Positions 1 to 64,000 of a DNA stretch of 64,000 nt are shown here, in pieces (within the stretch, counting starts at the first letter, position 1; each line of letters begins with the position of its first letter). Below the pieces are notes generated by a model that worked only from the letters and a program-made list of their open reading frames with translations, was not told the origin of the DNA and made no database searches. The DNA is from Aquincola tertiaricarbonis (GTDB lineage Bacteria > Pseudomonadota > Gammaproteobacteria > Burkholderiales > Burkholderiaceae_C). The stretch covers positions 2,108,001-2,172,000 of the forward strand of contig NZ_CP097636.1 of the NCBI RefSeq assembly GCF_023573145.1. The letters run 5' to 3'. The position numbers were made by a program, and so were the translations under genes.

Positions 1-1475
1 GTGCGCTGCAGGTCACCATCACCGCGGTGCTGGGCCCCGACGGCCAGCCGCGCTACCACGTGCTGGTGATCTCCGACATCACCGAGCAGCACCTGCAGCG
101 CCAGCGGCTGGAGCGGCAGGCGCTGTTCGACGAACTCACCCGCCTGCCCAACCGCGCCCGCCTGGCGCAGATGCTGGCCGACGCCATGGCCGCGGCCGAC
201 CGTGAAGGCACGCTGCTGGCGGTGTGCTACCTCGACCTGGACCACTTCAAGCCGGTCAACGACCGCCACGGCCACGCCGCCGGCGACCGTCTGCTGGTGG
301 AGCTGGCGCACCGCCTGCGCGGCGCGCTGCGCAGCAATGCCGCCTGGTCCGACGCCGCGGCCCGCCTGGGCGGCGACGAATTCGTGCTGCTGCTGCGCGC
401 CGGCACGCTGGACGAAGCGCGGCTGGCGGTGGAGCGGGTGCTGCGCGTCATCTCGCAGCCCTACGCCATCCAGCCCGGGGCCGAGCCGGTGACGGTGACC
501 GCCAGCGTCGGCGCCACCGTGTACCCGTTGGACCGCAGCGACGCCGACACCCTGCTGCGCCATGCCGACCATGCGATGTACGGCGCCAAGCAGTCGGGCC
601 GCAACGGCTACAGCTTCTTCGACCCCGAGCACAGCCGCCGCACCGAAGAACGCGTGATGGCCATCGGCCGCGTGCAGGAAGCCTTGGACAACCACGAGCT
701 GGAGCTGTACTACCAGCCCAAGGTGGACATGCGCCGCGGCACCGTGCTGGGCATGGAGGCGCTGCTGCGCTGGAACCACCCGGAGCACGGCGTCATCTCG
801 CCGGCGCAGTTCCTGCCGCTGATCGAACACACCGGCCTGTCGGCCCGCGTGGGCGACTGGGTGCTGGGCCAGGCGCTGGAGCAGCTGGCCCGCTGGCAGC
901 GACAAGGGCTCGATTTGTCGGTCAGCGTCAACGTCTCGGCCCGCCACCTGCAGGAAGCCGACTTCGCGCAGCGCCTGGCCGAGATGCTGGCCCGCCACGC
1001 CCGCCCGCTGGGCGAGCGGCTGGAGCTGGAGGTGCTGGAAACCGCGGCGCTGGCCGACATCGACTACACCTCGGCCCTGCTGGAGCGCTGCCGCCGCCTG
1101 GGCGTGCGCTTCTCGCTGGACGACTTCGGCACCGGCTACTCCACCCTCACCTACCTGAAGCGGCTGCCGGTGGACGTGCTGAAGATCGACCGCAGCTTCG
1201 TGCGCAACATGCTGGAAGACCGGCAGGACCTGGCCATCGTGGAAGGCGTGATCGGCCTGGCCCGCACCTTCGGCTGCAGCGTGGTGGCCGAGGGCGTGGA
1301 ACTGCCCGCGCAGGCGCGGCTGCTGATCGACATGGGCTGCGACATCGGCCAGGGCCACGGCGTGGCCAGCCCGATGCGCGCGCCCGAGGTGCTGGCCTGG
1401 GTCAAGAACTACCGCGGCCTGTTCACCGTGACCGCCGCCGACACCGAAGGCACGCCGCCGACGCAGGCCGCGTGA
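1..1475 (+). CDS. GGDEF-EAL cyclic-di-GMP protein, 5' end missing
   Basis: This is the C-terminal part of a c-di-GMP turnover protein. The frame stays open to base 3, and the first residues look like the end of a PAS domain, so the true start is outside the window. A GGDEF domain carries an intact GGDEF motif (around 370-384). The EAL domain follows with EALLRW, DDFGTGYS, LKIDRSF and VVAEGVE, so both cyclase and phosphodiesterase motifs look intact. The product-inhibition I-site (RxxD five residues before GGDEF) reads AWSD, so it has lost its arginine. It ends 46 bp before dnaG on the same strand. The net direction of activity cannot be told from sequence. Confidence 0.93.
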   Translation, partial: ALQVTITAVLGPDGQPRYHVLVISDITEQHLQRQRLERQALFDELTRLPNRARLAQMLADAMAAADREGTLLAVCYLDLDHFKPVNDRHGHAAGDRLLVELAHRLRGALRSNAAWSDAAARLGGDEFVLLLRAGTLDEARLAVERVLRVISQPYAIQPGAEPVTVTASVGATVYPLDRSDADTLLRHADHAMYGAKQSGRNGYSFFDPEHSRRTEERVMAIGRVQEALDNHELELYYQPKVDMRRGTVLGMEALLRWNHPEHGVISPAQFLPLIEHTGLSARVGDWVLGQALEQLARWQRQGLDLSVSVNVSARHLQEADFAQRLAEMLARHARPLGERLELEVLETAALADIDYTSALLERCRRLGVRFSLDDFGTGYSTLTYLKRLPVDVLKIDRSFVRNMLEDRQDLAIVEGVIGLARTFGCSVVAEGVELPAQARLLIDMGCDIGQGHGVASPMRAPEVLAWVKNYRGLFTVTAADTEGTPPTQAA

Positions 1476-1521
1476 AGCCCGCAACACCGGCCGCCGGCGC
1501 CCGCCTCGCTAGACTGCCGGG

Positions 1522-3582
1522 ATGATTCCCGCCGGTTTTATCCAGGAGCTGCTGTCCCGCGTCGACATCGTCGACGTCGTCGGCCGGCACGTCCAGCTCA
1601 AGAAGACCGGCGCCAACCTGATGGGGCTGTGCCCCTTCCATGGCGAAAAATCGCCCAGCTTCTCGGTGAGCCCCAGCAAGCAGTTCTATTACTGCTTCGG
1701 CTGCGGCGCCTCGGGCGACGCGGTGCGTTTTCTCACCGAGCACACCGGCGCCAGCTTCCGCGAGGCGGTGGCCGACCTGGCCCAGCAGGTGGGCCTGCAG
1801 GTGCCCGACGACGAGCGCAACCCCGAAGAGCGCGCCCAGGCCGCGCGCCAGAAAGAGCAGCAGGCCAGCCTGACCGACGTGCTGGCCCGCGCCGCCGACC
1901 ACTACCGCAAGCAGCTGCGCGCCAGCCCGCGCGCCATCGACTACCTCAAGGGCCGCGGCCTGACCGGCGAGATCGCCGCCCGCTTCGGCCTGGGCTATGC
2001 GCCCGACGGCTGGCGCAACCTGGCCAGCGTGTTCCCGCGCTACGACGACCCGCTGCTGGCTGAATCGGGCCTGGTCATCCTGCACGAGGCCGAAGGCGGC
2101 GCCGACGAGAAGCGCTACGACCGCTTCCGCGACCGCGTGATGTTCCCGATCCGCTCGGTGCAGGGCGAGGTCATCGGCTTCGGCGGCCGGGTGCTGGACC
2201 GTGGCGAGCCCAAGTACCTCAATTCGCCCGAGACGCCGGTGTTCGTCAAGGGCCGCGAGCTGTACGGCCTGTTCGAGGCCCGCGCCGCGATGCGCGGCCG
2301 CGGCTATGCGCTGGTGGTCGAGGGCTACATGGACGTGGTGGCGCTGGCGCAGCTGGGCTTCGAGAACGCCGTGGCCACGCTGGGCACGGCCTGCGGCGAA
2401 GAGCATGTGCGCAAGCTGTTCCGCTTCACCGAATCGGTGGTGTTCAGCTTCGACGGCGACGCCGCCGGCCGCCGCGCCGCCGGCCGCGCGATGGAAGCCG
2501 CCCTGCCCTTTGCCACCGACACGCGCAGCATCCGCTTTCTGTTCCTGCCGCCCGAGCACGACCCCGATTCGTACGTGCGTGAACACGGCGCCGAGGCCTT
2601 CGAGCGCTGCGTGACCGAGGCGGTGCCGCTGTCGCGCCAGATGATGGACGTGGCCGCCGAAGGCTGCGACCTGACTACGCCCGAAGGCCGCGCGCGCTTC
2701 CTGGCACAGGCCCGCCCGCTGTGGGCCGCGCTGCCGGCCGGCGGCGCCTTGACGCGGCAGATGCTGGCCGAGATCGCCCGCCAGGCCGGCCTGCCCGATG
2801 CGGAGCTGGCCGCCCAGTGGGCGCAGGCACCGCAAGGCAGCGGCGGCCGCGGCGCCCGGCACGAGCCACGGCACGACGTGTACGAGGACGACGGCGGCGA
2901 AGCCGCGGCCCATGCGGCGCTGGGCGGCTACGGCGCCGGCGGCGCGCCCGAGGCGCCGGCCGGGTACAGTGCCTACGGCGCCGCTTCAGGCGGCGGCCAG
3001 GGCTACAAGCAGGGCGGCGACTGGCGCCAGCGCGGCGCAGGCGGTGGTCGTTTCCAGGGCAAGTACGCCGGCAAGAACGGGGGCCGCGGCGACTGGCGCG
3101 GCCAGGCGCCCATGCCGCCGATGACGCCCCGGCGCCCGCCGCGCCGGCCCGAGGACCGCATCGTGCACATGCTGCTCACCCACGCCGAGTGGTGGGACCA
3201 GCTGGCGCCCGACGACCTCGACCTGCTGCACGGCTTCGATGGCGCCCACGGCGAACTGCTGCGCTGGCTGGAGCGCGACCTGCACGACCACGGCGCCCGC
3301 CCCTGGGCGGTGCTGCGCGTGGCGCTGGCCGACGAAGCCACGCTGGCCGAAGCGGTCAGCCGCATCGTGTCACCCGACCCGGCCGACGACGAGGCCGAAT
3401 TCGCGCAGCTGCGCGCCGCGCTGGACCAGTGCCTGCTGAGCCAGGCGCAGGCGCAGATGGAGGCGCTGGCGCCCTTGATGGCCGGCGATCCGGCCGCACG
3501 TGAGACCTATCGCCGGCTGGCCGAGCACTGCCAGCGGCTGCGTCAGCGCAGGGCCGAAGCGGCGGCGTCGAACGCGCCGTGA
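1522..3582 (+). CDS. dnaG: DNA primase
   Basis: DNA primase of 686 residues, which makes RNA primers at the replication fork. The N-terminal CHC2 zinc finger shows C37, H40, C58 and C61. The TOPRIM core follows with VVEGYMDVV (around 263-271) and FDGDAAGRRAA (around 309-319). The C-terminal helicase-binding region begins near residue 545. Between them, residues about 440-545 form a Gly/Arg/Ala-rich low-complexity linker, longer than in E. coli DnaG (581 residues in all). There is no Shine-Dalgarno sequence before the ATG, but TAGACT lies at 1510-1515, so transcription could begin at or near the start codon. It precedes rpoD, as in the classical macromolecular-synthesis operon, but rpsU is not directly upstream. 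Confidence 0.97.
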   Translation: MIPAGFIQELLSRVDIVDVVGRHVQLKKTGANLMGLCPFHGEKSPSFSVSPSKQFYYCFGCGASGDAVRFLTEHTGASFREAVADLAQQVGLQVPDDERNPEERAQAARQKEQQASLTDVLARAADHYRKQLRASPRAIDYLKGRGLTGEIAARFGLGYAPDGWRNLASVFPRYDDPLLAESGLVILHEAEGGADEKRYDRFRDRVMFPIRSVQGEVIGFGGRVLDRGEPKYLNSPETPVFVKGRELYGLFEARAAMRGRGYALVVEGYMDVVALAQLGFENAVATLGTACGEEHVRKLFRFTESVVFSFDGDAAGRRAAGRAMEAALPFATDTRSIRFLFLPPEHDPDSYVREHGAEAFERCVTEAVPLSRQMMDVAAEGCDLTTPEGRARFLAQARPLWAALPAGGALTRQMLAEIARQAGLPDAELAAQWAQAPQGSGGRGARHEPRHDVYEDDGGEAAAHAALGGYGAGGAPEAPAGYSAYGAASGGGQGYKQGGDWRQRGAGGGRFQGKYAGKNGGRGDWRGQAPMPPMTPRRPPRRPEDRIVHMLLTHAEWWDQLAPDDLDLLHGFDGAHGELLRWLERDLHDHGARPWAVLRVALADEATLAEAVSRIVSPDPADDEAEFAQLRAALDQCLLSQAQAQMEALAPLMAGDPAARETYRRLAEHCQRLRQRRAEAAASNAP

Positions 3583-3886
3583 GGTGCTGTAACCCGGTTT
3601 CATGGGTATAATCCGCGGTTCCTTCCAGCGGCAAGCGTGAGAGTGCCGCGGTGAGCCCCGCCCTCACCGCTTCAGCCGAGGGGCATCTGCAGGTCAACAG
3701 CCGTGCACCAAGAGCCGACAACCCACACAGCGGTGGCCTTGCGCCACGCCCGGGTGTCGTCTTTTGCACCGCCTGCCGAGCCGGATGCGTGCGGGCCACC
3801 ACTGACCCGCCTGCGCCCATCGCCCCCACCCGCCTCCTTGCCTCACGACTGCGCCTGAGAAGCCTTCACCTTTCGAGGATTTCCGC
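3583..3886 (+). promoter_or_regulatory. rpoD leader with -10 box and hairpin
   Basis: This 304-bp gap between dnaG and rpoD holds a perfect -10 hexamer TATAAT at 3607-3612. No good -35 is visible at 16-18 bp spacing. A hairpin follows with arms GCGGTGAG (3648-3655) and CTCACCGC (3663-3670) and no T-run. Transcription from this -10 would give a leader of about 270 nt before the rpoD ATG, which is preceded by GAGGA. Short open frames here have no recognisable protein character. Confidence 0.5.
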
Positions 3887-6040
<2,154 letters not shown>

Positions 6041-6061
6041 ACAACAGCAGGATCGTGAAGC

Positions 6062-6089
6062 AAGCCCGGCCATGCCGGGCTTTTTTTTC
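6062..6089 (+). terminator. Rho-independent terminator after rpoD
   Basis: Inverted repeat AAGCCCGGC / GCCGGGCTT with a 3-base loop, followed by eight or more T residues. It lies 21 bases after the rpoD stop and separates dnaG-rpoD from the cyclase gene. Confidence 0.93.
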
Positions 6090-6151
6090 GTGGGTGTTTC
6101 GGCCGGTAAACTCAGCCGGCCTGGCCATTCCTCATTTCTCGTTAGCGCCGC

Positions 6152-7117
6152 ATGACCGTGATTGCCGAACGCACCGTCCTGTTTGCCGACCTGCGCGGCA
6201 GCACGGCGCTGTACGAGCAACTCGGCAATGCCGAGGCCAGCTCGGTGGTCACCCACACCGTCACGCTGCTGGTGCGCGCCGTCACCGATTGCGGCGGCCA
6301 GGTGGTCAAGACCCTGGGCGACGGCCTGATGGCGGTGTTCGATTCGTCGGTGGACGGCGTGGAGGCCGCCGCCCGCATGCACGATGCGCTGGACCAGCTG
6401 CTGTCGCGCGGCCGTGCGCACGGTGCCTCCCCCGGGCTGCGCTCGCTGCGCATCCAGGTGGCGCTGGCCCGCGGCGAGGTGGTGGAGATGGGCGGCGACT
6501 GCTTCGGCGACGCCGTCAACGTGGCGGCCCGGCTGATCGACCATGCCGGCGACAACGAGACGCTGATCACCGACGCGGTGCTGCGCGGCCTGCCCGCGCA
6601 GCAACAGCAGCAGCGCTTCCGCAGCCTCGACTGGATGCACCTGCGTGGCCGGGCCGATCCGGTGCTGGTGCACCTGCTGGGCGACAGCCGCGCCGACATG
6701 GACGCCACCACGCAGTTCGACCCCGTCTCACCGCTGGCCGAGCCCGATGCCATCCGCCTGGTGTGGGGCGATGTGGAGCGCGTCTACATCGCCGACCAGA
6801 CGCCGGTGATTCTGGGCCGCAGCCCGCAGGCCAGCTTCTGCGTGGACGACTCGCGGGTCTCGCGCTCGCATGCACGCATCCAGTGGCATGGCGGCGCCAT
6901 CCAGCTCACCGACCTCAGCTACAACGGCACCTACGTGCGCTTCGGCGACGACACCAGCATCCTGGGCCTGCGCCGCAGCAGCTGCACGCTGTACGGCCGC
7001 GGCGGCATCGGCCTGGGCGGCAGCCCGCTGGAAAGCACGTCGCCCATCGTGCGCTTCGAGGTGCTGCGCTTCGGCGACACACAGGCCGGCGGCCTGGACG
7101 ACCCCACGCCGCCGTGA
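6152..7117 (+). CDS. Class III nucleotidyl cyclase with C-terminal FHA domain
   Basis: A soluble 321-residue protein, probably making cAMP. The cyclase domain (about 5-185) has all six residues needed for a class III homodimer: metal-binding D13 and D57, K53 and D116 as expected for ATP rather than GTP, and transition-state N123 and R127. These spacings (44, 7 and 4) match the well-studied mycobacterial enzyme Rv1625c. The second half carries an FHA phosphothreonine-binding domain (about 200-300) with ILGRSPQ, SRSHARI and the LSYNGTYV stretch. No signal peptide or membrane segment is visible. It lies 13 bp before the hybrid kinase gene, so the two are probably co-transcribed. The activating signal is unknown; FHA suggests control by a phosphorylated partner. 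Confidence 0.88.
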   Translation: MTVIAERTVLFADLRGSTALYEQLGNAEASSVVTHTVTLLVRAVTDCGGQVVKTLGDGLMAVFDSSVDGVEAAARMHDALDQLLSRGRAHGASPGLRSLRIQVALARGEVVEMGGDCFGDAVNVAARLIDHAGDNETLITDAVLRGLPAQQQQQRFRSLDWMHLRGRADPVLVHLLGDSRADMDATTQFDPVSPLAEPDAIRLVWGDVERVYIADQTPVILGRSPQASFCVDDSRVSRSHARIQWHGGAIQLTDLSYNGTYVRFGDDTSILGLRRSSCTLYGRGGIGLGGSPLESTSPIVRFEVLRFGDTQAGGLDDPTPP

Positions 7118-7130
7118 AGCGGCTCGTTGT

Positions 7131-10046
7131 ATGAGCCTGCCCTTCCCCGCCTCCGCGGCCGCTGAAGGCTGGTCGCCCCCTGCCCTGGCCGACGGCCTGG
7201 AAAGGCTGGACGCCAGCCCCGACGCCGCCTTCGATGCCCTGGTGCGCCAGGCCGCCCGCACCGCCGCCGGCCCGATCGCCGCGCTGACGCTGTTCACGCG
7301 CCAGCGCAGCTTCACCAAGGCGGCGGTGGGGCTGATGCGCAGCGAGGCCACCCACCTGCACCCGCTGTGCGAACAGGTGCGCCGGCACGGCCATGCGCAG
7401 GTGCTGTACGCGCTGGAAACCGCCCTGCCCGCCGACGGGCCCGCGCGGCCTGCGGCCCGGGCCCTGGGCGTGGCGGTGTATGCCGGCGTGCCGGTGCGGG
7501 TGCACGGCCATGCCGTGGGCACCTTGTGCGTGATGGGCCCGCACACGCTGGCGGTGCCCGATGCGGTGCTGCAGGGCCTGCACGACCTGGCCATCGCCTG
7601 CGGTGGCCTGATCGAGAGCCGGCTGGCGGCCCAGGCCCTGCTGCCGGCCGCCACACCGCCCGCCCCCGCCGACGACGTGCTGCGGCGTGCCCATGAACTG
7701 CTGACGCAGACGCTGGACGGCCTGGCCGGCAGCGTGATGATCAGCGGGCCCGATGGCCGCATCCTGCTGGCCAACCAACGCTGGCACCGCCAGATCGGCG
7801 CGCTGCTGCCCAAGGGCTGCGACCACTGGCCCACCGCGGTGCGGCACCTGGCCGCGAACGGCCACTACCAGCAGGCCATCGGCCGCGAAGAAGCCTTCGT
7901 CGCCTGGCGGCTGTCGCTGCCCGCGGCCGTGCCGCGCCCGCAGGAAACGCAATGGCGCGGCGGCTGGGTGGTGCTCAACGACCGCAAGCTGCCTGACGGC
8001 ACGGTGGTGCACCTGTCGATGGACATCACCGAGCGCCACCGCCGCGCCGATGCTCTGGCCGAGGAGCAGGGCCGCGCCCGCACCTCCGATGCGCGGCTGC
8101 GCGCGGTGCTGGCGGCCGTGCCCGACCTGTGGTTCGTCGTCACCGACGAAGGCCGCTACAAGCATTGCGGCACGCCCGATCATCCTTCGCTGGTGCTGCC
8201 GTGGTCCAGCCTGGAAGAACGCACCCTGGCCGACGTGCTGCCGGCGCCGCTGGCGCAGTCGCTGGGCGAAGCGCTGCGGCAGGCGCGTGCGACCGGCCGC
8301 ACGCAAAGCCTGGAGTACGAGCTGCCGCTGCGCGGTCGCACGCATTGGTTCGAGGCCCGCGTCTCGCCCATGCCCGGCGGTGAGCAGCTGTACATGGCCC
8401 GCGACGTGACCGACCTGCGCGCGCTGGCCGCCGAGCTGCGGCTGAATGAGGAGCGCTGGAAGTTCGCGCTAGAGACCGCCGGCCATGGCGTGTGGGACTG
8501 GGACGCCGACACCGACACCACCTATTTCTCCGCCGCCTGGAAGCAGATGCTGGGCTGCCAGGAAGACGAGCCCTGCCACCGCGACGACTGGGCGGCCCGG
8601 GTGCACCCTGACGACCTGCCCGCCGCGCTAGGGGCGCTGGAGGCCTACCAGCGCGGCGATGCGCCCGGCTACGAGGTGGACTACCGCATGCGCCACACCG
8701 ATGGCCGCATCGTCTGGGTGCGCGACCGCGGCCGCATCGTGGCCCGGCGGCCCGACGGCAGCGTGCGCCGCATGGTGGGCACGCAGACCGACATCACCCG
8801 CCAGCGCGCGGCCGACGCCGCGCTGCGTGACAAGCAGGCCGCCGAGCTGGCCAGCCGCAGCAAGAGCGAGTTCCTCTCGCGCATGAGCCACGAGATGCGC
8901 ACGCCGCTCAATGCGGTGATCGGCTTCGCCCAGCTGCTGCGGCTGCAGGGCGGCGTGCGGCTGGACTACGTGGACCATGTGCTGCAGGCCAGCCAGCACC
9001 TGCTGACGCTGATCAACGACGTGCTGGACCTGCAGCAGGTGGAAGAAGGCGGCCTCAACCTGCAGCCGCGGGTGATCGATCCGGTGCCGCTGGTCGCCGC
9101 CTGCGCCACCATGCTGCGGCCGCTGGCCCAGGCGCGCGGCGTGAGCCAGGTGCTGCCGGCCACCCCGCCCGGCCACGGCCCGGGCCCGCGGCTGGTGGCC
9201 GACGAGCAGCGGCTGCGCCAGGTGCTGCTGAACCTGGGCTCCAACGCCATCAAGTACAACCGGCCCGCCGGCCGTGTGGTGTGGGAGATCGAGGCCGACG
9301 CGGACGGCCCGGTGCACATCACCGTGCGCGACACCGGCTCCGGCATGACGGAGGACCAGCTGGCACGGCTGTTCCAGCCCTTCGAGCGCCTGGGCCGCGA
9401 AGCCAACATCGAGGGCAGCGGCCTCGGCCTGCTGATCGCCAGGCGGCTGGTGGGCGACATGGGCGGCCAGGTGAACCTGAGCAGCCAGCCCGGCGTGGGC
9501 ACCTCGGTGCGGGTGAGCCTGCCGGCGGCCCCGGCCGAGGCTGCCTCGGCGCCTGCCGCCGACGCGCTGCCCGCTACCGCTATCGCCTCAGCCTCAGCCA
9601 CGGCCGATGCCGACCTCTCCGCCCCGGTGACGGCCCCAGAACCGACACCCGCAGCCCCGCCCCCCACCCGCCGGCTGCAGGTGCTGTACCTGGAGGACAA
9701 CCGCGTCAATGCGCTGCTGTTCACCGAAGCCCTGCGCTCGCGGCCCGACATCGAGACCCACGTGGCCGACTGCGGCGAAGAACTGTTCGAGATGCTGCCC
9801 CGGCTGCAGCCCGACGTCTTCGTGCTCGATGCCCACCTGCCCGATTGCAGCGGCTACGAGGTGCTGGCCCGCCTGCGCGCCATGCCGGCGCATGCCGACA
9901 CCCCGGCCTACATGTGCTCGGCCGATGCCGCGCCCGAGGACCTGGCCCGTGCCCAGGCTGCGGGCTTTGCCGGCTACTGGCCGAAGCCGCTGGACTTGTC
10001 CCGTATCCTCGCCGACCTTGGCCGGCTGGCGGCCAACCTCCCCTGA
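7131..10046 (+). CDS. Cytosolic GAF-PAS hybrid sensor histidine kinase with receiver domain
   Basis: A 971-residue hybrid sensor kinase. Predicted order: GAF-like domain (about 20-165), three PAS modules (about 185-310, 322-430 and 441-560; the third has [16 protein letters not shown] and the PAC-like [18 protein letters not shown]), HisKA with SHEMRTPLN (phospho-His near 588), HATPase with N, G1 and G2 motifs ([26 protein letters not shown]), an Ala/Pro-rich linker, and a C-terminal receiver ([10 protein letters not shown], phospho-Asp near 900 in VLDAHLPD). There is no transmembrane segment, so it should sense a cytoplasmic signal. The start is taken at ATG 7131, where GAF-like sequence begins; the frame is open further upstream but overlaps the cyclase gene. 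No separate output regulator is adjacent. Confidence 0.9.
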
Positions 10047-10059
10047 CGACTTCCACCGC

Positions 10060-11160
10060 ATGACGACCCGAACCGACACCGCCTGGCGCCACGGCACTCC
10101 GCAGCGCACCGCGGTCCTGCTCGTCAACCTGGGCACGCCCGACGCGCCCACCGCGCCCGCGCTGCGCACCTACCTGGCCGAGTTCCTCGGCGACCCCCGC
10201 GTGGTCGAGATCCCGCGTGCGGCCTGGCTGCCCATCCTGCACGGCGTCATCCTGCGGGTGCGGCCGGCCAAGTCGGCCGCCAAGTACGCCAGCATCTGGA
10301 CGCCCGAAGGCTCACCGCTGGCGGTGTGGACCCGGCGCCAGACCACGCTGCTGCAAGGCCACCTGGGCGAGCGCCTGGGCCAGCCCGAGCCGGCCGTGCT
10401 GGTGCGCTACGCGATGCGCTACGGCAACCCGTCCATTCCGTCGGTGCTGGACGAGCTGAAGGCCCAGGGCGCCACCCGCATCCTGGTGCTGCCGCTGTAC
10501 CCGCAGTACGCCGGCTCCACCACCGCCACCGCCAACGACAAGATCAACGAGTGGCTGGCACGGCAGCGCCGCCAGCCGGAGCTGCGCTTCGTCAACCACT
10601 ACCACGACGATCCCGGCTACATCGGCGCGCTCGCCCGCCGCGTGACCGACCACTGGGCCACGCAGGGCCGGGGCGAGAAGCTGGTGCTCAGCTTCCATGG
10701 CGTGCCTGAGCGCACGCTGCACCTGGGCGACCCGTACCACTGTGAGTGCCACGTCACCGCGCGCCTGTTGCGCGAGGCACTGGGCCTGCGCCCCGACGAG
10801 CTGCAGGTCACCTTCCAGAGCCGCTTCGGCAAGGCCAAGTGGCTGGAGCCGTACACCGAGCCGACGCTGATCGCGCTGGCCCAGCAGGGCCTCAAGCGCG
10901 TGGACGTGATGTGCCCCGGTTTCACCTCCGACTGCCTGGAGACGCTGGAAGAAATCAACCAGGAAGCGCGCGAAGCCTTCCTGCATGCCGGTGGCCAGGC
11001 CTTCCACTACATCCCCTGCCTGAACGACCAGCCGCAATGGATCAGCGCACTGGCCGCCCTGGCCGAGCGCCATCTGCAGGGCTGGGACGTGCGTGGCAAG
11101 CCGGCGGCCGAACTCAACGCCCAGCGTGAGCGGGCCCTTGCCATGGGCGCAGCAGACTGA
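10060..11160 (+). CDS. hemH: Ferrochelatase
   Basis: Ferrochelatase of 366 residues, which inserts Fe2+ into protoporphyrin IX in the last step of protohaem synthesis. Key features are the N-terminal [24 protein letters not shown], the catalytic-histidine motif [10 protein letters not shown] and the acidic metal-path motif [15 protein letters not shown]. The start is ATG 10060, 13 bp after the kinase stop; the open frame continues upstream inside the kinase gene but that part is not ferrochelatase-like. No close Shine-Dalgarno is evident, so translation may be coupled to the kinase. The gene is followed by a bidirectional terminator. Confidence 0.96.
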
Positions 11161-11169
11161 CGATGAAAT

Positions 11170-11204
11170 GAAAAAGGCCGCCTGCAAGAGGCGGCCCTTT
11201 TTAG
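11170..11204. terminator. Bidirectional terminator between hemH and tctA
   Basis: Stem arms GGCCGCCT and AGGCGGCC are flanked by an A-run on the left and a T-run on the right, so it can stop both hemH (+) and the converging tctA (-) transcript. Confidence 0.93.
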
Positions 11205-11220
11205 CCATGCGCCTGGCGCG

Positions 11221-12702
11221 TCAGCGCCGGATCATCTTCACCAGCCGCGGCAGCACCAGCACCGCGACGATGCAGGCCAGCAGCGTGGCCGACATCGGCC
11301 GCTCCCACAGGATGCTCCACTTGCCTTCGCCGATGGACAGCGCATTGCGCAGCTGCGCCTCGGCCAGCGGGCCCAGGATCATGCCGATGACCACCGGCGC
11401 CGCCGGGAAGTCGAAGCGCCGCAGCACCAGGCCCAGCAGGCCCACGCCATACAGCAGGAACAGGTCGAAGGCCGACTGCCGCATGCCGTACACGCCCACG
11501 GTCGCGAAGATCAGGATGCCGGCATACAGCTGCGCCTTGGGCACCTTCAGCAGCTTGACCCACAGCCCCACCATCGGCAGGTTGAGCACCAGCAGCATCA
11601 CGTTGCCGATGTACAGCGAGGCGATCAGCGCCCATACCAGCGTGGCATTGGTGTCCAGCAGCTGCGGCCCGGGCTGGATGCCGTAGTTCTGGAACGCACC
11701 CAGCAGGATGGCCGCGGTGTTGGAGGTGGGAATGCCCAGCGTCAGCAGCGGAATCAGCGTGGCCGTGATGGCCGCGTTGTTGGCCGCCTCGGGGCCGGCC
11801 ACGCCTTCGATGGCGCCGGTGGTGCCGAACTCTTCCTTGTGCTTGGAGAACTTCTTCTCGGTCGCGTAGCTGAGGAAGGTCGGGATCTCGCTGCCGCCCG
11901 CCGGGATGGTGCCGAACGGAATGCCGATGAAGGTCGCCCGCAGCCAGGCCGGGATGGAGCGCTTCCATTCCAGCTTGGTCATGTGCACCTTGGTCAGCTT
12001 GTTCTGCGTCTCCACCACGCGGCCTTCGAACAGCACCACGTGCAGCGCCTCGGCCACCGCGAACAGGCCCACAGCGATCAGCACCACCTCCATGCCGTCC
12101 ATCAGCTCGGGCACGCCCAGCGTGTAGCGCGCCTGGCCGGTGATCTGGTCGATGCCGATCAGGCCCAGCGCCAGGCCGATGAACAGCGAGGTGAAGCCAC
12201 GCAGCGTGCTCTTGCCCAGCACCGAGGTGACGGTGGCAAAGGCCAGCACCATCAGCATGAAGTACTCGGGCGGGCCCAGCAGCACCGCATACTTGGCCAC
12301 CACCGGCGCCGCGATGGTGACCACCACGGTGGCGATGGTGCCGGCCACGAAAGAGCCGATGGCCGCCGTGGCCAGCGCAGCGCCCGCGCGGCCGTTCTTG
12401 GCCATCTTGTTGCCCTCCATCGCGGTGACCATGGAGGCCGCCTCGCCCGGGGTGTTGAGCAGGATGGAGGTGGTGGAGCCGCCGTACATCGCACCGTAGT
12501 AGATGCCGGCGAAGAAGATCATCGAGCCGGTGGGCTCGACCTGCAGCGTGATGGGCAGCAGCATGGCCACCGCGGTGGCCGGGCCGATGCCCGGCAGCAC
12601 GCCGATGGCGGTGCCGATGGTGCAACCCAGCAGCGCCCACAGCAGGTTGATCGGGGTGCCCGCGGTGGCAAACCCCTGAAGCAGTTGATTCCAGACGTCC
12701 AT
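11221..12702 (-). CDS. tctA: Tripartite tricarboxylate transporter, large permease subunit TctA
   Basis: Large membrane subunit of a TTT-family secondary carrier, 493 residues, with about 10-12 hydrophobic segments. Family features include the N-terminal [27 protein letters not shown] and the motif [17 protein letters not shown], followed by GPEAANNAA. The start is taken at ATG 12702 (MDVWNQLL); the frame is open further upstream but that stretch overlaps tctB and is not family-like. It is the last gene of tctC-tctB-tctA, 10 bp after tctB. It works with the small subunit TctB and the periplasmic binder TctC. The substrate is unproven; citrate or another carboxylate is typical. Confidence 0.95.
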
Positions 12703-12712
12703 GGGGTGCCGT

Positions 12713-13225
12713 TCAGATCCAGCCGGAGGCCGTGAGGCCGGGAAGGTTGATGGCCAGCAGCTTGGTGAACAGCCAATACACCGGGGCCGCGATGACGAGG
12801 CCCACCAGCAGGTCACGCACCAGCGTGGCCGGCCGCAGGTCGGGGTGACCCTGCGAGGCGCGGTAACCGCGGGTGGCCAGCACGAAGCACAGCGCGCAGC
12901 TGAGGATGAAGCCCAGCGTGGTGATCAGCGCGGCATTGAGCAGGATGCCGGCCGACACCGCGGCAAAGCCGATCCAGCACGGCTTGCCGTCGCCTTCCAC
13001 CTCCGGCGCGGGGCCGTCGTCTTCCATGTTGCGGAAGCCGCCGGTCAGCGCCTCCCACAGCAACCACAGGCCGCAGACGGCCAGCGCGGCGGCCACCACC
13101 CAGGGCACGAAGTTGGGGCCAATGCCGGCGTAGCCGGCCTCGGAGCTGATGTCGCGGGCACCGGCCGCAAGCAGTCCTGCGACCGCCAGCGTGCCGACGG
13201 CCACCAGTGTTTGGGAGCGCTGCAT
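12713..13225 (-). CDS. tctB: Tripartite tricarboxylate transporter, small permease subunit TctB
   Basis: A 170-residue membrane protein with about four hydrophobic segments (residues 6-22, 38-60, 88-125 and 140-165), the usual size and layout for TctB. Sequence conservation in this family is low, so the call rests on topology and on its position between tctC and tctA, with 8 and 10 bp gaps. Confidence 0.9.
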   Translation of the reverse strand: MQRSQTLVAVGTLAVAGLLAAGARDISSEAGYAGIGPNFVPWVVAAALAVCGLWLLWEALTGGFRNMEDDGPAPEVEGDGKPCWIGFAAVSAGILLNAALITTLGFILSCALCFVLATRGYRASQGHPDLRPATLVRDLLVGLVIAAPVYWLFTKLLAINLPGLTASGWI

Positions 13226-13233
13226 GGGGGCGG

Positions 13234-14193
13234 TCAGATCATCCCGGACTTGGCCATGATCGCCCGCAGCGAGGCGAATTCATCGTCCACGAACTTGTCG
13301 AAGGCCGGGCCGGTGAGCACGGCCGGCGTCCAGCCGTTGCGCTCGATCGCCTCGGCCCAGGACTTGTGCTTGGTCGCGGTGACGATGGCGTCGGTCAGCA
13401 CCTTGCGCTGCTCGGGCGTGATGCCGTTGGCACCGAACACGCCGCGCCAGTTGCCGATCACCACGTTGTAGCCCATCTCCTTCATGGTCGGGATGTCCTG
13501 GCCGGGCAGGCGCTTTTCCGAGGTGACGGCCACGGCGCGCATCTTGCCGGCCTTGATGTACTCGGCGAACTCGCTCAGGCCGCTGCCGCCCACCGACACA
13601 TTGCCCCCCAGGATGGCGGCGGTGGCCTCACCACCCCCCCGGAAGGCCACGTAGTTGATCTTGGCCGGGTCCACGCCCACGTCGCGCGCCAGCATCGCGG
13701 CGGCGATGTGCTCGGTGGAGCCACGCGAACCGCCGCCCCACTTCACGCTGCCGGGGTCCTTCTTCAGCTGCGCGACCACGTCTTCCATGGTCTTGAAGGG
13801 CGAGTTGGCCGGCAGCACGAACACGTTGTATTCGCTGGACAGGCGCGCGATCGGCGTGGCCTGCGACAGCTGCACCGGCGGCTTGCCAGTGATGATGCCG
13901 CCCAGCATCACCGCGCCCATCACCATCAGCGAGTTGCCGTCGCCCTTGGTGCTGTTGACGAACTGGGCCAGGCCGATGGTGCCGGCCGCGCCGCCCTTGT
14001 TCTCGTAGCTCACGGTGGCCGCGGCGCCGGAGTCGATCAGGGCCTTGCCCAGCGCACGGCCGGTGGTGTCCCAGCCGCCGCCCGGGTTGGCCGGGATCAT
14101 CATCTTCAGGTTGGACGCAGCCCAGGCCGACATCGGCAAGGCGCCGGAAGCGGCCAGGGCCGCCAGGGATTTCAGGAAGGTGTCGCGACGCAT
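13234..14193 (-). CDS. tctC: Periplasmic tricarboxylate-binding protein (Bug family)
   Basis: Extracytoplasmic solute receptor of 319 residues. The N-terminus (MRRDTFLKSLAALAASGALPMSAWAASN) is a signal peptide with a twin arginine; the RR-to-FLK spacing is one residue longer than the Tat consensus, so Sec or Tat export is open. Bug-family traits are MMIPANPGGGWDTTGRALG and YENKGGAAGTIGLAQF, which form the ligand-binding loops. The start is ATG 14193; the 27 codons upstream in the same frame are unlike a signal peptide. It is first in the tctCBA operon and divergent from tctD. Confidence 0.93.
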   Translation of the reverse strand: MRRDTFLKSLAALAASGALPMSAWAASNLKMMIPANPGGGWDTTGRALGKALIDSGAAATVSYENKGGAAGTIGLAQFVNSTKGDGNSLMVMGAVMLGGIITGKPPVQLSQATPIARLSSEYNVFVLPANSPFKTMEDVVAQLKKDPGSVKWGGGSRGSTEHIAAAMLARDVGVDPAKINYVAFRGGGEATAAILGGNVSVGGSGLSEFAEYIKAGKMRAVAVTSEKRLPGQDIPTMKEMGYNVVIGNWRGVFGANGITPEQRKVLTDAIVTATKHKSWAEAIERNGWTPAVLTGPAFDKFVDDEFASLRAIMAKSGMI

Positions 14194-14314
14194 GGTGTCT
14201 CCAGACGGAAGCGTTCTAGTGAAAATGCCGGGGCGATCTTCGCCAAGAAAGCTGTCAAACGGCTGTCCAACCACCTAGGGAAAGCGCTAGGCCCCCCGGC
14301 CCGGCTGCGCATGC
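14194..14314. promoter_or_regulatory. Divergent tctC / tctD promoter region
   Basis: This 121-bp intergenic region must carry promoters for both directions. On the minus strand TTTGACAGC (within 14250-14260) and TAGAAC (14214-14219) are seen, but their spacing is too long for a single sigma-70 promoter. In related tct systems the response regulator TctD acts on such a region; no repeat was clear enough to name as its operator. Confidence 0.45.
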
Positions 14315-14977
14315 ATGAAGCTGCTGCTCATCGAAGACAACCCCACCATGCAGACCACGCTGCAGCGCTCGTTCCAGCGCCGCGGCTTCCAGGTGGTGGT
14401 GTGCGGCGAAGGGGGCCGCGCCCTCGACCGCTGGGCTGCCAGCGTGCCCGACGTGGTGCTGCTGGACCTGAGCCTGCCCGACGTGGACGGGCTGGACGTG
14501 CTGGCCCAGGCCCGCCAGCGCGGCTACACCACGCCGGTGCTCATCCTCACCGCCCGCAGCACCGTGGGCGACCGGGTGCTGGGCCTGAACACCGGTGCCG
14601 ACGACTACCTGGCCAAGCCCTTCGACCTGGACGAGCTGGAAGCCCGGGTGCAAGCCCTGGCCCGCCGTGCCGGCAAGGCCATGGCGCCGGCACCCGAGTT
14701 CTGCGGCCTGCGGGTGGACGCGGCCAGCGGCGCCATCTACCACCTGGGCCAGCCGATGGACCTGTCGCCGCGCGAGGCGGCGCTGCTGCGCGGCCTGCTG
14801 GCCCAACCCGGCCAGGCGGTGGCCCGCGAGCGGCTGTTCGAGCTGGTGTTCCCGGGCGATGCCAGCGCGCAGGCCGAGGCCATCGAGGTGGTGGTGTACC
14901 GGCTGCGCAAGCGCCTGGCCGGCACCGGCGCCCAGCTGGTCACGCTGCGCGGCCTGGGCTACCTGCTCAAGGGATGA
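14315..14977 (+). CDS. tctD: OmpR-family response regulator TctD
   Basis: A 220-residue response regulator. The receiver domain has the acidic pocket (IEDN), phospho-acceptor D51 in VVLLDLSLPDVDG, and K in LAKPFDLDEL. The C-terminal winged helix shows LSPREAALLRGLLAQPG and VVVYRLRKRL. It overlaps tctE by 4 bp and is divergent from tctCBA, so it very probably controls that uptake operon with TctE as its kinase. This follows the known TctDE/TctCBA arrangement in enterobacteria and pseudomonads. Confidence 0.94.
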   Translation: MKLLLIEDNPTMQTTLQRSFQRRGFQVVVCGEGGRALDRWAASVPDVVLLDLSLPDVDGLDVLAQARQRGYTTPVLILTARSTVGDRVLGLNTGADDYLAKPFDLDELEARVQALARRAGKAMAPAPEFCGLRVDAASGAIYHLGQPMDLSPREAALLRGLLAQPGQAVARERLFELVFPGDASAQAEAIEVVVYRLRKRLAGTGAQLVTLRGLGYLLKG

Positions 14978-16422
14978 AGCCGCCCCTCCTGATGCGGCTG
15001 CGCCGGCGGCTGGCGCGGCTGTCGGTGCGCAGCCGGCTGCTGTGGGGCCTGCTGCTGCCCATGCTGGCGGTGGTGGCGCTGAACACCGCCAGCTTGTATA
15101 GACAAGCCTTGCGCTCGGCCAACACCGCCTACGACCGCACGCTGCTGGCCTCGGCCAAGTCCCTGGGCGAGCTGCTGGCGGTGGAACGCGTGGCCGGCCG
15201 CCAGCGCGTCACCACCTCGGTGCCCTACTCCGCGCTGGAAGCCTTCGAGTCCGACAACCGCAGCCGCATCTTCTACAAGGTGCTGGGCTTCGACGGCGAG
15301 CTGGTGGCCGGCTACGCCGACCTGCCCGACTGGCGCGGCCAGCTGCCGCCCAAGGGGCCCTACGCGGCCCTGGTGGACTTCTACGACGACTTCTACCTGG
15401 ACCAGCCGGTGCGGGTGGCGGTGCTGCTGCAGCCGGTGGCCAGCGCGGCGGGCATGGGCACGGCCACCATCCTGGTGGCCGAGACGCTGGAGCTGCGCCA
15501 GACGCTGGCGCGCCAGATCCTGGTGGACACGGTGTGGCGCCAGGCGGCGCTGCTGGCGGTGCTGGCGCTGGTGGTGGTGCTGGTGGTGCAAAGCGCCACC
15601 CGCCCGGTGCGCGAGCTGAGCGCGCTGCTGCGCCAGCGCCGCGAAGGCGACCTGACGCCGGTGGAGGCGCAGGGCGCGCCGCAGGAGCTGCGGCCGCTGA
15701 TGGAAGCCACCAACGAGGTGATGCAGCGCCTGCAGCACCTGCTGGACCACCAGAAACGCTTCGTGCGCGATGCCTCGCACCAGCTGCGCACGCCGCTGGC
15801 GGTGCTGAAGGCGCAGGTGCAGTCGGCCCAGCGCGGCGACGTGCCGCCGGCGCAGGCGCTGCAGGAGATCGCCACCACCGTGGAGGGCGCCACCGACCTG
15901 GCCAACCAGATGCTGGCCCTGGCCAAGCTGGAGCAGCTGCGCCAGCAGGGCGCACCGGCCGCTGAAGACTGGGCGCCCATCGTGCGCCAGGTGGCGCTGG
16001 ACATCGCGCCGCTGTCGGCCGACCGCGGGCTCGATTTTTCGCTGGACACGGTGCCGGCCCGGGTCTGCGCCCATCCCTGGGCGCTGCGTGAACTCACCCG
16101 CAACCTGCTGCACAACGCCATCAAGCACGGCCCGCCGGGCAGCGCGCTGCAGGTGCGGCTGGCAGTGGACGGCGGCGAGGCCGTGCTGACGGTGAGCGAC
16201 GAAGGACCGGGCATCGGCGAGCCGCTGCGCCGCCGGCTGTTCCAGCCCTTCAGCGCCGGCGAGCCAGGCAGCGGCTCGGGCCTCGGGCTCGCCATTTGCC
16301 GCGAAATCGTCGAGCCGCTGGGCGGCCGCATCGCGCTGGACAACCGGCCCGGCCCACAAGGGGTGCAGGGGCTGGACGCGGTGGTGCGGCTGCCGCTCGC
16401 GGACAATGCCGGCCGCCCATGA
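14974..16422 (+). CDS. tctE: Sensor histidine kinase TctE
   Basis: A 482-residue membrane sensor kinase. TM1 lies near residues 20-42 and TM2 near 185-207, enclosing a periplasmic domain of about 140 residues of the 2CSK-N type. HisKA carries RDASHQLRTPLAV with phospho-accepting H269. The ATPase domain has NLLHNAIKHG, DEGPGIGE and GSGLGLAIC. The start ATG overlaps the tctD stop (ATGA), indicating translational coupling. The frame is open for about 590 codons upstream, but that part is antisense to tctC and out of frame with tctD. Its partner is TctD. Confidence 0.94.
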   Translation: MKPPLLMRLRRRLARLSVRSRLLWGLLLPMLAVVALNTASLYRQALRSANTAYDRTLLASAKSLGELLAVERVAGRQRVTTSVPYSALEAFESDNRSRIFYKVLGFDGELVAGYADLPDWRGQLPPKGPYAALVDFYDDFYLDQPVRVAVLLQPVASAAGMGTATILVAETLELRQTLARQILVDTVWRQAALLAVLALVVVLVVQSATRPVRELSALLRQRREGDLTPVEAQGAPQELRPLMEATNEVMQRLQHLLDHQKRFVRDASHQLRTPLAVLKAQVQSAQRGDVPPAQALQEIATTVEGATDLANQMLALAKLEQLRQQGAPAAEDWAPIVRQVALDIAPLSADRGLDFSLDTVPARVCAHPWALRELTRNLLHNAIKHGPPGSALQVRLAVDGGEAVLTVSDEGPGIGEPLRRRLFQPFSAGEPGSGSGLGLAICREIVEPLGGRIALDNRPGPQGVQGLDAVVRLPLADNAGRP

Positions 16423-16871
16423 CGAGCAAACCCAAAAACGACGACAGCGAGCGCGACGGCCCCCGCCTGGACAAATGGCTGTGGGCCGCGCGCTTTTTCA
16501 AGACCCGCTCCCTGGCGGCCGACGAGATCGGCAAGGGCCGGGTGAGCGTGAACGAGCAGGTGGCCAAGGCCTCGCGCGAGCTGCGCGTGGGCGACCAGGT
16601 GCAGTTCCGCCAGGGTCCGGTGCAGCGCACCGTGCGGGTGCTGGGCCTGAGCCACGTGCGCGGTCCGGCGCCGGTGGCCCAGGCGCTGTACGAAGAAACG
16701 CCCGAAAGCATCGCGCGCCGCGAACTGATGGCCCAGCAGCGGCGCCAGGGCGTGGAGCCGGCCGCCAGCATCGAGCAGGGCCGCCCCACCAAGCGCGACC
16801 GCCGCACCCTGACCGATTGGCAGCGCTGGAGCGCGTCGGTGGACGATGCGGTCGGCGACGAAGATTCCTGA
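16419..16871 (+). CDS. hslR: S4-domain RNA-binding protein, Hsp15-like
   Basis: A 150-residue basic protein with an S4 RNA-binding domain near the N-terminus ([22 protein letters not shown], about 13-75) and a charged C-terminal tail (TKRDRRTL). This matches Hsp15/HslR, which in E. coli binds 50S subunits carrying a stalled nascent chain. The start overlaps tctE (ATGA). GACAAT at 16402-16407 could serve as a -10 for separate transcription. The gene lies just upstream of the sigma-32-type promoter of grpE, in line with a heat-shock role. Confidence 0.88.
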
Positions 16872-16905
16872 CCGATTTTCATCAACCTTGCTGCGTGCAG
16901 GCCCT

Positions 16906-16931
16906 CTTGAAACCGGGCAATCGCTCCCCAA
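16906..16931 (+). promoter_or_regulatory. Sigma-32 (heat-shock) promoter of grpE
   Basis: The -35 CTTGAAA (16906-16912) is followed by a 13-base spacer and the -10-like CCCCAA (16926-16931). The RpoH consensus is CTTGAAA, 11-16 bases, CCCCAT. The predicted start is near 16938-16940, giving a leader of about 27 nt before the grpE ATG. Confidence 0.8.
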
Positions 16932-16965
16932 GTCCCTCGCAGCTCCCTCTTTGCTTGAAACAACG

Positions 16966-17556
16966 ATGACGTCGAACGACCCTTCCCAACCCGGTTTCAA
17001 CGCCGCCGGCCAGCCGGCCGACGCCACCGCACCCGGCACCACCGCCGCCCCGGAGGCGGCTGCCCCGGCACCTGCGCCTGCGCCGGAAGCGGCTGCGCCC
17101 TCGGCCGAGGCCCGCCTGGCCGAGCTGGAAGCCAAGCATGCGGAGGTGGCCGACGCCTACCTGCGCTCCAAGGCCGAGGCGGAGAACACCCGCCGCCGCG
17201 CCGAGGAAGAAGTGGCCAAGGCCCGCAAGTTCGCGGTGGAAGGTTTTGCCGAGTCGCTGCTGCCGGTCAAGGACAGCCTGGAAGCGGCCATCGCCATCCA
17301 GAACGCCACCACCCAGCAAATGCTGGAAGGCGTGCACGCCACGCTGCGCCAGCTGACGCAGGCGCTGGAGCGCAACAAGGTGGTCGAGATCACGCCGCCG
17401 GCCGGCACCAAGTTCGACCCCCACCAGCACCAGGCCATCAGCGTGGTGCCGGCGGACCAGGAAGCCAACACGGTGGTCGCCGTGCTGCAAAAGGGTTATC
17501 TCATCGCCGAGCGCGTGCTGCGCCCGGCGCTGGTGACGGTGTCGGCGCCGAAATAA
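16966..17556 (+). CDS. grpE: Nucleotide exchange factor GrpE
   Basis: A 196-residue co-chaperone that releases ADP from DnaK. The first 45 residues are Ala/Pro-rich and variable. The long helix follows ([41 protein letters not shown] region), then the head domain with [24 protein letters not shown] and [18 protein letters not shown], the conserved C-terminal signature. The ATG at 16966 is the start that leaves room for the heat-shock promoter; an earlier in-frame start would include it. Confidence 0.96.
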
Positions 17557-17560
17557 AGCC

Positions 17561-17587
17561 CTTGAAAAACAGCCGGGTTATCCACAA
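17561..17587 (+). promoter_or_regulatory. Sigma-32-type promoter of dnaK
   Basis: CTTGAAA (17561-17567), a 14-base spacer, then CCACAA (17582-17587), which matches four of six bases of CCCCAT. It starts four bases after the grpE stop. A perfect DnaA box overlaps its -10 part. dnaK may thus be transcribed both from grpE and from its own heat-shock start. Confidence 0.68.
17578..17586 (+). promoter_or_regulatory. DnaA box (perfect 9-mer) at the dnaK promoter
   Basis: TTATCCACA is the exact consensus DnaA box, here overlapping the -10 part of the dnaK heat-shock promoter. It stands alone, with no cluster nearby, so it is not an origin. About one such 9-mer or fewer is expected by chance in a window this size. 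Confidence 0.45.
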
Positions 17588-17629
17588 CTCGGACCCAAGC
17601 AGATTTTTTGAGATTCAGGAGAACAGAAC

Positions 17630-19573
<1,944 letters not shown>

Positions 19574-19724
19574 CGTGCTGAACGACGGCGGCGGCCCTGC
19601 CCGGTCCGCCCCCGACGTTCCTTGACTGCGCCGCGTCCGGGCGCGGGGTTGGCGTGAAACATGCCTCCCCGCCCCGGCGCGGCTTACTCGCTTGATTGAG
19701 CCCGTTTTTTGATGGCAACCCTCA
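19574..19724 (+). other. dnaK-dnaJ gap with GC hairpin and in-phase decoy start
   Basis: This 151-bp gap has a GC-rich inverted repeat (CCGCG...CGCGG near 19632-19648) without a T-run, so it may be an RNA structure or attenuator. Just before dnaJ, ATG at 19712 opens a 7-codon frame (MATLNGN) that ends with TAA at 19733-19735, overlapping the dnaJ start in another frame. No clear heat-shock promoter is seen here, so dnaJ is probably read from the dnaK transcript. Confidence 0.45.
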
Positions 19725-20879
19725 ATGGCAACTAAGCGCGACTACTACGACGTGCTCGGTGTTCCCAAGAACGCCGATGACGACGTCATCAAGAAGGCCT
19801 ACCGCAAGCTGGCCATGAAGTACCACCCCGACCGCAACCAGGGGGAGGACGCTAAGAAGGCCGAGGAGAAGTTCAAGGAGGCCAAGGAGGCCTACGAGAT
19901 GCTCTCCGACGCGCAGAAGCGCGCGGCCTACGACCAGTACGGCCATGCGGGCGTCGATCCGAACATGGGCATGGGCCGCGGCGGCCCGGGCCAGGAAGGT
20001 TTCGGCGGCTTCGCCGAAGCCTTCGGCGACATCTTCGGCGACCTCTTCGGCGCCCAGGGTGGCGGCGGCCAGCGTCGGGGCGGCGGCCAGCAGGTCTATC
20101 GCGGCAGCGACCTGTCGTACGCGATGGAAATCACGCTGGAAGAAGCGGCCAACGGCAAGGAAACGCAGATCCGCATTCCCACCTGGGACACCTGCGAGAC
20201 CTGCAAGGGCTCGGGCGCCAAGCCCGGCACCAGCCCCAAGACCTGCACCAGCTGCAACGGCAGCGGCACGGTGCACCTGCGCCAGGGCTTCTTCAGCATC
20301 CAGCAGACCTGCCCGCACTGCCACGGCAGCGGCAAGATCATCCCCGAGCCCTGCACCACCTGCAACGGCGCCGGCAAGATCAAGCGCCAGAAGACGCTGG
20401 AGGTGAAGATCCCTGCCGGCATCAACGAAGGCATGCGCATCCGCTCGGCCGGCAACGGCGAGCCCGGCACCAACGGCGGCCCGCCCGGCGACCTGTACAT
20501 CGAGATCCGGATCAAGCAGCACGAGATCTTCGAGCGCGACGGCGACGACCTGCACTGCTCCGTGCCCATCGGCCTGGCCACTGCGGCGCTGGGCGGCAGC
20601 ATCGAGGTGCCCACGCTGGGCGGCAAGGCCGAGATCGAGCTGCCCGAAGGCACGCAGCACGGCAAGACCTTCCGCCTGCGCGGCAAGGGCATCAAGGGCA
20701 TCCGCAGCAGCTACCCGGGCGACCTGTACTGCCACATCGCGGTGGAAACGCCGGTCAAGCTCACCGAGCACCAGCGCAAGCTGCTCAAGGAGCTGGACGA
20801 GTCCTTCAAGAAGGGCGGCGACAAGCACTCGCCCAACGCCAAGAGCTGGACCGACCGGGTCAAGGACCTGTTCAAGTAA
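19725..20879 (+). CDS. dnaJ: Chaperone DnaJ (Hsp40)
   Basis: Type I J-protein, 384 residues, which delivers clients to DnaK and stimulates its ATPase. The J domain (5-70) carries the HPD motif in KYHPDRNQ. A Gly/Phe-rich stretch follows (about 75-125). Four CxxCxGxG zinc repeats are seen: [24 protein letters not shown] and CTTCNGAG. The C-terminal substrate-binding domains are complete. The start at 19725 gives the family N-terminus [13 protein letters not shown]; the ATG at 19712 is in another frame. Confidence 0.98.
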
Positions 20880-20904
20880 GGCCGACGATCTGGGGATGCC
20901 GCCC

Positions 20905-20975
20905 GCCCGGGGCGGGCATGCCACTGCTATAAGCCGGTGCAGCGCCGAGCTGCATCCGGCGCGCAGGGGTCATGC
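20905..20975 (+). promoter_or_regulatory. Candidate promoter of the GH19 gene
   Basis: A GC hairpin (GCCCGCC / GGCGGGC, 20901-20917, no T-run) follows dnaJ. TGCTATAAG at 20925-20933 then resembles an extended -10 (TGnTATAAT, one mismatch). No clear -35 was found. AGGGG before the ATG can serve as ribosome binding site. Confidence 0.4.
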
Positions 20976-21779
20976 ATGGCGATGCTCCAGATCGGTGACA
21001 GCGGACCGGCGGTCCGCAAGCTGCAGCAGGCGCTGCTGGCAGCGGGCTTCAATCCCGGCAAGGCCGACGGTGACTTCGGCGCCGGCACCGAAGCCGCGGT
21101 GATGGCCTTCCAGCACAGCGCCGGCCTGCTGCACGACGGCATCGCCGGCCCCCGCACCTTGCGGGCGCTGGGTTTGGCCCGCAGCGACAAGCTGCCCTCG
21201 GCGGTCGACCGCTTCTCGGTGCAGGTGGTGGCGCAGATGTTCCCGCAGACGCCGCTGGCGCCCATCCGCGAGCACCTGCCGCCGGTGCTCCATGCCATGA
21301 AGGCCGCCGGCCTGGCCGACCGCGTGATGCTGCTGGCCGCGCTGGCCACCATTCGGGCCGAGACCGCGGGCTTCCTGCCCATCGACGAAGGCCCGTCGCG
21401 CTTCAACACCTCGCCACGCGGCCACCCCTTCGACCTGTACGACCGCCGCGCCGACCTGGGCAACCATGGTGAGCCGGACGGCGCCCGCTACAAGGGCCGC
21501 GGCTTCGTGCAGCTGACGGGCCGCCACAACTACACCGTGTATGCCGAACGCCTGCAGCAACCGCTGGTGGAGCAGCCCGAACTGGCCAACACGCCCGACG
21601 TGGCCGCCGCGGTGCTGGCGGCCTTCTTGAAGGACCGTGAGCTGCAGATCAAGTCGTCGTTGATGGAAGGCGACCTGCGGGCGGCGCGCCGCGCCGTCAA
21701 CGGCGGCAGCCATGGCCTGGAGGCCTTTGCGGAGGCCTACCGTGTGGGCGACATGCTCACCGACGACGAGGACCTTTGA
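20976..21779 (+). CDS. Peptidoglycan-binding GH19-type lytic enzyme (endolysin/chitinase-like)
   Basis: A 267-residue protein of two parts. Residues about 3-64 form a PG_binding_1 domain (GDSGPAVRKLQQAL ... DGIAGPRTLRALG). Residues about 85-240 resemble glycoside hydrolase family 19, including the catalytic Glu in RAETAGF (E129) and the substrate-cleft motif YKGRGFVQLTGRHNY. No signal peptide or membrane anchor is seen, as in phage-type endolysins, but no other phage gene is near. It may cut peptidoglycan (muramidase-like) rather than chitin. It lies 97 bp after dnaJ on the same strand and converges on the radical SAM gene. Confidence 0.8.
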   Translation: MAMLQIGDSGPAVRKLQQALLAAGFNPGKADGDFGAGTEAAVMAFQHSAGLLHDGIAGPRTLRALGLARSDKLPSAVDRFSVQVVAQMFPQTPLAPIREHLPPVLHAMKAAGLADRVMLLAALATIRAETAGFLPIDEGPSRFNTSPRGHPFDLYDRRADLGNHGEPDGARYKGRGFVQLTGRHNYTVYAERLQQPLVEQPELANTPDVAAAVLAAFLKDRELQIKSSLMEGDLRAARRAVNGGSHGLEAFAEAYRVGDMLTDDEDL

Positions 21780-21797
21780 GCTGGGACGAGCCCGCTT

Positions 21798-22922
21798 CTA
21801 GAACAGGCTGCCCTGCGCCTGCTGCGCCGCCGTCTGCGGCCGGCGGAACTGGCTGAAGTCGAGCGGGATGCGCTCACGGTCCAGGCCCAGGCGCGCGGCC
21901 GCTTTCTTCACCCGCTGGTGCAGCAGCTCGGCCCACACGCCTTTCCCGCGCATGCGGCTGCCGAAGTGGGCGTCGTTGTCCTTGCCGCCGCGCATCTCGC
22001 GGATGCGGGCCATCACGCGATCGGCCCGGTCAGGGAAGTGCTGCTGCAGCCACTGCTGGAAGAGCGGATTCACCTCCCAGGGCAGACGCAGCACGATGCT
22101 GAAGGCGGTGCTGGCGCCTGCCTCGGCCGCCGCCGCCATGATCTGCTCGACCTCGGGCTCGTTGATGAAGGGAATGACCGGCGATACGCTGACGCCCACG
22201 CGGATGCCGGCCGCCGACAAGGCCTTGACCGTCTGCAGCCGGCGCTGGGGCGAAGCCGCCCGCGGCTCCAGGATGCGGGCCAGCTGGGGGTCGAGCGTGG
22301 TGATGGAGACGTAGGCCGAGGCCATGCGGCGGGCGGCCATCGGCGCGATGAGGTCGATGTCGCGCTCGATGCCGGCCGACTTGGTGATGACCGAGAACGG
22401 ATGCTGTGCCTCGGCCAGCACCTCGATCACCGAGCGGGTGATGCGCAGCCGCCGCTCCACCGGCTGGTAGGCGTCGGTGGCCGAGCCGATGTTCAGCGGC
22501 AGGGGCTGGTAGCCGGGCCGGGACAGCGCCTGCCGCAGCCGCTCGGCCGCGTTCACCTTGGCGATGATGCGGGTCTCGAAATCCAGCCCCGGCGACAGGT
22601 TGAGGTAGCTGTGCGTGGGCCGCGCGAAGCAGTAGATGCAGCCGTGCTCGCAGCCCCGGTAGGGGTTGATCGACAGGTCGAAGGAGATGTCGGGCGAGTC
22701 GTTGCCCGACAGGATGGACTTGACGTTTTCTTCCACCAGCTCGGTGCCAGGGGCCACGTGCTCTTCTTGTGCGGCCTGCTCCAGCGCACCCCAGCCATCG
22801 TCGAAGGCTTCTCGCGCGTCGGAGGTGAAGCGGTGCTCGATGGCCCACACCGTGCCCCGGCCCTTGACGGGCGAACGGGGCGAATAGAGCAAGGTGGCGG
22901 CGGGTTGGGCATCGGGGCGCAT
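21798..22922 (-). CDS. Radical SAM protein, PA0069 family (SPL-like), SOS-controlled
   Basis: A 374-residue radical SAM protein. The [4Fe-4S] cysteines are C91, C95 and C98 in CEHGCIYC, preceded by SINPYRG as in relatives of spore photoproduct lyase. The N-terminal KGRG motif is conserved in the family named after Pseudomonas PA0069. The biochemical function is not established; the LexA box at its start suggests DNA repair or damage tolerance. The family-typical N-terminus requires the ATG at 22922, which lies at the predicted transcription start, so the mRNA may be leaderless. It follows dnaB by 56 bp. Confidence 0.87.
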   Translation of the reverse strand: MRPDAQPAATLLYSPRSPVKGRGTVWAIEHRFTSDAREAFDDGWGALEQAAQEEHVAPGTELVEENVKSILSGNDSPDISFDLSINPYRGCEHGCIYCFARPTHSYLNLSPGLDFETRIIAKVNAAERLRQALSRPGYQPLPLNIGSATDAYQPVERRLRITRSVIEVLAEAQHPFSVITKSAGIERDIDLIAPMAARRMASAYVSITTLDPQLARILEPRAASPQRRLQTVKALSAAGIRVGVSVSPVIPFINEPEVEQIMAAAAEAGASTAFSIVLRLPWEVNPLFQQWLQQHFPDRADRVMARIREMRGGKDNDAHFGSRMRGKGVWAELLHQRVKKAAARLGLDRERIPLDFSQFRRPQTAAQQAQGSLF

Positions 22923-22957
22923 ACTGTTAATATATACAGTACTCGCCGCCTGTGCAA
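22922..22957 (-). promoter_or_regulatory. LexA (SOS) box inside a sigma-70 promoter
   Basis: On the minus strand TTGCAC (22957-22952) is followed by exactly 17 bases and TATATT (22934-22929), a good sigma-70 promoter. The -10 lies inside a 20-bp LexA operator at 22922-22941: TACTGT, TAATATAT, ACAGTA on the plus strand, a perfect CTGT-N8-ACAG. LexA bound there would block RNA polymerase. The expected transcription start is near 22922, the first base of the coding region. The -35 sits in the loop of a small hairpin (22946-22963). Confidence 0.87.
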
Positions 22958-22978
22958 AGGCGGGGTCGCCGCTGCAGG

Positions 22979-24394
22979 TCAGTACTCGTCGCTGGCGCTG
23001 CCCGGAGCGAGGTTGTCGAACTTGGTCAGCGGCTTCAGGAAGGTGAGCTTCACCGTGCCCACCGGGCCGTTACGCTGCTTGCCGATGATGATCTCGGCCA
23101 CGCCCGGCTCCTTCGAGTCCTTGTTGTAGTACTCGTCGCGGTAGATGAACATGATGACGTCCGCGTCCTGCTCGATGGCGCCTGATTCGCGCAGGTCGCT
23201 CATCATGGGCCGCTTGTCGGTGCGTGTTTCCACCGAGCGGTTGAGCTGCGACAGCGCGATCACCGGGCACTGCAGCTCCTTGGCCAGCGCCTTCAAACCG
23301 CGCGAGATCTCGCCGATCACCGTGGCGCGGTTTTCTTCGCTGCTGCTGCTGGTGCCGCTCATCAGCTGCAGGTAGTCGATGACGATCAAGCCCAGCTTGC
23401 CGCAGGTACGGGCCTGGCGCCGGGCGCGGGCGCGCAGTTCGGCCGGGTTGAGCGCCGGCGTCTCGTCGATGAACACGCTGGCCTTGGACAGCTTGTCCAC
23501 CGCCTCGGTCAGGCGGCCCCATTCGTCGTCGCGCAGAGCGCCGGTACGCAGGTGCTGCTGGTCGATGCGGCCCAGCGAGCCCACCATCCGCAGCGCCAGC
23601 TGCGAGGCGCCCATTTCCATCGAGAACACCACCGCCGGCAGGCCTTCGTTCACCGCCACATGCTCGGCGATGTTCAGCGCAAAGGCCGTCTTGCCCATCG
23701 AGGGGCGGGCCGCCAGGATGATCAGGTCGCCCGGCTGCAGGCCCGCGGTCATGCGGTCCATGTCGTAGAAGCCGGTGCGCACGCCGGTCACTTCTTCGGC
23801 GCCGTTTTCGGCCAGCTCGGTCACGCGGTCGATCAGCTGCATGACCAGGTGGTCCATGCTCTGGAAGCCCTGCTTGGTGCGTGAGCCCTCTTCGCCGATC
23901 TTGAAGATCTTGCCTTCGGCCTCGTCCAGGATCTGCGACACCGCCCTGCCCTGCGGATTGAAGGCATTGGTGGCGATCTCGTCGCTGGCCTCGATCAGCT
24001 TGCGCAGGATGGCCCGCTCCCGCACGATCTCGGCATAGCGGCGCAGGTTGGCGGCGCTGGGCACGCTTTGCGCCAGCGCATTCAGGTACACCAGCCCGCC
24101 GCATTCTTCGGCCTTGCCCAGGCTTTGCAGCTGCTCGAACACCGTGATCACGTCGGCCGGCTTGTTGGCGTTGATCAGCTGGCCGATCACGCCATAGATG
24201 GCCTTGTGCTCGAAGCGGTAGAAGTCGGTTTCCTGCAGGATGTCGCCGGCACGGTCCCACGCGCCGTTGTCGAGCAACAGGCCGCCGATCACACTTTGCT
24301 CGGCCTCGATCGAATGCGGCGGCACCCGCAGGCGGGCTACTTCATCGTCGCGCGGGGCGCCCGGGAACACAGGGCTCTGGAAGACTGCAGACAT
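22979..24394 (-). CDS. dnaB: Replicative DNA helicase DnaB
   Basis: Replicative helicase of 471 residues. The N-terminal primase-binding domain begins RVPPHSIEAEQSVIGGLLLDN. The RecA-like motor has Walker A ARPSMGKTAFALNIA, Walker B region LIVIDYLQLM, and SREIKGLAK-type LKALAKELQCPVIALSQLNRSVE, with MSDLRESGAIEQDADVI near the end. The ATG at 24394 (MSAVFQS) is preferred; an in-frame ATG five codons earlier is possible. It follows the rpsF-priB-rpsR-rplI group but is separated by a terminator and 249 bp. Confidence 0.97.
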   Translation of the reverse strand: MSAVFQSPVFPGAPRDDEVARLRVPPHSIEAEQSVIGGLLLDNGAWDRAGDILQETDFYRFEHKAIYGVIGQLINANKPADVITVFEQLQSLGKAEECGGLVYLNALAQSVPSAANLRRYAEIVRERAILRKLIEASDEIATNAFNPQGRAVSQILDEAEGKIFKIGEEGSRTKQGFQSMDHLVMQLIDRVTELAENGAEEVTGVRTGFYDMDRMTAGLQPGDLIILAARPSMGKTAFALNIAEHVAVNEGLPAVVFSMEMGASQLALRMVGSLGRIDQQHLRTGALRDDEWGRLTEAVDKLSKASVFIDETPALNPAELRARARRQARTCGKLGLIVIDYLQLMSGTSSSSEENRATVIGEISRGLKALAKELQCPVIALSQLNRSVETRTDKRPMMSDLRESGAIEQDADVIMFIYRDEYYNKDSKEPGVAEIIIGKQRNGPVGTVKLTFLKPLTKFDNLAPGSASDEY

Positions 24395-24481
24395 GGTGGG
24401 GAGCATAAGCCGGCCAGGCACCGCAGCCTGTGGACAGACCTGTGCATGACCTGGGGAACTTCAGCGGATAACCAGAAAGCC

Positions 24482-24580
24482 CTCACCCGCCCGCCGGGCC
24501 GCCCCAAGGGCGGGTGCGGCCCCAGGGCCAGAAGGGCCCATCTTCAAGGGCCTGGGGGTAGCGAGCGCAGCGAGCTTGGG
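24482..24580. repeat. GC-rich intergenic repeat-like element
   Basis: A stretch of nested inverted repeats with GGGCCGCCCC, AAGGGCGGGTGCGGCCCC and the near-palindrome GCGAGCGCAGCGAGC. Similar GCGAGC(G)CAGCGAGC-bearing units are scattered between genes in many Burkholderiales genomes (recalled, not searched). It lies upstream of dnaB and downstream of the rplI terminator and holds no gene. Confidence 0.45.
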
Positions 24581-24589
24581 GGCTCCATG

Positions 24590-24620
24590 AAAAAAGGGCC
24601 GGCAATAGCCGGCCCTTTTT
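24590..24620 (-). terminator. Terminator of the rpsF-priB-rpsR-rplI operon
   Basis: Arms GGGCCGGC and GCCGGCCC with a short AATA loop, flanked by an A-run on the left, which reads as a T-run on the minus strand. It lies 24 bp after the rplI stop and separates it from dnaB. Confidence 0.92.
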
Positions 24621-24643
24621 GACAGCGGTGAACGCTGCGGCGA

Positions 24644-25096
24644 TCAGTCGGTTTCGCCGACGACCACGATGGTGACTTCCGACACCACGTCGGTGTGCGG
24701 CGCCACGGCGACGGTGAAGTCGCCGATGGTCTTCAGCGGGCCGTTGGGCAGGCGCACTTGCGACTTGGCGATGTCGAAGCCTTCCTTCTTCAGCGCTTCG
24801 GCGATGTCGGCGTTGGTGACCGAACCGAACAGGCGGCCGTCGACGCCGGCCTTCTGCGTGATGCGGACCGACTTGCCGTTGAGCTTGTCGCCCAGGGCTT
24901 GAGCGGCGGCCAGCTTCTCGGCGGCAGCCTTCTCGAGCTCGGCGCGGCGGGCTTCGAATTCCTTGATCGCGACTTCGGTCGCGCGGCGGGCGCGCTTGGT
25001 CGGGATCAGGTAGTTGCGGGCGTAGCCGTCCTTGACCTTGACGACATCACCGAGGTTGCCCAGGTTGGCAACCTTGTCCAGCAGGATGATTTGCAT
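24644..25096 (-). CDS. rplI: 50S ribosomal protein L9
   Basis: Ribosomal protein bL9, 150 residues, the usual length. The N-terminal domain begins [32 protein letters not shown], followed by the long connecting helix rich in Glu/Ala/Lys and the C-terminal domain. It is last in the operon, 10 bp after rpsR, and followed by a terminator. Confidence 0.98.
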
Positions 25097-25106
25097 GGCG
25101 GTTTCC

Positions 25107-25397
25107 TCAGGACTTGTGCTGGTCGCTGTACGGCAGCATGGCCAGGAAACGGGCGCGCTTGATGCACGTCGTCAGCTGGCGCTGGAAGAAGGCGCGCGTG
25201 CCGGTCAGGCGGGCGGGCGTGATCTTGCCGTTTTCACCGACGAAGTCGCGCAGCGTGTCGATGTCCTTGTAATCGATCTGCTCGACGCCGGCGACCGTGA
25301 AGCGGCAGAACCGCTTGCGGCGGAACAGCAGCGACTGTTGGTTGCGCTTGGGCTTGCGATCCTTGGCCGAACGGCCTTTACCACGTGGCGGGGGCAT
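25107..25397 (-). CDS. rpsR: 30S ribosomal protein S18
   Basis: Ribosomal protein bS18, 96 residues, with a basic N-terminal extension. Core motifs are [23 protein letters not shown] and [18 protein letters not shown]. It partners S6 (rpsF, same operon) on the 30S platform. Confidence 0.97.
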
Positions 25398-25441
25398 AGT
25401 GACCTCTTTTGAATCTGAATCCGGGATTGAACAGGGGCTCG

Positions 25442-25723
25442 TCAGTCGAGTGCCGTGATGTGAAACACGACGCCGCGGCCGTTGCGTGCTGCTGCCAGGA
25501 AGCCGGCGAAGGTGCGTGTGGCACCCAGTTCCAGCCGACCCAGCGGCTGCGTCACCTCACCGATCGCCACCGAACGCATCTCGAGAGACACCTTGCGGGG
25601 GTGGCCGTCTTCGCTGACCTCGGACTCGTGCTTGAGCACCAGGTCCAGGGCCGGCAGGCCGGCGGGGGTGTAGCGCAGCGCGGCACGTTCCAGCAGCTGG
25701 GCTTGCAGAACCAGGCGGTTCAT
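25442..25723 (-). CDS. priB: Primosomal replication protein N (PriB)
   Basis: A 93-residue single-strand-DNA-binding protein with an OB fold, used in replication restart with PriA. Sequence features are [21 protein letters not shown] and LKHESEV, followed by MRSVAIGEV. The length is close to E. coli PriB (104). Its place between rpsF and rpsR is the usual one. Confidence 0.92.
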
Positions 25724-25754
25724 GCGGGCCGCTGCCAGGCCGCGAACATCATGC

Positions 25755-26120
25755 TCAGGCGGCGCTCTCCTGAGCTTGCTGCTTGCGGGCTTCTTCGCGC
25801 TCGACCTGCTTCATGATGACGGAAGGCGCGGTTTCGGCCTTGTCCATCGCCACGGTCAGGTGACGCAGCACGGCGTCGTTGAAGCGGAAGCCGGTTTCCA
25901 GCTCTTCCAGCGTTTCCTTGCTGCACTCGATGTTGAGGCAGAGGTAGTGCGCCTTGCTCAGCTTCTGGATCTGGTAGGCCAGTTGACGACGGCCCCAGTC
26001 CTCGACGCGGTGCACCGCGCCGCCAGCATTGGTGATGCTGGTCTTGTAGCGCTCCAGCATGGCCGGAACCTGTTCGCTTTGATCCGGATGGATCAGCAGA
26101 ACGATCTCGTAATGACGCAT
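25755..26120 (-). CDS. rpsF: 30S ribosomal protein S6
   Basis: Ribosomal protein bS6, 121 residues: [35 protein letters not shown] and [22 protein letters not shown] lies just before the ATG. It is first in the rpsF-priB-rpsR-rplI operon. Confidence 0.98.
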
Positions 26121-26220
26121 GGATTCTCCTTGTGGATTCCAATGTGGAAGCCGCGGCGCTGCATCAAAACGCCTGCGGCAAGGCCCGGAAGGCGCATCGC
26201 CCCACCCGGGAAAGCCCGCG

Positions 26221-26229
26221 AGTATAGCA
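26221..26229 (-). promoter_or_regulatory. Candidate rpsF promoter (extended -10)
   Basis: On the minus strand TGCTATACT forms an extended -10 (TG-n-TATACT). It touches the end of the symporter gene, whose stop is just upstream, and would give an rpsF leader of about 95 nt. No good -35 is seen, as is common for extended -10 promoters. Confidence 0.55.
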
Positions 26230-26231
26230 GC

Positions 26232-28355
26232 TCAGCGCAGCGCAGGGGAACGCAGGCGTTCCACCAGCGCCATCTGGGCCGCTTCCGGTCCCGGGCCCAG
26301 GCGGCTGGCCAGGGCCATCACCACGAAGCCCACCGGCACCCCGAACACGCCGGCCGCCACCGGGTCGATGCCCCACCAGAGCATCTCCGGCGTGGGTGGC
26401 GGCAGGCCCAGCAGGCCACGCATGGCGCCCAGGTTGGTGACCATGTAGAAGACGCACACGCCCAGCCCGGCCGCCATGCCGGCCGTGGCACCGCGCCGGG
26501 TGGCGCCGCGCCAGAAGATGCCCAGCACCAGCGCCGGAAAAAAGGCCGAGGCCGCCAGCGAAAAGGCCGCCGACACGAACTGCAGGATGTTGGCGATGCG
26601 CAGCGACGCCACCCAGGCGGCCACCAGCGCGATCACCAGCACCAGCATCTTGGACATCATCACCCGCCGGATGGCCGAGGCACCCGGATTGATGGCGCGG
26701 TAGTAGATGTCGTGCGACAGCGCATTGGCCACCGTCAGCAGCAGGCCGTCGGCGGTGGACAGCGCCGCCGCCAGCCCACCCGCCGCCACCAGGCAGGTGA
26801 CCACATAGGGCAGCCCGCCGATCTCGGGCGCTGCCAGCACCACCACGTCGCTGGACAGCCGCAGCTCGGCCAGCTGCAGCAGGCCGTCGGCGTTGATGTC
26901 CTCCACCCACACCAGGCCGGTGTCCAGCTTGTTCCAGCGCCGTATCCAGGCCGGCAGCTCGTCGAACGGCGTGCCGATCAGGTGGCTGAGCACCTCGTAC
27001 TTGACCAGCACCGCCAGCGCCGGCGCCGACAGGTACAGCAGCACGATGAAGAAGAGCGACCAGCCCACCGAGTTGCGCGCCTGCGCCACGGTGGGCGTGG
27101 TGTAGTAGCGCGTCAGGATGTGCGGCATGGCAGCCGTGCCCATCATCAGACACAGCACCAGCGCCATGAAGTTGCGGCGGCCGCCCTCCCCGGCCGTCGC
27201 GCTGGCGGGCGGGGACGTGGACGACGCGGTGCCGGCATACGGCTCGGCCTGCGGCGCCATGCCGCCCAGCGGCAGCGCCTGGCGGGCCGAATCGTCGCGT
27301 TCGCGCTCATAGGCGGCGCGGGCATCGGTCTCGTTGCGCGGGGCCATGGCCAGCTGGCGCTCGGCCTGCTGGATGCGGCGCAGCGGCGCGTCCTCGGCCT
27401 TCAGGGCCTGGATGCGCTCCAGCTGGCGCCGGGCGTCTTCCTTCATCGCCGCCGGCACGTCGGCCAGCTTCTGCTGCGCGCTGATGGCGCGACGCTCGAG
27501 CGCGGCCTGGGCGCGCTGCTCGGCCGCGTCGTTGCGCAGGTGTTCCTCCATGCGCGTGACCTGCTGCAGTTGCTGCGAATAGGTCAGCTGCGGCAGCCAG
27601 CTGCCGTTCTGCTTGATGGACAGCCAGGTCAGCGGCAGCAGGAAGGCGATCAGCAGCACGATGTACTGCGCCACCTGCGTCCAGGTGACGGCGCGCATGC
27701 CGCCGAGGAAGGAGCACACCAGCACACCGCCGAGGCCGACGAAGATGCCCACCTCGAAGCTGAAGCCGGTGAGGTGCGAGGTGATCAGGCCCACGCCATA
27801 GATCTGCACCACCACGTAGACGAAGGACACGAGCAGAACCGCCACCACGGCGATGAAGCGCGGCAACGCGCCGTAGCGCTCGCCGATGAAGTCGGGGATG
27901 GTGAACTGGCCGAAGCGGCGCAGGTAGGGCGCCAGCAGCAGCGCCACCAGGCAGAAGCCGCCGGTCCAGCCCAGCAGGTAGGCCAGCCCGCCGAAGCCCT
28001 GCAGGTACAGCACGCCCGCCATGCCCAGGAAGGAGGCGGCGCTCATCCAGTCGGCCGCGGTGGCCATGCCGTTGTAGAAGGCCGGCACACGCCGGCCGGC
28101 CACGTAGTACTCGGCCTCGTCGGTGGTGCGGCACGACAGGCCGATGGTGGCGTACACCGCCACCGTGGCCACCAGGAACATGGTGCCGATCCAGGCGCGC
28201 GAGAAGCCCGAGCGCTCGGCCCAGGCCAGCAAGGCCACGAACACCAGCACACCCACCGCGAACAGCGCATAGCGCCGGTGCAGGCGCCGTTCGAAGGCGC
28301 CCGCCTCGGTGCTGCGTGGGCTGCTTGTCAACACGGCACCCTCTCGCTCCGCCAT
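26232..28355 (-). CDS. Sodium/solute symporter, VC_2705/ActP-like
   Basis: Large SSS-family symporter, 707 residues, with about 13-14 hydrophobic segments. Motifs include TTDEAEYYVAGRRVPAFYNG, MATAADWMSAASFLGMAG and TAAMPHILTRYYTTPTVAQAR. A hydrophilic, coiled-coil-rich insert at about 255-390 (many Glu, Arg, Gln and Ala) ends with PLGGMAPQAEPYAG; as far as I recall this loop is a trait of the VC_2705 branch. The substrate is probably acetate or another short organic acid (inference). It lies 40 bp after ppsA on the same strand and may be read with it. The small DUF4212 partner often found upstream in the family is absent here. Confidence 0.87.
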   Translation of the reverse strand: MAEREGAVLTSSPRSTEAGAFERRLHRRYALFAVGVLVFVALLAWAERSGFSRAWIGTMFLVATVAVYATIGLSCRTTDEAEYYVAGRRVPAFYNGMATAADWMSAASFLGMAGVLYLQGFGGLAYLLGWTGGFCLVALLLAPYLRRFGQFTIPDFIGERYGALPRFIAVVAVLLVSFVYVVVQIYGVGLITSHLTGFSFEVGIFVGLGGVLVCSFLGGMRAVTWTQVAQYIVLLIAFLLPLTWLSIKQNGSWLPQLTYSQQLQQVTRMEEHLRNDAAEQRAQAALERRAISAQQKLADVPAAMKEDARRQLERIQALKAEDAPLRRIQQAERQLAMAPRNETDARAAYERERDDSARQALPLGGMAPQAEPYAGTASSTSPPASATAGEGGRRNFMALVLCLMMGTAAMPHILTRYYTTPTVAQARNSVGWSLFFIVLLYLSAPALAVLVKYEVLSHLIGTPFDELPAWIRRWNKLDTGLVWVEDINADGLLQLAELRLSSDVVVLAAPEIGGLPYVVTCLVAAGGLAAALSTADGLLLTVANALSHDIYYRAINPGASAIRRVMMSKMLVLVIALVAAWVASLRIANILQFVSAAFSLAASAFFPALVLGIFWRGATRRGATAGMAAGLGVCVFYMVTNLGAMRGLLGLPPPTPEMLWWGIDPVAAGVFGVPVGFVVMALASRLGPGPEAAQMALVERLRSPALR

Positions 28356-28395
28356 CTACCGCCGGCAGGGATCGGGGGCCACTTCGGGGCGGTGC

Positions 28396-30804
<2,409 letters not shown>

Positions 30805-30942
30805 GGAAAAGCTCCGTGATGACAAAAAACCGGTGACTCCGTTCGACCGCAGACGCGCGCACCTCCGCCAGCCGTGCTGGTTGTTCTGGTGGTGGGGCGG
30901 GGGCAGCGCATGGGCGTCGGGGTGACGGAAGAAGTTGAGCCC

Positions 30943-30970
30943 ATTCTAGGGTTGAAGCCGCGCCCGCCAA
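30943..30970 (-). promoter_or_regulatory. Candidate ppsA promoter
   Basis: On the minus strand TTGGCG (30970-30965), a 16-base spacer, then TAGAAT (30948-30943). It gives a leader of about 130 nt before the ppsA ATG. On the other strand TATGAT at 30998-31003 could be the -10 for ppsR, with no clear -35. Confidence 0.55.
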
Positions 30971-31036
30971 TCCCCCTGCTTCCACCCGGGGCCGGCCTAT
31001 GATGCAGGCCCCCTTTTCCGCTGCAGCGCCCAGGCC

Positions 31037-31861
31037 ATGCCCAACCGCTCCGTCTTTTTTGTGTCCGATGGCACCGGCATCACCGCCGAGACCTTCGGCA
31101 ACTCGATCCTGGCGCAGTTCACGGCCAAGCCGCGCCGCGTGCGCCGACCCTTCATCGACACCGAAGAGAAGGCGCGGCAGGTGGTGCTGGAGATCAACGA
31201 GGTGGCCGAGCGCGAAGGCAAGCCGCCCATCGTGTTCATCACGCTGGTCAACGAGGTGATCCGCGATGCAGTCACCGGCCCCGACTGCCGCGGCATGGTG
31301 CTGGACATGTTCCGCACCTTCGTCGAGCCGCTGGAGCAGGAGTTCGGCATGAAGTCGAACCACCGCGTGGGCCGCTTCTCCGACGCGGCCAAAAGCCAGG
31401 AATACGACGACCGTATCGAGGCGATCAACTTCTCGCTGGCGCATGACGACGGCCAGTCGTCGCGCAACCTGGAGCTGGCCGACGTGATCCTGGTGGGCGT
31501 GAGCCGCAGCGGCAAGACACCCACCTCGCTGTACCTGGCGATGCAGCACGGCATCAAGGCGGCCAACTACCCGCTGATCCCGGAAGACTTCGAGCGCAAC
31601 AAGCTGCCGTCGGCGCTGGCGCCCTTCAAGGCCAAGTGCTTCGGCCTGTCGATCGACCCCGAGCGACTGGCGCAGATCCGCAACGAGCGGCGCCCGGGCA
31701 GCAAGTACGCGGCGATCGAGAACTGCCGCTACGAGGTGAACGAGGCCGAGGCGATGATGAAGCGCGAAGGCATCGGCTGGCTCAGCTCCACGCACAAGTC
31801 GATCGAGGAGATCGCGACGACCATCCTGCGAGACATCCGCCCCGATCGCCTCATCTACTGA
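31037..31861 (+). CDS. ppsR: PEP synthase regulatory protein (bifunctional kinase/pyrophosphorylase)
   Basis: A 274-residue DUF299-family protein. It inactivates PEP synthase by ADP-dependent phosphorylation of a threonine near its catalytic histidine and reverses this with phosphate. The P-loop-like GVSRSGKTPTSLYLA is near residue 155. The N-terminus is SVFFVSDGTGITAETFGNS, and the C-terminal region ends IEEIATTIL. It is divergent from ppsA, its target, as in many proteobacteria. Its 3' end overlaps the converging methylase gene by 7 bp with no terminator between. Confidence 0.95.
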   Translation: MPNRSVFFVSDGTGITAETFGNSILAQFTAKPRRVRRPFIDTEEKARQVVLEINEVAEREGKPPIVFITLVNEVIRDAVTGPDCRGMVLDMFRTFVEPLEQEFGMKSNHRVGRFSDAAKSQEYDDRIEAINFSLAHDDGQSSRNLELADVILVGVSRSGKTPTSLYLAMQHGIKAANYPLIPEDFERNKLPSALAPFKAKCFGLSIDPERLAQIRNERRPGSKYAAIENCRYEVNEAEAMMKREGIGWLSSTHKSIEEIATTILRDIRPDRLIY

Positions 31862-32643
31862 GCGTTGGTCAACCGCCGCCTGGCCGACTCGTACAGGCAC
31901 ACGGCGGCGGCCGCGGCCACGTTCAGCGACTCTTCGCCGCCCGGCTGCGGAATGCGCACGGTGAGCGCGCAGCGCGCCATCAGCTCGGGCGCCACGCCGC
32001 GGCCTTCATGGCCCAGCACCCAGGCGCAAGGCCAGGGCAGCGCCGCTTCGTGCAGCACGCTGGTGGTGTGCGAGCTGGTGGCCACCAGCGGCACCTGCAG
32101 CGCCGCCAGCGCCTCGGGTGCCACGCCCTCGATCAGCCGCAGGCCGAAGTGCGCGCCCATGCCGGCGCGCAGCACCTTGGGCGACCACAGCGCCGCCGTG
32201 CCCTTGAGCGCAATGACCTGCGCAAAGCCCAGCGCCGCCGCGCTGCGCAGGATGCTGCCGACGTTGCCAGCGTCCTGCAGCCGGTCCAGCACCACGGTGG
32301 GCGCGTCGGGCGCCACTTCGGGCATGGTGGGCGCCTGCACCACGAAGCCGATGGGCGCGGGCGACTCCAGCGTGCTGAGCGACTTGAACAGGGCATCGGG
32401 CAGCAGGCTCACCTTGTCCGCCATCGCGGCCAGGGTCTGCAGGCTGGGTTCACGCAGCCAGGCGCTTTCGCTCACCAGCGCGTGCTGGGCGCGGCCACCG
32501 CGGGCCTGCAGCGCGCGGGCCAGGTGGTCGCCCTCCAGCCACAGCAGGCCCAGCTTGCGGTAGGCCGCCGGGTCTTGCGCCAGCTTGCGCAGCTTGACCA
32601 GCAACGGGTTGTCGCGCGAGGTGATCAGCGGCGGTGCATTCAT
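31855..32643 (-). CDS. TrmH/SpoU-family RNA methyltransferase
   Basis: SAM-dependent RNA 2'-O-methyltransferase, 262 residues. An N-terminal substrate-binding domain ([15 protein letters not shown] ... LWLEGDHL) precedes the knotted SPOUT domain with motif 1 [19 protein letters not shown], motif 2 [15 protein letters not shown] and motif 3 [18 protein letters not shown]. The exact rRNA or tRNA target is unknown. It overlaps rnhB by 4 bp and is the last gene of the long rpsB-to-lpxB block. Confidence 0.92.
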
Positions 32644-33350
32644 CGCGTGAGCATGCGGTGGGCTGCCAGTGCGGCATCCGTCGGCCGCAGCAGTTCGCCG
32701 GCCGGCGACAGCAGCTGCCGCACCGGCGCGAAGCTGCGGCGGTGCGCTTCGCAGGCGCCGTGGGTGCGCAGCGCCTGCAGGTGATCGCGCGTGCCATAAC
32801 CCTTGTGCTCGTCGAAGCCGTAGAGCGGAAAGCGTTCGTGCAGCGCCTGGCAGCTGCGGTCGCGCGTCACCTTGGCGATGATGGAGGCGGCCGAGATGGA
32901 CTGCACCTTGGCATCGCCGCCGACGATGGCCTCGGCATGCACACGCAACACCGGCAGCCGGTTGCCGTCCACCAGCACCTTGCCCGGCAGCAGGCGCAGG
33001 CCCTCCACCGCGCGGCGCATCGCCAGCATCGTGGCCTGCAGGATGTTGAGGCTGTCGATCTCTTCGACGCTGGCCTCCCCCACGCTACAGCACAGCGCGC
33101 GGGCGCGGATCTCTTCGTACAGCTCGTCGCGGCGCTTGGCGCTCAGCACCTTGGAATCGGCCAGGCCCTTGATCGGCCGCAGCTCGTCCAGGATGACGGC
33201 GGCCGCCACCACCGGGCCGGCCAGCGGGCCGCGGCCGGCTTCGTCCACACCGGCCACCAGCACGCCAGGCACGTCCCACGACAGGCCCAACTGCTCAGCT
33301 TTGATCGAGGATTTGCGCGATGGCATCGGTGGCGGTGCGGCCGGTGTCAC
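32640..33350 (-). CDS. rnhB: Ribonuclease HII
   Basis: RNase HII, 236 residues as drawn, which cuts the RNA strand of RNA-DNA hybrids and starts removal of misincorporated ribonucleotides. Catalytic acids are in [15 protein letters not shown], the IKGLADSK stretch and the [16 protein letters not shown] region. An in-frame ATG at 33326 (MPSRKSS) is an equally good start; both overlap the end of lpxB. Confidence 0.95.
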
Positions 33351-34449
33351 GCCGCAGCAGGTGGTGGAGTTCGTCGAAACGGCCGGTGACGGCCGCCATG
33401 CGGGCGGGCGCGTCCAGCCAGGCCAGCACGTCGGCGGCCAGTGTGGCTGGTTGCGCAGCTTCCTGGATGCGCTCAGGCACCACGAAGTCGCGGCACAGGA
33501 TGTTGGGCAGGCCCACCCAGGGCTGGTAGGCCATGCGCTTCATCAGCTGCCAGGTCAGGCCGTTCATGCGGTAGGCGATGACCATGGGCCGCTTGAACAG
33601 GGCCGCCTCCAGCGTGGCGGTGCCGCTGGCGATCAGCGTCACGTCGCAGGCGGCCAGCGCCTCGTGCGAGCGGCCGTCCAGCAGCGTCAGCGGCGCGTCG
33701 GGCGCATGCTGGCGCAGCAGCGGCTCCACCAGTTCGCGCAGGCCCGGCACCACCGGCAGCACGAAGCGCAGGTCGGGCCGCTGGCGGGCCAGCAGCGCCA
33801 CCGTCTGCAGGAACACCGGCGCGATCATCGCGATCTCGGAGCGGCGACTGCCCGGCAGCACGGCCACCACCGGCGCCTGCTCAGGCAGGCCCAGCGCGGC
33901 GCGCGCCGCGGCCCTGGGCGCCTGCAGCGGGATGGCATCGGCCAGCGGATGGCCCACGTAGGTGGCGGCGATGCCGTGGCTGCGCAGCAGCTCGGGCTCG
34001 AACGGGAACAGGCACAGCACATGGTCGGTGCTGGCCGCGATCTTCTTGACGCGGTTGCCGCGCCAGGCCCAGATGGACGGGCACACGAAGTGGATGGCCT
34101 TGATGCCGGCCGCCTTCAGCCGCGCTTCCAGGCCGAGGTTGAAGTCGGGCGCATCGACGCCGATGAAGGCATCGGGCCGCTGCTGCAGCAGCCGCTCGGC
34201 CAGCTGCGCACGGATGCGCGAGATGCCGCGGTAGTGGCGCAGCACTTCCACATAGCCGCGCACCGCCAGCTTGTCATGCGGCCACCAGGCCTCGAAGCCC
34301 TGGGCCGCCATGCGCGGGCCGCCGATGCCGGCCGCCTGCATGTTTGGCCAGCAGACCTTCATGCCGCCCATCAGCAAACCGGCCAGCAGGTCGCCGGACG
34401 TTTCGCCCGCCACCATGCCGAACCGCGGTGCCTGCGCCGCGGTGCCCAC
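33295..34449 (-). CDS. lpxB: Lipid A disaccharide synthase
   Basis: LpxB, 384 residues, a GT19 glycosyltransferase that joins UDP-diacylglucosamine and lipid X to form the lipid A disaccharide. Signature [19 protein letters not shown] is at the N-terminus. [15 protein letters not shown] and LPGSRRSEI follow. It lies 2 bp after lpxA. Confidence 0.96.
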
Positions 34450-34451
34450 GG

Positions 34452-35240
34452 TCAGCGCGCGATGCCGCGGGTGGCGGCCTGCAGGAAGTCGAGCATCATC
34501 GCCACGTCGGCCGCCGCTTCGGGCACGCTGGTGGCCAGACCGGCGATCTCGGCACGCGCCTCGTCCAGCGTCTGGCCCTTGCGGTACAGCGCCTTGTGCA
34601 TCTGCTTGATGGCGTTGACGCGCTCGCTGCTGAAGCCGCGGCGCTTCAGGCCCACGGCATTGAAGCCGCGCACCGCCAGCGGATTGCCGTCCACCAGCAT
34701 GTAGGGCGGCACGTCCTGCGTCACCGCGCTGGCAAAGCCCAGCATGGTGTACGAGCCGATCTTGACGAACTGGTGCACGCCCGTGAGCCCGCCCACGGTG
34801 ACGCAGTTGCCCACGTGCACATGGCCGGCGAAGGTGGCGTTGTTGGCCAGCGTGTTGTCGTCGCCGATCTGGCAGTCGTGGGCGATGTGCACATAGGCCA
34901 TCACCCAGTTGTCGTTGCCGATGCGGGTGACGCCCGCGTCTTGCGCCGAACCGGTGTTGAAGGTGCAGAACTCGCGGATCGTGTTGCGGTCGCCGATGTG
35001 CAGCTCGGTCGGCTCGCCCGCGTACTTCTTGTCCTGCGGCATCGCACCCAGCGACGCGAACTGGAAGATGCGGTTGTCGCGGCCGATGGTGGTGTGGCCC
35101 TCGATCACCGCATGCGGACCCACGGTGGTGCCGGCGGCGATGCGCACATGCGGCCCGATGACCGCGTATGGCCCCACGCTGACCGAAGGATCCAGCTCGG
35201 CCTTCGGATCGACGATGGCGGTGGCGTGGATCGTGGTCAT
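34452..35240 (-). CDS. lpxA: UDP-N-acetylglucosamine O-acyltransferase
   Basis: LpxA, 262 residues, first committed enzyme of lipid A synthesis. Left-handed beta-helix hexapeptide repeats ([19 protein letters not shown] and similar) fill the first two thirds. The catalytic His is in [13 protein letters not shown]. The start overlaps fabZ by 4 bp; the much longer open frame upstream runs through fabZ and is not real. Confidence 0.97.
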
Positions 35241-35683
35241 GCCACCTTGCGCATGGTGCACATCAGCTCGGCCTCGACGGCGGTCTCGCCGTCGACGCTG
35301 GCGCGTGCCTTGTACTTGTAGATGCCGGCCTTGGCGCGCTCGATGCTGGCCTCCAGCGTCAGCTGGTCGCCGGGCTCGACCACGCGCTTGAAGCGCGCGC
35401 CGTCGATGCCGACGAAGTAGACCACCATGTCGTCGTCCAGCTCGGCGCCCATCGATTCGAAGCTCAGCAGCGCAGCGGCCTGCGCCAGTGCCTCGAGCAT
35501 CAGCACGCCGGGCATCACCGGGCGGTTGGGAAAGTGGCCCTGGAAGAACGGCTCGTTGATGCTGACGTTCTTGATGGCGCGGATGCGCTTGCCCTTCTCG
35601 ATCTCCAGCACGCGGTCGACCAGCAGGATCGGGTAGCGGTGGGGCAGCTTCTTCAGGATCTGGTGGATGTCCATCGTCGTCAT
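35237..35683 (-). CDS. fabZ: 3-hydroxyacyl-ACP dehydratase
   Basis: FabZ, 148 residues, hot-dog fold. It dehydrates 3-hydroxyacyl-ACP in fatty-acid elongation, competing with LpxA/LpxD for the same acyl-ACP pool. Motifs: [15 protein letters not shown], catalytic His in [14 protein letters not shown] and Glu in LMLEALAQ. It overlaps both lpxA and lpxD by 4 bp. Confidence 0.97.
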
Positions 35684-36720
35684 ACGTTCTTCTTTTCAAG
35701 CGCCCGCACGCGGTCGCGCAAGGTGTGCAGGTGGCGCAGCGTGGCCGCGTTCTTTTCCCACGCGGCATTGTCATCGAAGGGAAACACGCCGCTGTACTGG
35801 CCCGGCTTCAGGATGGAGCGCGTGACCACGGTGGCGGCCGAGACGTGCACGCCGTCCGCCAGCTGCAGGTGGCCCAGGATGATGGCCCCGCCGCCTACGG
35901 TGCAGCCGGCGCCGATGCGGGCACTGCCGGCCACGCCGACGCAGCCCGCCATCGCGGTGTGGCGGCCCACGTGCACGTTGTGGCCGATCTGGATCAGGTT
36001 GTCGAGCTTGACGCCGTCTTCCAGCACCGTGTCGTCCAGCGCGCCACGGTCGATGCAGGTGTTGGCGCCGATCTCCACATCGTGGCCGATGCGCACCGCG
36101 CCCAGCTGCTCGATCTTCTCCCACCGGCCTTCGGTGGGCGCGAAGCCGAAACCGTCGGCGCCGATGACCACGCCACTGTGCAGGATGCAGCGGTCACCCA
36201 CCGAGCAGCCATCGCCCACCACCACGCGCGGCGCCAGGCGGGTCTGGCTGCCGATGCGCACGTCGCGGCCGATCACGGTTTGGGCGCCGATCACCGCGCC
36301 CTCGCCCACCACCGCGCCCGGGCCGATGCACGCCATCGGCCCGACATGGGCGCTGGCATGCACCTGCGCCGTGGCATCCACCACCGCGCTGGCGTGCACG
36401 CCGGCCGCTTCACGCGGGCGCGTGAGGCGCGCCCACAGCTGCGTGAGCCGCGCGAAGTACAGGTAGGGATCGGGCGTGACGATGACCGCACCCCCCGCCG
36501 GCCGCGCACGGGCCTCGTCGGCCTGGGCGGGCGCCACGATGACGCAGCCGGCCGCGGATTCGGCCAGCTGCGAGCGGTAGCGGGGGTTGGACAGGAAGCT
36601 CACCGTGGAAGCGGTGGCCCCTGACAGGGGGCCGATGCGGTCGAAGCGCATCGTGGGGTCGCCCGTCACGTCACCGCCGAGTTGGGCGGTGATGTCGGCC
36701 AGCGTGAGCGAGATCGTCAT
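35680..36720 (-). CDS. lpxD: UDP-3-O-(3-hydroxyacyl)glucosamine N-acyltransferase
   Basis: LpxD, 346 residues, third acyltransfer step of lipid A. An N-terminal uridine-binding domain ([28 protein letters not shown]) precedes hexapeptide repeats and a C-terminal helix. The active-site region is [21 protein letters not shown]. Confidence 0.97.
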
Positions 36721-36748
36721 GCCAGCCAGCCCAGGCGCTGGCCGTGCA

Positions 36749-37264
36749 TCACTTGCTGGCGTTGAGCGCGTCGATCACCTTCTTGGTGATGTCGACACGC
36801 GGGCCGGCAAAGACCACTTCCTGCAGGATCAGGTCGTACTTCTCGTTGTCGAAGATCTGCTTGATGACCTTGTTGGCGCGCTCGACCACGGCCGCCAGCT
36901 CTTCGTTCTTGCGGTTGTTCAGGTCTTCCTGGAACTCGCGGCGCTTGCGCTGGAAGTCCCGGTCCTGCTCGGTCAGCTCGCGCTGGCGGCGGGTACGCTC
37001 GGATTCGCTCAGCGTCGGCGAGTCCTTTTCCAGCTTGTCGGCAGCGGCCTTGAGCTTGTTGGCCACGTCGGCCAGTTCCTTCTCGCGCTTGCCGAACTCG
37101 CCCTCCAGCTTGGCTTGGGCTGCCTTGGCCGGGTTGGCCTCGCGCAGCACGCGCTCGCTGTTGACGTAGCCGATCTTCAGCTCCTGGGCCTGTGCCACGG
37201 TGCACGTCGCCCACAGCGACGCGGTTGCCACCGCGGCGGCGAACGTCTTCCACTTGTTCATCAA
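36749..37264 (-). CDS. skp: Periplasmic OmpH/Skp-family chaperone
   Basis: A 171-residue secreted chaperone for outer-membrane proteins. The signal peptide ends near CTVAQAQE (residues 1-27). The body is a long charged helical hairpin (about 55-125) with [11 protein letters not shown] at its start and [22 protein letters not shown] at its end. It overlaps bamA by 4 bp. Confidence 0.94.
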
Positions 37265-39564
37265 AACGCTGTCCCGATCTGGAATTGGAATTTCTGGATT
37301 CTATCGTTGCGCTCCTTGCGGATCGGCGAGCCGAAGCTGAGCTTCAGCGGCCCCACCGGGGAGATCCACGACAGGCCGATACCCGCCGACACGCGCAGGC
37401 TGCTGGCATCGATCGATTCATGCTCGCCCCACACGTTGCCCGCGTCGGTGAAGCCGAAGATGCGCAGCGTCTTGTCGTTGCCGGCACCCGGCACCGGCAC
37501 GTACAGCTCGGCGTTCAGGTTGATGCGCCGGTTGCCGCCGATGTAGGTGCCGGTGACGTCGACCGGACCCAGCGAGCTCTGGTCGAACACGCGCACCGAA
37601 CCCAGGCCACCGCCGTAGAAGTTCTTGAAGATGGGGAACGGCCGGCCGCCCAGGCCCTTGCCCCAACCCACTTCACTGTTCAGGCCCAGCGTGAACTGGG
37701 TGCCCAGCGGGATGTACCGCTGGTACTGCGCATTGGCCCGTACGTAGCGCGCGTCGCCCAGCGTGGACAGCTCGACGTTGACCCGCTTGTAGCTGCCGTT
37801 GGTGGGCACCAGGGCGCTGTCGCGCTGGTCGCGCGCCCAGCCCAGCGTGAAGGGCACCGTCAGGCTGCGCTGGCCGAATTCCTCGCGGTACAGCAGGTAG
37901 CTGTTGGGCAGCGCGCCGGTGCCCTTGATGTTGGTGCTTTCCACACCCACACCGAAGAACACCGTGTCGTACTCGGAGAACGGCACGCCGAACCGGATGG
38001 ACGCGCCGGGGGTGGACAGCTCGTAGTCCACGCCCTGGCTGTTCAGCGGCTTGCTGGTGCGGTAGTACACGTCGAAGGCGCGCGAGATGCCGTCGACGGT
38101 GAAGTACGGGTCCACCGTGGAGAACACGATGTTGCGGTTGTACTTGCTGGTGTTGACTTCGATGCCCAGGTAGTTGCCCGAGCCGAAGACGTTTTCCTGC
38201 TTGATCGAGCCCGTCAGCGCCAGTTTGTCGGCGCTGGAGAAGCCGGCGCCCAGCATCAGGTTGCCGGTGGGCTTTTCCACCACGTTGATCGTCAGGTCCA
38301 CCTGGTCGGCAGTGCCTGCGACTTCGTTGGTCTCGATGTTGACTTCCTTGAAGTAGCCCAGGCGGTCGACACGGTCGCGCGAGAGCTTGATCTTCTGGCC
38401 GTCGTACCAGGCCGACTCGAACTGGCGGAACTCACGGCGCACCACTTCGTCCCGCGTGCGGGTGTTGCCGGCCACGTTGACGCGGCGCACGTACACGCGG
38501 CGCTGCGGCTCGGCATTGAGCACCACCACCACCTGGCCGCTGGCGCGGTCGATCTCGGGGCGCTGCTCGACGCGGGCGAAGGCATAACCGAAGAGGCCGA
38601 AACGCTCGGTGAACTGGCGCGTGGTCTGGGCCACGTCCTCGGCGCGGTAGGGCTCGCCGGGCTTGATGCGCACCAGGTCCTTGAACTCCTGGTCGCGGCC
38701 CAGGTAGTCGCCTTCCAGGCGCACCGCGGTGACGGTGTAGCGCTGGCCTTCGCGCACCGAGATCGTGATCGAGATGTCCTGCTTGTCCGGCGAGATGGTG
38801 ACCTGCGTGGACTCGACCGCGAACTCGAGGTAGCCGCGGTTGGTGTAGTAGGCGCGCAGGGTTTCCAGGTCGGCGTTGAGCTTGGTGCGCGAGTAGCGGT
38901 CGGCCTTGGTGTACCAGGTCAGCCAGCCGCCGGTGCTTTGCTCGAACAGGCCCAGCAGCGTGCTCTCGGAGAAGGCCTTGGCGCCGACGATGCGGATGTC
39001 CTTGATCTTGGCGGCCTCGCCTTCGGTCATCGTGAAGGTGACGTCGACGCGGTTGCGCTCCAGCGGGGTGATGGTGGTCACCACCTCGGCACCGTACAGG
39101 CTGCGCGTGAGGTACTGGCGCTTGATCTCCTGCTCGGCGCGGTCGACCACGGCGCGGTCGAAGGGCAGGCCTTCACCGATGCCGGCGTCCTTCAGCGACT
39201 TGGTCAGGGTGTCCTTGTCGAACTCCTTCAGGCCGATGAAGTTCACCGACGAGATGACCGCACGCTCTTCGGCGATGACGACCAGCACGTCGCCTTCCAC
39301 CTCCATGCGCACGTCCTTGAACAAGCCGGTGGCGAACAGCGCACGCAGGCCGGCGGCGCCCTTTTCGTCGTTGTAGGTATCGCCGATGCGGAAGGGCAGC
39401 GCCGCGAACACCGTGCCGGGGTCGGTACGTTGAAGCCCTTCGATGCGGATGTCCTTCAGCGTGAAGGGTTCGACGGCCAGTGCCGGCAGTGCCGCCAGGC
39501 CGCACACCACGGCCACGCAAGCGGCCACCGGCCGCAGCGGGCTCGGGCAAAAGAATGAATGCAT
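37261..39564 (-). CDS. bamA: Outer-membrane protein assembly factor BamA
   Basis: Essential BAM-complex core, 767 residues. The signal peptide ends around ALPALAVEP. Five POTRA domains lie at about 28-430 (IKDIRIEGLQRT opens the first). The 16-strand Omp85 barrel follows and ends in the OMP signature with a final Phe (FQFQIGTAF). The lid-lock motif region is GGLGSVRVFDQSSLGP. Its BAM partner bamB lies near 61.1-62.3 kb in the same window. Confidence 0.98.
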   Translation of the reverse strand: MHSFFCPSPLRPVAACVAVVCGLAALPALAVEPFTLKDIRIEGLQRTDPGTVFAALPFRIGDTYNDEKGAAGLRALFATGLFKDVRMEVEGDVLVVIAEERAVISSVNFIGLKEFDKDTLTKSLKDAGIGEGLPFDRAVVDRAEQEIKRQYLTRSLYGAEVVTTITPLERNRVDVTFTMTEGEAAKIKDIRIVGAKAFSESTLLGLFEQSTGGWLTWYTKADRYSRTKLNADLETLRAYYTNRGYLEFAVESTQVTISPDKQDISITISVREGQRYTVTAVRLEGDYLGRDQEFKDLVRIKPGEPYRAEDVAQTTRQFTERFGLFGYAFARVEQRPEIDRASGQVVVVLNAEPQRRVYVRRVNVAGNTRTRDEVVRREFRQFESAWYDGQKIKLSRDRVDRLGYFKEVNIETNEVAGTADQVDLTINVVEKPTGNLMLGAGFSSADKLALTGSIKQENVFGSGNYLGIEVNTSKYNRNIVFSTVDPYFTVDGISRAFDVYYRTSKPLNSQGVDYELSTPGASIRFGVPFSEYDTVFFGVGVESTNIKGTGALPNSYLLYREEFGQRSLTVPFTLGWARDQRDSALVPTNGSYKRVNVELSTLGDARYVRANAQYQRYIPLGTQFTLGLNSEVGWGKGLGGRPFPIFKNFYGGGLGSVRVFDQSSLGPVDVTGTYIGGNRRINLNAELYVPVPGAGNDKTLRIFGFTDAGNVWGEHESIDASSLRVSAGIGLSWISPVGPLKLSFGSPIRKERNDRIQKFQFQIGTAF

Positions 39565-39574
39565 CGGGAGAACG

Positions 39575-40942
39575 TCAGTGCAGGCCCAGCAGGCGGGCCA
39601 CGTCGTTGGAAAGGGCGAGGGACATCAGCAGCAGCATGATGAAGGCACCGCCACGCTGCAGCCATTTGAGCCACAGCTCGGAGACCGGCCGGCCGGTCAC
39701 ACCCTCGAAAAGATAATACATGAGGTGCCCGCCATCGAGCATCGGCAGCGGCAGCAGGTTCAGCACGCCCAGGCTCACGCTCACCAGCGCGAGGAAACCC
39801 AGGTACTCCGGCAGGCCGCGTTGCACCGACTGCCCCGCCTGGTCGGCGATGGTGAGCGGGCCCGACAGGTTCTTCAGCGAGGCCTCGCCCACCAGCATGC
39901 GGCCCATCATCTTGAGTGTGAGCACCGAGACGTCCCAGGTGCGCTCGGCGCCGTTGACCAGGCCTTCGATCGGGCCCCGGCGCACGTTCACCATCTCGTA
40001 GGGACGGCCGATGTAGGCATCAACACGGCCAATGGCCTGGCGGCCTTCGGAGGTGACCCGGGGCTCCACGTTCAACTCGACCATGCGGCCCTGACGCTCC
40101 ACCACCCAGGTCTGCGGCACGCCGGCGCCGTCCTGCACCGATGCACGGATGCGCTCGCGCAGCGCCTGCGCGTCGCCCACCGGCTCGCCATCCACCCGCA
40201 GCACCCGGTCGCCTTCCTGCAGGCCGGCACGCGCGGCGGGACCACCGGGCCGCACCTCGCCCAGCACCGGCTCGCTGTAAGGCGCCCCGATGCCGATCTG
40301 GCGCATCAGCGCCGCGTCCATTTCCTGGCCCGCCACCCGGTCGAGTTCGAGCACCACGCTGCGGCTGCGGTGGCCGCCGGGCTCGCTGACCATCAGGTGC
40401 AGGCGCTCGCCACGCAGCACCGATTGGGTGATGCGCCAGCGCACGTCGGTCAGCGAGGCGACGTCCTCCCAGGCCTCGCCGTCCTCGGAAACCGCGGTGA
40501 CCTCGTCGCCGGCACGCAGGCCGGCGCGCTCGGCCAGGCTGCCAGCCACCGGCGCCGACAGCAGCGCCCGCGGCTCGTTGATGCCGATCCATTGCGCGGC
40601 GGCATACAGCGCCACCGCCAGCAGCAGGTTGGCCGCCGGGCCCGCAGCCACGATGGCGGCGCGCTTGCGCAGCGGCTGCCGGTTGAAGGCCTGGCTGCGC
40701 TCCTGCGGCGCCACCGGGCCTTCGCTTTCATCCAGCATGCGCACATAACCGCCCAGCGGCAATGCGCTGATGACGAACTCGGTGCTGTCGGGCGTGGCCT
40801 GGCGGCGCCACAGCACGCGGCCGAAGCCCACCGAAAAGCGCAGCACCTTGACGCCGCAGGCCCGCGCCACGCGGTAGTGGCCGTACTCGTGGATGACGAT
40901 CAGCACCCCGAGGGTGAGCAGGAAAGCCAGAACGGTGATCAT
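39575..40942 (-). CDS. rseP: Site-2 membrane protease RseP
   Basis: Zinc intramembrane protease, 455 residues, which cleaves anti-sigma factor RseA to free sigma-E and removes leftover signal peptides. HEYGH (H18, E19, H22) lies in TM1. The third ligand region is [19 protein letters not shown] domains in the middle include [16 protein letters not shown] and [16 protein letters not shown]. It overlaps dxr by 4 bp. Confidence 0.96.
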
Positions 40943-42129
40943 CGCGACAGGCTCTGAACCAGGCTGCGGGCATGGGCGCGTGCGGCAGCGTCCAGGGCCA
41001 GCAAGTCATCCAGCGCCGGCTCGGCCGGCAGCTGGGGCAGCACCGCCTCCACCGTGGCGGCGTTGATGCGTTGGATGTCGAGGTAGCCGGTGCGTTCCGC
41101 CAGGAAGGCCTCCACCGCCACTTCATTGGCCGCGTTGAGCACGGTGGTGCTGCCTTCGGGGCCGCGCAGCGCGTCCCAGGCCAGGTACAGGCACGGAAAG
41201 CGCTGGCGGTCGGCCGGCGCGAAGCTGAGCGCGGACAGCGTCAGGAAGTCGAGCTGCGCGGCGCCGGACTCGATGCGCTCGGGGAATGACAGGCCATAGG
41301 CGATGGGCACCCGCATGTCGGGCGTGCCCAGCTGCGCCAGCACCGAATGGTCGCGGCACACCACCATCGAATGGATGATGCTTTGCGGATGCACCACCAC
41401 ACGCACCTGCTCGGGCTGCAGGTCGAACAGCCAGCGCGCCTCGATCACCTCCAGCGCCTTGTTCATCATCGTGGCCGAATCCACCGAGATCTTGCGGCCC
41501 ATCACCCAGTTGGGATGCGCGCAGGCCTGGTCAGGCGTGATGTCGACCAGCGTGGCCGGGTCGCGGTCGCGGAACGGCCCGCCGGAGGCGGTGAGCACGA
41601 TGTGGTCGATGCGCTGGGCCCAGGTGCTGCGGTCTTCGGGCAGGCACTGGAAGATGGCCGAGTGCTCACTGTCGATCGGCAACAGCGTGGCACCGCCCTG
41701 CTGCACCGCGCGCATGAACAGCGCACCGCCCACCACCAGCGCCTCCTTGTTGGCCAGCAGCAGCCGCTTGCCGGCGCGCGCGGCGGCCAGGCAGGGCGGC
41801 AGGCCGGCGGCACCGACGATGGCCGCCATCACCGCGTCCACCTCGGGGTGGCTGGCCAGGTCGCACAGCGCCTGCGGGCCGGCCAGCACTTCGGTGGCCA
41901 CGCCTTCGGCGCGCAGCTTGTCGCGCAGGGCGGTGGCCAGGTCCTCGGTGGGCAGCGCCGCGTAGCGCGGCCGCCAGCGGGCGCACTGGGCGGCCAGCTC
42001 GTCCACCTTGGCATGGGCGGTGAGCGCGAACACCTCGAAACGGTCGGGGTGGCGGCCGACGACGTCCAGCGTGCTGGTGCCGACGGAGCCGGTGGAGCCG
42101 AGGATGGTGAGACGCTGGCGGGAAGTCAT
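40939..42129 (-). CDS. dxr: 1-deoxy-D-xylulose 5-phosphate reductoisomerase
   Basis: Dxr (IspC), 396 residues, makes MEP from DXP with NADPH in the non-mevalonate isoprenoid pathway. The Rossmann motif [15 protein letters not shown] is at the N-terminus. Catalytic-site sequences are [32 protein letters not shown] and [15 protein letters not shown]. The product feeds uppS nearby. Confidence 0.98.
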
Positions 42130-42142
42130 GGTCGGGAGAGGA

Positions 42143-42964
42143 TCAGAGCGTGGCCAGGGCCAGCGCGATGGGCAGCACCGGCAGCAGCGCGTCGATGCGG
42201 TCGAGCACGCCGCCGTGGCCGGGCAGCAGCTGGCTGCTGTCCTTGGCGCCGGCGGCCCGCTTGACCAGGGATTCGAACAGGTCGCCGGCCACGCTCATGG
42301 CGGCCAGCACCAGCAGCGACAGCACCGCCAGCGGCCAGCCCAGGCGGGCCGGCAGCAGGCTGTACAGGCTGAGCGAGGCCGGCGCGAAATGCGCGTCGGC
42401 CAGCGACCACAGCACCGCCAGCAGCAGCACGCCGGCCATGCCACCGTACACGCCTTCCCAGCTCTTGCCGGGGCTGATGGTGGGCGCCAGCTTGCGGCGG
42501 CCGAAGGCGCGGCCGGCAAAGTAGGCGGCGATGTCGGCCATCCACACCAGGCAGAAGACCGACAAAAGGAAATTGAGGCCCAGCGCCCTGCCCTGCGTCA
42601 TCGCCAGCCAGGCGGCGCAGAGCATCAGCACGCCCAGCACCCAGCGCAGCAGCGCCGGCGCCTGCGGCCAGCCGCCGGGGCCGGCCCGCAGCGCGAGCGC
42701 GGCGCCGACGATCCAGGCGATGGCCACCAGCGGCCACAAGGTGACCACCAGCCCCGCCCACCAGGCCGCAGCGCACAAGGCGGCCACCAGCGCGCCCAAC
42801 AGCACCGAGCCGGCGGTCAGCCCGTTGAGCCGCCCCCATTCCCAGCCGGCGGCGGCCACCATCACCAGCGTGAACAGCCCGAACGGCCAGGGGTTGGAGG
42901 CGAACAAGGCGGGCAACAGCACTGCAAGCAGCACCACGGCCGTGATCACGCGCTGCTTGAGCAT
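42143..42964 (-). CDS. cdsA: Phosphatidate cytidylyltransferase
   Basis: CdsA, 273 residues, an integral membrane enzyme with about eight hydrophobic segments. It makes CDP-diacylglycerol for all phospholipids. The C-terminal CDS signature spans [18 protein letters not shown] and [25 protein letters not shown] lies upstream of it. Confidence 0.96.
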
Positions 42965-42979
42965 GAGGCGACGGAGACT

Positions 42980-43714
42980 TCAGTTGCCGACGGCAAGCGA
43001 TGCGGCCGGAGTGGGCTTGACGCCACCGAAGCGGCGGTCGCGTTCGGCATAGGCGGCGATGGCGGCATCGAGTTCGGCTTCGCCGAAATCGGGCCAGAGG
43101 CAGTCGGAGAAGTGCAGCTCCGAGTAGGCGATCTGCCACAGCAGGAAGTTGCTGATGCGCACTTCGCCACCGGTGCGGATGAACAGGTCGGGGTCGGGCG
43201 CAAAGCCCATCGCCATGTACTGGCCGAGCTTGCGTTCGTCCAGCGCATCGGCCGGCACGCCATCGCGGATGGCCTGCTGCGCCGCCTGCACCACGTCCCA
43301 ACGGCCACCGTAGTTGAAGGCCACGATGAGCGTGATGCGGGTGTTGTGCGCGGTGGTCGACTCCACCTGTTCCCAGGCCTGGCGCACCTTGTCGGAGACG
43401 GCCGAACGGTCGCCCACGATGCGGATGCGCACGCCCTCGCCGGCCAGCTTGGCCAGGTACTTGGATACCGCCACCAGCACCAGGCCCATCAGGCCCGACA
43501 CCTCTTCGGTGGGGCGCTTCCAGTTCTCGGTGGAGAAGGCGAAGACGGTCAGGTACTCCACGCCGCGGTCGGCGCAGGCCTGCACCGTGCGCACCAGCGC
43601 ATCGACCCCCTGCTTGTGGCCGAAGAAGCGCGGCATGAAGCGCTTCTTGGCCCATCGGCCATTGCCATCCATCACGATGGCGACGTGGCGCGGAACAGTG
43701 GCGCTCACGCTCAA
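42980..43714 (-). CDS. uppS: Undecaprenyl diphosphate synthase
   Basis: Cis-prenyltransferase, 244 residues, makes C55-PP, the carrier for peptidoglycan and O-antigen. The catalytic Asp is D16 in [33 protein letters not shown] and the C-terminal [19 protein letters not shown] and YSELHFSD motifs are all present. Confidence 0.98.
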
Positions 43715-44271
43715 ACCGCCAGGATCTCGGCTTCCTTGGCCTGGGTCAGGCGGTCGATCTCGGCGATCGTGCGGTCGGTCAGCTTCTGCACGTCGTCCTG
43801 CGCGCGGCGTTCATCGTCTTCGCTGATCGCCTTGTCCTTGACCAGCTTCTTCAGCTGGTCGTTGGCATCGCGGCGCAGGTTGCGCACGGCCACCTTGGCG
43901 TCTTCGCTGGCGTGGCGCACGACCTTGGTCAGGTCCTTGCGGCGCTCTTCGGTCAGCGGCGGCATCGGCACGCGGATCAGGTCGCCCTGCGACGCCGGGT
44001 TCAGGCCCAGGTCGCTTTCACGGATGGCCTTCTCGATCTTCGGGCCCATGCCCTTTTCCCAGGGCTGGACGCTGATGGTGCGCGCATCGATCAGGGTGAC
44101 GTTGGCCACCTGGCTGATGGGCACCAGCGAGCCGTAATACTCCACCTGCACCTGGTCCAGGATGCCGGGGTGGGCACGGCCGGTGCGGATTTTCTGCACT
44201 TCGGCCTTGTAGGCTTCGACGGACTTGGCCATCTTGCCTTCGGTGGTCTTCTTGATGTCAGCAACGGTCAT
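43711..44271 (-). CDS. frr: Ribosome recycling factor
   Basis: RRF, 186 residues, the standard length. It splits post-termination ribosomes with EF-G. Motifs: [40 protein letters not shown] and [15 protein letters not shown]. It overlaps uppS by 4 bp and follows pyrH by 9 bp. Confidence 0.98.
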
Positions 44272-44280
44272 GACGGTTCC

Positions 44281-44991
44281 TCAGACGTGCACCAGGGTGC
44301 CCTCGTCCTCGCCGAGCACGACTCGCTTGAGCGCACCGCTCTTGAAGATGGAGAACACCTTGATCGGCAGCTTCTGGTCGCGGCACAGCGCGAAGGCGGT
44401 GGCGTCCATCACCTGCAGGTTCTTGGTAATCGCTTCGTCGAACGAAATGTTGGTGTAGCGCGTGGCGGCCGGGTCCTTCTTGGGGTCGGCGGTGTACACG
44501 CCGTCCACCTTGGTGGCCTTCAGCACGATCTCGGCGCCGATCTCGGCACCGCGCAGCGCGGCCGCGGTGTCGGTGGTGAAGAAGGGGTTGCCGGTGCCGG
44601 CGGCAAACACGACGACCTTGCCCTCTTCCAGGTACTGCAGCGCCTTCGGGCGCACATAAGGCTCGACCACCTGGTCGATCGCGATGGCGGACATGACGCG
44701 GGCCGTCATGCCTTCCTGGCGCATGGTGTCGGCCAGGGCCAGCGAGTTCATCACCGTGGCCAGCATGCCCATGTAGTCGGCGGTCGCGCGGTCCATGCCC
44801 ACCGAGCCGCCGGCCACGCCGCGGAAGATGTTGCCGCCGCCGATCACCACCGCCACCTCGCAGCCGAGTTGGGTGACCTCGTGCACCTCGCGCACCATGC
44901 GGACCATGGTGGCGCGGTTGATGCCGAACTGGTCGTCGCCCATCAGGGCTTCGCCGGAGAGTTTGATCAGGATGCGCTTGTACGCCGGCAT
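44281..44991 (-). CDS. pyrH: Uridylate kinase
   Basis: UMP kinase, 236 residues, amino-acid-kinase fold. It phosphorylates UMP with ATP and is controlled by GTP and UTP in the family. Motifs: [44 protein letters not shown] and [20 protein letters not shown]. Confidence 0.98.
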
Positions 44992-45031
44992 TCGGCTCCC
45001 CCGTGAGCGATGTTCAACTTGTTCTTAGTTT

Positions 45032-45055
45032 AAGGGGCCGCGTTGGCGGCCCCTT
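45032..45055 (-). terminator. Stem-loop between tsf and pyrH
   Basis: Inverted repeat AAGGGGCCGC / GCGGCCCCTT with a 4-base loop, in the 78-bp gap after tsf. On the minus strand only two T residues follow the stem, so it is likely a partial terminator or processing site rather than a full stop. Confidence 0.6.
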
Positions 45056-45069
45056 TGCTTTGCAGTCGG

Positions 45070-45966
45070 TTACTGGCCCTTGGCCGCCGCAACCTGTGCG
45101 GCGACTTCAGCCGCGAAGTCGTCCTGCTTTTTCTCGATGCCCTCGCCCACCACGTACAGGGTGAAGCCCTTGACGTTGGTGCTGGCGCCCTTCAGGTAGG
45201 CGGCCACGGTCTGCTTGCCGTCGGCAGCCTTCACGAAGACCTGGTCCAGCAGCGACACTTCCTTCAGGAACTTCTGCACCGAGCCTTCGACCATCTTGGC
45301 GACGATCTCGGCGGGCTTGCCGGATTCGGCAGCCTTCTCGGCGGCGATCTTGCGTTCCTTCTCGACCAGCTCGGCCGAGACTTCCGACGACGACAGCGCG
45401 GCCGGCTTCATCGCGGCCACGTGCATGGCCACGTCCTTGGCGGCCACGGCATCACCGTCGAACTCGACGATCACGCCGATGCGGGTGCCGTGCAGGTAGC
45501 TGGCCAGCTGGCCGCCGTCCGCGTAGCGCTTGAAGCGGCGGATCGACATGTTCTCGCCGATCTTGCCGATCAGGCCCTTGCGCACGTCTTCCAGCGTGGG
45601 GCCGAAGGTGTCCTGCTCGTACGGCAGGGCCGACAGCGCGGCCACGTCGGCCGGGTTGTGCTCGGCCACCAGCTTGGCGGCCGCCGATGCGAAGGCCAGG
45701 AACGAGTCGTTCTTCGAGACGAAGTCGGTTTCGCAGTTGACTTCGATCAGGGCGCCGGTGGTGCCATTGACCGATGCGGCGACCACGCCTTCGGCGGTCA
45801 CGCGCGAGGCGGCCTTGCCGGCCTTGTTGCCCAGCTTGACGCGCAGGATCTCTTCGGCACGGACCAGATCGCCTTCGGCTTCGGTCAGTGCCTTCTTGCA
45901 TTCCATCATCGGCGCATCGGTCTTGGCGCGCAGCTCGGCGACCATGCTTGCGGTGATTGCGGGCAT
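45070..45966 (-). CDS. tsf: Elongation factor Ts
   Basis: EF-Ts, 298 residues, nucleotide exchange factor for EF-Tu. N-terminal motif is [21 protein letters not shown]. Then [12 protein letters not shown] and [13 protein letters not shown], the Tu-contact motif. It follows rpsB with a 99-bp gap that carries two hairpins. Confidence 0.98.
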
Positions 45967-45989
45967 CTCAGATTCTCCGTTGAGTGAAA

Positions 45990-46010
45990 AAGGGGCTCAG
46001 CGGCCCCTTT
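45990..46010 (-). terminator. Attenuator-like terminator between rpsB and tsf
   Basis: On the minus strand the arms AAGGGGC and GCCCCTT are followed by a T-run (TTTTT), giving an intrinsic terminator shape. The tsf ATG is only about 25 bp further on, so this is likely a partial terminator that sets the rpsB/tsf ratio. Confidence 0.7.
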
Positions 46011-46027
46011 CGAACAATGTCGGCTCA

Positions 46028-46047
46028 GGCGGCGCCGTGGCGCCGCC
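46028..46047 (-). other. Strong GC hairpin after rpsB
   Basis: Perfect inverted repeat GGCGGCGCC / GGCGCCGCC with a 2-base centre, 19 bp after the rpsB stop on the minus strand. With no T-run it may protect the rpsB 3' end or pause polymerase. Confidence 0.55.
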
Positions 46048-46065
46048 GCTGTCCATGGGCGCGGA

Positions 46066-46812
46066 TCAGGCGTCTTCGCTGACCTCGACGAACTCGTCGT
46101 CGCCGGCGGCCACGGTCTGCACCAGCTCGTTCGTGGCGTTGGCCTTGCCTTCCAGCACGGCGTCAGCCACCGCACGGGCGTACAGCGCCACGGCCTTGGC
46201 CGAATCGTCGTTGCCGGGGATGACGTAGTCGATGCCCACCGGCGAGTGGTTGGTGTCGACCACGCCGATGATGGGAATGCCCAGCTTCTTGGCTTCGGCG
46301 ATGGCGATCTTGTGGTAGCCGACGTCGATGACGAACAGGGCGTCGGGCAGCGCGGTCAGATCGCCGATGCCGCCGATGTCCTTCTCCAGCTTGGCGATCT
46401 CGCGTTGGAACAGCAGCGCTTCCTTCTTGATGGCGGGCTGGGTGCCGGCCTCGACCTGCGCCTGCATGTCCTTCAGCTTCTTCAGCGAGCCCTTGACCGT
46501 CTTGAAGTTGGTCAGCATGCCGCCCAGCCAGCGCTGGTCGACGTAGGGCATGCCGCAGCGCTGGGCTTCCTCGGCCACGACTTCACGGGCCTGGCGCTTG
46601 GTGCCGATCATCAGGATCGTGCCGCGCTTGGCCGAAAGCTGGCGGATGAACTTCATCGCCTCTTCGAAGAGCGGTTGCGTCTTCTCGAGGTTGATGATGT
46701 GGATCTTGTTGCGATGGCCGTAGATGTACGGGGCCATCTTGGGGTTCCAGAAGCGGGTTTGGTGGCCGAAGTGGACACCGGCTTCCAGCATTTCACGCAT
46801 CGTGACGGACAT
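46066..46812 (-). CDS. rpsB: 30S ribosomal protein S2
   Basis: Ribosomal protein uS2, 248 residues: [52 protein letters not shown] and [22 protein letters not shown]. The start is the ATG at 46812, preceded by GGAG; the frame is open further upstream without S2 homology. It is the first gene of a sixteen-gene minus-strand block. Confidence 0.98.
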
Positions 46813-47178
46813 GGAGACTCCGAAGGTTGGGTCTAGAATCCGGCGTGAATCGAAACGGAAAAGCAAGGCGGTTTGGCCCTGCGGTACCCGTGATCTGCAG
46901 CGTTGGTCTGCGTGATCTTCGGGGCACCCGTTCCGACACCTTTCAGCAGCCGGATTCGCGATTGATTTACCGTAAGCACCCCTGCCCCAATGGCAGAGAG
47001 CGGGTAAACCACAAGATTCTAGCACGGGCCTGGCGCCCTCACCTTTTCGCTGCCTGCCACACGCTGTGCGGCGCACCTTCCAGCATGCTCAACCGGCTCT
47101 TCGTCTGCGCGCCTTCGCGTGCCCGTCACCTCCCTCAAGCCGCCTGCCGCCCCGTGGCCGCAGCCGCCCTCGCCTGAC
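46813..47178. promoter_or_regulatory. rpsB leader and divergent upstream region
   Basis: A 366-bp region between rpsB (-) and the DadA-like gene (+). On the minus strand TAGAAT (47021-47016) is a plausible -10; the hexamer 17 bp away is a poor -35. It would give an rpsB leader of about 195 nt, with a small hairpin (CTGCC/GGCAG) near its 5' end. Long structured leaders that bind S2 are known for rpsB in enterobacteria; whether this one does is inference. No gene is visible. Confidence 0.45.
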
Positions 47179-48462
47179 ATGCGCATCGCCGTGATCGGCG
47201 CCGGCATCGTCGGCGTCACCACCGCCTACGAGCTGGCGGCCGATGGTCATGAGGTGGAGGTCTTCGAGCGCCGCGGCACCGTGGCCGAAGAAACCAGCTT
47301 TGCCAATGCTGGCGTGCTGGCCCCCGGCTACGTGACACCCTGGGCCGCACCCGGCATGCCCGGCAAAGTGCTGCGGCACCTGTTCAGCCGCCATGCGCCG
47401 GTGCGCTTCGGCGGCCTGCCCGGCCCGGCCACGCTGGGCTGGCTGTGGCGCTGGTGGCGCGCCTGCGACCCGGCGGTGTACGGCCCCAACCGCAGCGCCA
47501 TGCATGCGCTGGCCCGCTACAGCCGTGAGCGCATGACCGAGCTGCAGCAGTCGCTGCACCTCGACTACGAACAGTCGCAAGGCCTGCTGGTGCTGCTGCG
47601 CACCCCGCGCGAGGTGTCGCAGGCGCGCCATGGCCTGAAGCTGCTGGCCGAGATGGGCGTGGACTTCCATCTGGTGGATGCCGCCCGCTGCCGCGAGATC
47701 GAGCCCGGCCTGCAGGCCGACACGCCGCTGCATGCCGGCGTGCACCTGGCGCAGGACGGCGTGGGCAACTGCCGGCAATTCGCGATGCTGCTGCGCGCCG
47801 AGGCGCAGCGCCTGGGCGCACGCTTTCGCTTCCACCATCGTGTGCAGGCCATCGAGCCGGGTGCCGCGCCTGTGCTGCGCTTCATCGAGCAACAGCAGGA
47901 CGATGCGCCCGGCCCGGCGCAGACCGAGCGCTACGACGCGGTGGTGCTGTGCGCGGCGCTGGGCGCGCTGCCCCTGCTGGCGCCGCTGGGCCTGCGGCTG
48001 CCGATGCAACCGATATACGGCTACTCGCTCACCGCGCCGCTGCGCGTGGTCGAAGGCCACCCCGACTTCGGCCCCCGCGCGGCGCTGATGGACGAGAAGT
48101 ACAAGGTGGCCATCTCGCGCCTGGGCCAGCGGGTGCGCGTGGCCGGCAGCGCCGAGATCGGCGGCGCCGCCGGACAATGGTCGCAGGCGCCGATGGACAC
48201 GCTGTACAAGGTGCTGCACGACTGGTTCCCCGGTGCCGCCCACCTGGCCCAGGCGCAGCGCTGGAAGGGCGCGCGGCCGATGCTGCCCGACGGCCCGCCG
48301 GTGCTGGGCGCCGGCAGTGCGCCGGGCGTGTGGATGAACCTGGGCCATGGCTCGTCGGGCTGGGCGCTGTCCTGCGGCTCGGCGCGGGTGCTGGCCGACC
48401 AGATCGGCGGCCGCGCGCCCGCCATCGACACCAGCCGACTGTCGATCGACCGCCTGCGCTGA
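47179..48462 (+). CDS. FAD-dependent D-amino-acid dehydrogenase, DadA-like
   Basis: A 427-residue FAD oxidoreductase of the DAO fold, which would oxidise D-amino acids to 2-oxo acids and pass electrons to the respiratory chain. The N-terminal FAD motif is RIAVIGAGIVGVTTAYELAADGHEV, then FERRGTVAEETSFANAGVLAPGYV. C-terminal motifs are GARPMLPDGPPVLGAG and NLGHGSSGWALSCGSARVLAD, close to DadA. ATG 47179 is chosen because the FAD fold begins there; GTG 47119 in the same frame is possible. There is no dadX racemase nearby, so the substrate is uncertain. NAD(P)HX repair follows after 16 bp. Confidence 0.88.
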   Translation: MRIAVIGAGIVGVTTAYELAADGHEVEVFERRGTVAEETSFANAGVLAPGYVTPWAAPGMPGKVLRHLFSRHAPVRFGGLPGPATLGWLWRWWRACDPAVYGPNRSAMHALARYSRERMTELQQSLHLDYEQSQGLLVLLRTPREVSQARHGLKLLAEMGVDFHLVDAARCREIEPGLQADTPLHAGVHLAQDGVGNCRQFAMLLRAEAQRLGARFRFHHRVQAIEPGAAPVLRFIEQQQDDAPGPAQTERYDAVVLCAALGALPLLAPLGLRLPMQPIYGYSLTAPLRVVEGHPDFGPRAALMDEKYKVAISRLGQRVRVAGSAEIGGAAGQWSQAPMDTLYKVLHDWFPGAAHLAQAQRWKGARPMLPDGPPVLGAGSAPGVWMNLGHGSSGWALSCGSARVLADQIGGRAPAIDTSRLSIDRLR

Positions 48463-48478
48463 CCCGGCCCACCAAGGC

Positions 48479-49990
48479 ATGACACGCACCACCCCCGTTC
48501 TGCCCGCCGCCACGCCGCTGCCGCTGCATGGCATCGCGGCCGCCCGCCGCATCGAAACGGCCGCAGCGGCCGGCCTGCCGCCCCACACTCTGATGCAGCG
48601 CGCCGGCCTGGCAGTGGCGCGGCTGGCGCTGGCGGTGGCACCGCATGCGCAGCGGGTGACCGTGCTGGCCGGCCCCGGCAACAACGGGGGCGACGGCCTG
48701 GAGGCGGCGCTGCACCTGACCCGCGCCGGCCGGCAGGTGGCGGTGTGGCTGACCACGGGCGATATTCAGGCCTTGCCGCCGGACGCCGCGCAGTCGTACC
48801 ACCGTGCCCGCGAGGCCGGCGTGCGGCTGCACACCACCCCCGACACCCTGCCCGCGGCCGACCTGGTGATCGACGCCCTGCTGGGCCTGGGCGCCAGCCG
48901 TGCGCCCGCAGGCGCCGTGGCCCAGGCCATTGCGCTGGCCAACGCGCAGCAGGCGCCGGTGCTGGCAGTGGATGTGCCCTCCGGCCTGCACGCCGAAACC
49001 GGCGCGCGGCTGGGCGATCTGGCGGTGCAGGCCGCGCACACGCTCAGCCTGCTGGCGCTCAAGCCCGGCCTCTTCACGGCCGAAGGCCGCGGGCTGTGTG
49101 GGCGGCTGTGGCACGACGATCTGGGCATAGCCGCCGAGCTGCTGGCGGCCGAGGCGCCGCTCGCCCGGCTGGGTGCCAGCACGGCCCTGCCCCTCGCCCC
49201 GCGCGGCCATGCGCAGCACAAGGGCAGCTTCGGCGACGTGGCGGTGGTGGGCGGCGCCCCCGGCATGGCCGGTGCCGCCCGGCTGGCGGCCCGCGCCGCC
49301 CTGGCGGCAGGTGCGGGCCGCGTCTACCTGAGCCCGCTGGACCCGGCGAGCGGCAACGACGATGGCCGGCCCGAGTTGATGCACCGGCCGCAGATCTGGC
49401 TGCAGCCGCAGGGCCTGCTGGACCGGTCCACGGTGGTGTGCGGTTGTGGCGGTGGCTCGGTGGTGGCCGAGGTGCTGCCGCCGGTGCTGGCGCAGGCGCC
49501 ACGCCTGGTGCTGGACGCCGATGCGCTGAACGCGGTGGCCACGGACGCCCGCCTTCAGCAGGCACTGGCCGGCCGCGCCCGGCGCGGGCAGCACAGCGTG
49601 CTGACGCCGCATCCGCTGGAAGCGGCGCGGCTGCTGCGCTGCCCAACGGCGCAGGTGCAGGCAGACCGCCTGAATGCCGCGCTGCAGCTGGCCGCGCGCT
49701 TCGATGCGGTGGTGGTGCTCAAGGGCTCGGGCAGCGTGATCGCCGCGCCGGGCCGGCTGCCGGTGATCAACCCCACCGGCAATGCCCTGCTGGCCACCGC
49801 CGGCACCGGCGACGTGCTGGCCGGCTGGCTGGGCGGCACCTGGGCCCAGGTGCCGCAGCAGGACGGCTGGCCCGCAGCACTGGAAGCGGTGCGCCGCCAC
49901 GGCGCCGCGGCCGACCAGGCGCTGCTGCAAGGCCTGCAGGGGCCGCTGCGCGCGGCCGAGCTGGTGGAGGCGATGCTCCACACCCTTTGA
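48479..49990 (+). CDS. nnr: Bifunctional NAD(P)HX epimerase/dehydratase (YjeF)
   Basis: A 503-residue fusion that repairs hydrated NADH and NADPH. The N-terminal YjeF_N part (about 1-215) epimerises the R and S forms (LAGPGNNGGDGLEAALHL, VDVPSGLHAETG). The C-terminal ribokinase-like part dehydrates S-NAD(P)HX with ADP or ATP (HKGSFGDVAVVGGAPGMAG, LTPHPLEAARLL, NPTGNALLATAGTGDVLAGW). The ATG at 48479 is preferred; the longer open frame upstream overlaps the dehydrogenase gene. Confidence 0.95.
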   Translation: MTRTTPVLPAATPLPLHGIAAARRIETAAAAGLPPHTLMQRAGLAVARLALAVAPHAQRVTVLAGPGNNGGDGLEAALHLTRAGRQVAVWLTTGDIQALPPDAAQSYHRAREAGVRLHTTPDTLPAADLVIDALLGLGASRAPAGAVAQAIALANAQQAPVLAVDVPSGLHAETGARLGDLAVQAAHTLSLLALKPGLFTAEGRGLCGRLWHDDLGIAAELLAAEAPLARLGASTALPLAPRGHAQHKGSFGDVAVVGGAPGMAGAARLAARAALAAGAGRVYLSPLDPASGNDDGRPELMHRPQIWLQPQGLLDRSTVVCGCGGGSVVAEVLPPVLAQAPRLVLDADALNAVATDARLQQALAGRARRGQHSVLTPHPLEAARLLRCPTAQVQADRLNAALQLAARFDAVVVLKGSGSVIAAPGRLPVINPTGNALLATAGTGDVLAGWLGGTWAQVPQQDGWPAALEAVRRHGAAADQALLQGLQGPLRAAELVEAMLHTL

Positions 49991-50044
49991 TCGGCGCAGC
50001 GCGGGCGAACCGCCTCTGCGGCGCCGCCCGGCGCCGACAACCCG

Positions 50045-52318
50045 TCAGCGGCGCTTGCGCGTCTTGCCGGCGGCGGACGACTTGCGGCTGGCGCCGCCCG
50101 CGCTGCTGCGCTTGCCCGCCGCCTTGCGGGTGCGCGCCTTCACGTTGCGGTCAGCTTCCTGCACCGCGGCCAGTTCGTCCACGGCGCTGGCGGCGGCACG
50201 GCGCTCGCCGCCCTTGTCTCGGCCTTCGCGGCCTTCTCGCCCTTCACGCCCTTCCCGCCCACCCCGGCCGACCGGCCGTTCGGGCTCGCCTTCGCGCACC
50301 ATGCGGAAGTCGATGCGCCGGCCGTCCAGGTCGACGCGGCTCACCTGCACCCGCACGCGGCTGCCGATGGTGTAGCGCACGCCGCTGCGTTCGCCGCGCA
50401 GCTCCTGCCGCGCCTCGTCGAAGCGGAAGTACTCGCCACCCAGCTCGGTGATGTGCACCAGGCCTTCCACATACAGCCCGTCCAGCGTAACGAAGAGGCC
50501 GAAGGTGGTGGCCGCGGTGACGGTGCCACCGAACTCCTCGCCTAGGCGCTCGCGCATGTAGCGGCACTTGAGCCAGGCTTCCACGTCGCGCGAGGCTTCG
50601 TCGGCACGGCGCTCGTTGGCGCTGCAGTGCGCGCCCGCGATCTCCCACACGTCGGCACCATGGCTGCGCGCCGCGCTGCCGGTGCCGGCAGCGGCACCCT
50701 TGACCGGCTTGCCACCCTTGCGCACCGTCACCGGCGGCTCGGCGGCCAGCAGCTTGGCATCGAGCTGGTACTTCTTGCCGCCCAGCAGCGCCTTGATCAC
50801 GCGGTGCACCAGCAGGTCGGGGTAGCGGCGGATCGGGCTGGTGAAGTGGGTGTAGGCCGGGTAACCTAGGCCGAAGTGGCCGCTGTTGGTCGGCGTGTAG
50901 ATGGCCTGCTGCATCGAGCGCAGCAGCATCGTGTGGATCTGCAGCGCGTCGGGCCGCTCTTTGGTGGCCTGTGCGATGGCCTGGAACTCACCGGGCGTGG
51001 GCTCGTCGCTGACCGACAGGCCCAGCCCCAGCGAGCGCAGGTAGTTCTGCAGCGTCGTCTTCTTCTCGGGCGTGGGGCCTTCGTGCACGCGGTACAGGCT
51101 CGGGTGCTTGCCCTGCTGGATGAAGTCGGCCGCACAGACGTTGGCCGCCAGCATGGCTTCTTCGATCAGCTTGTGCGCCTCGGTTCGCACGCGCGGCACG
51201 ATCTTCTCGATGCGGCCGTTTTCGTCACACACGATCTGCGTTTCGGTGGTCTCGAAGTCCACCGCGCCGCGGGCCGCACGCGACTTGAGCAGCGCGCGGT
51301 AGCAGTCGTTCAGGTGCAGCAGGTGCTCTACCAGGTCGCTGCGCTTGGCCGCCTCGGGCCCGCGGGTGTTGGCCAGGATGGCCGCCACCTCGGTGTAGGT
51401 GAAGCGGGCATGCGAGTGGATGACCGCGGGGTAGAACTGGTAGGCGTGCAGTTCACCTGCATCGGACACCAGCATGTCGCACACCATCGACAGGCGGTCT
51501 TCATGCGGGTTCAGCGAGCACAGGCCGTTGGACAGCTTCTCCGGCAGCATCGGGATCACCCGGCGCGGGAAGTACACCGAGGTGGCGCGCTGGTAGGCGT
51601 CGTCGTCGATCGGCTCGCCGGGCTTGACGTAGTGGCTGACGTCGGCAATCGCCACGATCAGGCGGAAGCCGTTGAAGGCCGTCTTGCCACGGCCCTTCTT
51701 GAAGGGCTCGCAGTACACCGCGTCGTCGAAGTCGCGCGCGTCCTCGCCGTCGATGGTGACCAGCGGCACGTCGGTCAGGTCGATGCGGTGGCGCTTGTCG
51801 GCCGGGCGCACCCGGTCGGGCAAGGCCGCGGCCTGGGCCAGTGTTTCCGGCGAAAAGCGGTGCGGCACCTCGTACTTGCGCACCGCGATCTCGATCTCCA
51901 TGCCGGGGTCGTCGATCTCGCCCAGCACCTCGCTCACCCGGCCCACCGGCTGCGAGAACATCGAGGCCGGCTCGGTGAGTTCCACCGCCACCACCTGCCC
52001 CGCCTGCGCATTGGCGGTGGCGTTCTTCGGGATCAGGATGTCCTGGCCGTAGCGCTTGTCTTCCGGCGCCACCAGCCACACGCCGCTTTCATGCAGCAGG
52101 CGGCCGATGATGGGCGACTTGCGCCGCTCCAGGATCTCGAGCACACGGCCTTCGGGCCGGCCCTTGCGGTCGTAGCGCACCACGCGCACCCGCACCTTGT
52201 CGCGGTGGAGCACCGCGCGCATCTCCTGCTGCGACAGGTAGATGTCGTTGCCGCCCGGCTGCAGCACGAAGCCGTGCCCATCGCGATGACCTTGGACGAT
52301 GCCTTCCACTTCGCTCAT
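50045..52318 (-). CDS. rnr: Ribonuclease R
   Basis: Processive 3'-5' exoribonuclease, 757 residues, able to degrade structured RNA. Two cold-shock OB folds open the protein (EGIVQGHRDGHGFVLQ). The RNB catalytic domain has the metal-binding Asp cluster in IDGEDARDFDDAVYCE. An S1 domain follows (GTVTAATTFGLFVTLDGLYVEGLVHI). The C-terminal tail has four tandem GRE units and then a Lys/Arg/Ser/Ala-rich end. The ATG at 52318 fits the family start (MSEVEGIVQG); the frame is open past it but only into the opposite-strand tRNA. Confidence 0.97.
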   Translation of the reverse strand: MSEVEGIVQGHRDGHGFVLQPGGNDIYLSQQEMRAVLHRDKVRVRVVRYDRKGRPEGRVLEILERRKSPIIGRLLHESGVWLVAPEDKRYGQDILIPKNATANAQAGQVVAVELTEPASMFSQPVGRVSEVLGEIDDPGMEIEIAVRKYEVPHRFSPETLAQAAALPDRVRPADKRHRIDLTDVPLVTIDGEDARDFDDAVYCEPFKKGRGKTAFNGFRLIVAIADVSHYVKPGEPIDDDAYQRATSVYFPRRVIPMLPEKLSNGLCSLNPHEDRLSMVCDMLVSDAGELHAYQFYPAVIHSHARFTYTEVAAILANTRGPEAAKRSDLVEHLLHLNDCYRALLKSRAARGAVDFETTETQIVCDENGRIEKIVPRVRTEAHKLIEEAMLAANVCAADFIQQGKHPSLYRVHEGPTPEKKTTLQNYLRSLGLGLSVSDEPTPGEFQAIAQATKERPDALQIHTMLLRSMQQAIYTPTNSGHFGLGYPAYTHFTSPIRRYPDLLVHRVIKALLGGKKYQLDAKLLAAEPPVTVRKGGKPVKGAAAGTGSAARSHGADVWEIAGAHCSANERRADEASRDVEAWLKCRYMRERLGEEFGGTVTAATTFGLFVTLDGLYVEGLVHITELGGEYFRFDEARQELRGERSGVRYTIGSRVRVQVSRVDLDGRRIDFRMVREGEPERPVGRGGREGREGREGREGRDKGGERRAAASAVDELAAVQEADRNVKARTRKAAGKRSSAGGASRKSSAAGKTRKRR

Positions 52319-52344
52319 CAGAGCGGCGCCGAGGCTGGGGGCGC

Positions 52345-52374
52345 TTGCATTGTTTGAATTTTTGATGATAGACT
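52345..52374 (+). promoter_or_regulatory. Candidate tRNA-Leu promoter
   Basis: TTGCAT (52345-52350), an 18-base AT-rich spacer, then TAGACT (52369-52374) preceded by TGA, close to an extended -10. The predicted start is about ten bases before the tRNA. This is one of the few AT-rich patches in the window. Confidence 0.6.
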
Positions 52375-52391
52375 CTTGGCTTCCCTGAAAT

Positions 52392-52476
<85 letters not shown>

Positions 52477-52494
52477 GAGTGATAGATAAAACGA

Positions 52495-52530
52495 AGGGCC
52501 GATGCACACAGCATCGGCCCTTTTTGTTTG
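52495..52530 (+). terminator. Terminator after tRNA-Leu
   Basis: Perfect 11-bp stem AGGGCCGATGC / GCATCGGCCCT with loop ACACA and a following T-rich run. It ends tRNA-Leu transcription. The remaining 125 bp to the phosphoribosyltransferase gene holds no feature I can support. Confidence 0.92.
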
Positions 52531-52654
52531 CGCGTAAAGGTTTGCGAGTGGAGGCCTGCACCGATCGGGCCCGCACCGGCCACAGCCGCGCCATGCAAGG
52601 ACACCCGGTCCTTGATGGCATCAACCAATGGCAGCGGCACCGCGGTGCGGTCGA

Positions 52655-53176
52655 TCAAACCGCGAACTTCCGGGCCAGGCCCTCGGGGCGCAGGCCGTCG
52701 TACTCTTCGAACGGCTGATGGATCCACGGGCTGGTGGTCAGCAGTTCGACGTAGTAGTCGGGGGTGTAGGTGGACACGCCCTTGGTCCAGATCACTGCCG
52801 AGCGCAGCTCCTGGATGGACGGCATGCCGCGCAGCCGCTCCACCACCGCCTTGAGCGTGACACCCGAGTCGGCCAGGTCGTCGACCAGCAGCACGCGGCC
52901 GGCCAGTTCGCCCTTGGGCATGGTGATGTACTTGGCCATGTCCAGGCGGCCCTGGATGGTGCCGGCCTCGGCCCGGTACGAGCTGGTGGACATGATGGCC
53001 AGCGGCTTGTCGAACACCCGCGACAGCACGTCGCCCGGGCGCATGCCGCCACGGGCCAGGCACAGGATCTGGTCGAACTCCCAGCCCGAGTTGTAGACCT
53101 TGAGCGCCAGGCGCTCGGTCAGCATGTGGTACTCGTCCCAGGAGACGTAGAGGTGTTTGCCGTCGTCGGTCAGCAT
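52655..53176 (-). CDS. Phosphoribosyltransferase (Gpt-like)
   Basis: A 173-residue type I phosphoribosyltransferase. The PRPP loop is VLLVDDLADSGVTLKAVVERL, and the N-terminal part has YVSWDEYHML and LARGGMRPGDVLSRVF. It resembles xanthine/guanine/hypoxanthine salvage enzymes. It lies 17 bp after purA, in keeping with purine salvage. The ATG at 53176 gives a normal family length; the longer frame upstream overlaps the 3' end of purA. Confidence 0.88.
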   Translation of the reverse strand: MLTDDGKHLYVSWDEYHMLTERLALKVYNSGWEFDQILCLARGGMRPGDVLSRVFDKPLAIMSTSSYRAEAGTIQGRLDMAKYITMPKGELAGRVLLVDDLADSGVTLKAVVERLRGMPSIQELRSAVIWTKGVSTYTPDYYVELLTTSPWIHQPFEEYDGLRPEGLARKFAV

Positions 53177-53193
53177 CGAAGGCTCCTTGTCGG

Positions 53194-54573
<1,380 letters not shown>

Positions 54574-55737
54574 TCAGAGCGCCCGCAGCGCCCAGCGTCC
54601 GTCGACCAGCGTCAGCTCGCGGTCGCAATCGAATTCCTGGGCCTCGTGCTCATGGCCGGGCAGCACGCACACCACCGTCTCGCCCTGCGCACGCAGGCCG
54701 CGCACCGCTTCGCGCAGCGCGCGGTCTTCGCCCCAGGGCGCACGGATGGCTGCACGCGGGCCCTGCGGCGCGGCCAGCTCCACCAGCGCCTTCAGATCGA
54801 GGCTGAAGCCGGCCGCCGGCCGGTTGCGGCCGAAGACCGCGCCCACTTCGTCGTAGCGGCCGCCCCGCACCAGCGAATCGCTGGCACCGGCGCCGTACAG
54901 CGCGAAGCGCACGCCGCTGTAGTAGGCATAGCCGCTCATGTCGGCCAGGTCGAAGCCCACCCGCACCTGAGGATGGGTGCGCTGCACATGGCTGGCCAGC
55001 CATGCCAGGTCGTCCAGCGCCGCGGTGATGAGCCGGTGCGCCGGCAGTTGGCTGCGCGCGGCGGCCAGCACGTCGGCACCGCCGTACAGGCGCATCAAGG
55101 TGGCGAAGCCCTGGCGCGCGGCCGGCGGCAGCCCGGCCGTCACGGCCGACAACGCCTCACCGTCCTTGTGGGCCAGCGCAGCGGTCAGGTCGATCAGGCG
55201 GTCGGCCGGCAAGGCCACGCCGTCCAGCAGGCCGCGCAGCACCCGGGCGTCGCCCAGGTCCAGCACCGGCGCCTCGATGCCGGCGGCGCGCAGGCCGTCG
55301 AGCGCCAGCTCGATGACTTCCAGCTCGGCTTCCAGGCCGGCATGGCCGTAGATCTCGGCACCGAACTGCAGCGGCTCACGCGTGGCATGCAGGCGCTCGG
55401 GCCGGGTGTGCAGCACCGGGCCGCAATAGGCCAGGCGGGTGACGCCGTTGCGGTTGAGCAGGTGAGCGTCGATGCGCGCCACCTGCGGCGTGGTGTCGGC
55501 CCGCAGGCCGAGCGTGCGGCCGCTCAGTTGGTCGACCAGCTTGAAGGTCTTGAGATTGAGCTCACGCCCGGTGCCCGACAGCAGCGACTCCAGGTGTTCG
55601 AGCAGCGGTGGAATCACCAGCTCGAAGCCATAGCCGCGCGCCATGTCCAGCAGGGCGCGCCGCAGTTCCTCAATGCGCCGGGCCTGCGAAGGCAGGACAT
55701 CGGCAATGTGCTCGGGCAGCAGCCACGCAGACGACAT
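54574..55737 (-). CDS. hisZ: ATP phosphoribosyltransferase regulatory subunit
   Basis: HisZ, 387 residues, a catalytically dead relative of HisRS that activates short-form HisG for histidine synthesis. Class II core motifs remain ([57 protein letters not shown]) but the C-terminal anticodon-binding domain is absent. The ATG at 55737 is the family start. TACAAT on the minus strand at 55770-55765 is a possible -10. Confidence 0.95.
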
Positions 55738-55900
55738 CAAAAATGCACCGGTATTAAAAACCTGATTGTACGGGGCCACGGCGACGTGGCCACCGTGCGC
55801 GATGGCTCAGCCGGGGTTGACCGGCAAAGCCGGGCACACCGGCAGCAGCGCCGGTGCGCCCAGCATCAGGTCGTTCATCGCCAGCAGGCGGGCTGCCGGC
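55738..55900 (-). other. hflC-hisZ gap with tiny ORF
   Basis: In several relatives this place holds a small DUF2065 membrane-protein gene (recalled). Here the 163-bp gap has only a 23-codon frame (MNDLMLGAPALL...NPG, near 55803-55874, minus strand) without a membrane segment. It may be a remnant or chance. A candidate -10 for hisZ (TACAAT) lies at 55770-55765. Confidence 0.4.
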
Positions 55901-56791
55901 TCAGCGGCCGCCGGCCGGGGCGGCGCCGCCGCCGTTACGCATGGTCTTGAAGAACTCGCTGTTGGGGTCCACCACCATCACGTCGCTCTTGTTGCGGAAG
56001 CTGGCGCGGTAGGCCTCGAGGCTGCGGTAGAACTGGGCGAACTGCGGGTCGCGGCCGAAGGCGTCGGCGTACAGCGCCGAGGCCTGGGCATCGCCCTCAC
56101 CCTTGATCTTCTGCGCGTCGCGGTAGGCCTCGGCGATGATCACCTCGCGCTGGCGGTCGGCGTCGGCGCGGATCTTCTCGCCGTCGGCGGCGCCCTGCGA
56201 ACGCAGTTCGTTGGCCACCTGCTTGCGCTCGGACTCCATGCGGCGGTAGACGGCGTCGGTGATGTCGGCCACGAAGTCCACGCGCTTGACTCGCACGTCG
56301 ACGATCTCGATGCCGAAGGCCTTGCTCTCGTCGGCCAGGCGCTCACGCACGGCCTGCATCACCTGCTCACGCTCGGTGGCCAGCACGCCGCGCACGGTGC
56401 GCCGCGTCACCACCTCGTTGAAGGCGGCCTGGACCACCGGCGCCAGCCGGCTTTCCAGGTTGCGGATGTCGACGCCGCTGTTGCGGATGAACTGGCGCGG
56501 CTCGACGATGCGCCACTTGACCAGCCAGTCGATCACCACGCTCTTTTTCTCGGCGGTGAAGATGGGGCGGGTTTCAGGGCTGTCCAGCGTCTGCACGCGC
56601 TTGTCCAGGAACACGACGTTCTGGAACGGCGGCGGCAGCTTGAACTTCAGGCCGGGCTCGGTGATGACTTCCTTGATCTCACCCAGCGCATACACCACCG
56701 CCACCTGGCGCTGGTCGACGATGAAGAGCGTGGAGCTGGCGAGCATCAGCAGGATCAGCGCGCCGGCGACGATGGCTCCGATACGGTTCAT
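55901..56791 (-). CDS. hflC: FtsH protease modulator HflC
   Basis: SPFH/band-7 membrane protein, 296 residues. One N-terminal TM (about 5-24) anchors it with most of the protein in the periplasm; it forms a large cage with HflK around FtsH. Motifs: STLFIVDQRQVAVVYALGEI, VVIDWLVKWRIVEPRQFI and a long charged helix (about 185-235). It lies 18 bp after hflK. Confidence 0.95.
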   Translation of the reverse strand: MNRIGAIVAGALILLMLASSTLFIVDQRQVAVVYALGEIKEVITEPGLKFKLPPPFQNVVFLDKRVQTLDSPETRPIFTAEKKSVVIDWLVKWRIVEPRQFIRNSGVDIRNLESRLAPVVQAAFNEVVTRRTVRGVLATEREQVMQAVRERLADESKAFGIEIVDVRVKRVDFVADITDAVYRRMESERKQVANELRSQGAADGEKIRADADRQREVIIAEAYRDAQKIKGEGDAQASALYADAFGRDPQFAQFYRSLEAYRASFRNKSDVMVVDPNSEFFKTMRNGGGAAPAGGR

Positions 56792-56809
56792 TCTTGTTCT
56801 CTCCTGCGC

Positions 56810-58155
56810 TCAGCGGACTTCACGGTCACGGCCGCGCTGGTTCTCGCGCGAGCGCGAATCCACGGTCGAAGGGCCGCTCGGCACGCCGTCCATCGGCGTG
56901 CTGGGCGTGGCCACGCCGGTGGCGGGGGCCGACGAGGCCGGCGTGGCGGTGCCGGTCTGCTGCAGCAGCTTGTCCAACGGCAGGTACAGCAGGTTGGAGC
57001 CGTTGCGGCTGTCCACCATCACCTTGGTGACGTTGCTGTAAACCTGCTGCATGGTCTCGAGGTACAGGCGGTCGCGGGTGACGGCCGGCGCCTTCTGGTA
57101 CTCGGCCAGCACCGAGCGGAAGCGCTGCGCATCACCTTCGCCCTGCGCGGTGACGCGGGCCTTGTAGCCTTCGGCTTCTTCGCGCAGGCGCGCGGCCGTA
57201 CCTTGCGCCTTCGGAATCACGTCGCTGGCGTAGGCCTGGCCTTCGTTCTTGAAGCGGTCGCGGTCGGCACCGGCCTTCACCGCGTCGTTGAACGCGGCCT
57301 GCACCTGCTCGGGCACCTGCACGTTCTGCACGTTGACGTTGGCCACGATGATGCCGGCTTTCAGCCGGTCGAGCTGGACCTGCACCGACTTGGCCAGATC
57401 CGTCGCGATGGCGTCGCGCTGCTCGTACAGCACCTGGTCGATGCGGCTGCGGCCGACGATCTCGCGCACGGCGGATTCGGCGGCCTGCACCACCGCTTCG
57501 TCGGGGTTGCGGTTCTCGAACAGGAATTCGCGCGCGTCCTTCAGGCGGTACTGCACCGTGAAGCGGATGTCGACGATGTTCTCGTCTTCGGTGAGCATCG
57601 ACGAGTCGCGCAGGCCGGTGGCCTGCACCACGCTGTTGCGGCCCACTTCCACCGAGCGCAGCTGGGTGACGGGCACCGTCTCATGCGCCTGGAACGGGTA
57701 CGGGAAGCGCCACTGGAAGCCGGCTTCCGCGGTGTAGGCATAGCGGCCGAACGAGGTGACCACCGCCTGGTGGCCTTCCTGCACGATGAAGAAGCCGCTG
57801 GCCAGCCACACCAGCACCACCACCACGCCGATCAGGCCGACGCCGATGCCGGCGCTCTTCATGTCGGGGCGGAACTGCGGACCACCGCCGTCGCCACCCG
57901 GGCCGCGGTTGCCACCGTTGTTGCCGCCGCCGGCGGGCTTGCCGCCCAGCAGGCCGCTGAGCTTGCGGTTGAAGTCGCGCCAGAGTTCGTCGAGGTCGGG
58001 CGGGCCGTCGTTGCGGCCGTTGTTGAGCACCAGCGTGTCACTGCCGGGGCCGCGTCGCCGCGGCCAGGCGGATCGAACCAGGCCGGCCAGGAGCGCACGG
58101 CTGGCCTGGGCCACGGCCGACAGGCTGGAACGCTCGGGGAACGAATGGCGCATGT

Positions 58156-58159
<4 letters not shown>
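56810..58159 (-). CDS. hflK: FtsH protease modulator HflK
   Basis: Partner of HflC, 449 residues. The N-terminal cytosolic part has a Gly/Asn/Pro-rich stretch (about 75-95) before one TM (about 103-123, VVLVWLASGFFIVQEG). The SPFH domain and long helix follow. The C-terminus is Ser/Thr/Pro-rich and ends with charged residues. The start overlaps hflX by 4 bp. Confidence 0.95.
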
Positions 58160-59415
<1,256 letters not shown>

Positions 59416-59438
59416 GGCAGGAGGTGCCAGCTCGGCCG

Positions 59439-59681
59439 TCAGGCCGCGTCACCGGGTTCTTGCGCGTGGAAATTGACCGCGCGACCCGGAACCACCGTGG
59501 AAATGGCGTGCTTGTAGACCATCTGGGTCACGGTGTTGCGCAGCAGGACGACGTACTGGTCGAAGGATTCGATATGGCCCTGCAGCTTGATGCCATTGAC
59601 CAGATAGATCGACACCGGAACATGTTCCTTGCGCAGCAGGTTCAGAAATGGGTCTTGTAGCAATTGCCCTTTATTACTCAC
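59439..59681 (-). CDS. hfq: RNA chaperone Hfq
   Basis: Hfq, 80 residues, Sm-like hexamer that pairs small RNAs with mRNAs. Sm1 ([40 protein letters not shown]) and Sm2 ([11 protein letters not shown]) are complete. The start is GTG at 59681 (family N-terminus (M)SNKGQLLQ), with GGAGAA five bases ahead. The short C-terminal tail is typical of beta-proteobacteria. Confidence 0.97.
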
Positions 59682-59780
59682 GACATTCTCCGTGTCTGTT
59701 TCAGATGCCTGCCACGTTAGCACAGGGTTGCCCCTAGTGGCAGGCTGGCGGCGGGACAACCTTTCCCGCCGCAGATGCCC

Positions 59781-61121
59781 TTAGGAGGCCTTGTCGTCGA
59801 AAGGGTTCCGCGACGATTTCATTTCTATCCGCAAAGGCGTGCCAGTGAGCTTGAAATGATCGCGGATGCGACCTTCCAGGAAGCGTTTGTAGGCGTCGGT
59901 GACGTGTTCCAGCGAATTTCCGTGGACGACCACCACCGGGGGATTCATGCCACCCTGGTGGGCATATCGCAGCTTGGGCCGGAAATGGCCGGCGCGCTTG
60001 GGCGCCTGGTGCTCCACCGCCTCGTGCACCAGCCGGGTGAGCACCGGCGTGGTCATCTTGACGGTGGCCGAGGCATGGGCGTCGCCGATGGTCTTCCACA
60101 GCGGGCCCAGGCCCTGACGCTTGAGCGCCGAGATGTTGACGATGGGCGCGAACTTCAGGAAGGCCAGGCGGCTGGCGATCGAGCGCTCCAGCATCTCGCG
60201 CTGGTAGCTGTCGACCGCATCCCACTTGTTGACGGCCAGCACCACCGCTCGGCCGGCGTCCAGGATGTAGCCGGCGATGTGCGCGTCCTGCTCGCTCACG
60301 CCCTGGGTGGCGTCCAGCAGCAGCACCACCACGTTGGCATGGTCGATGGCCTGCAGCGTCTTGACCACCGAGAACTTCTCGATCGCCTCGAACACCTTGC
60401 CCTTGCGGCGCAGGCCGGCGGTGTCGATCAGCTCGAAGCGCTTGCCGTTGCGCTCGAAGGGCACGTGGATGGCGTCGCGCGTGGTGCCCGGCATGTCGAA
60501 GGCGATCAGCCGCTCTTCGCCCAGCCAGGTGTTGATCAGCGTGCTCTTGCCCACATTGGGGCGGCCGGCCACGGCCAGGCGGATCGGGCGGTCTTCGCCG
60601 TCGGCGTCTTCGTCCTCGTCCTCGGGCCAGGTGAAGCTCTCGAGCACCGCCTCCACCAGGCTGCGGATGCCCTGCCCGTGCGCAGCGCTGATCGGGTGCG
60701 GCTCGCCCATGCCCAGCTCGAAGAACTCGGCCAGCATCGGCGATTCGGCCATGCCTTCGGCCTTGTTCACCGCGATGAACACGCGCTTGTTGGCCGCGCG
60801 CAGGTAGCGGGCGATGTCCGCGTCCTGGCCCGACAGGCCCGAGCGGATGTCCAGCACGAAGATGACGGCATCGGCCTCGGCCACCGCCTGCTTGGTCTGC
60901 TTGGCCATCTCGGCCACCACGCCGGTGGGCTTGTCGGGCTCGAAGCCGCCGGTGTCGATGACGATGAACTCGCGGCTGCCCAGCCGCGCGTCGCCGTAGT
61001 GGCGGTCGCGCGTCAGGCCGGCAAAGTCCGCGACGATGGCGTCGCGGCTCTTGGTGATGCGGTTGAAGAGCGTGCTCTTGCCGACATTGGGGCGGCCCAC
61101 CAGGGCCACGACCGGTTTCAT
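59781..61121 (-). CDS. der: Ribosome assembly GTPase Der
   Basis: EngA/Der, 446 residues, with two tandem GTPase domains. P-loops are [14 protein letters not shown] (residues about 7-20) and [14 protein letters not shown] (about 190-203). The KH-like C-terminal domain ends NPFDDKAS. It assists 50S assembly. The ATG at 61121 is the family start ([12 protein letters not shown]). It lies 19 bp after bamB. Confidence 0.98.
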
Positions 61122-61140
61122 GTGTGCTGCCTGTTCGCTG

Positions 61141-62271
61141 TCATTCCGGGCGGAACGCGAACACGCCGCCATTGCGGGTGGTCACGATCACGGTATTGCC
61201 CCACCGCACCGGCGCGCCCACCACGGCCGAGCCGTCGGTGGGCAGGCGCAGCAGGGTGTTGCCGTTGGCGCGGTCGAGGAAGTGCACCTGGCCTTCGGCA
61301 TCGCCGAAGATCACGGTGCGGCCCACGACCAGCGCGCCGCTGAGCTGGCGGTACAGCAGCCGCTCGCTGGTCCAGGCCACGTCGCCGTTGGCCGAGCGCC
61401 AGGCGGTGATGCGGTCGCTGGCGTCGGCACCGACGACCAGTTCGTCGTCGCCGCCCACGGCCTGCACGCCGCCCACGTTCTTGCTCCACTGCAGCGTGCC
61501 GCGCTCGGCGTTCACGCAGCCGGCGGCCGACTGGAAGGCGCGCATGCAGACGGTGTCGCCCAGGCGCACCGGCGGGCCGATGACGTCGGCCAGGCGCTCC
61601 ACCTCGTTGGTGCCGCGCGGCGTGGCCACGGCCACGTCCCAGCGGGTGCTGCCGCGCAGCGGATCGAGGCCCACCAGGCGCGGGCCCTGCCCCACCAGCA
61701 GCGTGTCCTTGAAGGCGGACAGCACGCTGGCCTGCGACAGCGTCAGCGCATCACCCGGGCGCTGGAAGCGCCACAGCGGCTTGCCGTCCAGCGCGTCGAA
61801 GGCGTTGACGATGCGGTCCACGCCCATCACGAACACGCGCTCGCCGGCCACCAGCGGCGGCGTGGCCACGCGGGCATTGAGCCGGGTGCGCCACTTGGGC
61901 GCGCCGCGCTCCAGCACCACCAGTTCGTTGTCGCGGGTGACGACGGCGGCCATGCGGCCATCGGTGCCGACGCCGGCCACGATGGGCGCGCCGACATTGC
62001 CGCGCCACAGCTCGGCGCCGGTGTCGGCCTGCAGGGCCACCACGGTGCCGTTGCCCGAGGCCAGGGTGATCTCACCCTCACGCACCGTGGGCACCAGCGG
62101 GAAGTCCAGCTTGTCCAGCCGCACGCTCCACACCTGGCGGCCGGCGATCTGCGGCGTGTAGCTTTCCAGCGCGGTGGGCTTGGGCTTGTCGGTGGAGGAG
62201 CAACCGGCGGCGAGCGCCGCCACCAGGGCCAGGGCGCCGAAACGCAGCAGGGAAGAACGCTTGTCCATCAC
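61141..62271 (-). CDS. bamB: Outer-membrane assembly lipoprotein BamB
   Basis: A 376-residue eight-bladed PQQ-type beta-propeller and BAM-complex lipoprotein. The signal peptide ends with lipobox AAGCSS (Cys near residue 24). Repeats with [26 protein letters not shown] and similar fill the body. The start overlaps yfgM by 4 bp. Confidence 0.94.
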
Positions 62272-62930
62272 TTGGCCACCTCGCTGGCCGCGGGCGCGGC
62301 GCCCAGGGCGGTGAGCTTGGCTTCCACCAGCTGGCGGTACTCGAGCTTGCTGTCCATGTCCTTCCAGGCGGTCTGGTAGGCGGCCTTGGCCTCGTCCTTC
62401 TTGCCTTGCGCCATCAGCACGTCGCCGCGGCGGTCGGCCACCAGCGCCTCGAAGCCGGCGGCCTTGGCGCCGTCCAGCTGGCGCAGCGCGTCGTCGTACT
62501 GCTTCTTGTCCAGCAGGATGCCGGCCAACCGCAGCCTGGCCACGGTGCGGTACTCGTCTTCGCTGGCGTTGTCGGCCACCCAGCCCAGCGTGGCGGCGGC
62601 TTCATCGGCCTGGCCTTTGCCGTACTGGGCCTGCGCGGCCAGCAGGCCGCCCTGGCCGGCGTAGGCGGTGCGCGGGTAGTTGCTCTTCAAGTCGCCGAAC
62701 ACCTGCGTCACGCGGGCGGCATCGCCCGAGCGGGCGGCGCTGTCCAGCGCATCGAACATCGCCGCGGCCTTGGTGCCCTGGTTGCGCTGCCAGTAGTTCC
62801 AGCCGGTCCAGGCGGCGTAGGCGCCCAGGGCCAGCACCAGCACCCAGGTGATCAGGTTGCCGTACTTGTTCCAGAACGCCTTCAGCTCGTCGAGCTGTTC
62901 CTGCTCTTGCAGGTCGAGTTGGGTTGCCAT
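62268..62930 (-). CDS. yfgM: YfgM-family TPR membrane protein
   Basis: A 220-residue ancillary SecYEG translocon protein. An N-terminal cytosolic segment precedes one TM (about 26-45, GNLITWVLVLALGAYAAWTG); the periplasmic part is TPR-like (about 50-205). It sits between hisS and bamB as usual. Confidence 0.92.
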   Translation of the reverse strand: MATQLDLQEQEQLDELKAFWNKYGNLITWVLVLALGAYAAWTGWNYWQRNQGTKAAAMFDALDSAARSGDAARVTQVFGDLKSNYPRTAYAGQGGLLAAQAQYGKGQADEAAATLGWVADNASEDEYRTVARLRLAGILLDKKQYDDALRQLDGAKAAGFEALVADRRGDVLMAQGKKDEAKAAYQTAWKDMDSKLEYRQLVEAKLTALGAAPAASEVAK

Positions 62931-62971
62931 GCTTGTCTTCTTCTAGCCGCCCGTGGGCGGAGGAGGCGGGA

Positions 62972-64000
62972 TTATGCGTTGCGCAGTTGCGCGGCCCAGG
63001 CGGCCACGTCGGCCAGCGGCTGCAACGACTGCGCGGCCTGCGCATCGCGCAGCGGCTTGACGGCCACCTCGCCACGCGCCAGCTCGTCGTCGCCGAAGAT
63101 CAGCGCGTAGCGCGCGCCGCTGGCATCGGCCCGCTTGAACTGCGACTTCATGCTGCCCTGCCCTTCGGTGTTGCCGGCATGCATGACCACCGCCACGCCG
63201 GCAGCGCGCAGCGCCTCCAGCACCGGCATCACGCGCGGCAGGCTGGCGGCCGAGGGCACCACCGCATAGGCATCGGGCGCCGCGGCCGGCACCGGCGCCT
63301 GCGCGGCTTCCAGCAGCAGCATCAGCCGTTCCAGGCCCAGGCCCCAGCCCACGCCCGGCGAAGGCTTGCCGCCCAGCTGCTCGATCAGCCCGTCGTAGCG
63401 GCCGCCGCCGCACACCGTGCCCTGGGCGCCCAGCTTGTCGGTCACCCACTCGAACACGGTGAGGTTGTAGTAGTCCATGCCGCGCACCAGGCGCGGGTTG
63501 ACGCGGTAGGCCAGGCCTGCCGCATCCAGCACCGCCTTGACGCCGTTGAAGTGCGCCAGCGAAGCCTCACCCAGGAAGTCGATCAGCTGGGGCGCGGCCT
63601 CCACCACCGGCTGCATCGCCGGGTTCTTGGTGTCCAGCACCCGCAGCGGGTTGCTGTGCAGGCGGCGCTTCGCATCTTCGTCCAGCACGTCGGCATGCGC
63701 CTCCAGGTGGCGGATCAGCGCCTCGCGGTGGGCGCGGCGCTCGTCGGGCTGGCCCAGGCTGTTGATCTCCAGCGACAGGTCGCGGCCTTCCACCAACCCC
63801 AGCTCGCGCCACAGCGCGCGCAGCAGCAGGATGATCTCGGCATCGACGTCGGGGCCGGGAAAGCCCAGCACTTCCACACCCGCCTGATGGAACTGGCGGT
63901 AGCGGCCCTTCTGCGGCCGCTCGTGGCGGAACATCGGGCCGATGTAGAAGAGGCGCCGGCCGCCTTCACGCAGGAAGCTGTGCTCGTTCATCGCCCGCAC
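62972..64000 (-). CDS. hisS: Histidyl-tRNA synthetase, N-terminus beyond window
   Basis: The last 342 residues or so of class II HisRS; the gene's 5' end lies to the right of the window. Motif 2 is [24 protein letters not shown]. The histidine-specific [15 protein letters not shown] and CGGGRYDGL and motif 3 [11 protein letters not shown] are present, with the anticodon-binding domain at the end. It is the first visible gene of the hisS-yfgM-bamB-der-hfq block. hisZ, its catalytically dead relative, lies 7 kb downstream. Confidence 0.97.

Follow-up and report, generated by a model that had tools for sequence, protein, structure and literature searches.

We propose that a radical SAM gene of Aquincola tertiaricarbonis is a LexA-repressed SOS gene with its own promoter of the sigma-70 type, that the -10 element of this promoter lies inside the LexA operator, and that the gene is expressed from a leaderless mRNA beginning at the A of its ATG. 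Judging from the comparison of sequences, we put the probability of this reading at roughly three in four. Operator, promoter and start codon all fall within a few dozen letters of the window, by which we mean the whole stretch of 64,000 nucleotides of DNA that was analysed.

A LexA operator, a promoter and a start codon in close register

The features discussed here are located in the window as follows.

22979..24421, minus strand: upstream open reading frame, dnaB-like (replicative helicase), whose stop lies 56 nt before the ATG; a possible source of read-through
22957..22952, minus strand: -35 hexamer TTGCAC; by exact check its first base is at -35 from the A of the ATG
22939..22924, minus strand: LexA operator CTGTATATATTAACAG, found in the sequence by consensus search, one base before the ATG
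22934..22929, minus strand: -10 hexamer TATATT, within the operator; its first base is at -12 from the A of the ATG
22922..22920, minus strand: ATG start codon, with the predicted transcription start on its A, as derived from the -35/-10/ATG spacing
21798..22922, minus strand: PA0069-family radical SAM protein of 374 aa (NF033668, 464 bits against a cut-off of 360)

A sequence-only reading of this locus had described a perfect CTGT-N8-ACAG box over the -10 element of a TTGCAC, 17 bp, TATATT promoter. Both descriptions hold: CTGTATATATTAACAG contains TATATT, and an exact position check on the minus strand returns the 17-bp spacer. The discriminator between TATATT and the ATG reads AACAGT. The gene thus carries what marks a member of the LexA/SOS regulon, a consensus operator at its promoter, and what marks a leaderless gene, a -10 element about 12 nt before the start codon together with the lack of a Shine-Dalgarno sequence. 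This lack, likewise noted before, is borne out by an anti-SD duplex energy of +1.9 kcal/mol, compared with -5.3 to -8.5 kcal/mol for dnaK, rplI, rpsR and rpsF in the same window; dnaJ (-1.1 kcal/mol) and priB (-2.0 kcal/mol), also in the window, have weak Shine-Dalgarno sequences as well. The upstream open reading frame we take to be dnaB from the look of its protein sequence. On the other side, an open reading frame at window positions 20937-21779 on the plus strand is convergent with the radical SAM gene and by eye has the look of a peptidoglycan-binding protein of the lysozyme or chitinase type.

How might such an arrangement operate? LexA bound to the operator would cover the -10 element and the start site and would thereby block RNA polymerase. 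Upon RecA-stimulated cleavage of LexA, a leaderless mRNA with a 5'-AUG would be made, which would then be translated without a Shine-Dalgarno sequence. Operator, promoter and start codon would be locked together, because the 3' flank of the operator (CAGTAT, then G) supplies most of the start codon. LexA binding, induction, the position of the 5' end and leaderless translation are all predictions for this gene, and the terms 'tightly repressed' and 'damage-induced', which the sequence-only reading had applied to it, describe presumed behaviour.

The operator is conserved at one exact position

The bare motif is common. CTGT-N8-ACAG occurs once in the window against 0.69 expected, and 18 times in the 7.1 Mb genome against 16 for a reversed control; taken by themselves, these counts would suit a chance palindrome or the site of another regulator. 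We consider such an origin of the box scarcely credible. The AT-rich consensus CTGTATATATATACAG, allowing up to 3 mismatches, matches the window once and none of 100 shuffled versions. Across 150 genomes of the same family, CTGTN8ACAGNATG gives 138 matches against 12 for its reversed control (both totals are hand sums over a per-genome table), and 37 of the 138 lie directly upstream of a PA0069-family radical SAM gene, 36 of these 37 in its frame. The other 101 matches lie elsewhere; a few of them are the same palindrome on the opposite strand, and many of the 46 such loci inspected open very short frames, that is, they are chance matches. Among 107 radical SAM gene loci of the same family (including L184 and L236, short loci at contig ends that gave no gap), a perfect box is present at 82, a box with one mismatch at 16 and no box at 9. 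The genome also holds a canonical lexA (a single match above the cut-off, 230 bits against 110.95), preceded by two one-mismatch boxes and, by eye, a GGA-type Shine-Dalgarno sequence. According to the sections of PMC6595937 available to us, CTGT-N8-ACAG is the SOS box of most Betaproteobacteria. The shuffles of CTGTATATATATACAG, the reversed control and the positional conservation in homologues rule out a chance palindrome, and of these, conservation at one exact position is the decisive evidence that the window box is real.

A scan of homologous genes for CTGT-N8-ACAG at the same distance, which had been put forward together with the sequence-only reading, finds exactly 1 nt between the box and the nearest in-frame start codon at 37 of the 82 perfect-box loci. 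No other gap is found at more than 7 of them (gap 2 at 7, gap 7 at 6). For these distances the box is the perfect one nearest the gene and the start is the nearest in-frame ATG, GTG or TTG. The same comparison across homologues lends support to the proposed LexA control of the gene. We refer to loci with a gap of 1 as fused; in counts of this class, such as the 52 fused loci below, identical box-flank sequences are counted once.

What is the history of this arrangement? Fusion at the radical SAM gene is found in 36 of the 150 genomes searched, covering 34 genus codes by hand count. On a tree of 130 proteins, built with FastTree only and with 44 of 127 inner branches open, one clade of 37 rows (local support 99) contains 33 gap-1 loci, two loci with gaps of 2-3, L054 (gap 1, with one mismatch in the box) and one locus without a box. 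It includes named Roseateles, Rubrivivax, Rhizobacter, Paucibacter, Piscinibacter and Azohydromonas loci, as well as L029, which belongs to a congener of the window and whose protein is that of Aquincola tertiaricarbonis L046. The neighbouring clade of Comamonadaceae type (Variovorax, Hydrogenophaga, Acidovorax and others) has a gap of 1 in 0 of 32 rows. Fused loci occur outside the main clade too (L016 with L102, L123, L041). The fused/unfused label changes 8 times on the tree against 32.5 times in shuffles, and the starred branches force at least 6 changes. In Pseudomonas, each of the five named loci (among 80 loci) has a perfect box, which precedes the nearest start codon by 15-18 nt. L060, on a contig labelled as a Myxococcales MAG, falls inside the Sphaerotilaceae-type clade, probably through a binning error.

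The box-adjacent ATG as the probable start codon

A leaderless message requires that translation begin at the codon next to the box. Alternatively, the true start may lie downstream, at the TTG of codon 11 in the window gene or at an internal ATG in Aquincola, which would leave an ordinary leader of about 30 nt. The in-frame TTG of the window gene and the presence of another possible start after the box in 26 of 52 fused loci would allow this, and NCBI annotates the Aquincola homologues P0006 and P0011 (363 aa) from an internal ATG. In the remaining 26 fused loci the adjacent start codon is the only one that follows the box, the box-adjacent ATG is in frame in 36 of the 37 loci named above, and no Shine-Dalgarno sequence precedes the TTG in the window sequence; we therefore regard a downstream start as quite improbable. 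The ATG that matches the internal start of P0006 and P0011 is found in the congener, L029, 16 codons downstream of the box-adjacent ATG, and the window gene has no ATG at that position.

Further features of the fused class point to the box-adjacent codon. Across the 52 non-redundant fused loci, between 8 and 80 codons separate the start from the first conserved motif, with a single locus exceeding 41; the distance between box and start stays constant. In 17 of the 52, the whole open frame before the conserved motif holds no other start codon. The codon itself is ATG in 51 and GTG in one. GC content by codon phase is flat upstream of the start (0.66/0.67/0.68) and coding-like from codon 12 onwards (0.81/0.56/0.85), codons 2-11 showing a weaker pattern (0.68/0.61/0.71). 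Translation from the ATG at 22922 would give a protein with the N-terminus MRPDAQPAATLL. If operator and start codon are indeed fused, this may explain why annotation shifts some starts.

Promoter spacing and the leaderless reading

If transcription began on the ATG, a -35 element should keep its distance from it. T(T/G)G stands exactly at -35 in 25 of the 52 fused loci and one base away in 5 and 11 more, against a background of 0.030, although a binomial comparison with this background is not a strict test because the loci share ancestry. The exact position is thus occupied in only half of the fused class, which counts against the leaderless reading. Among 46 loci with the box 13-100 nt upstream, no T(T/G)G offset is found more than 7 times, and the offset of the fused class is not among the top ones; the 35 loci with gaps of 2-12 show no clear -35 peak either (highest count 7).

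The best -10 match lies at -12 in 27 of the 52 fused loci and at -14 in 19 more, so that a leader of about 2 nt is possible in some species. Split by register, T(T/G)G at -35 is found in 17 of 28 and 8 of 24 loci, the latter subset having 8 more at -34 and only 2 of its 24 at -37. The box hexamer at offset 5, which corresponds to a -10 element at -12, has a mean score of 4.5 in the fused class and 0.2 in the far class. Resolved by gap, this mean is 4.5 for gap 1 (n=52) and 4.1 for gap 7 (n=7), and it is below zero for gaps 2, 3, 6, 8 and 9. Gap-7 radical SAM loci have the -10 at -12 in 5 of 7 cases. A clean rule, by which the favoured gaps would be those with a -10 at -12, was considered and is broken by the loci at gap 12 (n=3, mean 2.9) and the single loci at gaps 20 and 92, which also score above zero. 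Far-box loci have -10-like hexamers at operator offsets -4, 3 and 11. LexA operators are TATA-rich and contain such hexamers even where the start is distant; a -10 match alone is therefore weak, and it is the -35 element together with the fixed start codon that carries the leaderless case. The missing Shine-Dalgarno sequence separates the classes weakly: a duplex of -4 kcal/mol or lower is found in 0 of 52 fused loci, and only 10 of 54 loci with gaps of at least 10 reach it.

Could the transcript originate further upstream? The message might come from an upstream promoter or from dnaB read-through and be translated from the same ATG with a leader and without a Shine-Dalgarno sequence, LexA then acting as a roadblock. 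No more than 56 nt separate the end of the dnaB-like frame, which lies on the same strand, from the ATG, and several fused relatives have, by eye, kept a similar frame end just upstream. Yet no column upstream of the -35 is strongly conserved (at most 0.33 bits from -45 to -20 relative to the box), and the blocks that are conserved, namely the -35 and the operator together with its immediate flank, are spaced so as to put the start on the ATG. We hold such an upstream origin to be unlikely, though less so than a downstream start codon. The leaderless layout with its predicted start on the A of the ATG, as the sequence-only reading had it, gains support from this comparison across homologues.

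The encoded enzyme

The protein belongs to the radical SAM superfamily (Pfam PF04055, 52.8 bits against 29.5) and carries the cluster motif C91-x3-C95-x2-C98 (CxxxCxxC), the cysteines of which are invariant in 61 of 61 aligned homologues. The gene had been described as SPL-like, and as far as the radical SAM family and the overall fold of spore photoproduct lyase are concerned, this description stands. It does not extend to the lyase profile, photo_TT_lyase (TIGR04070), on which the protein scores 15.6 bits against a cut-off of 400, nor to the hydrogen-donor cysteine. In the solved spore photoproduct lyase, the hydrogen donor is C140. The window protein has no cysteine beyond 91, 95 and 98; as none lies outside the Fe-S motif, the hydrogen donor of spore photoproduct lyase is absent, and a role of this radical SAM enzyme in DNA repair is therefore a presumed one. 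Identity to spore photoproduct lyase (4FHC and relatives) is 15-16%. Among the 61 homologues, an additional cysteine occurs at position 172 in 20 and at position 342 in 25, neither being invariant. The second-best NCBIfam profile, that of Rv2578c-family radical SAM proteins, gives 218 bits, below its cut-off of 430 bits. If the proposed regulation is correct, an uncharacterised radical SAM enzyme with the SPL fold would be flagged as an SOS function.

Relation to known systems

PA0069 we presume to belong to COG1533. The sequence-only reading had placed PA0069 of Pseudomonas among LexA-controlled genes. In the open-licence literature, we found no paper that mentions PA0069 together with LexA; PA0069 is mentioned in three papers, in one of them in connection with strain construction. 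SplB/COG1533 is SOS-regulated in several species, and in Bacteroidetes SplB/COG1533 is found so together with COG1573-COG4277 (PMC8565304, in part). The portions of PMC8565304 and PMC6595937 at hand already place SplB-type radical SAM genes and the UDG pair under SOS control. The betaproteobacterial LexA/SOS regulon, with the A. citrulli boxes of PMC6595937, resembles the window locus in its operator consensus and in having radical SAM genes among its targets. Unlike our description of the window locus, the same portions of these texts hold neither a fusion of operator and start codon nor leaderless SOS messages.

Leaderless messages are likewise known from Burkholderia, as far as the excerpted text of PMC4603805 goes. 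In B. cenocepacia, the mapped start coincides with the annotated start in 72 genes and lies within 10 nt of it in 42 more, 24 of these leaderless transcripts being tRNAs; in place of a Shine-Dalgarno sequence, the leaderless genes have a TA-rich promoter motif immediately before the start codon, as is the case here (PMC4603805, in part). Their starts were mapped, and LexA and SOS occur 0 times in the text (PMC4603805). The window locus differs in that a repressor operator gives both the -10 and the context of the start codon.

The classic leaderless mRNA next to an operator is that of lambda cI from P-RM, a repressor-controlled promoter. That promoter is not known to have a LexA operator that makes up its -10 and borders on the ATG. 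Among the titles and abstract openings that our searches of the open-licence literature returned, we found none on a fusion of LexA operator and start codon.

Similar designs at other SOS genes

Is the fusion confined to the PA0069 family? In the same genome, a perfect box (L007, C2:56664-56679) overlaps by one base the GTG of rSAM_link_UDG (TIGR03916, 549 bits), giving ACA[GTG]. Its homologues (48 loci, L261-L308; 7 weak or partial loci, L309-L315, were left out) comprise 17 fused loci, 22 with the box elsewhere and 7 without a box, one duplicate and one partial locus having been dropped. Among the 39 non-redundant homologues that have a box, 17 are thus fused, 13 with a perfect and 4 with a one-mismatch box. 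The best -10 lies at -12 in all 17, and T(T/G)G stands at -35 in 5 of 17 against a background of 0.025. Relative to the PA0069 family, the promoter is shifted by two bases on the operator, together with the start codon. For the unfused loci a leader is possible. GTG is a poor start on leaderless mRNAs in E. coli, which counts against the leaderless reading of the fused rSAM_link_UDG genes.

A third register is perhaps represented by umuD. The sample consists of all 48 matches above the cut-off (L316-L345, L405-L422), of which one could not be oriented and one is a duplicate. Of 47 oriented loci, 24 have an in-frame start codon within the operator, at offset 8 (21 ATG, 2 GTG and 1 TTG), and 21 of these 24 have their best -10 at -12. 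The beginning of the protein (mostly M-Y/N/H-S) would then be encoded by the operator itself. Further in-frame start codons follow downstream in 23 of the 24, and at 7 of the 24 loci the box carries a single mismatch. We regard umuD as the weakest of the three cases, because T(T/G)G is found at -35 in 0 of the 24. Two umuD loci, L137 and L408, show another register, with the box one base before the ATG. For a plasmid-borne umuD of A. citrulli, the box has been described, with no further comment, as reaching from the upstream region into the first part of the coding sequence (PMC6595937, in part).

Fusion as a uniform trait of all SOS genes is ruled out by recA and lexA, whose boxes (at 28 of 30 and 24 of 30 loci, respectively, with 3 further lexA boxes not oriented) lie at scattered distances; recA gaps of 1, 2 and 3, one locus each, count any in-frame ATG, GTG or TTG and may be spurious.

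We tentatively envision, with odds somewhat short of even, that the SOS targets of Burkholderiales include a separate class of operator-locked leaderless genes. Start codons would have settled 12 nt downstream of the operator's -10-like hexamers in several registers: ACAG-N-ATG in PA0069-family radical SAM genes, ACA[GTG] in rSAM_link_UDG, an ATG within the operator in umuD and perhaps gap 7 in some Comamonadaceae. Such genes would be off down to the start codon, and their induced leaderless mRNAs would be translatable by intact 70S ribosomes during damage. Should this hold, a start codon and a promoter element would be united with a textbook repressor operator in one object, apparently reached more than once. 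A corollary is that leaderless translation would be predicted for SOS repair genes, and the long-standing question of what purpose leaderless mRNAs serve could be put to the test in a single inducible gene.

At L251, L252 and L154, reading frames for small proteins (about 100-125 aa) open one base behind a perfect LexA box; the L251 and L154 products match no Pfam or NCBIfam family. At L009, in the same genome as the window, a small open reading frame begins 5 or 17 nt after its box.
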